Shown: piece after piece, positions 1 to 38,509 of the stretch | Position numbering within the stretch: position 1 is the first letter of the stretch | How the letters are laid out: the number at the start of each line of letters is the position of its first letter | Assembly (NCBI GenBank): GCA_027485365.1 | Contig: JAIXRD010000193.1 | Span: 1 to 38,509 of the forward strand | Length of the DNA: 38,509 bases | Direction: 5' to 3' | DNA from: Cryomorphaceae bacterium | GTDB lineage: Bacteria > Bacteroidota > Bacteroidia > Flavobacteriales_D > Crocinitomicaceae | Notes under the pieces: model-generated | What the model was told of the DNA's origin: nothing | Seen by the model: the letters and a program-made list of their open reading frames with translations, nothing else | Databases searched by the model: none | Made by a program: the position numbers and the translations under genes

Positions 1-1
1 A

Positions 2-499
2 TTTAAATTCTTTATTCGCAAAGAGGCCTATTATGTGGGCTTGAACGTGGTGCCAATATTACTGCTTGCCAATGTTTGCCTCGGTATTTATTATAATCAG
101 AGTGTCTGGTATAAACTCTCTAATCAAACTAAGTTTGGGGCTTATATTGCCTTAATTGGTGCGGGTATAACGATTGTAGTTAATGTGCTTTTCATCCCAA
201 TGTACGGATATATGGCCAGTGCTTGGGCTACACTGCTAGCCTACATGGCCCAGATGATCATTTCATTTTATTTGGGTAAAAAATATTATCCCATTCCCTA
301 TGATGTGCGAAAATTCTATTTGTATGTTGGAAGCGCCGTTGGGATTTACTGCCTCTTTAGCTTGATTCGAATGGGAATGAACGTGCCGCTTAAAGGATTT
401 AATGGGCTACTTATCTTTTTAGGTAATTTAATGATTTTAGGCTTTATTTACCTTGTTTATAAAAACGAGCGTGCCTTGCTTCGAATTAACAAGCGTTAA
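2..499 (+). CDS. Polysaccharide/oligosaccharide flippase (Wzx/MATE-like), C-terminal part, truncated at left window edge
   Basis: Frame is open from base 2 (FKFFIRKEAYYVGLNVVP...); multiple TM helices; 'IALIGAGITIVVNVLFIPMYGYMASAWATLLAYM' resembles the C-terminal half of polysaccharide flippases. Confidence 0.75.
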   Translation, partial: FKFFIRKEAYYVGLNVVPILLLANVCLGIYYNQSVWYKLSNQTKFGAYIALIGAGITIVVNVLFIPMYGYMASAWATLLAYMAQMIISFYLGKKYYPIPYDVRKFYLYVGSAVGIYCLFSLIRMGMNVPLKGFNGLLIFLGNLMILGFIYLVYKNERALLRINKR

Positions 500-842
500 A
501 TCTTAACTTTAATCGCTCAATAACCACTCGATCATTTCCAACGGAATAAAAATCACCGTAAAGTATCACTGGGCGCTTTAAAAAAGTATAATCCGATAGA
601 ATCAATTGCTTATAGTCGTCGTCGCAGGTGATGCTGTCTTTAACCTCCACGTATCGCTTTGCTTTTTTTGAAAACACTGCTTCAAACGTACCGTATTGTT
701 CTTTTAATAAATCCAGTACTTCCGCTGTGATCGATTGTTTTTTTATATCAATAAATGAAATATCATTCGGCCATGATACCTCGCCAAGAATACGTTTACA
801 CGTAGAGCAAGTTCCTAAATGATAAACCCGCTTCACTTGCAA
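486..842 (-). CDS. ArsC/Spx-family thioredoxin-fold protein (arsenate reductase-like)
   Basis: 118 aa; N-terminal YHLGTCSTCKRIL with CxxC motif; ArsC-like length. Confidence 0.75.
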   Translation of the reverse strand: MQVKRVYHLGTCSTCKRILGEVSWPNDISFIDIKKQSITAEVLDLLKEQYGTFEAVFSKKAKRYVEVKDSITCDDDYKQLILSDYTFLKRPVILYGDFYSVGNDRVVIERLKLRFNAC

Positions 843-1249
843 AATTCATCATAAGCCGCCTTAAGATTATCTGAAATCATGTCGGCCGTAGCTCCTTCAA
901 TGTGATGACGCTCTAAAAAATGTACTAATGCTCCGTTATGAAACACCGCAATTGAAGGTGAAGACGGAGGATAAGGTAAAAAATACTTTCTCGCTTGGTT
1001 TGTAGCTTCCGTATCAAATCCAGCAAAAACTGTATATAATTCATTCGGAACCACACTATGCTCTAGCGATTTCTTAACCCCAGGGCGCATATTTCCAGCG
1101 GCACATCCACAAACCGAATTAACTACCATTACCATGGTGCCTTTTGAGTTTTCAATCGCATGATCAACGGCTGCAGCTGTGGTTAACTCATTAAACCCAA
1201 CACTTGTTAGGTCGTTCTTCATTGGTTGTACTATTTCTATTGGATACAT
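833..1249 (-). CDS. BrxA/BrxB-family bacilliredoxin (YphP/YqiW family)
   Basis: 138 aa; 'VVNSVCGCAAGNMRPGV' CGC motif and 'FAGFDTEATNQARKYFLPYPPSSPSIAVF' are family hallmarks. Confidence 0.9.
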   Translation of the reverse strand: MYPIEIVQPMKNDLTSVGFNELTTAAAVDHAIENSKGTMVMVVNSVCGCAAGNMRPGVKKSLEHSVVPNELYTVFAGFDTEATNQARKYFLPYPPSSPSIAVFHNGALVHFLERHHIEGATADMISDNLKAAYDEFCK

Positions 1250-1262
1250 TGTATTTTTTTTA

Positions 1263-1270
1263 CAAAGATA
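1263..1270 (-). promoter_or_regulatory. Putative Bacteroidota -7 promoter element (TATCTTTG = TAnnTTTG) for the bacilliredoxin/ArsC-like operon
   Basis: + strand CAAAGATA; perfect match to TAnnTTTG about 14 nt upstream of the start codon; no clear -33 TTTG seen. Confidence 0.45.
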
Positions 1271-1295
1271 CTCAGTATTTTCTTAGATTGTTGTC

Positions 1296-3647
1296 CTAAC
1301 GAACAACAACTACTTTTCCAACTTTATTCGACGAGCCTTCATTCGTAGCTGTCCAAATTAAATAAACGCCACTTTCTACCTTGGTGCCATCAACTCGTTT
1401 CCCATCCCAAGTAGCTGTTCCACCATTTGAAGTGGTTTTGAAAATTAGATTCCCAGAAACATCCGTTACCTTAACATCAGAATCATACCGTATTCCTTGA
1501 ATCGTAATTAACCCCTCATACCCAGGCCTGACTGGATTTGGAAATACCTTGGTAGAAGAATAATCTGCATCATCTTGCGAGGCATCAGAACGATAAGAAA
1601 CCAGGCCTAAGTCTGTAATAATAAATAATTCCCCGGTCTCTTGATTCATCTTGATATCATAAATATTATTTGAGATCAAGGCTGAATTTTCTTTTGTAAA
1701 TTGTTTAATAATTTCCGAACCATCCGAAGACAATAGCACTAATCCGGCACCGGCTGTTGCCATCCATTTTCGATTGCCACCATCAACCTCTATGTCGGTG
1801 ATGTGAGTTGATCCAAGAACATATTCCACATTTCCTTCAAACCGCACCTTAATTCGCTGGGCGTTATAATCTCCAGGATTCGCTGTAAAGGATCCCGTTG
1901 TGTTGTATAACACGGCAAATCCCGCATCGGTGCCAATCCACAATTCCCCATCTAAATCCACCGCTAGGGCGGTTACATTATTAGACGGAAGCGCTCCACT
2001 AAAATCTCCACTGCTTAAATTTATATGAAAATCATCACCAATATTATCAATGGTTTCTGAATAATTATACCCAAACAATCCATTCGTTTCTGTTGCAAAC
2101 CAAAGGTTTTGATCTTTATCAATTACCATTCGTGTAGTATACTTGTTTCTGGCTTCAACTCCACAATCAAAAGCCGACCACGTATTGTCTGCGCGTTTAA
2201 CAACCAATGGGCGATCAGACCAACCATTCAGAACCCAAAGATTACCTTTTGTGTCATAACACACATCCGATACTAAGCTCCACCCATTTCCCGCCAAACT
2301 CAATTGAATTGGGCTGTTTGTTTGATCGTAAACCGAACAGGAATTGTTTGCTGTATTAATAATTGAAACCGGATATGCTGAATAGGTAGATACCGCAACT
2401 TCCTCCGGGATTTTGGGATTTACTGATATGTCAATAAAATCATGAATGTCTATTCCTTGCCATTGGGACAAGGTGGTATTGTCGTTGTACGACCAATTTT
2501 CATCTTGAAACAAATAATATCCGTGGCGCAAAAAACCTGGACTTTTAAATTCGAGTCGACCGCTAGCAATTGCTAACTTTCCTTTATTCCAATCCATCGC
2601 ATAAAAATCATTCCTTGGTGGCCCGGGATAGGTTACTTTCTCGTATGAATATTCTCCAATGACTCGAATAGGCCCACTAAACTCATCGGCCATCCATTTT
2701 TCTCCGTTTTCAAGAACCACCATTTGACTTGGGCGAAAATAGATGCCCAAATAAAAAGAAAGTGCAGACTCAATTAACTGTCCATTCGCGTTGTATGTGA
2801 GCAAGGCTCCATCTGCTAAAACATCTAGTTTGTTTTCATGTTGAGTTAAGTTTGTGATTTCTAGGCCTACCGAGTAATAATCAAAATATACAAATTCAGT
2901 TGGCGTAAGTTTAAGTATGGTATCGTTACCAAAGGCATTGGTTTTTTGTAACACAAAAACCTCTTCATTGACTTTTTCTATTGCAGCATATGTGCTGTTA
3001 AATACCATCGGTACACGCACGTCTTGCGTCCATCCTTGTGGCGAAGGAAGCAACACATCTCCGAGGTTTCCAATAAATAATTTAGATGGACTTAAGGCTA
3101 AAATTTGTTGGTCTTTTATTTCTATATCGACAATTGGATCTACTGAATTCGTGGGGTAGTATGTATCTTTTATTTCGTTTTTTAGCGGGTTTACCAAGAC
3201 CACTCCAAAATCAGTGGCAACATATACTGTAGTACCGTATCGATAAAATCGATTGATTTTTTTACTCCCTGAAATCGATGCTAATTTAATCGCGGGTATA
3301 TTTATTACGGTGTTACCTGAAACCTTGTCGATATTTCCATTTTTATACCCAATGTATAGCGCTTGATCAATGGTGTCATAATAAATACAGGAAAGTAAAA
3401 TATCAGAAAGACCATTCATTTTATTCAGTAGGGTCTTTTCTTTTGAGGCAAGATGATACTTCATTAGACCGTTTTCATAGGCTGTATAAACGAACTCATC
3501 GTCTTGAGCTATATCTAAGGCTCTCATCGTTGCCGTGTGTAAACGCCAACTTCCTGTTTCTACCTGGGAAAATAACCCGAAGGAAACACTAAGAAAACCA
3601 CATAATAAATAAAGCCATTTCATGGGCACGCAACGTATTTTAAACAA
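1296..3647 (-). CDS. porZ: Type IX secretion system protein PorZ (beta-propellers plus C-terminal sorting domain)
   Basis: 783 aa; signal peptide; N-terminal propeller 'GSWRLHTATMRALDIAQDDEFVYTAYENGLMKYH'; two-component-regulator-propeller-like repeats (NNVTALAVDLDGELWIGTDAGFAV); C-terminal 'KVFPNPVRPGYEGLITI...GVYLIWTATNEGSSNKVGKVVVVR'. Confidence 0.8.
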   Translation of the reverse strand: MFKIRCVPMKWLYLLCGFLSVSFGLFSQVETGSWRLHTATMRALDIAQDDEFVYTAYENGLMKYHLASKEKTLLNKMNGLSDILLSCIYYDTIDQALYIGYKNGNIDKVSGNTVINIPAIKLASISGSKKINRFYRYGTTVYVATDFGVVLVNPLKNEIKDTYYPTNSVDPIVDIEIKDQQILALSPSKLFIGNLGDVLLPSPQGWTQDVRVPMVFNSTYAAIEKVNEEVFVLQKTNAFGNDTILKLTPTEFVYFDYYSVGLEITNLTQHENKLDVLADGALLTYNANGQLIESALSFYLGIYFRPSQMVVLENGEKWMADEFSGPIRVIGEYSYEKVTYPGPPRNDFYAMDWNKGKLAIASGRLEFKSPGFLRHGYYLFQDENWSYNDNTTLSQWQGIDIHDFIDISVNPKIPEEVAVSTYSAYPVSIINTANNSCSVYDQTNSPIQLSLAGNGWSLVSDVCYDTKGNLWVLNGWSDRPLVVKRADNTWSAFDCGVEARNKYTTRMVIDKDQNLWFATETNGLFGYNYSETIDNIGDDFHINLSSGDFSGALPSNNVTALAVDLDGELWIGTDAGFAVLYNTTGSFTANPGDYNAQRIKVRFEGNVEYVLGSTHITDIEVDGGNRKWMATAGAGLVLLSSDGSEIIKQFTKENSALISNNIYDIKMNQETGELFIITDLGLVSYRSDASQDDADYSSTKVFPNPVRPGYEGLITIQGIRYDSDVKVTDVSGNLIFKTTSNGGTATWDGKRVDGTKVESGVYLIWTATNEGSSNKVGKVVVVR

Positions 3648-3724
3648 ATTTATTCCCTATTAATCAAATTCCTGCTTCTTTTAACATTATTATGATTCAA
3701 ATTCCTTTTAATTTCGAACCATAA

Positions 3725-5365
3725 ATGAATCGCTTACAAAAACAACTATACGCAACTGGACTTTTTTTGTTTCTTATACCAAGCATTGTCTTTGTATTAG
3801 CAACCTTACTTTGGTTTATCGGCGTACCTGTTAACGGATGGTTGTTTCTAGTTTCTATCGGATTAACTGCGGGGATATCCTATCGCGAGTTCTTACCCAG
3901 GTCTCTAAAAGAATGGAGTTGGCTTTTCTTTGGCGGTTTAATCATCGTTGGCTCTCTATTAATAGCTGTTCAATTTTATGATTGTTCTTTTGATGGGCAG
4001 TGGTATCATCAAGATGCTGTCATGTTTCTTTCTGATGGTTGGAATCCAGTTTGGGATGCTGCCATATCAAATAACGCCGTTTCTGGTTTAAATGCAAACT
4101 ATGTTAATCATTACCCAAAGGCTCCGTGGGTAATTGAGGCTGCGCTCTATATGTTCACTGGCAACATAGAAGCCGGGAAGGCAATTCAATTGATTTACCT
4201 GGTATCGTTTATGTTACTGCTGCTCACATTCCTAAAGAACAGGTTTATGTTATCTTGGGGAACCGCAATACTCATTACACTCTTAGTTGGAGGAAGCACT
4301 GTATCCCTTGGGCAACTTTTTAGCTTTTATGTAGATGGTCTACTTTTTAGTTTATTAGGGATTTTGCTGTTATTTCTGTTAGAATTAATTTATTACGATG
4401 CTAAGGTTTTGGGGTACATGGGCTTAGCGTTTGTCGTGCTGGCCAACATCAAATTTACCGGGTTAATTTATGGAATGGTGTTTTTAATGATGGCTGGAAT
4501 TTGGGTAATACTTAGGCATAAAGACCTGATTAAAAAAAGAGTGCTGCACTTTAGTTCCGTAGTGCTTATTGGTGTAGTATTTATTGGATACCCAACCTAT
4601 GTGAGAAATGTGATCTCTAAAGGTCATCCCCTATTTCCCATTATGGGTCAAAACAACGAAGGTAAGTCAATCGCCGAAGTACAATATCCAGCAGACTTTT
4701 TCCCTATGAATCGCTTTGAAAAACTGATTGCGGCGCACGCCTCGATTCCGATTTATACGGATCATGAGCACGCCTCCGTAAAAAAACCATTATTCAACAA
4801 AAACCTCATCTTGGAATCTATTCCATATTATAAAAACCATCAACCGGTAACGATGAGCCCCTTCGGGCCTTTTGAAGGCGAATTACTTGTGGTTTTTATT
4901 CCGCTTTTATGTTTGTTTTTCCTTAGAAGAAGACCTCTTGCATTATACCTGCTATTTGGCGGGATTCTTCTTTCGATGGTTATTCAGCCTGAGGCTTGGA
5001 ATTTACGCTACGCCCCGCAATTGCTTTTGATTTTTGCGATTGTTTTAACTGTGTTAATGCAAGAAAAAAAGGGTTGGATTAGGGTATACTCCATGGGATT
5101 TGCGGGACTATTTATTCTTAATTCAAGCATAGCTGTTTTTCAAAATTGGCGGTGGGTTTCAGAAAATAATGCTACATTAATTCAGGAATTGGAACCAATG
5201 CGAAAAACTCACGTAAAGATTCAAGCGGGTTGGATGAAATCATTTGAATTAAAACTGAAGCACTTTGAAATTACACCCGTGTATGAACTTGATAGCAATG
5301 GTGTATATAATACCTTTCCAGGCGATGCCTTTAGTGGATGGAAAGTTAAGAAGGATCTAAAATGA
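3725..5365 (+). CDS. Polytopic membrane protein, GT-C-like glycosyltransferase candidate
   Basis: 546 aa, many TM helices; acidic loop 'DCSFDGQWYHQDAVMFLSDGWNPVWD' after the N-terminal TM segments; directly overlaps the UbiA gene. Confidence 0.55.
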   Translation: MNRLQKQLYATGLFLFLIPSIVFVLATLLWFIGVPVNGWLFLVSIGLTAGISYREFLPRSLKEWSWLFFGGLIIVGSLLIAVQFYDCSFDGQWYHQDAVMFLSDGWNPVWDAAISNNAVSGLNANYVNHYPKAPWVIEAALYMFTGNIEAGKAIQLIYLVSFMLLLLTFLKNRFMLSWGTAILITLLVGGSTVSLGQLFSFYVDGLLFSLLGILLLFLLELIYYDAKVLGYMGLAFVVLANIKFTGLIYGMVFLMMAGIWVILRHKDLIKKRVLHFSSVVLIGVVFIGYPTYVRNVISKGHPLFPIMGQNNEGKSIAEVQYPADFFPMNRFEKLIAAHASIPIYTDHEHASVKKPLFNKNLILESIPYYKNHQPVTMSPFGPFEGELLVVFIPLLCLFFLRRRPLALYLLFGGILLSMVIQPEAWNLRYAPQLLLIFAIVLTVLMQEKKGWIRVYSMGFAGLFILNSSIAVFQNWRWVSENNATLIQELEPMRKTHVKIQAGWMKSFELKLKHFEITPVYELDSNGVYNTFPGDAFSGWKVKKDLK

Positions 5366-6240
5366 AGATTGGGTGGCATTTACTTCGGGTAAAAAGTTGG
5401 GTAAAAAATGGCTTTCTATTTTTACCTGCAATTTTTTCATTGCGCTTATTGCAATGGGAATTTATGTGCTCCGTGTTCGTGGGTTCCATTATTTTCTCTC
5501 TCATTAGTTCGTTTGTTTACATAAACAATGACATTAAAGATGCGGAAGAAGACGCCTTACATCCGAGAAAAAAATATCGTCCCATCGCTGCCGGTTTAAT
5601 TTCTAAACAACGGGCATTCCTCATCGGAATTGGCTTGCTAATACTTGCTTTTTCTTTACTTTTTATTGCTAAGCTTCCGCTTGCTTTTTTGGGTATTGTT
5701 CTTACCTATTTAATTTTAAACATTCTTTATTCCTTTTGGCTAAAAACATTGCCCTTATTAGAACTATTCATTGTGGCTATCAATTTTGTGCTTCGTGTAC
5801 TGGCAGGATGTGCAATAATTACAGTTAATCCATCCCATTGGATTTTGGTGGTTACATTCTTTCTTGCCTTTCTGATGGTAGTAGTTAAAAGAAAGTCAGA
5901 AATTACCCAATTACAAGGCAATGCGGTAAATCACCGCGCGGTATTGAAAGCCTACAGTGTCGGGTTTTTAAATACCCTCACATACATTGCAGCAACAATA
6001 ACCATTACAGCATATTTGTTATACTCCATAGACCCAGATGTCGTAAAAGCCTTGGGCACTGATTGGTTAATGTATAGCTCCTTATTTGTGTTGATGGGGG
6101 TAATTCGATTCATCCAAATAAGCGAACACGGATTATATGAAGGAGAAGGAGACCCAACCACCTTGTTGTTTAAAGATCGGTTTTTGCAAGGAACCGTATT
6201 TTGTTGGATTTTGTATTTAATCGGGATTATCTATGTCTGA
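5362..6240 (+). CDS. UbiA-family prenyltransferase, decaprenyl-phosphate phosphoribosyltransferase-like
   Basis: 292 aa; 'YINNDIKDAEEDALHPRKKYRPIAAG' (NDxxDxxxDxxHPxKxxRPIAxG) and 'FLMVVVKRKSEI' (KRxxE), as in the Rv3806c/DPPR synthase-type clade; ATGA overlap with upstream CDS. Confidence 0.8.
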   Translation: MKIGWHLLRVKSWVKNGFLFLPAIFSLRLLQWEFMCSVFVGSIIFSLISSFVYINNDIKDAEEDALHPRKKYRPIAAGLISKQRAFLIGIGLLILAFSLLFIAKLPLAFLGIVLTYLILNILYSFWLKTLPLLELFIVAINFVLRVLAGCAIITVNPSHWILVVTFFLAFLMVVVKRKSEITQLQGNAVNHRAVLKAYSVGFLNTLTYIAATITITAYLLYSIDPDVVKALGTDWLMYSSLFVLMGVIRFIQISEHGLYEGEGDPTTLLFKDRFLQGTVFCWILYLIGIIYV

Positions 6241-6853
6241 CCATTCCGATAAGCTTGCGCTGTTTGATTTTGATGGAACCCTATATAAACACGACAGCAT
6301 TCTTGCCTTTTGTCTATTTTATTATCGAAAGAAACCCCTAAGAGTTTGGCGAGTAATGATGCAGGTATATGCATTGGTGCTATGGAAATCAAAACGAATC
6401 AACACCAGTACATTTAAGTCTAAATTCATTTGTTTTATTGCAAGTGATTCTGACCAGGAGGTTCGGCGCATGGCAACCCAATTTTGGAAAAATAAAGACG
6501 AATTTAACGAAGAGCTTCTGTTGGCTTTAAAATGCTGTCAAGCAGAGAACTTGTGTGTTGTGGTGGTTTCGGCCTCACCAGATTTGTTTATTCTTCCGGC
6601 CTGTGAAAAACTAGGCATTAAGTATGTTGTCTCAACTACCCTGCGGATTCATAAGGACGGATATACCTTAGGTACAAATTGTAGGGGTTCTGAAAAAACC
6701 AGCCGTTTAAGGGACTTGTTTCCAACCCAACGCATTGTCCAAGCCTATTCAGATAACACCGATGATCTTCCATTATTACAAGCGGCGGAACAGGGTTTTC
6801 TTGTTAAGAAGGGCGCTATTCGTACAGTGCCTAACGCGGGTGATTTTCATTAA
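6233..6853 (+). CDS. HAD-IB family hydrolase (phosphatase)
   Basis: 206 aa; motif I 'LFDFDGTLYKHDS', motif II 'VVVSASPDLF', motif IV-like 'YSDNTDDLPLL'. Confidence 0.88.
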   Translation: MSDHSDKLALFDFDGTLYKHDSILAFCLFYYRKKPLRVWRVMMQVYALVLWKSKRINTSTFKSKFICFIASDSDQEVRRMATQFWKNKDEFNEELLLALKCCQAENLCVVVVSASPDLFILPACEKLGIKYVVSTTLRIHKDGYTLGTNCRGSEKTSRLRDLFPTQRIVQAYSDNTDDLPLLQAAEQGFLVKKGAIRTVPNAGDFH

Positions 6854-8564
6854 AAATATACCGCGCATCTAGCAAAAGCTGTTCCTCTAGGTCCATGTGA
6901 TTACGTTCAGCTTTTAATGTTATTTCTTTTATCCACTGTGGATTAGCGCGCATTTCACTGATAATTCGTTGCACTTCTGAATTTTCAATTATTCGTAATA
7001 ATTCAACACTCGATTTGGTTGATCTTTGTTTAAAATTATTAATGTAAATCCAACGCTCTCTACCACTTTTCACCATTGGATAACTGCGTAACGTGTTCAT
7101 TTTATATCCAAAGGTTGATAAGGTGTCTACATTCTCAAGGTGGACTGCAAGTTTAACCAGTTGATTGTTTTGGTTGAAATACAGCACAGGAGAGCTGTTT
7201 TTAGTAAAATCAAACAGCCGATTGGTTCTTGCGATAAAAATCTGTGGATCGGGATTATACCAGGATGGATGGTGGTTAAGCACCCATTTCGCTATGGGCA
7301 TGTGTTGTAGGTTAGACCAATCAAATTGGTTAAAGGGCAAATGGACACTTAATAATATCCCTTGAGAAATATAGGCCGAAACTAGCAGCGGAATTCGAAA
7401 CCGCATAGAAAAATCATGCATTAAATGAAATACATGAAAAAGTAAGGGTACTGCAATCCAAACCGCATACCGATTAACGATCGCCATTCCATGATTCCAA
7501 TTGTTCATAGCCGAAACCAATACGGTCATCGAAACTAAAATAAGTGGTATTAAATCCCATGGATCCCATAATCGATTTTTAATCATTATTACCCATCGAT
7601 ATACTAACAGTGCCATATAAACCAATAGAAATAGTCCAATGCTTAATATCATTCCTTGATTTAAGTCAAAATAAAAACCTACAACTCGGGTCATGGAAAT
7701 GTTCTCTGCAGCAAGAAATCCTGCGTCCTTAATCAAGCTGGTGGTACCAAATAAACTATAAAAATACAGTGAGGGGATAAAAACAATCACCCCATAAAGA
7801 CCAAACGGAAGCATTGGTTTTATTGCGTATCGCAGTTTACTCCAAACGTATACATACATCCAAAGCAATAGAAAAACTAAGGGTTGATTCTGCAAGGTGG
7901 CTAAGGCACACGTGAGTATGGCAAGGTGAAATCGTTCATGTTTTAAAAAAATGAAACTTGCCATCAATAAAACAACCGTAGTTAATTCGGGATGGGTCCA
8001 TGTGTTATAATAAAATGCCGCACTTAGAAACGCGGCCAAAAAGAGCAATACCTCATCAAAACCAAGCGGTTTTCGGATGAATAAAATTAATATCAATAAT
8101 AGTATCCAACATGCAAGATTGGTGTACTTAAATGCCTGAATCGGGTGTATATTAAATAAATCCGTCATGCACCGAGCAGGAACATTCAATAAGGAATAAA
8201 ATACAAAATGATACCCGTAAACGCCCCCGTTTTTGTTTCGATAAAAACCACCGAATTCTTTTCGAATGGGCGCTTTTTCCATAGACTGATCTTCTTTTAA
8301 AAAGCGTTCAACCTCATCAAACGCAGCGGCCTTATAATTCGATTCCCACGATTGATGCGCTATAAAATCAGCTTTAAATGAATTAAAATCTACGGGCTTA
8401 ATCGTTGGTGTGCCGTGATTATACCACGCTTCTGTGGTTAAAATATACTCAATTCCATCGCCGGTAGCATAGGGTTCTGTATTCGAGTAATACCGAAACA
8501 AACCCAGTGTAAAAAGCAAAAGAACAACGCTTTTAACAACCCAACCTGGCAGTTTATTGAACAT
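6831..8564 (-). CDS. Polytopic membrane protein, GT-C/GT39-like candidate
   Basis: 577 aa; many TM helices; 'YATGDGIEYILTTEAWYNHGTPTI' acidic motif in first extracytoplasmic loop. Confidence 0.55.
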   Translation of the reverse strand: MFNKLPGWVVKSVVLLLFTLGLFRYYSNTEPYATGDGIEYILTTEAWYNHGTPTIKPVDFNSFKADFIAHQSWESNYKAAAFDEVERFLKEDQSMEKAPIRKEFGGFYRNKNGGVYGYHFVFYSLLNVPARCMTDLFNIHPIQAFKYTNLACWILLLILILFIRKPLGFDEVLLFLAAFLSAAFYYNTWTHPELTTVVLLMASFIFLKHERFHLAILTCALATLQNQPLVFLLLWMYVYVWSKLRYAIKPMLPFGLYGVIVFIPSLYFYSLFGTTSLIKDAGFLAAENISMTRVVGFYFDLNQGMILSIGLFLLVYMALLVYRWVIMIKNRLWDPWDLIPLILVSMTVLVSAMNNWNHGMAIVNRYAVWIAVPLLFHVFHLMHDFSMRFRIPLLVSAYISQGILLSVHLPFNQFDWSNLQHMPIAKWVLNHHPSWYNPDPQIFIARTNRLFDFTKNSSPVLYFNQNNQLVKLAVHLENVDTLSTFGYKMNTLRSYPMVKSGRERWIYINNFKQRSTKSSVELLRIIENSEVQRIISEMRANPQWIKEITLKAERNHMDLEEQLLLDARYIFNENHPR

Positions 8565-8985
8565 ATAAATAAAAGAGAAGAATTAATAAATACCGTACAA
8601 ATTTGCCGATAAAGATAAATAAGAAGGTTGGCTTCCACGCTGTTTTAAAAAACCCTAAGGCTACGGCTATTACATCACCAACAAAGGGTAGCCAAGTAAC
8701 AAGTGCTAACCAAACCCCATAGCGGTTGACCTTATGCTCCCATCGTGAAATTTGATCTTCTGTAACACGAATTTTTGCCAACCATTCAGGGTTTCCCAAA
8801 TAACCAATGCCATAATTTAAATAACCACCCAACGTGTTTCCTGTGCTTGCAACGAATAAACAAACCCACGGATTAAAAGAAAAAAGCATCGCAATAAACA
8901 GTGCTTCTGAAGCAATAGGAAGTATGGTTGCAGCTAAAAATGAGGCAACAAACAAACCAATATATCCCCCTTCAATCCAATCCAT
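8554..8985 (-). CDS. YqaA-like / DedA (VTT-domain) membrane protein
   Basis: 143 aa; 'GNTLGGYLNYGIGYLG' and 'WLPFVGDVIAVALGFF' are typical of YqaA-like proteins. Confidence 0.85.
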   Translation of the reverse strand: MDWIEGGYIGLFVASFLAATILPIASEALFIAMLFSFNPWVCLFVASTGNTLGGYLNYGIGYLGNPEWLAKIRVTEDQISRWEHKVNRYGVWLALVTWLPFVGDVIAVALGFFKTAWKPTFLFIFIGKFVRYLLILLFYLYVQ

Positions 8986-8990
8986 AAAAA

Positions 8991-9010
8991 AAGGCCGGAT
9001 AACCGGCCTT
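8991..9010 (-). terminator. Rho-independent terminator of the 9030-10850 gene
   Basis: Perfect 8-bp inverted repeat AAGGCCGG-ATAA-CCGGCCTT; minus-strand reading gives the hairpin followed by TTTTTT. Confidence 0.85.
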
Positions 9011-9029
9011 AATTACTTGTTATTACTTG

Positions 9030-10850
9030 TTATTTTTTGGTGAATTTACGTGTAGCAAACCCATCATTCGTTGTAATCTTTACGGTATATAATCCAGCAG
9101 ATAAGTCATTTATAGACACCTGCTCAACAGATACTCCGTTAGCTGCATTAAACGCCGTTTCTTTTACTTTGCTTCCCGCTGCATTATAAATTGCTATTAC
9201 TCCAGCCGTTGCGTTGTTGATTTCCATTTTAATATTCAACACCTCATTCGCTGGATTTGGATAAACCAAGGTAGCAATACTTGCCGATTCTTCATTTATA
9301 CCAATCGTTGGATCAAAATTCATTCGAACCCACGGTGTAGCTGTTTGATAATACCATGTGTTGTCAAAATAATCAAAGAAGAATGAAGTTTGCGGCTCAG
9401 ATGAACCAGCAGTAACAACTCTCAAACCTTGGCTATATGCTCCCATAACCGCCAAATACGTTGTATTTGCAACCAAATTTACAGGAACGTTCAACATCAA
9501 CATTTTGTTTACATTTAAATCCGCTGCTGTTACAATGTATGGATCTGATTCAGATTCAAAAACAAAGTCACCTGTTGCTGCATCAACTGAATACAATTTC
9601 ACAAACACCTCTGTTCCTACTGTCGTTCCACTGGCTCCACCTAACATTCTAACGTCAATTCCTTTTAAGGTTTGAGCATTCCAAATATCAAATAAATTCC
9701 CTGACTCAAAACCATCTACTCCGTTAGATGTAGACCCTGCTGGGGTTCCATTATCACGTGCATAGATGTAGTTAGTTACACTAAATGCTGTATTCGCGAT
9801 TGCGTTATTTGCAGGCACGTCATCTGTTGAATCAGCCGTCAACGCATGAACTACCGTGTAATTTCCAATCGCAGCCGGAGTAAATGGATTGCTTACCGTT
9901 AACGTTGCAGTATCTAACGAAGGAATTGTAGTTGCTGGACTTGACGATGTAAATGCACCACCGTTTACGTTAATGCTGTATTGAACACCAGATTGGCTGT
10001 TAATTCCACCATTGAATGCATTGATTTCAAAATCAATTGGTGCGGTTTGTGTGGTTGGGATTTGGAAATATGGTAGTCCCGCAGTTCCCCAATACTTTGA
10101 AGTAATGCTTAGGTCATTCGTTGGGTTAGTAACAATCTTAACGTTATCAATATACCAACCATAGGTAATCCAAACATTCGGATTTGTGGCTAAATTCGGA
10201 TAGTTTGTTGTCCAGCTAAAACGAATCCATACATTTCCTGGATTGGCCGGCAATACAGTTGCAAGGTTAATTATTTTCACGTCAGGATTAGTATACGGTG
10301 ACCCTCCTGATGCGGAAAGCACGGGCTTATCTAAGTTGTTTCCAACAGAGAAAAAGTTAGTCCCGTCCGTACTGATTTGAATGTCTTGTAAGTCATTAAA
10401 TCGCGCACCAAACTGCTCAAACTCTAAACTAACTTGGTTTGTTCCGCCAAGTGCAGCAATATTTATTGGAGCGGCTGTAGTTAAATTGTAGGTTACCCCT
10501 AAGGCTTGAGTTCCTGGAGTTTGTGTAGGGTCTCCGTTCACCAATTCTGCATAATTTCCACCTCCAGTTGAAGTGATTCCATTAGCAGACCACCAGCCAT
10601 CAGAGGCATTATTGATGTTCCATCCGTATTCAATTCCAGCTTGGCCGCTATTATCAACAGTCCAGTTAGCTGCGTTATCGAAGTTATCTGACCATATGGT
10701 AACTCCAAGTGTTTTGGTGTCCGCAGATGGTTTTGCCGTCATTGCACTTGACGATGGGGCCAAGGCATTTGCCGAAGGAATTAAAGGTTTCTTTTGAGCA
10801 TACGCCACTGAGCCAAGTGCCACTAAAGAAAAGAGTAAAGTTTTTTTCAT
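9030..10850 (-). CDS. Secreted protein with jelly-roll (cleaved adhesin/MAM-like) domain and T9SS type A sorting domain
   Basis: 606 aa; signal peptide; 'WSDNFDNAANWTVDNS...WYIDNVKIV' adhesin-type domain; C-terminal 'VYPNPANEVLNIKM...LSAGLYTVKITTNDGFATRKFTKK'. Confidence 0.85.
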   Translation of the reverse strand: MKKTLLFSLVALGSVAYAQKKPLIPSANALAPSSSAMTAKPSADTKTLGVTIWSDNFDNAANWTVDNSGQAGIEYGWNINNASDGWWSANGITSTGGGNYAELVNGDPTQTPGTQALGVTYNLTTAAPINIAALGGTNQVSLEFEQFGARFNDLQDIQISTDGTNFFSVGNNLDKPVLSASGGSPYTNPDVKIINLATVLPANPGNVWIRFSWTTNYPNLATNPNVWITYGWYIDNVKIVTNPTNDLSITSKYWGTAGLPYFQIPTTQTAPIDFEINAFNGGINSQSGVQYSINVNGGAFTSSSPATTIPSLDTATLTVSNPFTPAAIGNYTVVHALTADSTDDVPANNAIANTAFSVTNYIYARDNGTPAGSTSNGVDGFESGNLFDIWNAQTLKGIDVRMLGGASGTTVGTEVFVKLYSVDAATGDFVFESESDPYIVTAADLNVNKMLMLNVPVNLVANTTYLAVMGAYSQGLRVVTAGSSEPQTSFFFDYFDNTWYYQTATPWVRMNFDPTIGINEESASIATLVYPNPANEVLNIKMEINNATAGVIAIYNAAGSKVKETAFNAANGVSVEQVSINDLSAGLYTVKITTNDGFATRKFTKK

Positions 10851-10898
10851 GGGTTAATTTAATTTATGGGTCACGTAAAAATAAAGTAAAATATTTAT

Positions 10899-11678
10899 TT
10901 ATCCTTTTCTTTCTTTTAGAAAAGGCAGTGATTTTCTAAAATCAGTCAGTTGATCATATGAAATAGACTGAAAAACCAAGCCTTCTTTGCCTTGTATAGG
11001 TGGTTCTACACAACTACCGTCGGCAGCAATTATACATGAATGCCCATTATAATCTATGTGATTTCCATCAACACCAACTCGATTAACTGCGGCTACATAA
11101 CATTGATTCTCAATGGCCCTGGCTACTAACAACGAATCCCAATGGGAAATTCTACGGCTCGGCCAATTTGCCACATATAATAACAAATCATACGCTGGAT
11201 TACCATCTATAACTTGGTTTCTGGCACCTTCAGGAAAACGAAGATCAAAACAAATTTGTAAGTTTATTTTCCAGCCTTTAAATGAGACAATTGTTTGACT
11301 ATTTCCAGATTCAAACACCGCATCTTCACCAGCAAAGGCAAATAAATGTTGTTTGTCGTAATGTGCAATTACATTTCCTTCTGAAATAAACACTCCTCGG
11401 TTGTAGTATAGCCCATTGAATTTAATTAATAAAGAGGTGTAAAACGCCGTATTATAGCGAAGAGATTGTTTCTTCAACCATGAAATGGATTCGGATTTTT
11501 CCCATTCCTCAACGTATTCCTCAGCGTTCATACTAAATCCTGTAAAAGCCATTTCGGGAATTAATACTACGTCGGCTCCGGATTGGTTTTTTAGTGCCGA
11601 TTCAATCCGATTTCTATTTTCTTGTGGATTTTGCCACGCTTGGTCAAACTGCAGTAAGCCAATGATTAAATCTTGCAT
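10899..11678 (-). CDS. Carbon-nitrogen hydrolase, omega-amidase YafV/Nit2-like
   Basis: Starts at MQDLIIGLLQFD inside the longer ORF; nitrilase Glu 'LIPEMAFTGF', Lys 'YDKQHLFAF', Cys 'LQICFDLRFPE'. Confidence 0.87.
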   Translation of the reverse strand: MQDLIIGLLQFDQAWQNPQENRNRIESALKNQSGADVVLIPEMAFTGFSMNAEEYVEEWEKSESISWLKKQSLRYNTAFYTSLLIKFNGLYYNRGVFISEGNVIAHYDKQHLFAFAGEDAVFESGNSQTIVSFKGWKINLQICFDLRFPEGARNQVIDGNPAYDLLLYVANWPSRRISHWDSLLVARAIENQCYVAAVNRVGVDGNHIDYNGHSCIIAADGSCVEPPIQGKEGLVFQSISYDQLTDFRKSLPFLKERKG

Positions 11679-12793
11679 AATTTCTCTAAGGCATTGGTGA
11701 GCGTTTCTCGATCTTTTGCGAAACACAAGCGAATGTGATGAAGGTCTTTTTTAGATTTATAAAACACGGAAAGAGGAATAGCGGCGACACCATGTTCTTT
11801 AATTAACCACATGCAAAAATCCACATCATTTTGGGTGGAAATCTGGCTATAGTCTACCGTTTGAAAATAGGTGCCTTCACAGGGTAAGCACGTAAATCTA
11901 CTCGCCGACAATCCTTTTCTAAAACACATCATGCGTTCTTCATACTCGGTTCGAATCAACAAGGGATTAAAGGTTGGTAAATACCTGGAAATCGCATCTT
12001 GCATAACTGAATTCACACTGAACACTAAATACTGATGCACGTTTAATATCCGTTGCATTAGGTTTGTTGGAGCGCACAAATACCCCATTTTCCATCCAGT
12101 AACCTGAAGTGTTTTGCCAAAGGAAGAGACCACAACGGAACGCGTTCTTAACGCTTCGTATGCTCTTACCGAAATATGTTCGCTTGAATAGGTTAAATAC
12201 TCATACACCTCATCAGACAGTATCGTAAGATTTGGATACATAGAAACTAAGTGTATAAGCTGTGAAAAATCTTCGGGACACCAAACACGCCCACTTGGAT
12301 TGTGTGGACTATTGATAATCAGCAACCTTGTTTTTGAGTTTACCGCCGAAGTAATTGCTTGCCAATCTGGTAAAAAATCTGGCCCAAGTTCCACATGTAC
12401 CGGAGTTCCGCCTACTAACAAAACCGGAGTTTCATAACAATCGTAACACGGGTCTAAAAGCACCACCTCATCCCCCGCGGAAACTAGGGCTTGAACTGTT
12501 GTAAAGATGGCTTGTGTTGCGCCTGCAGTAATTAAAATTTCATCCGTCGTAATTGGGTATCCGTTGTTTTGGTCAATCAAGTCTTTAATTGCCTTTCGCA
12601 GGGTCAACTGGCCTTGATAGGGCGCATATTGATGCGCCTCACTTTGAGCCGCCTGAGAAACTGCATTGCGCAGGGCTTGGTCTATTGGAAAATTCGGGAA
12701 ACCTTGTGCTAAGTTTATAGCCCCGTATTCATTCGCTAATTGCGACATAACGGAAAAGATACTCGGGGTAGTTGGGATAGAATGGGTTGCCAT
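11666..12793 (-). CDS. PLP-dependent class I/II aminotransferase (methionine/glutamine-K/kynurenine transaminase-like, YbdL-like)
   Basis: 375 aa; 'NLAQGFPNFP', 'INSPHNPSGRVW', 'ILSDEVYEYLTY', PLP lysine 'SFGKTLQVTGWKMGY'. Confidence 0.88.
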   Translation of the reverse strand: MATHSIPTTPSIFSVMSQLANEYGAINLAQGFPNFPIDQALRNAVSQAAQSEAHQYAPYQGQLTLRKAIKDLIDQNNGYPITTDEILITAGATQAIFTTVQALVSAGDEVVLLDPCYDCYETPVLLVGGTPVHVELGPDFLPDWQAITSAVNSKTRLLIINSPHNPSGRVWCPEDFSQLIHLVSMYPNLTILSDEVYEYLTYSSEHISVRAYEALRTRSVVVSSFGKTLQVTGWKMGYLCAPTNLMQRILNVHQYLVFSVNSVMQDAISRYLPTFNPLLIRTEYEERMMCFRKGLSASRFTCLPCEGTYFQTVDYSQISTQNDVDFCMWLIKEHGVAAIPLSVFYKSKKDLHHIRLCFAKDRETLTNALEKLCKI

Positions 12794-14241
12794 TAATGAG
12801 AAAGGAAATAAGATAAATGAATGTCTTTACCTTCTTGTATATCACCAGAAGTTGGGGTTAATAACACATTGGGTTGAATTGGTATATTGCTTGGGTCTTG
12901 GGGTGAATTAACTTTCATTGTTGAAATCATAATGGGTAGTGCGGTATTGTTTAAATATATGGTAATCGGATTAGCAAACGTACCGGTATAGGTTCCCGTT
13001 GCGGGTGTACCCACAATGCTTCCTCTATTAGATGTAGCAAACCAAGCTGCAAAATTTGCCGAAGCAGACATAGACATTCCGTTAATAAACAAGGTACACT
13101 TGCCTCTGAATTCTTGCTTATACCGATTACTAAGGATTGGTTCATTAAGCACTGTATCTATTGTTCCTTTGGGGCTGTTGTAAAAATCCCACTCTTGAGC
13201 GATTGCCCCGTTCGGATAGTAACGTTTTGCTGTTTTTTTGAAGCGCCATTTTTGAACCTTTGACAACTGCTCAAATCGATCATAATCACTCCGCTTGTAC
13301 ACATAATGGTTACTATATTTTGTTCCCTCTGGGGTTAGAAAACTCATCAAATACTCTTGTAATAGAATATATCCACCCGTGTTATTTCTTAAATCTATCG
13401 CTAAGGATTCTATGGAATCGGCTTTAATCTTTTTGAAAATGTCATCCAAGCGTTTTTTAAATGAGCCGATCGACGTAGGAGAGAATGATGTAACGCATAA
13501 CACCGCTTTCTTGTCATAGTGTTCATAAGTGATTTGGGCATTATCGCCTAAAAACTCTGGGGAATTTAAGACCTTTCGTAAGCGCGGACTCTTAAGCGCT
13601 TTCATGACCGTATCCCCTTTATATACATAGGTTACCGTGGGGGTTTTCATTGGGCTTTGTAGGTTTAGTAAACCCGAAAGCACATAGGAAGACAATTCTT
13701 CTTGCGCAATCGAAGTATATGCCTCTATGGGGGAAAAAGCCAATGCTGTTTTTACCATCTGCTGTGGCTCTAAGTGATTAAAAGCTAACAATTCAGAACC
13801 AACAGGAAAACTCGATTTCCATGCTTTAGCGATTAAAAACTTCTCGTTCATTTGAGTAATCCAGAATGGAAGATAGTGTCGAGAATACCGATCATATGAT
13901 AATAACTCCCGCACATTAAAAAAGGTATGCGAATCCCTGATTTCTAATAAATAATCATTTAATATTTGACTGAATTCAAGCAGCGTTCTTTCCGTTCCAC
14001 AACGTTCAATTGCACATATAAACGCAGAATCCAAAGACCGAGATGACGTGTATCGATACAAATCAGGATGGATTTCTAAGAGCCGTTCTTTTAACTCTTT
14101 CAAGTCTTCAATTAATGCCCGTGAACAGATTTTTTCCTGTATAGGGTTCGTATTATGCCTAAAAACAAAGGATTTACAAGATTGTGAAAATCCAGAAGTT
14201 AGGAGAATCGATAAACACAAGAACAGCAGAATCTCACGCAT
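12793..14241 (-). CDS. S41 family peptidase (tail-specific protease-like), secreted
   Basis: 482 aa; signal peptide; 'SLAIDLRNNTGG' and 'LFINGMSMSASANFAAWF' S41 motifs. Confidence 0.82.
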   Translation of the reverse strand: MREILLFLCLSILLTSGFSQSCKSFVFRHNTNPIQEKICSRALIEDLKELKERLLEIHPDLYRYTSSRSLDSAFICAIERCGTERTLLEFSQILNDYLLEIRDSHTFFNVRELLSYDRYSRHYLPFWITQMNEKFLIAKAWKSSFPVGSELLAFNHLEPQQMVKTALAFSPIEAYTSIAQEELSSYVLSGLLNLQSPMKTPTVTYVYKGDTVMKALKSPRLRKVLNSPEFLGDNAQITYEHYDKKAVLCVTSFSPTSIGSFKKRLDDIFKKIKADSIESLAIDLRNNTGGYILLQEYLMSFLTPEGTKYSNHYVYKRSDYDRFEQLSKVQKWRFKKTAKRYYPNGAIAQEWDFYNSPKGTIDTVLNEPILSNRYKQEFRGKCTLFINGMSMSASANFAAWFATSNRGSIVGTPATGTYTGTFANPITIYLNNTALPIMISTMKVNSPQDPSNIPIQPNVLLTPTSGDIQEGKDIHLSYFLSH

Positions 14242-14351
14242 TATTCACAAAAATAGAAAAGCTTCGCGTGTAGCTAAGATTATGAACATATTAATTTTAT
14301 TTATAAGAGATGCCGAATGGCTATATTTTTTAATTTAACACCCAAAAGATT

Positions 14352-15233
14352 ATGGAGGTTTTGATTGTTGGTGGGACGGGATTTATAGGCCAAGCGCTAC
14401 AAAAAGCACTTGATTTATCTGGAATAGCCTATAAAATTCTAAGCAGGCGCCCCTCCAAAGCCAATCATATATTTTGGGATCCGACAAAAAAACAGTTGGA
14501 TACTTCTACGCTTGGTTCAATTACCCACATCATTAATTTAGCAGGGGCGGGTATTGCCGAAAAGCGATGGACTAAGGAAAGGAAGAAAGAACTAATTAAT
14601 TCGAGGGTCGATGCGACACAGTTCCTTTATAATGAATGCTCCAAACATTGTCCGTCTCTTGAAGGATATATCGGGATTTCTGGTGTAAATGCCTTTGGAT
14701 TTGATGATTCCTTAAGTTACAATGAAACCCACCCCTTTGCAACGGATTTTTTATCAGGTTTAGTCAAGCAATGGGAAGAAGCACACCGCCTGTTTGATAA
14801 ACTTCCCTCTTTCAGCATATTTCGTCTAGGAATGGTCTTGTCTAGCCAGGGAGGCGCCTATCGAAAAATAGCGGCCCCGATGAAATTTTATATGGGGGCT
14901 GTTCCTGGCAGCGGAAAACAACTTGTTCCTTGGATTCATTTAGATGATGTCGTTGGCTTTATTATGTATGTTCTTAAAAGCACACCCGTTGGTTTAATTC
15001 ATGTGGTTTCGAATAATTCAAGCATGAAGGAATTAACCCAAGCAATAGCCCTCAAAGAGCGTTCGAAAATCATCCTTCCGAATATTCCAAGCTTTATGAT
15101 TCGTTTAATTTTTGGGGAAATGGGCATGTTGTTAACGGAATCACTTCGGATTGACCACACAAAACTCACCCAAACCGCATATAAAACTCGTTTTAACCAA
15201 CTATCAGATTTAATTTATGAAAAAGAAAACTAA
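14352..15233 (+). CDS. TIGR01777-family NAD-dependent epimerase (YfcH/SDR39U1-like)
   Basis: 293 aa; 'MEVLIVGGTGFIGQAL', 'INLAGAGIAEKRWTKERKKELINSRV', 'RLGMVLSSQGGAYRKIAAPMKFYMGAVPGSGKQ'. Confidence 0.9.
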   Translation: MEVLIVGGTGFIGQALQKALDLSGIAYKILSRRPSKANHIFWDPTKKQLDTSTLGSITHIINLAGAGIAEKRWTKERKKELINSRVDATQFLYNECSKHCPSLEGYIGISGVNAFGFDDSLSYNETHPFATDFLSGLVKQWEEAHRLFDKLPSFSIFRLGMVLSSQGGAYRKIAAPMKFYMGAVPGSGKQLVPWIHLDDVVGFIMYVLKSTPVGLIHVVSNNSSMKELTQAIALKERSKIILPNIPSFMIRLIFGEMGMLLTESLRIDHTKLTQTAYKTRFNQLSDLIYEKEN

Positions 15234-16542
15234 AATTTTCGTGTTAGACACCTCGGTGTTAATTCACGACCACCATGCAATCATTAATTTCAAGCAACAT
15301 GATGTTGCGATACCCATCACGGTACTGGAAGAATTAGATAAATTCAAATCGGGAAATGACACCAAGAATTTTTCTGCACGGGAAGTAATCCGTTTTATTG
15401 ATAAACTGGTGGGAAATGAGCGTTTGAGTAATTGGATTGACATTGAGAAAACATTAGGGAAATTCAAAATCATTATGGACAATGATCCGAAAACACTTAA
15501 TGCTGAAAAAGTATATGCCTCCTCAAAAAACGATCATAAAATCATCAATGCCGCCCTTATTTTACAGGAAGAATTCCCTACACGCAACGTTATTCTTGTA
15601 ACCAAAGACATTAACCTTCGGATAAAAGCAAAAGCCTTGGGTGTTGCTGCAGAAGATTATGAAACGGGTAAGGTTTATGAGCTAAAAAATGAATTAGCGC
15701 CAGACTATATTATTGATCACGTGGATAGCGACTTAATCCGCGAAGTGTTTACCCGAGGAACTTGCGAGGAACAAGGGGTTCTTGGTGAGTTAAAGCGAAC
15801 CAATGGCTATTACATTTTAAAAAATGGCAAAACCTCTTCGTTGGTATATTACAACCAAACGTCTGGGATGTTGGAGCGTATAGAAAAGGAATTTGTTTAC
15901 GGAATCAAACCAAAAAACGCAGAGCAGGCCTTTGCTTTACATGCGCTAACGAATCCTGATATCAAACTGGTTGCGCTTCAAGGGGTTGCCGGTACGGGAA
16001 AGACACTTCTTGCCTTGGCTGCCGCGTTAGAGCAAGAAAAAAAGTTTAATCAAATCATTTTAGCAAGACCCATTGTGCCCTTGTCTAATAAAGAGATTGG
16101 CTTTCTTCCGGGTGACGCCAACGATAAAATCAGTCCATACATGGAACCCTTATGGGATAACTTAAAGTTTATAAAAGCACAATACGGTGAGCACGAGAAA
16201 AAGCACAAGGCGATAAATGAAATGGAAGAAAACAAGAAAATTGTGATTACCCCACTTGCATTTATTCGAGGAAGAAGCTTTTCTAACATCATGTTCATCA
16301 TTGATGAGGCACAAAATTTAACGCCTCATGAGATTAAAACCATCATTACTCGTGCGGGTGAGAACACAAAAATTGTATTTACCGGTGATGTCCATCAAAT
16401 TGACACACCATATTTAGATGAATATAGTAATGGGCTTGCGTATTTAATTCAGAAAATCAAGAATCAACCCTTGTTTGCACACGTAAAACTTGAAAAAGGT
16501 GAGCGCTCTGAATTGGCAAATCTTGCGAACGACTTGCTTTAA
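15217..16542 (+). CDS. PIN domain - PhoH family ATPase
   Basis: 441 aa; PIN 'FVLDTSVLIHD...VLEELDKFK'; PhoH P-loop 'LQGVAGTGKTLLALAAAL', 'MFIIDEAQNLTPHEIKTIITRAG'. Confidence 0.92.
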   Translation: MKKKTKIFVLDTSVLIHDHHAIINFKQHDVAIPITVLEELDKFKSGNDTKNFSAREVIRFIDKLVGNERLSNWIDIEKTLGKFKIIMDNDPKTLNAEKVYASSKNDHKIINAALILQEEFPTRNVILVTKDINLRIKAKALGVAAEDYETGKVYELKNELAPDYIIDHVDSDLIREVFTRGTCEEQGVLGELKRTNGYYILKNGKTSSLVYYNQTSGMLERIEKEFVYGIKPKNAEQAFALHALTNPDIKLVALQGVAGTGKTLLALAAALEQEKKFNQIILARPIVPLSNKEIGFLPGDANDKISPYMEPLWDNLKFIKAQYGEHEKKHKAINEMEENKKIVITPLAFIRGRSFSNIMFIIDEAQNLTPHEIKTIITRAGENTKIVFTGDVHQIDTPYLDEYSNGLAYLIQKIKNQPLFAHVKLEKGERSELANLANDLL

Positions 16543-17208
16543 TTATGTATGCACTTGCTCGTTCTCAACACGTAAGGTGCGGGCGGGAAATTTTTGTACC
16601 ATTTGAAGGTCATGAGTAGCCATTAACACGGCTGTATTTTCTTCTTTAGATAACGCTACCAACAATTGCATAATTTCTTCCGAAGTTTCTACATCTAAAT
16701 TACCTGTTGGTTCGTCGGCAAGAATAATTTTTGGGTCGTTTAACAAGGCTCGTGCGATGGATACCCGTTGCTGCTCTCCTCCAGACAGGGTGTGGGGCAT
16801 TTGATCCGCTTTTTGTTCTATACCAACCAGTTGCAATACACTCATTGCCCGTTTATGGATTTCCGCTTTATCTTTCCATCCGGTAGCCTTGAGCACAAAA
16901 TATAAATTCTGAATTACAGTACGGTCCAATAATAACTGAAAATCTTGAAACACTATGCCCAATTTTCGTCGTAAAAACGGAATCTCTTTTTGTTTTATCG
17001 TTTTAAGATTATACCCAGCAATAGCCCCTTCACCTTCTGAAATAGACAATTCGCCATACAAGGTCTTTAATAAGGAGCTTTTACCGCTGCCCGTTTTTCC
17101 GATTAAATAAACAAACTCAGCTTCTACAACTGATAAATTAACCTCTTTAAGTACGGTCTTTTCTCCTTGACGGATCGTAACGTCTGTTAAACTAATGATT
17201 TGCTCCAC
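16543..17208 (-). CDS. ftsE: Cell division ABC transporter ATP-binding protein FtsE
   Basis: 221 aa; Walker A '[16 protein letters not shown]', signature '[16 protein letters not shown]', Walker B '[12 protein letters not shown]'; FtsE-like '[16 protein letters not shown]'. Confidence 0.85.
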
Positions 17209-17329
17209 GTGTCATTTTTTACAAAGATGTAACAGAGAACGAGTCGATTCACAAGCGCATAAAATATCTCTTAACAAAAATGAGTGAAAAACTTTTAACC
17301 CAATGCGAATTGAAGCGTTCTGTGCGATA

Positions 17330-17337
17330 TAATTTTG
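17330..17337 (+). promoter_or_regulatory. Putative Bacteroidota -7 element TAATTTTG (TAnnTTTG), TTG at 17310-17312 as -33 candidate
   Basis: Perfect TAnnTTTG just upstream of ATG 17342, TTG 17 nt upstream of it; would imply a very short or leaderless mRNA. Confidence 0.35.
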
Positions 17338-17341
17338 TTCC

Positions 17342-20300
17342 ATGCGAAAAAGTCTCTTTTTTCTATTCTTTATATGGATAGGTGTTGGTTCTTGTTTCTA
17401 TGGGCAAGAAACAATCAAAACAAATTCTGTTTATCGCGATTACCATCGCGCATGGGAGTTGTATGAAAAAAGTCAATTCACTGCGGCACGTATTGAATTT
17501 GAAAATTTTATCAAGCAACCGCTCGATCGAAATGACCCGTTCCTAATTAAGGCTTATTATTATCAAGGCATGTCGGCGTTGGCGCTGTATAACGACGATG
17601 CCATTTCATTGCTCAATACATTCAACCAGACATATCAAGAAAATCCATACAAAAACACAATTAACGTTGAAATTGGTAATTACTTTTTTCAGAAAGAGGA
17701 CTATACTGCAGCGATTCCTTATTATGAGTTGGTCAATAGTTCAGAATTAGATTCTGTAAATAAAGAGGTTTATTTTTTTAAAAAAGGATACAGCTATTTT
17801 ATTGAGGGCCAACAAAAAGAGGCATTAAACGCGTTTAAAGAAGTTAAAAACTCCGCTGGACAATATGGTGCGATTAGCTTATATTATTATGCGCATTTGA
17901 ACTATACCCTTGGAAGCTTAACTGAATCAAAAACCGCCTTTCACCGCCTGAAATACCAGCCAGAATTCACCACGATTGCTCCGTATTATATTGTCCAAAT
18001 AAATCACAAACAAGGATTATATGACAGTGTCATTGCCTATGCACCTTCGGTATTGGATACAGCAGAATTAGGAAACTACAACGACATCGTTCACTTATTA
18101 GGAGATTCATATTTTAAACTTAACCAGTATAAAGAGGCTGCCCAATATTTGTTGATTTTTGACAAACGAGCAAAAACTACAAGAATCGACGATTATCAAC
18201 TTGGTTTCTCTTTAATGAATACCAACCGAGGGGAAGAGGCCATTACCTTTTTGGAGCGTGCCGCAAGATTTGATGATAGCCTTGGTCAAACAGCGATGTA
18301 TCATATCGCTAATTGTTATTTAAATGCAGATAAGATGTTGCCCGCAAGAAATGCGTTTGAGCGTGTTTCTAAAATGACGGCAAAACCCATATTAGCTGAA
18401 GATGCATTGTATCAATTTGCAGTAATTTCATTTAAAATAGACATCAATCCATATGATGAATCCGTACGGGCGTTTGAGGATTATTTAAAAAAATACCCGA
18501 ATTCAAATCGGAAATCAGATATTTTTCAATACTTAGTTAATGTGTATGCCTCCACCAGTAACTATGCTAAAGCGTTGGAGTCCCTGAATAAAATCCCAAA
18601 TAAAGATGCTCAACTTAAAAATGTTTACCAAACCGTGGCTTTTAACTATGGGGTTGATTTGTATCAAAAATCATTATTAGACTCTGCCTTTAACACCTTT
18701 GGATTAGTAGATAAATATCCAAACGAACCAGAAATAATGGCGAAAGCTAAATTTTGGCGAGGGGATATTTACTTCAAAAAAGCGAAATATAAAGAAGCGA
18801 TTACAGAATTTAAAACGTTCTTAGCCGCACCTTCGGCTAATTTATTAGAAGAAAAACCCGATGCATATTATAGCATAGCTTATGCCTATTTAGAACAAGA
18901 CCAATTAACGGATGCCCTGGAATATTTCGGTATTTACCTTCAATCTAAACCCCAAAATGCAGAAAAAAAGCTTGACGCTATGTTTCAACTTGCGGATGGG
19001 AATTATTCTCAGGGTAAAGATGAACAAGCCATTAAATATTATAAAGAAATCCTAGCTAAAAAAACAGAACAAGCCGATCGCGCTTCATTTTACTTAGCAA
19101 AATCATATGGGTATAATAAGCAACCCTTATTGAAAATCTCGACACTAGAAGAGTTAACCGCGGATTATCCAAAGTCAAAATATATTCAAAATGCATCGTA
19201 TGAATTAGCCATGAGCTACAAGGCACAATCCGATTTCACTAAATCTTTTGAAGGGTTTGAGCGTTATGTGCTGAATTATCCAAAATCGCCTAAAGTGGTA
19301 AACTGCCGTATAGAAATGGCAGACATTTACTATAAACAATGGAAATATCAACTGGCGGAAAGCGCGTATCGATCGATATTATTGGAATATGGGAATAAAA
19401 AAGACATCTGTGCTGTAGCAGCAAAAGGACTAATGGATGTGTATGTTGCGATGAAAAGCCCAGAACGCGCAGAAGAAGTGGCAAACGAATACGATTGCGC
19501 TGGTTTATCGGCAGATGAAAAAGAAAACCTGTATTTTAATCCGGCACTACAGAGTTACGTAGATAGTAATTATGTGGAGGCAATTCCTAAGTTTAATCAA
19601 TATTTATCCAAATTTCCGAATGGAAAATTCTCCCAGGATGCACATTTTTATGCCGGTAATGCCTGTTTAAGATTAAAAGATACACTAGCCGCCTTGCCTC
19701 ATTACGAAGCGTATTTAGCCGGTCCAACAGCAAGCTATTTTGAGCCCGTAGCTTTTAAAATTTCTGCCTATTACTACGAAAAAAAGAACTACGAGTCCGC
19801 ACGAATTTATTACCTCAAACTGGAACAATACGCCTCAAAACCGAATAACATTAATGCCGCAAAAATTGGATTAATGCGTTGTGAGTTTCTTCTAAAAAAC
19901 TACCAAGGAGCAAATAATTATGCAAAACAGGTTCGAGAGATTAGCGGATTGAATCAACCCTTAAAAGTCGAAGCAGAATACGCTTATGGAATGAGCGCTT
20001 TTTATCTAAATAACTACAGTACAGCAGAACCTTCGTTGCGGTGGTTGGTTAAAAATACCGGAACCATTAAAGGCGCGGAAGCGAAATATACCCTTGCAGA
20101 AATTCAATTTAAAAACAACGTACTTGACTCTGCTGTAATCCTTGTTAAAGAATTACTTAAAATGAAACCGAGCTATAATTACTGGGTAGCCAAAGGCTTA
20201 ATTCTTCAAACCAAAGTACATATGCAACTCGGAGAATTATTAGAAGCAGAGCAAACCATAACCTCCGTTATTGACTTCTATCCAATTAAAGAAGAAGATG

Positions 20301-20410
20301 GGATTTTAACTGAAGCAAATGCCCTTAAACTGGAGATTGAACGCTTAATGAATCCCACGAAAACTATTGAAAGTGATCCACAAAAAACCATTGACATTAA
20401 ACCCGAATAA
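17342..20410 (+). CDS. Large tetratricopeptide-repeat protein, exported
   Basis: 1022 aa; N-terminal signal; repeated TPR patterns (e.g. 'GDSYFKLNQYKEAAQYLLIF', 'GDIYFKKAKYKEAITEFKTFL'). Confidence 0.85.
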   Translation: MRKSLFFLFFIWIGVGSCFYGQETIKTNSVYRDYHRAWELYEKSQFTAARIEFENFIKQPLDRNDPFLIKAYYYQGMSALALYNDDAISLLNTFNQTYQENPYKNTINVEIGNYFFQKEDYTAAIPYYELVNSSELDSVNKEVYFFKKGYSYFIEGQQKEALNAFKEVKNSAGQYGAISLYYYAHLNYTLGSLTESKTAFHRLKYQPEFTTIAPYYIVQINHKQGLYDSVIAYAPSVLDTAELGNYNDIVHLLGDSYFKLNQYKEAAQYLLIFDKRAKTTRIDDYQLGFSLMNTNRGEEAITFLERAARFDDSLGQTAMYHIANCYLNADKMLPARNAFERVSKMTAKPILAEDALYQFAVISFKIDINPYDESVRAFEDYLKKYPNSNRKSDIFQYLVNVYASTSNYAKALESLNKIPNKDAQLKNVYQTVAFNYGVDLYQKSLLDSAFNTFGLVDKYPNEPEIMAKAKFWRGDIYFKKAKYKEAITEFKTFLAAPSANLLEEKPDAYYSIAYAYLEQDQLTDALEYFGIYLQSKPQNAEKKLDAMFQLADGNYSQGKDEQAIKYYKEILAKKTEQADRASFYLAKSYGYNKQPLLKISTLEELTADYPKSKYIQNASYELAMSYKAQSDFTKSFEGFERYVLNYPKSPKVVNCRIEMADIYYKQWKYQLAESAYRSILLEYGNKKDICAVAAKGLMDVYVAMKSPERAEEVANEYDCAGLSADEKENLYFNPALQSYVDSNYVEAIPKFNQYLSKFPNGKFSQDAHFYAGNACLRLKDTLAALPHYEAYLAGPTASYFEPVAFKISAYYYEKKNYESARIYYLKLEQYASKPNNINAAKIGLMRCEFLLKNYQGANNYAKQVREISGLNQPLKVEAEYAYGMSAFYLNNYSTAEPSLRWLVKNTGTIKGAEAKYTLAEIQFKNNVLDSAVILVKELLKMKPSYNYWVAKGLILQTKVHMQLGELLEAEQTITSVIDFYPIKEEDGILTEANALKLEIERLMNPTKTIESDPQKTIDIKPE

Positions 20411-20411
20411 C

Positions 20412-22130
20412 ATGAAGTACTTTTTGATTTTATTGATTGGGGGTTGGAGTTCTTTGCTTTTTGCTCAGTCCGATGTGTTTGAAACGGATGGAAAGGGAAA
20501 TAGAGATATTGAACGTACGCATCGAATCGCTTCTTCTCCAAAAATTATTGACTCCATTAAAACATCTGCTGTTCCTAATCGCGCCTTGCTTGGACCAAAA
20601 TTAAATGTAAAAATTCAAGTGGATACCATACAAGCTGCTACAATAGAAACAGAACAGTTGCTTGAAAAATTCTATCCCTTTTATTTAAAATTAGGCATGG
20701 GTTCCACCTTAATGCCTTTGGGTGAGTTTTATGTTAATTCTACCCGGTCCCGATCAAATTATTATGGACTGCATGTAAAACACCTCAGTTTCTTTGGAGA
20801 TGTAAAAACGCGCGACAAGCAACAACTTGCGCCAGCTGGCTTTGACCAAACCAGCGTACAAGGCAATTTTGAAACATTTCAAAAGAAGTATACACTTCGA
20901 ACGAATTTAAATTATACAAACCATGGTTTTCACTATTACGGATTAACCCAACCCGAAGTAGATAAAGATTCGATTGCACAACGGTACCAACTGGTTAATG
21001 CACATGCAGACATCAGAACAAATCGGGGCGATACGGGCGTGTTCAATGTACAAACCACGATTGATTTTAGATATACAGGGACTGCTTCGCCTATGGCAGA
21101 TAGCTTAAAAGATTGGCGAGCAAAAGAACAAGGGTTTAATATCAATGGCTTAGGATACCTTCGCTCTGGAAACAATATGTTTTATGGCAACCTTGGTGTT
21201 AGATACAACGGATATGCATATGGAATTCAAGATTCTATATTAAGCCTTTCAGATAGCGGGATCGTTCGGAAAAACACCATCCTAGATATTAATCCTGGAA
21301 TTAAAAGTACCTTATTGAATAACAAACTAATGATTGATGCGGGCTTTAGAGTAAGTGTTGATTTCGCTCAAGAAACCCGAGCTTATTTCTTTCCTGCAAT
21401 CACTATGCAATATGCGTTATCTTCCAACCAATTTGTTCCCTTTATTGCACTTCAAGGCCAAGCTAAACAAAGTTCTTTAACCGGTTTCTACCAAGAAAAT
21501 CAGTTTGTATTGCCAAATCTTCTTATTCAGAACCAAATTAATCCGTATGATATTCAACTTGGATTTAAAGGAGTCGCGGCAAGAAAATTTAGCTACGGAT
21601 TATCCGCAAACTTCATTAAAGAAAACAACCGGGCATTTTTTGTTACCGATACCTTAATTTCAACAGGAAATAAATTTACCTTGGTTTATGATTCGTTAAA
21701 TCACACGAAAATCGAAGGACGTCTAGGTTATCAAGTAGACAAGAAACTAGCCATCGATTTAATAGCTCGATACCATTCGTACGAGATGTTCAATGAAGCG
21801 AAAGCCTGGAACCTACCACAAGCGGAAGTGATCTTAAATGCTAGCTATAACTTATTCGATAAGTTTTTAGTGAAAGCTGGACTAGATTTATCTTTTGGAA
21901 GGTATGCTAAAGTTTATGCATTAGGTGAAAATGTGACCGAACTTAATAATCAATTTGTTTATAACCTAGGGAGTGTTATTGATGGTAACCTAACCTTGGA
22001 ATATAGATATAACAAACGCCTTTCTGCATTTATTCAACTCAACAACATCGCTTCTCAGCGATACCTGAGATTTTATAACTACCCTGTTATGCCGATTTCC
22101 GTGTTCGGTGGATTAACAATAAAGTTTTAA
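20412..22130 (+). CDS. Outer-membrane beta-barrel protein (TonB-receptor/porin-like barrel)
   Basis: Start at ATGAAGTAC inside the longer ORF; signal peptide MKYFLILLIGGWSSLLFAQ; alternating aromatic beta-strands; terminal 'SVFGGLTIKF' ending in Phe. Confidence 0.75.
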   Translation: MKYFLILLIGGWSSLLFAQSDVFETDGKGNRDIERTHRIASSPKIIDSIKTSAVPNRALLGPKLNVKIQVDTIQAATIETEQLLEKFYPFYLKLGMGSTLMPLGEFYVNSTRSRSNYYGLHVKHLSFFGDVKTRDKQQLAPAGFDQTSVQGNFETFQKKYTLRTNLNYTNHGFHYYGLTQPEVDKDSIAQRYQLVNAHADIRTNRGDTGVFNVQTTIDFRYTGTASPMADSLKDWRAKEQGFNINGLGYLRSGNNMFYGNLGVRYNGYAYGIQDSILSLSDSGIVRKNTILDINPGIKSTLLNNKLMIDAGFRVSVDFAQETRAYFFPAITMQYALSSNQFVPFIALQGQAKQSSLTGFYQENQFVLPNLLIQNQINPYDIQLGFKGVAARKFSYGLSANFIKENNRAFFVTDTLISTGNKFTLVYDSLNHTKIEGRLGYQVDKKLAIDLIARYHSYEMFNEAKAWNLPQAEVILNASYNLFDKFLVKAGLDLSFGRYAKVYALGENVTELNNQFVYNLGSVIDGNLTLEYRYNKRLSAFIQLNNIASQRYLRFYNYPVMPISVFGGLTIKF

Positions 22131-22179
22131 TTCATTGTATATCAGTAAGTTGATAAATTAAAAATACTATTAAGTAAAG

Positions 22180-22206
22180 ATTTGCGTTTCCTCGCAAATT
22201 TTTATT
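22180..22206 (+). terminator. Putative Rho-independent terminator downstream of the beta-barrel gene
   Basis: Inverted repeat ATTTGCG-TTTCCT-CGCAAAT (22180-22199) followed by TTTTATTT. Confidence 0.6.
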
Positions 22207-22207
22207 T

Positions 22208-25153
22208 ATGCCTAAACTACTTTTAATTTATCTTGTCCTTTCAATGCACCTCAGGGTGTTTAGTCAAGCGGTTAATTTTTCTGCCGCATACCAACAACAT
22301 CCGGAAATTCCTCGCGGATTTTTAGAAGCAATTTCCTATACACATACACGCTTTACCCAAATTAATCCTGAAGAATCTCTAAGTTGTTCAGGAATGCCCC
22401 TCCCTTTCGGAATTATGGGAGTTTTTGACCATGGAAATGGATATTTTTTAGAAAATGCTAAACGAATCGAATCCTTAAGTGGAATTAGCATTACCGCTCA
22501 AAAAAATAATGTAATGATGCAAGTAGAAGCCTATGCATCAGCCTGTGCAAGCCTCATCCAAAGTTACGCCGTCACGGGAGATAACACGCCAGAATTAATG
22601 TATAATTTAATGTGGGAACTGAGTGAAATTCCTCGAGAAGGAAGTATTAATCGGTTCGCCTTTGAATCCAGCGTTTTGGAAGTATTTCGTTTTTTAACCG
22701 ATGAATCCCAAGCGGCTACTTTTGGCTTTCCATTGTATGAAATCAATATGAAAGACTTCTTTGGAAGAAATAACTATGCGGTGTTAACCGCAACAACCGT
22801 TACCATTGATTCCACCGGAATTAAAAACCAAGATCAACTCCATTACCATGGAGGAAATAGTTTAAAATCTATCAATTACGGACCCGCCCTTTGGAATGCA
22901 GCACCCACGTGTAACTATAGCAGTAGAAACGGAAGCGCCATTTCAGCGGTAACCATTCATACGGTACAAGGAACCTATGCCGGAGCTATTTCGTGGGGAC
23001 TAAACTGCAACGCGCAAGTATCCTATCATTATGTGGTGCGCAGTTCAGACGGTCAAGTTACCCAAATGGTCTTAGAAAGCAACAAGGCTTGGCACGTGGG
23101 TAATGAAAACGGATACACCATTGGAATAGAACATGAAGGGTATGTTTCTAATGCCGCGTGGTACACGCCATCGCTTTATCAATCCTCTGCAAACCTGGTA
23201 AAAGACATTACCCAAAGTGGGTATGGAATAAATCCGAAACGGACCTATGATGGTGCAAGCTCAAGTACTACGCAATTGCTCGGTAATTGCATCCGCATCA
23301 AGGGACATCAGCATTATGCTAACCAAAGCCACACCGACCCTGGAATTAATTGGAATTGGAATAAATACTATGGATTAGTCAACGACACCTATACCCCAAC
23401 ACTGCTTACCAATCCTTCAGGAACCTTTTATGACTCTGGTGGGGCAAATGGAAATTACGCGTCTGATGAGCGAAGTGTTTGGGTAATCCAAGCCACGCAA
23501 GGAAGTACAATTACACTTCAATTTACTGCCTTCGAATTAGAGGCTTCCTTTGATAAGTTATTGCTGTACAACGGCCCAAACCTAAATTCTCCGTTACTCG
23601 GTAGTTTTACTGGCAACAGCATTCCACCAAACATCCAATCTACCGGAAACACCTTAACCATAGAATTTCGTTCGGATTGCGCCACCCAATTGGCTGGTTG
23701 GGTTGCCAACTACCATACCGTTGCGCTTACCAACGATATTACTCCACCGGTTAGCACCTTAAGTTATACTGGAACTTGGCAAACGCAATCGTTCACCGCT
23801 GCGTTTCAAGATACCGATGCCTCTGTAATAAAACACAAATTCTATCATGTAGCAGCAAGAGCATCTTCAACAACACCCTTTTTATCCAATCAACCGATGG
23901 GTTTCTTTGAAGATGAATTTAATGGCAATTCAGGACTTTGGACCAATCAATCAGGGAATTTTCAAGTCATGAATGGATGTTTTATTCTGAACGACGCCAC
24001 ACAGAATAATTCAAACGCGTATGCCCAAGTAAGCCAATCTTCACAACATACGTACTTATATACTTGGAAACAACGAATTACATCCAGCAACGCCAATCAA
24101 CGCGCAGGAATGCACTTTTTCTGTAGCGATCCAACCCTGCAGAATCGAGGCAATTCCTACTTTGTATATTTTAGAGAAGAAACGGATAAGGTTCAACTAT
24201 ATAAAGTAATGAACGATGTCTTTAGCTTAGTCAAAGAAGATTCAGTTAATGTCTTGGTAAATCAATGGGATCAAGTCTATGTTACCTATAATCCACAAAG
24301 TGGATTAATTCAGGTATACCTTAATGCGTTACAAGTGTGTACTTGGACCGATGCCAACCCGCTTCAACAAGGTACCGCGATTTCCTTGCGCTCTGGAGCA
24401 TGTACTGTAACGTTTGATGAAGTTTATGTCTATAAAAATCACTCAAACAGCGAACTAATTGCGGTTGGACCCATGCAGGAAATTCATCAGCAAAGTGACC
24501 AACAGATTCCGAGTGGAAAGATTAGAGTTATTGCCATGGATAGCCTTGGAAACTGGAATGTTCCACATGAAACCTTAGTTCAGGTAGACTGGACCGCACC
24601 CGTAATTTCCTCACTAAACGATGGTGCATACTCGGATATAGACAGTGTATATCAACCGATTCTTGAAGGGAATTGGATAGATAATGAGCCACATTCTGGA
24701 CTGGGTTATCAATCTATTGACATCGGAAGTTCCCCTTTGGGAAATGATTTTGTTCAAGCGCATCCGGTAGCGAATAATACATTTACACTCAGTGCAAACG
24801 GGATGGTACCAAACCAAATTTATTATACCACACTTCAGGTGAGTAATCAAGCCGGGTTAAGCACTCAGCTATGTTCCGACGGACAACGCTTTATCAATCA
24901 CGCGAATATCGAATTGAATAATCCGCTAATGGACGTGATACTCTTTCCAAATCCAATTCAAGACGGGCAATTAAGCATTGAAAATTTGATGTTCCCGGTG
25001 GAATTAACGGTGTATGATTTAAATGGCAGGTTGATTAATACCCGTGAAATTACGAACGATGGAAAAACACCCTTGGATCTAAGCACCGGAAGGTATTTAA
25101 TCAAACTCTCCGGAAACGGACATGAATTAATAAAACAAGTGATTGCCTATTGA
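22208..25153 (+). CDS. T9SS-secreted N-acetylmuramoyl-L-alanine amidase (Amidase_2) with CUB and LamG-like domains, paralog 1
   Basis: 981 aa; signal peptide; 'AVTIHTVQGTYAGAISWGLN', 'HYVVRSSDGQVTQMV...AWHVGN...TIGIEHEGYV', 'KGHQHYANQSHTDPGINWNW'; CUB-like 'YDSGGANGNYASDERSVWVIQ'; C-terminal 'ILFPNPIQDGQLSIENL'. Confidence 0.88.
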   Translation: MPKLLLIYLVLSMHLRVFSQAVNFSAAYQQHPEIPRGFLEAISYTHTRFTQINPEESLSCSGMPLPFGIMGVFDHGNGYFLENAKRIESLSGISITAQKNNVMMQVEAYASACASLIQSYAVTGDNTPELMYNLMWELSEIPREGSINRFAFESSVLEVFRFLTDESQAATFGFPLYEINMKDFFGRNNYAVLTATTVTIDSTGIKNQDQLHYHGGNSLKSINYGPALWNAAPTCNYSSRNGSAISAVTIHTVQGTYAGAISWGLNCNAQVSYHYVVRSSDGQVTQMVLESNKAWHVGNENGYTIGIEHEGYVSNAAWYTPSLYQSSANLVKDITQSGYGINPKRTYDGASSSTTQLLGNCIRIKGHQHYANQSHTDPGINWNWNKYYGLVNDTYTPTLLTNPSGTFYDSGGANGNYASDERSVWVIQATQGSTITLQFTAFELEASFDKLLLYNGPNLNSPLLGSFTGNSIPPNIQSTGNTLTIEFRSDCATQLAGWVANYHTVALTNDITPPVSTLSYTGTWQTQSFTAAFQDTDASVIKHKFYHVAARASSTTPFLSNQPMGFFEDEFNGNSGLWTNQSGNFQVMNGCFILNDATQNNSNAYAQVSQSSQHTYLYTWKQRITSSNANQRAGMHFFCSDPTLQNRGNSYFVYFREETDKVQLYKVMNDVFSLVKEDSVNVLVNQWDQVYVTYNPQSGLIQVYLNALQVCTWTDANPLQQGTAISLRSGACTVTFDEVYVYKNHSNSELIAVGPMQEIHQQSDQQIPSGKIRVIAMDSLGNWNVPHETLVQVDWTAPVISSLNDGAYSDIDSVYQPILEGNWIDNEPHSGLGYQSIDIGSSPLGNDFVQAHPVANNTFTLSANGMVPNQIYYTTLQVSNQAGLSTQLCSDGQRFINHANIELNNPLMDVILFPNPIQDGQLSIENLMFPVELTVYDLNGRLINTREITNDGKTPLDLSTGRYLIKLSGNGHELIKQVIAY

Positions 25154-25164
25154 TGCTGATGATA

Positions 25165-25259
25165 AGGCAAGCTTCAAACGCCGCAGGCAAATGGGTAGCG
25201 AAAATGGATTCGAAATCTTTGGATACATATTCTAACACATCCAAGCCTGCGGCTTTTAT
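25165..25259 (-). pseudogene. Fragment of 2-hydroxyacid dehydrogenase gene (partial copy of 28501-28600)
   Basis: 25173-25259 vs 28514-28600: 80/87 identical by hand alignment; flanked by AGGCAAGC (25165-25172 = 28501-28508) with a 5-nt deletion. Reverse strand reads KAAGLDVLEYVSKDFESIFATHLPAAFE vs KAAGLDVLEFESKDFESIFATQLPASFE. Confidence 0.93.
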
Positions 25260-25356
25260 AAACGTGAACAACGTAAGCTCTCAAAGGTATTTGGGGTATT
25301 GTAATTGTCCCGTTCTTCCCATTCAATTTCTTGCTGTAATTACAGCACGTTTCTAA
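25255..25356 (+). pseudogene. Remnant of the 3' end (last 33 codons plus stop) of a second outer-membrane beta-barrel gene
   Basis: FINVNNVSSQRYLGYCNCPVLPIQFLAVITARF* aligns gaplessly with FIQLNNIASQRYLRFYNYPVMPISVFGGLTIKF* of the 20412-22130 protein (16/33 identical, same stop position). Confidence 0.85.
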
Positions 25357-25424
25357 ACCAGAACTTAACAATCATTTATTATCGAAATAAAATTTTTCTT
25401 TAGAACTTTGCCAATAATAACAAA

Positions 25425-28397
25425 ATGTTAATTATGCGATTATTCTTGTTTATTCTGTTCTCTACTTTTGCTCTTGGCGTCACAACAGCACAATCGGTAT
25501 CTTTCGACCATGCTTATCAACAGTTTCCTTCTGTTCCTAAGGGGTTCCTAGAGGCCTACGCCTTTACACATACGCGCATGGTGCCCGTAGATTCGCAAGA
25601 AACAACTCCTTGTTCTGGTATGCCTTTGCCTTATGGCATCATGGGGGTGTTCGCGGATGGAAAAGGGTATTTTAATGAGAACGGAAAACTCATTGGAAAA
25701 CTCAGTCGAATTGGAATAAATGAACAAAAAGATCAGGTTTCTGTGCAAATATTTGCCTTTGCAAAGGCCTGTGATTCACTGTTACGCTTTTGGGAAACAA
25801 CCCAAAATTCCCGTAAAACAGAGGCGGAAAAAATATATGGTCTCATGGCTGTTTTGACTGAATTTCCCCAAAACAATGAAGGCAACTTATATGCCTTTCA
25901 AAGCAGCGTTTACGAAGTTTATTCCTTTTTAAACGATGAGTATTATGCCGCTACGTATAATTTTCCACTATATGCTTTGGATATGAAGGCACAATTTGGT
26001 GAAAAGAATTATGCCGTGCTTTCATCCCAAAAACTAACCTTATCTGACGAGGGCATAACCAATGTGGATGGTGTTAAATACGATGCTCAAATCGCTCAAC
26101 TCAAGTCGGCTGACTATGGTCCTGCCTTGTGGACAGCAGCACCAACCTGCAATTACAGTTCGCGAAATGGAACGGCAATCTCTGCGGTCACCATTCACAC
26201 TGTACAAGGAACCTATTCCGGAGCAATTTCTTGGGGCTTAAATTGTAACTCACAGGTTTCTTATCATTACGTGGTAAGAAGTTCTGATGGACAAACCACA
26301 CAAATGGTATTAGAAACAAACAAGGCTTGGCATGTAGGCACGGCGAATCCTTACACCATTGGAATAGAACACGAAGGGTATGTTTCAAATCCGACATGGT
26401 ATACCAACGCTATGTACCAAGCATCCGCCAACTTAGTTAAAGACATTACACAGAGTGGCTATGGCATTAACCCACTTCGGACCTATCACGGGGCATCCTC
26501 AACAAGCACCCAAACGCTTGGGAATTGTTTAAAAATAAAAGGCCACCAGCATTACCCAAGTCAATTACATACCGACCCAGGAATTAATTGGAATTGGGAA
26601 AAATACTACCGTCTCATAAACAACACCTATACACCAACCCTCATCACAAATGCCAGCGGTAGCTTTTTTGACACCGGAGGTGCAGGGGCAAATTATCCAA
26701 ACGACGAAAGAAGAGTGTGGGTTATTCAACCCGTTGGCGCGAGCAACATTACCCTGACTTTTACGCAATTCAATGTGCAACCGGTATTTGATAAGATGAT
26801 TATCTATGACGGAGCGAACATTAATGCACCGATTATTGGGTCCTATTCAGGAAGTACCTTGCCCGCAATAGCAACCTCTACAACAGGTGCCTTAACCATT
26901 GAATTTCGTTCGGATTGTACTACCACCCAAACCGGTTGGAGCGCTACATATGTGTCCTCTCAAAACAACATCGACAATACGCCTCCTTCTTGTGTGGCAA
27001 CGGTGCCTCAAGTTTGGAATACCCAGGATTTCACTGCCACCTTACAATCGACAGATGCACAGTCGGGTGTTTTAAAATCTTACTACAATGTCTCAGACCG
27101 TTCTTCGATGAATGCAAAATTCTTCAGTAATCCCAGTTATGGGTTTTTACGAGATGAATTTACCTTAAACAACCTTCAATGGACAAATCAAACAGGGGCA
27201 TATCAAGTAAACGCTGGGGTATTCTCCTTAAACGATGCAAGCCAAAACAATTCCAATGCGTACGCCCAATTAACCCAAAACACCGGCTCCATTTATTTAT
27301 ACACCTGGAGACAACGCATGACCTCTAGCAACGCAAACCAGCGAGCAGGAATGCACTTTTTCTGCAGCGATCCAACCCTGCCAAATCGAGGCAATTCCTA
27401 TTTCGTTTTTTTCAGAGAAGAGACGAATAAGGTACAGATTTACAAGGTTATCAATGATGCATTTACAATTGTATTTGAAGACACGGCTATCATGGCGCCT
27501 AACGTATGGTATAAAGTTTACACGCATTACAATCCTTCTAATGGATGGATCAAGGTATATTTAAATGGTGTTTCTATTGCACAGTGGCAAGACGCGAACC
27601 CTCTGCTTACCGGAAACTCTGTTTCATTGCGATCTGGAGGCTGTACCATAGATTTTGATGACATCTTTGTATACAAGGCAAATTCACCTACGGAAATTGT
27701 TTCTGTTGGGGCTAATAAAGAAATCAGGTACCAAAGTGATCAACAAATTCAGTCTGGTGATATTCGTATGATTGCCATTGATTCCGCTGGAAACTGGTCT
27801 GCTCCCTCATCCCAATTGGTACAGGTAGATTGGACCGCACCACAGTTAAATGCCATCAACGATGGAGCAGGCAACGACATTGATACTGTATACACTTCTA
27901 CCCTTTATTCGAATTGGAACATCGTTGATCCTCATTCTGGAATCTCCTATTTTGATGTTTCTGTTGGAACAAGTGCGGGAAGTACAAACATCAGCAATTG
28001 GGTGGGAGTAAACAATGTCAACTCATATAACCATACGCTCGCCTCGCCGGTTTATAATACCACATATTACATAAATAATCGCGCTTTTAACAATGCAACG
28101 CTTACTGCTACTTACTCCACGGATGGGCAAAAATTGATTCTAAACGCAGGTTTACAAGAAGACCATTTATTAAACAATGTAGAGATTTATCCGAATCCGA
28201 ATGACGGTTCTGTGTTGTACTTTAATAATGTAACACAACCCATTCAAATTGATGTGTACGATGCCAACGGAAAATGCGTAATTTCATCAAAACTGCAACA
28301 AAACGGTGGGATTCCAATCTCTTTGGCCAATGGGTTTTATCAGGTGTGGGTCAAAAATTCGAATGACTTTGTGGTTAAAAAACTCATAGTTCATTGA
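25425..28397 (+). CDS. T9SS-secreted N-acetylmuramoyl-L-alanine amidase (Amidase_2) with CUB and LamG-like domains, paralog 2
   Basis: 990 aa; colinear with the 22208-25153 product over its full length with identical domain order; T9SS C-terminus 'IYPNPNDGSVLYFNNV...GFYQVWVKNSNDFVVKKLIVH'. Confidence 0.88.
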   Translation: MLIMRLFLFILFSTFALGVTTAQSVSFDHAYQQFPSVPKGFLEAYAFTHTRMVPVDSQETTPCSGMPLPYGIMGVFADGKGYFNENGKLIGKLSRIGINEQKDQVSVQIFAFAKACDSLLRFWETTQNSRKTEAEKIYGLMAVLTEFPQNNEGNLYAFQSSVYEVYSFLNDEYYAATYNFPLYALDMKAQFGEKNYAVLSSQKLTLSDEGITNVDGVKYDAQIAQLKSADYGPALWTAAPTCNYSSRNGTAISAVTIHTVQGTYSGAISWGLNCNSQVSYHYVVRSSDGQTTQMVLETNKAWHVGTANPYTIGIEHEGYVSNPTWYTNAMYQASANLVKDITQSGYGINPLRTYHGASSTSTQTLGNCLKIKGHQHYPSQLHTDPGINWNWEKYYRLINNTYTPTLITNASGSFFDTGGAGANYPNDERRVWVIQPVGASNITLTFTQFNVQPVFDKMIIYDGANINAPIIGSYSGSTLPAIATSTTGALTIEFRSDCTTTQTGWSATYVSSQNNIDNTPPSCVATVPQVWNTQDFTATLQSTDAQSGVLKSYYNVSDRSSMNAKFFSNPSYGFLRDEFTLNNLQWTNQTGAYQVNAGVFSLNDASQNNSNAYAQLTQNTGSIYLYTWRQRMTSSNANQRAGMHFFCSDPTLPNRGNSYFVFFREETNKVQIYKVINDAFTIVFEDTAIMAPNVWYKVYTHYNPSNGWIKVYLNGVSIAQWQDANPLLTGNSVSLRSGGCTIDFDDIFVYKANSPTEIVSVGANKEIRYQSDQQIQSGDIRMIAIDSAGNWSAPSSQLVQVDWTAPQLNAINDGAGNDIDTVYTSTLYSNWNIVDPHSGISYFDVSVGTSAGSTNISNWVGVNNVNSYNHTLASPVYNTTYYINNRAFNNATLTATYSTDGQKLILNAGLQEDHLLNNVEIYPNPNDGSVLYFNNVTQPIQIDVYDANGKCVISSKLQQNGGIPISLANGFYQVWVKNSNDFVVKKLIVH

Positions 28398-29335
28398 TTA
28401 TCTGCCCATTCTAAAATTTTATCTGCTAAAACATTACTGAGTTTAAAATAACTCTCTTTCGTCCAACCGCCAACGTGTGGACTAAGCATTACGCGGTCAG
28501 AGGCAAGCAGGTATTCAAACGACGCAGGCAATTGGGTAGCGAAAATGGATTCAAAATCTTTGGATTCAAATTCTAACACATCCAAGCCTGCAGCCTTTAT
28601 TTTATTAGATGCTAACCCCTGCATTAGTGCTTCGGTATTCACAATTTTTCCACGGGATAAATTCAACAAGTAGAATGGTTTTTGAACCGAATCAATAAAC
28701 GAAGTGTCTACAAAGCCAAGGGTTTCTTTGTTTTGTGGAATGTGTAGTGAAATCACATCAGCTGAATTCAAAATTGCTTCTAGGGTGCTCTCAAGTACAA
28801 ACGCATCTCCAAAGCCCTGTTTGTATTTATCATAAGCCAAGACCTTCACATCAAAGCCGCGTAATTTTTTTGCAAAGGCCGACCCATTGTTCCCGTAACC
28901 AATGATGCCCACCGTTTTTCCGTCCAATTCTTCTCCTCGATTGTCCTCGCGCTTCCATAAACCACGATTTATTTGGTCATTCGCTCGACACAATTTGTTC
29001 ATGAGTGCGAGTAACATCCCTAAGGCATGTTCGGCTACCGCATTTCGATTTCCTTCTGGAGAATTAAATAACTGAATTTGGTGTTCCTTACAATAGGCCG
29101 TATCGATGTTCTCAAGTCCTGAACCTGAACGGGCAATAAATGCTAAGTTCGGAAAAGAAGCAATTAATTCCGCGTTCAAAAAAAATCGGGCACGAACAAC
29201 CAAGCCATGCACTTCATTTCGTCGTTCCAATAATTCATCCAGACTCCATTGGGTGGCATCTATGCAATGCAACCCACTTTTAGCTAAACGCTCCTGAAGT
29301 ATGGGATGAACCTTATCAATAAAAAACACATTCAT
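28391..29335 (-). CDS. D-isomer specific 2-hydroxyacid dehydrogenase (phosphoglycerate dehydrogenase-like)
   Basis: 314 aa; 'ARSGSGLENIDTAYC', Rossmann 'GKTVGIIGYGNNGSAFAKKL', 'LLNLSRGKIVNTEAL', 'AAGLDVLEFE', 'LSPHVGGWT'. Confidence 0.9.
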   Translation of the reverse strand: MNVFFIDKVHPILQERLAKSGLHCIDATQWSLDELLERRNEVHGLVVRARFFLNAELIASFPNLAFIARSGSGLENIDTAYCKEHQIQLFNSPEGNRNAVAEHALGMLLALMNKLCRANDQINRGLWKREDNRGEELDGKTVGIIGYGNNGSAFAKKLRGFDVKVLAYDKYKQGFGDAFVLESTLEAILNSADVISLHIPQNKETLGFVDTSFIDSVQKPFYLLNLSRGKIVNTEALMQGLASNKIKAAGLDVLEFESKDFESIFATQLPASFEYLLASDRVMLSPHVGGWTKESYFKLSNVLADKILEWADNQ

Positions 29336-29488
29336 ATCGCACTAAGGTATGCAATGAAGTTGAAAAAATTCATCTGGACCTAAAAAAAACGGCTTTTATA
29401 GTTTGATTCTAATAAACTTTTTAAATGTATCCTTGGTGTTTTCACATCAAAACACACAAAGCGCGCTTAAATCGAATTAAAACGGTAT

Positions 29489-31357
29489 TTATCTTCCCAA
29501 ATAGATCAAAAGAACAGAAATATCGCTGGGCGAAACCCCAGAAATACGCGAAGCTTGTCCGATGGTGACAGGTTGGATGTGCGACAGCTTTTCTACGGCT
29601 TCGGTACTTAAACTTTTTAACTGGGCATAATTTAAGTCGCTTGGGATTTGCACGCGTTCTAAGCGATGCATTTTCTCTGCAATTTCCTCTTCCCGTTCAA
29701 TATACCCTTCATATTTCACTTGAATCTCTGCTTGGACCACCACGTCCTCTGCTATCTCATTGTTTTTCAATGTATTATACAATAAAGTAGAGGCATTTGT
29801 TAAGATATCCATAGTTACTCCGGGTCGGGTAAGTACGCTGGATAATTTTACTTGCTGCGTTATGGGCGAAGATTCCATCGCTTCTAAGTGCGGATTCATT
29901 TCTTGGGGTGTGATTCCAATGGATTTAAGTTCTTTTTTGAGCCATTGGGTTTGCGCTTCCTTCTTAATCACTTGCTCGTGTTGTGCTGAAGTAATCATTC
30001 CCAATTCAAAGGCCTTTTCACTTAATCGCAAATCCGCGTTATCTTGTCTCAACAAGATCCGATACTCAGCGCGGCTGGTAAACATTCGATACGGTTCTTT
30101 GGTTCCTTTGGTAACTAAGTCGTCAATCAATACGCCGATGTAGGCTTCGCTTCGTTGAAGCATAAACGGTGCTTTATCGTTGATCTTGAGGTGTGCGTTG
30201 ATACCCGCCATTAATCCTTGGCAGGCTGCTTCTTCATATCCTGTAGTACCGTTTATTTGTCCGGCAAAATATAAGCCCTCAATGGCTTTTGTTTCCAGGG
30301 TATGTTTCAACTGAGTGGGTGGGAAATAATCATATTCAATCGCATAGCCCGGTCTAAATAACTTCGCCTGCTCAAATCCTGGAATTAATTTAATTGCGCT
30401 AACCTGAACATCCTCCGGAAGCGATGTACTAAAACCATTCACATAGATTTCAACGGTATTCCACCCTTCGGGTTCAACAAAGATCTGATGCCGATCCCGG
30501 TCTGCAAAGCGATTAATTTTATCCTCAATGCTAGGACAATAGCGTGGGCCTGGACTTTTAATGGCGCCATTAAACATGGGTGAACGATCAAAACCGGTAC
30601 GCAACTGATCGTGCGTTGCAGGATTCGTGTAGGTAATATAACATGGAAGTTGATGCGCCAAGGCCTTTGTATCCCAATAACTAAATTTCGAAGGATTCTC
30701 ATCGCCGTGCTGGATTTCCATCTTCGTATAATCTAAACTTCTTCCGTCTACACGGGGTGGAGTTCCGGTCTTCATTCTGCCCGATTCAAAGCCTAAGGAA
30801 ACCAAGTCTTCCGTTATCCCGGTTGAAGCACGTTCTGCGGCTCTTCCACCACCAAACTGTTTTTCACCTAAATGAATAATTCCATTTAAAAAGGTACCGT
30901 TGGTTAATACCACGGCACGACTATAAATATCGATTCCTAGGCTTGTTTTAACCCCAACGACTTTATTGTTTTCTACAATGATTCCGGTACCCATGTCTTG
31001 CCAGAAATCCACATTCGGGTTTTGTTCCAATAAGAGTCGCCATTCCGCTGCAAACATCATGCGGTCGTTTTGCGTACGTGGAGACCACATGGCGGGACCT
31101 TTTGAAAGATTAAGCATTCTAAACTGGAGTGCACTTTTATCGCTTACAATCCCTGAACCACCTCCTAAGGCGTCGATTTCTCGTACAATCTGTCCTTTAG
31201 CTACTCCTCCCATGGCGGGATTACAGCTCATTTGAGCAATAGTGTTCATATTCATTGTGAGCAACAACACCTTGCTTCCCATTTTAGCTGCGGCATTGGC
31301 TGCCTCACAACCGGCGTGACCCGCACCAACAACAATCACATCATACGTATCTAACAT
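29489..31357 (-). CDS. mnmG: tRNA uridine-5-carboxymethylaminomethyl(34) synthesis enzyme MnmG
   Basis: 622 aa; '[20 protein letters not shown]', '[24 protein letters not shown]', '[17 protein letters not shown]', '[25 protein letters not shown]'. Confidence 0.97.
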
Positions 31358-31369
31358 GGTAAAATTTAA

Positions 31370-31795
31370 TCAATGTTTCACGTGAAACAATTTATTTAAA
31401 TAGAAGTTTTCTTTAGCGCGCATTACCTCAATTTCTTGATCTGTTTTATCGTTGTATCCGACTAAATGTAATACCCCGTGATAACAAACCCGATGCAATT
31501 CTTCTTCCATAGAAACACCCAGCTGAGTTGCATTATCTTTTATACGATCCACGGAGATAAATAAATCACCGCTGACTATCGAATCATTGTTATAATTGAA
31601 GGTAATAATGTCTGTGTAATAGTCGTGATCTAAATGCTCTTTATTAATAGCTAAGAGCTCTTCGTCGATACAGAAAATCAACGTGATATCTCCTAATTCA
31701 CGGGATTCCAAGGAGACTAATACAGGTAAGGTTTCCGTTATGGAATCAATAGGTAAACCAGCAATTTCATTGGAAAAGTACTCAATAGAAATCAT
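31370..31795 (-). CDS. ybeY: rRNA maturation RNase YbeY
   Basis: 'LHRVCYHGVLHLVGYNDKTDQEIEVMRAKENFYL'; start chosen at ATG 31795 (ATGA overlap with upstream ATPase gene). Confidence 0.92.
   Translation of the reverse strand: MISIEYFSNEIAGLPIDSITETLPVLVSLESRELGDITLIFCIDEELLAINKEHLDHDYYTDIITFNYNNDSIVSGDLFISVDRIKDNATQLGVSMEEELHRVCYHGVLHLVGYNDKTDQEIEVMRAKENFYLNKLFHVKH
31374..31389. promoter_or_regulatory. parS: parS (ParB-binding centromere-like site)
   Basis: Perfect 16-bp palindrome TGTTTCACGTGAAACA, identical to the known bacterial chromosomal parS consensus; inside the 3' end of ybeY, 17 nt upstream of the mnmG start. Confidence 0.92.
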
Positions 31796-32205
31796 CGACG
31801 AAAACAAACATTAACCACTGTACCACCCGCTTCATACGTTACTTCGTCTGACAGATTTTTCATAAGAAATACGCCGCGGCCATTTTCTTTCAATAAATTC
31901 TCCGGTGCCGTTGGGTCAGGAATAGCCTCGGGATCAAACCCAGCGCCTTGATCTTTAACAGAAAAACAAACCCATTCCTCGTTGTTATGAACTCCCACAT
32001 GAACAGATAATGTTGCATCCAACTTATTCCCATGAATTATGGCATTATTTACCGCTTCTGTTACCGCGATCAAAATATTACCATAAGCGTCTTCACTGAG
32101 CGCTAACTCGCCACAAGCTACATCAATTAAACTTTCAACATCCGTAATAGAGGCTGGTGTTGAAGGTAGAGTTACTTCATGGATTAATTGTAATTGATGT
32201 TTCAT
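31792..32205 (-). CDS. HATPase_c_2 / RsbW-like anti-sigma-factor-type ATP-binding protein
   Basis: 137 aa; 'ILIAVTEAVNNAIIHGNK' (N box), 'VKDQGAGFDPEAIPDP', 'NGRGVFLMKNLSDEV'. Confidence 0.88.
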   Translation of the reverse strand: MKHQLQLIHEVTLPSTPASITDVESLIDVACGELALSEDAYGNILIAVTEAVNNAIIHGNKLDATLSVHVGVHNNEEWVCFSVKDQGAGFDPEAIPDPTAPENLLKENGRGVFLMKNLSDEVTYEAGGTVVNVCFRR

Positions 32206-32214
32206 GCTATAAAT

Positions 32215-35200
32215 TTAATCAACTAAATTAAAATAAGTTTCCGCCTTGGATTTATAGTAGATACTAAATGCAGGATCTACCACCTGAAGCATTTCAACTT
32301 GCTTTAACTTATCCCGATTGTACGTCTTAATCTCAATAAGGTTACCCTTTATTTGATCTACACCCGATTTTGACTCCCGCTTCTCTTCAAAACCTCGCTC
32401 CATCAAGGCTTTCTCGCTTTCCAATAAACGGGTCATGATGTCTTTTTGACGGTTTATCATCTCCGGACTAAAGTTCTTATTGATCAAATCTTTCTCCTGC
32501 TGTTCAAGTTCTTTCAACAAGGGATTCAATTGATTTCCCTTGCCTTTTCCGTCTTTATTGAGTTCATTTTTCAACTGTTCCAAGCGCTGTCGAATGGCCG
32601 TTTGTTCTGCCGCCATTTTAGCGATTTCCTTGTTGCCTAATCCCATCATGTTCATTCCGGATTGACCCGGCTTCATGCCCGGACTATCTCCTTCCTTATC
32701 GCCCGGTTTTTTTCCTCCTGGATTCTGACCTTTCTGCATTTTCTCTAATTGCTTTTTGAGCATTTCTTTCATATCTCCCGGCGACATACTATTGCCTGGT
32801 TTAGGTTTTCCATTCCCCGGTTTACTGCAACTTCCACTGCTCTGCATTTGGGATTGCATCTGAGACTGCATTTGTTGTAAAGCTTCATTTAAGAGTAAAG
32901 CCAAGTTATTATAGGCAGTCATGACCTGTTGCTGACTTTTAGAAATATCTTGTTTCTTATGATCATCAATGGCTTCTACCGCTGCATTTTGAGAGAAATT
33001 GATATCACCGAGTTCTTTGTCTACAAAGGAGGCAATCTTTGGTTGACGTTTGGCTAACGCCAATAAGCTATCACTTACCGCCTTTGTGTCTGTATTAATT
33101 CGAATCTGCTGACGTCCTAATTTTTTATACTTAGGATCGGTAGTGTTTACCTTAGAAAATTTACCAATAAGCGCCTCTTGATCAAAGCTCAGTATCATTA
33201 AACTTTCTAAAATCTGTCGCACCAATTCCATATCCTCTTCCTGTTGCTGCTGGTTCGACTCCTGCTGCTGTTGATCGAGCATATCGGCCAACTGTTCCAT
33301 TTGATCCGCTGCCTGCTGCTGGGATTCTTTAGATTTGCCTTTCTTGCCGCTTTTAACCTCTTCTGAGGCCTTTCCAAGTTCTGAATCGATTGATTCCTCC
33401 AACGCCTTAGAATCTTCCAAATTAAGCGGACTTTCAAGCTCCTTATTCAGTGCTTTCGTTTCTTCTAATTTCTTTTGGATTTCATCGAAACGCTTATTGA
33501 TCTCTTCTTGGCGTTTAACAGCATCTTCCTTAGATACCTTTTCGTTTTCAATGTCTTGTTTTAATTCCTCTTGCTCCGCTGCATTTTCCTTAAGCTCCTT
33601 CTCTATATCATCTATTTTCTCGTTCACCTGCAACTTCTTCAACATCTCTAAGGTGCGATCCAATTGCTTATTCATGTTTTCAGCCTGCTGATCCAATTTA
33701 TTCATCTCCTTCTGAATCTCTTGATCCGCCCGTTCGTTGAATAGTTTCTCTAAATCCTCCAGGAGCTTCTTCAGTTCGTCATCCATTACCTCCTCCAGCA
33801 GTTTCTCAATCATTTCCTGTTTATCTAACAAGGCTTTATCGATTTCAGAAAGTTGATTCTTTTCCTGAGTGGTTTGCTCTAATTGATCTTTAATTTGTTG
33901 CAATTCGTTGGCTAAAGATTTTTGTTCTTCTTGCAGTTGTTTTAATTGTTGTTTATTATTCCAATCATTTGATTTTGAATTAGTTAAGTCTTTTTTAAGC
34001 TTATCAACCGACCGTTCAAATTCTTTCGTTTTACTCAATACGCGTTCTAAATCTTGCTTAGTCTGGGCTTGTTGCTCATCGCGTTGTTCATTCAATTCCT
34101 TTAAGTCGGGTAATTGATATTGTCCCACATAACTCTTCGTGCTCTTGCTTCCATTCACCCCGTCGTTATCAGAAACCGTAAAATAATATTCAATCTTATC
34201 TTCCAATTTCACTTCTTCCAACCTAAAATCTACAGCCAATGAAAAACTGCTGCGCGTTCCTGATTGAAAAGACACCGGCAATTTTCTAGTTTTAAGCGCT
34301 TTTCCGTTTCGTAGGATCGTGTAATGAAAGTTCAATGCAGATACGCCATAATCATCACCTACTTGTCCGCTAAAGAAACGCAAACCATCCTGAATTGAAT
34401 CACTTGCCTCTCCCACTTGAATGCTTGGATACGCATCTTTAATGACGCTTACTTGAAACGTAGAAGAATCCACTTTGTTAGAAAACATGTTGGAAAGCCG
34501 AATCTTTAATTTGCTTGAGTTTCGCGCCTGGAATGCATAAGTAAATCCTGAATTCTTAAACTTCTTTGGCGTATTCGCGTGTTGTAATTCAACCCAAGAG
34601 GTATTTTTAGAGGATCCATTCCACGTTAACTCACTTCCTTCCGGAACGGTAATGTCGCCAACATTTTGAATTAACTCATCCTTTTTGTTTAAGTAGGCGG
34701 GGTAATGAATCTTGAGTGATACTTTACCTAAGACACTTTTACCGGTAACCTTGTACTCGTACGATTTACTCTCATACCCATTCGCTTCAAAGTAAAACGC
34801 GCCGCTGGTTTTAACTTTTTTCATCACAAAGTCAAAGCGATTCTTTAAGGCACGTTGCATTAAGAATTTTCCCTGATCCGACACTAAATATACCTTATCC
34901 GGAATGCGTTCACCCTTCAAGGTGACTTGAATTGGAATGTTGGCGCCTTCTTCATAACTTCCTTTTCCTTCCGCTAAATAAAATTTAAAGGGCAGGAACA
35001 CTTGATCGTATTGAATAATGCGGTAGGTTCCTTGGGTAAGAATTGCTGGAATAAAGATTAATAAAACAAGCAGGGTTAACAGCGAAGGAAGTACATATTT
35101 CGCGTATTTTTTATTTACTGAAAGGTCAATGGCCGAACTAAAATTAAACACCGTTAATTGAGAAGTTTTCTGCGCAATGGAAGCCGTTAATAAATCTAAA

Positions 35201-35583
35201 TTTTCGTTTGCCGACGAAGATTGACTAATTAATTGCAAGGTATTCGTTAAGCGATCGGCAATATCAGAAAACATGCTGCCAATTAACTGCGCGGCTTCGA
35301 GTTGTGACATGCGCTTCATCCATCCGAAGCGTTGCGCCAAAGGAATAAACACCAGGCGAACAAACACCGTAGCATTTAATGCCACAAAGGCCAATAAAAA
35401 GAAGAGGCGAATCCAGCTGCTGAGTTCAAAAAAATACGCCAGGCTGGAAAAGAACAAATAGCTGACAGAAAAAACGCCCAAGCTCAGGATGCTTCCTTTC
35501 AACAGGCGATTCAAATAAAACTTATTTGCAAATTTTTCAATCTCTGCATATAAGGTTTGTATGTCATCTTGCGGCTTACTCAT
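32215..35583 (-). CDS. DUF4175-like membrane protein with long coiled coil and low-complexity Q/E/K-rich region
   Basis: 1122 aa; N-terminal TM hairpin, long Lys/Glu/Gln coiled coil, 'QQMQSQMQSQMQSS...KPGNGKPKPGNSMSPGDM'; operon position with RsbW-like/ybeY/mnmG. Confidence 0.8.
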   Translation of the reverse strand: MSKPQDDIQTLYAEIEKFANKFYLNRLLKGSILSLGVFSVSYLFFSSLAYFFELSSWIRLFFLLAFVALNATVFVRLVFIPLAQRFGWMKRMSQLEAAQLIGSMFSDIADRLTNTLQLISQSSSANENLDLLTASIAQKTSQLTVFNFSSAIDLSVNKKYAKYVLPSLLTLLVLLIFIPAILTQGTYRIIQYDQVFLPFKFYLAEGKGSYEEGANIPIQVTLKGERIPDKVYLVSDQGKFLMQRALKNRFDFVMKKVKTSGAFYFEANGYESKSYEYKVTGKSVLGKVSLKIHYPAYLNKKDELIQNVGDITVPEGSELTWNGSSKNTSWVELQHANTPKKFKNSGFTYAFQARNSSKLKIRLSNMFSNKVDSSTFQVSVIKDAYPSIQVGEASDSIQDGLRFFSGQVGDDYGVSALNFHYTILRNGKALKTRKLPVSFQSGTRSSFSLAVDFRLEEVKLEDKIEYYFTVSDNDGVNGSKSTKSYVGQYQLPDLKELNEQRDEQQAQTKQDLERVLSKTKEFERSVDKLKKDLTNSKSNDWNNKQQLKQLQEEQKSLANELQQIKDQLEQTTQEKNQLSEIDKALLDKQEMIEKLLEEVMDDELKKLLEDLEKLFNERADQEIQKEMNKLDQQAENMNKQLDRTLEMLKKLQVNEKIDDIEKELKENAAEQEELKQDIENEKVSKEDAVKRQEEINKRFDEIQKKLEETKALNKELESPLNLEDSKALEESIDSELGKASEEVKSGKKGKSKESQQQAADQMEQLADMLDQQQQESNQQQQEEDMELVRQILESLMILSFDQEALIGKFSKVNTTDPKYKKLGRQQIRINTDTKAVSDSLLALAKRQPKIASFVDKELGDINFSQNAAVEAIDDHKKQDISKSQQQVMTAYNNLALLLNEALQQMQSQMQSQMQSSGSCSKPGNGKPKPGNSMSPGDMKEMLKKQLEKMQKGQNPGGKKPGDKEGDSPGMKPGQSGMNMMGLGNKEIAKMAAEQTAIRQRLEQLKNELNKDGKGKGNQLNPLLKELEQQEKDLINKNFSPEMINRQKDIMTRLLESEKALMERGFEEKRESKSGVDQIKGNLIEIKTYNRDKLKQVEMLQVVDPAFSIYYKSKAETYFNLVD

Positions 35584-36060
35584 CTTGGGTAAAAGTAAAA
35601 ATTCATCGCTACATTCCCTAGTTTAATCTTTGCACACCAGTTAATTGTATTTAAAGATATTTATTTAAAAAGAATTTTATTAAAACTATTAAGGCTGTTC
35701 ATTTGTGTAAAAATAAGACCCTTTTATTAACCTTGCATTACTATCAACGAGATTTCAACGGTTTGTTAACATAATTTAATTTCATATTAGCCAATTAAAC
35801 CAAGAATAAATACCCTGTTGTTCACGTGTGTGTATAAGTGACTAAGGTTTATAAATAATTCCAAAAACGCCCGATTTTTTAGTTAACAATCCGTGCATTC
35901 TTATTGCAAAGATTCCGCTAAGTTTCATGCATTAAGTCAAATACTTGTATATAAGCGAACCCAATTGAATATTCCTACACTTTTCTTTTAGCAGTTTTCA
36001 ATACTAATTAACAAGGCTATTCACATGTTATCAAATCACTAATTTTACAAAAAAAACACC
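35584..36060. other. Candidate chromosomal replication origin region (AT-rich, DnaA-box-like sites, between divergent genes)
   Basis: TGTGTAAAA 35704-35712 (rc TTTTACACA) and TGTGTATAA 35829-35837 (rc TTATACACA) match TTWTNCACA; near-matches CTTTGCACA 35628-35636 and CTATTCACA 36017-36025; AT-rich tract 35640-35700; parS 4.2 kb away. Confidence 0.4.
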
Positions 36061-36492
36061 ATGAAAATCGCCATCGGATCCGACCATGCAGGTTTTGCGC
36101 TCAAAGCAACATTAATTACTATCCTTGAAGCAGCAGGACATCAGGTAAAAGATTTTGGATGCTACAGTGAAGACAGCATCGATTATCCCGACTATGCGCA
36201 TCCGGTAGCCAATGAAGTGGAGCAGGACGCAGCGGATCTTGGGGTGTTGATTTGCGGTTCTGGAAACGGTATTAGCATGACAGCGAACAAGCACCAAGGC
36301 ATTCGATGTGCCCTGTGTTGGACTCCAGAAATTGCCAGTTTAGCTCGTCAGCACAACGACGCGAACATTTTATCTTTACCGGCGCGTTTCATCAGTGAAG
36401 AACTCGCAACAGAAATCTTACATGCATTTTTATCTGCCCAATTTGAAGGAGGAAGACACGCCACACGCGTGGGGAAGATTGCCTGTGGGTAA
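36061..36492 (+). CDS. rpiB: Ribose 5-phosphate isomerase B
   Basis: 143 aa; 'MKIAIGSDHAGFALK', 'DFGCYSEDSIDYPDYA', 'LICGSGNGISMTANKHQGIRCALCW', 'FEGGRHATRVGKI'. Confidence 0.95.
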   Translation: MKIAIGSDHAGFALKATLITILEAAGHQVKDFGCYSEDSIDYPDYAHPVANEVEQDAADLGVLICGSGNGISMTANKHQGIRCALCWTPEIASLARQHNDANILSLPARFISEELATEILHAFLSAQFEGGRHATRVGKIACG

Positions 36493-36615
36493 CGGTTTCG
36501 GGCTTTGCGAAGTGGCGGATTTTCACCACAAAACTTCATTTGAAAAACCGAACTTGAACCTTGCAATAAGATGTCATAGAAGCACTTAACCCGCCATTTT
36601 GCAAAACCCGTGTTA
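36490..36615. repeat. Imperfect palindromic element (module 1), TAAC...GTTA ends
   Basis: Arms CGGGCTTTGCGAAGTGGCGG (36499-36518) and CCGCCATTTTGCAAAACCCG (36591-36610), 17/20 complementary; outer TAAC 36490-36493 / GTTA 36612-36615. Confidence 0.75.
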
Positions 36616-36677
36616 TCGCTTCGGTGTTCTTTTTCGTCCGTTGGTTTGTCGGTCGGTTTTGTCGTGCGTTGGGACAG

Positions 36678-36736
36678 ACACACTCTTTGCCAAGCTTGGG
36701 TTTGAGCGTTGGCTTGTGCGGCTTGGCAATGTGTGT
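36678..36736. repeat. Imperfect palindromic element (module 2)
   Basis: TTGCCAAGC (36687-36695) pairs perfectly with GCTTGGCAA (36721-36729); extended by ACACAC (36678-36683)/GTGTGT (36731-36736); loop contains further GGCTTG/GTTGGC runs and the palindrome CCAAGCTTGG. Confidence 0.75.
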
Positions 36737-36754
36737 GGCTGTTGAGCATTGGCA

Positions 36755-38509
36755 TTATTCAAACATTTTTTTAAAGTCCTTTGTAAAATATTCTCTTACT
36801 GATTCGTTTACTCCTGTCGGCTCATTATAGAAAAATAGGTCAATTTGAACTTCCTTGTCGTTATACTTAATTGTATGGCCATTGAATATATTTTCATAGC
36901 CTTTTGCCTTGTCTTCTGCGTTACCTGTTCCTACTACGTTACCTTTTGGATCAATGAACTTTATAATTAATTTGTTACTGTCTTTTGGTTTTAGCCAAAA
37001 AACAAAGTCTGGAAAGAAGTTTCTGTATTCTTGTTCTCTCGTGTCGTAATATGGTATAGAAACATCATCTGTTGTTTGGTCTATTTTTGAGAAATACCAC
37101 CATTCGTATTTTTCAAGTTTGTCACGATTTTCTTGCAGTTTCTTTAAAAATTCAACTTCTGAAGGAACCCAAACAATGTGTTTAAAAAGTTGTTTGTGTG
37201 CTTCTGATGTAAGTATGATTGGATTGTAATAATTTTCTACTAAAAAATCCGTATTTAATTCAAGTTTCAAACCATTATATGAATAGTTGTTTGGTTTGTC
37301 TTTGCTGTTAAATAAGTCAAGTTGTTCCTGTAATTGTTGGTCGTTTAGCTTCTTTGCTGTGTAGGCTGCAACTATATCACTAACGGAATTGTATTCCGAT
37401 TTACTGCCTTTTATAGAATCAATAATCGCTTGTTCTAAAAGTTCAAGTTCGTTATCAGGAAGATTGGCAACTTCAATTTTGTCAAAGTGGTTTATTTCCG
37501 TCAATACTGGTTCGAATGATTTTAGGCGTTTTGGTTTTTGATTGAAATGTTGATTTAGAAGCAACAAATTGTCAATTGGTTTACGAATGGAACGAGAAAC
37601 AGTGAAATTAAAATTCGTTTCAATTCTTATTTTTTCTAATGTAGAAACCAATGTTTTTGATACATTGATTGGTGATTGCATCAAAACAATTTTGTCTTGT
37701 ACACCTGCACTTTTTCCAACGAATTCTAAAAGGTCGTTGTATTCATCACGGTTTATTGAATAAGCAGGGATTTCTGCGATTACTTCTTCATATTTCGGAA
37801 TCAGTAATTCTTGAGGTATAGCTGTTTTAGCAATATGCTTAACTATTTTCCAATCGTCAGCATCTTTTTCTCTGCTTAGATTTTCAGTAATATTTTTAAT
37901 TACTTCCTTTTTTGTAGCAAATAAAAACAAACTTTCTAAAGGCAAGTTTCTTTTCAGAATGTCAGCTTTAGCTTTAATATCAATGTACCTTGAAAGTGTT
38001 TCAGTTTCTTCTGGAGATACAATGTAGTCAAGTCGCTTTCTAATACCTGAAACTGGTTGAATTCTTACACCACGTCCAATTGCTTGAAGTACAAATTTTT
38101 GTGCACCTTCGTCAACGCCAATATTGATAAAGTTTACAACATTTGGTCGATTACTATCCCAACCTTCTGTAAAGATTCTTGAACCTAGTAAAATATTAAT
38201 ACCGCTTGTTTGTGAGTTTATTTCCTTAAAGTAAGATTTAGTTAATGGTGTTTCTGTGTATTCGTAATTATCCAAAACATTGTCACTCCATTTGGTTGCA
38301 TCTGATGCAACTAACAAACAAAAATGTTGACCTGCATCTGCTGTTTTAAGTCTGAAAGCTATTTCACGACTATTGTTTAATATTCTTGTATATTCTATTT
38401 TTCCATATGATGAAGCATTAAAAACGTACTTTAGTATATCTTCTTTGCTAATGTTTTCAATAATTTGAATAAATGAAGACGGAATTTCCGCTGTATTGAA
38501 TTGATATGA
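36755..38509 (-). CDS. Type III restriction-modification system endonuclease (Res) subunit, C-terminal part, truncated at right window edge
   Basis: Helicase motifs 'NILLGSRIFTEGWDSNRPNVVNFINIG' and 'QKFVLQAIGRGVRI'; C-terminal PD-(D/E)xK-like 'FPDFVFWLK...IIKFIDPKG'. Frame stays open upstream of the ORF call to 38509 (SYQFNTAEIPSSFIQIIENISKEDILKYVFNAS...). Confidence 0.88.
   Translation of the reverse strand, partial: SYQFNTAEIPSSFIQIIENISKEDILKYVFNASSYGKIEYTRILNNSREIAFRLKTADAGQHFCLLVASDATKWSDNVLDNYEYTETPLTKSYFKEINSQTSGINILLGSRIFTEGWDSNRPNVVNFINIGVDEGAQKFVLQAIGRGVRIQPVSGIRKRLDYIVSPEETETLSRYIDIKAKADILKRNLPLESLFLFATKKEVIKNITENLSREKDADDWKIVKHIAKTAIPQELLIPKYEEVIAEIPAYSINRDEYNDLLEFVGKSAGVQDKIVLMQSPINVSKTLVSTLEKIRIETNFNFTVSRSIRKPIDNLLLLNQHFNQKPKRLKSFEPVLTEINHFDKIEVANLPDNELELLEQAIIDSIKGSKSEYNSVSDIVAAYTAKKLNDQQLQEQLDLFNSKDKPNNYSYNGLKLELNTDFLVENYYNPIILTSEAHKQLFKHIVWVPSEVEFLKKLQENRDKLEKYEWWYFSKIDQTTDDVSIPYYDTREQEYRNFFPDFVFWLKPKDSNKLIIKFIDPKGNVVGTGNAEDKAKGYENIFNGHTIKYNDKEVQIDLFFYNEPTGVNESVREYFTKDFKKMFE

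Follow-up and report, generated by a model that had tools for sequence, protein, structure and literature searches.

The scar between two adjacent amidase genes of a freshwater flavobacterium as the probable border of an imported cassette

How did two genes for similar secreted amidases come to lie side by side in one genome, and what is the mosaic stretch between them? The window, that is, the whole 38,509-nucleotide stretch of DNA analysed, carries from left to right a beta-barrel gene, amidase 1 (Am1), amidase 2 (Am2) and a convergent 2-hydroxyacid dehydrogenase gene, dhd (Table 1). Each amidase is about 980 residues long and contains Amidase_2, CUB and T9SS sorting domains; PF01510, PF18962 and TIGR04183 scored over cut-off in both, and on these domains both are predicted to be secreted T9SS N-acetylmuramoyl-L-alanine amidases. 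Position 25434 is a possible alternative to the Am2 start at 25425, and the first ATG is missing in G108, a sister species with a separate assembly. Among 86 genomes of the genus, the tandem pair was found only in the window's genome (G000) and in G108. The single-amidase arrangement that the first-pass annotation had expected in sister genomes (barrel, one amidase, convergent dhd) was seen in G006, G003, G020 and G005. Am1 shares 88%, 82% and 78% amino acid identity with the amidase at the same locus in G108, G024 and G006, respectively. Unlinked second copies of the amidase family, at approximately 49-51% identity, are found at G006:C13:23635-26520 and G059:C127:8885-11767.

Table 1. Features of the amidase locus, in window coordinates. 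Clade R is the clade of the window's genome; clade D (G064, G096) is the donor clade, in the same genus.
Feature	Position	Strand	Basis
Native beta-barrel, undisturbed left neighbour	20412..22130	+	Amino acid identity 77-90% to clade R, 56% to donor clade
Am1, native amidase	22208..25153	+	Amidase_2, CUB and T9SS sorting domain
68-codon ORF spanning the scar, fortuitous	25150..25356	+	Antisense dhd plus barrel tail; no family match
Native DNA directly 3' of Am1; deletion point	25154..25164		Compared with G024 and G108
Relic of native dhd 3' region	25165..25259	-	Duplicate of 28501-28600
Left junction, 8-bp microhomology GCTTTTAT common to native dhd and donor barrel	25252..25259
Donor-clade barrel tail, last 34 codons plus stop, decaying	25252..25356	+	90-91% DNA identity to G064/G096
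Donor intergenic region, presumed Am2 promoter	25357..25424	+	Sequence comparison
Am2, xenolog from clade D	25425..28397	+	96% amino acid identity, dS 0.18-0.20 to G064/G096
Donor-derived dhd end, last ~21 codons (~64 bp)	28391..28454	-	Diagnostic sites
Right junction, homologous crossover interval within dhd	28455..28481		Donor-to-native switch, G000 and G108
Native remainder of dhd (2-hydroxyacid dehydrogenase)	28482..29335	-	Sequence comparison

The first-pass annotation had read the stretch between the amidases as a chimera of a dhd copy and a barrel tail, and both pieces are there. In the left half, 25173-25259 matches 28514-28600 at 80 of 87 positions (92%), as had been counted before; allowing a 5-nt gap widens the match to 25165-25259 against 28501-28600 (E 4e-30), and the whole-genome search returned no other copy of this piece. 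Over 95 columns, the relic differs at three sites from the dhd of G108 and at seven from the dhd of its own genome. Comparison with G024 and G108 places a loss of ~85 bp of the dhd terminus in the G000 lineage, directly after Am1. The right half resembles the tail of the native barrel, and the earlier count of 16 identical residues out of 33 was recovered. However, it does not descend from the native barrel, since the clade D barrel matches far better (28 of 34 residues, ~90-91% DNA identity). Relative to the donor consensus, this tail has 10 changes, seven of them at codon positions 1-2, the pattern that would be expected without constraint. The idea of a lost barrel gene did not hold: the last 34 codons alone were imported, and as far as can be seen a second barrel was never resident in this genome. 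The scar is a real chimera and a non-functional fossil.

At the left join, the dhd of G108 and G024 reads GCGGCTTTTAT and then, across the join, TTTATTGG (TTTATT after GCGGCTTTTAT in the G108-type dhd), and the G064 and G096 barrels read TCAGCTTTTAT and then AAACGTG. The two parents share the eight bases GCTTTTAT at 25252-25259, and a microhomology of at least 8 bp has a chance of ~1.5e-4 at a random join. A microhomology join had been proposed before, with a length of 5 bp (TTTAT). The join stands and the length does not: in the window, dhd has changed at this point since then (GCAGCCTTTAT), and the parent is a barrel other than the native one.

Am2 is 54% identical to Am1, whereas its identity to the G064 and G096 amidases is 96%. 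Identity to these two genomes is 91-97% from 25252 to ~28454, a block that comprises the barrel tail, the intergenic region, Am2 and the terminal ~64 bp of dhd, whereas in the flanks it is 50-76%, mostly 55-70%. Synonymous divergence gives the same contrast, with dS of 0.18 and 0.20 for Am2 versus at least 2.7, or saturation, for the TPR, barrel, dhd and gidA genes. In the amidase protein tree, the Am2 of G000 and G108 group with G064 and G096 (100/100). The tandem copies are not mutual closest relatives, as a clade uniting them was rejected (p-AU 4e-41), and a position of Am2 within clade R was rejected as well (p 2e-4). By sequence comparison, amidase 2 came from another clade, jointly with the barrel tail upstream of it and the ~64 bp that end dhd. 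The transfer went from D to R, because clade D has a complete barrel, amidase and dhd in the usual order, whereas the extra barrel of clade R is a 34-codon stump. The dN/dS of Am2 is ~0.1, so purifying selection maintains the gene.

On the right side, all 10 diagnostic sites between 28399 and 28454 are of donor type, and all fully diagnostic sites from 28482 onward are native, in G000 and G108 alike. The change from donor to native type falls between 28454 and 28482, which makes the final ~21 codons of dhd foreign and puts a homologous crossover within 28455-28481. The left join sits at the equivalent of 28600, beyond this crossover; therefore, 120-145 bp of native dhd are duplicated. The convergent genes Am2 and dhd share a 7-bp overlap (28391-28397), which arrived with the donor DNA.

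Identity to the clade R relatives is itself stepwise, at 17000-22100 and 28400-29100 of the window. It is 87-96% to G108 and G024 versus 66-74% to G006, G059 and G082 at 20900-21800, and 95% to G006 at 17000-17300. Such steps suggest that these species often recombine homologously with one another.

The stretch between the amidases is thus most probably the scar at the left border of a ~3.2-kb import from clade D into clade R, by an event resembling homology-facilitated illegitimate recombination (HFIR). The defining features of HFIR are a homologous end and, at the other end, a microhomology of mostly 3-10 bp (PMC3240628). A member of clade R would have taken up DNA of a clade D species of the same genus, in a fragment that ran from the last 34 barrel codons through the intergenic region and the amidase gene into the 3' end of dhd. 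One end would have recombined homologously within dhd, and the other would have been joined illegitimately, at the 8-bp GCTTTTAT. Two chromosome copies were probably involved, as the illegitimate join is situated 120-145 bp deeper into dhd than the crossover; such an inter-chromatid join would have duplicated part of dhd and added a gene with none lost. In HFIR, recipient DNA is normally lost (PMC3240628), usually as a deletion of similar size, though this is not strictly defining. Here, on the contrary, no gene is lost and a stretch of dhd is duplicated, and it is for this reason that we infer the inter-chromatid step. Later deletions would have trimmed the scar, with Am2 itself remaining intact under purifying selection. 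HFIR is also characterised by dependence on RecA and by uptake of linear DNA; on this side, homologs of dprA and comEC are present in the genome. Such homologs are widespread, and they allow transformation but do not show it.

The duplicated dhd piece could be obtained without any inter-chromatid join if a native tandem duplication (barrel, Am1, scar, Am1', dhd) came first, and clade D DNA then replaced Am1', the barrel tail and the dhd end by homologous recombination. For that, however, the start of the replacement would have to coincide with the microhomology join, where the barrel sequences are only ~55-58% alike, and not one base of the native barrel is left. The shared stretch at the join is also longer with the donor barrel (8 bp) than with the native one (5 bp), and the intermediate is absent from the clade R genomes examined. 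We consider this two-step route unlikely.

G108 informs on the later history of the insert. Its left scar was trimmed differently from that of G000: there the native terminus stops after ...TTTTATCCG and the sequence continues in the barrel tail at TGCTGTAATT, so that the rest of the dhd copy and most of the barrel tail are gone. These unlike left joins, together with a G000-G108 divergence lower in Am2 than in the flanks, could reflect independent imports into the two lineages. But the right crossover interval is identical in both, two changes in the barrel tail are common to both, and 41 sites group the two cassettes, versus 9 and 4 for the alternative pairings, which supports one import and makes separate ones improbable. 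Since dS between G000 and G108 is 0.14 for Am2, below the 0.42-1.5 of native genes, the insert probably also moved later between the two lineages, in which case the event need not date to the ancestor of G000 itself.

The G000 assembly is in 356 contigs with 5% contamination, and a chimera of two lake species, made in assembly or binning, was considered; this is very improbable, as the right junction recurs in the separate assembly of G108, with substitutions of its own, and a duplication plus a deletion at a scar are not usual products of assemblers. The cause given in the first-pass annotation, a head-to-tail tandem duplication of barrel tail, amidase and dhd end within this genome, fits the order of the pieces and the existence of single-amidase sister loci, but as the sole event it is refuted by the tree, the dS of Am2 and the identity map, the barrel tail and the dhd terminus being of donor type as well.

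We give hardly any credence to the 68-codon ORF (TTG at 25150 to TAA at 25356) as a conserved small gene: the frame is open throughout, but no such unit occurs in G108 or in the other genomes of the genus that were searched, it matches no protein family, and changes hit all codon positions. It is a fortuitous relic, as the first-pass annotation had also held. Within the scar, window 25181-25255 folds well (z -2.6) into a hairpin with a 9-bp stem (GCCGCAGGC/GCCTGCGGC), followed by TTTTAT. Its candidacy as a retained terminator was rejected: across 21 dhd genes the stem is not conserved and its arms rarely beat synonymous-codon shuffles, which points to a coding coincidence. In G108, a 6-bp hairpin, GTGCTGTAATTCCAGCAC, lies in the trimmed scar directly past Am1 (contig L127, ~12527-12545).

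Similar genes in tandem are often taken for duplications. Here the intergenic scar, which preserves both joins at base level, marks the second copy as an import, and the case is a well-resolved natural example of a known process. It points to HFIR-like import as a process at work in uncultured freshwater flavobacteria, one able to add a gene while leaving its neighbour undisrupted. A literature search on such gene addition in flavobacteria returned nothing direct. Tentatively, HFIR may also have an additive form: the microhomology join would land on the sister chromatid, past the homologous anchor, and foreign alleles would be set next to the native gene without loss and with a short duplicated scar. 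If so, such events could quite generally give rise to tandem "paralogs" that are in truth imports.

HFIR is known in Acinetobacter, Streptococcus pneumoniae and Pseudomonas stutzeri (summarised in PMC3240628). As in these systems, the locus has one homologous end, 3-10 bp of microhomology at the other and an insert of kilobase size; unlike in them, recipient DNA was duplicated (~120-145 bp) rather than deleted, and the event is natural, old and in an uncultured flavobacterium. In pneumococcus, interchromatid integration of transforming DNA yields duplications (PMC3784515). The merodiploids described there are similar in that a donor fragment bridges two chromatids and a duplication is left; they have, however, a long repeat as second anchor and a duplication of ~100-900 kb, as compared with a microhomology and ~0.1 kb here. 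For the T6SS immunity gene arrays of Vibrio cholerae, a comparable outcome was proposed, in which HFIR sets a new allele next to the existing one and gene remnants stay behind (PMC5361080); there an effector is displaced, whereas here both amidases and dhd are intact.
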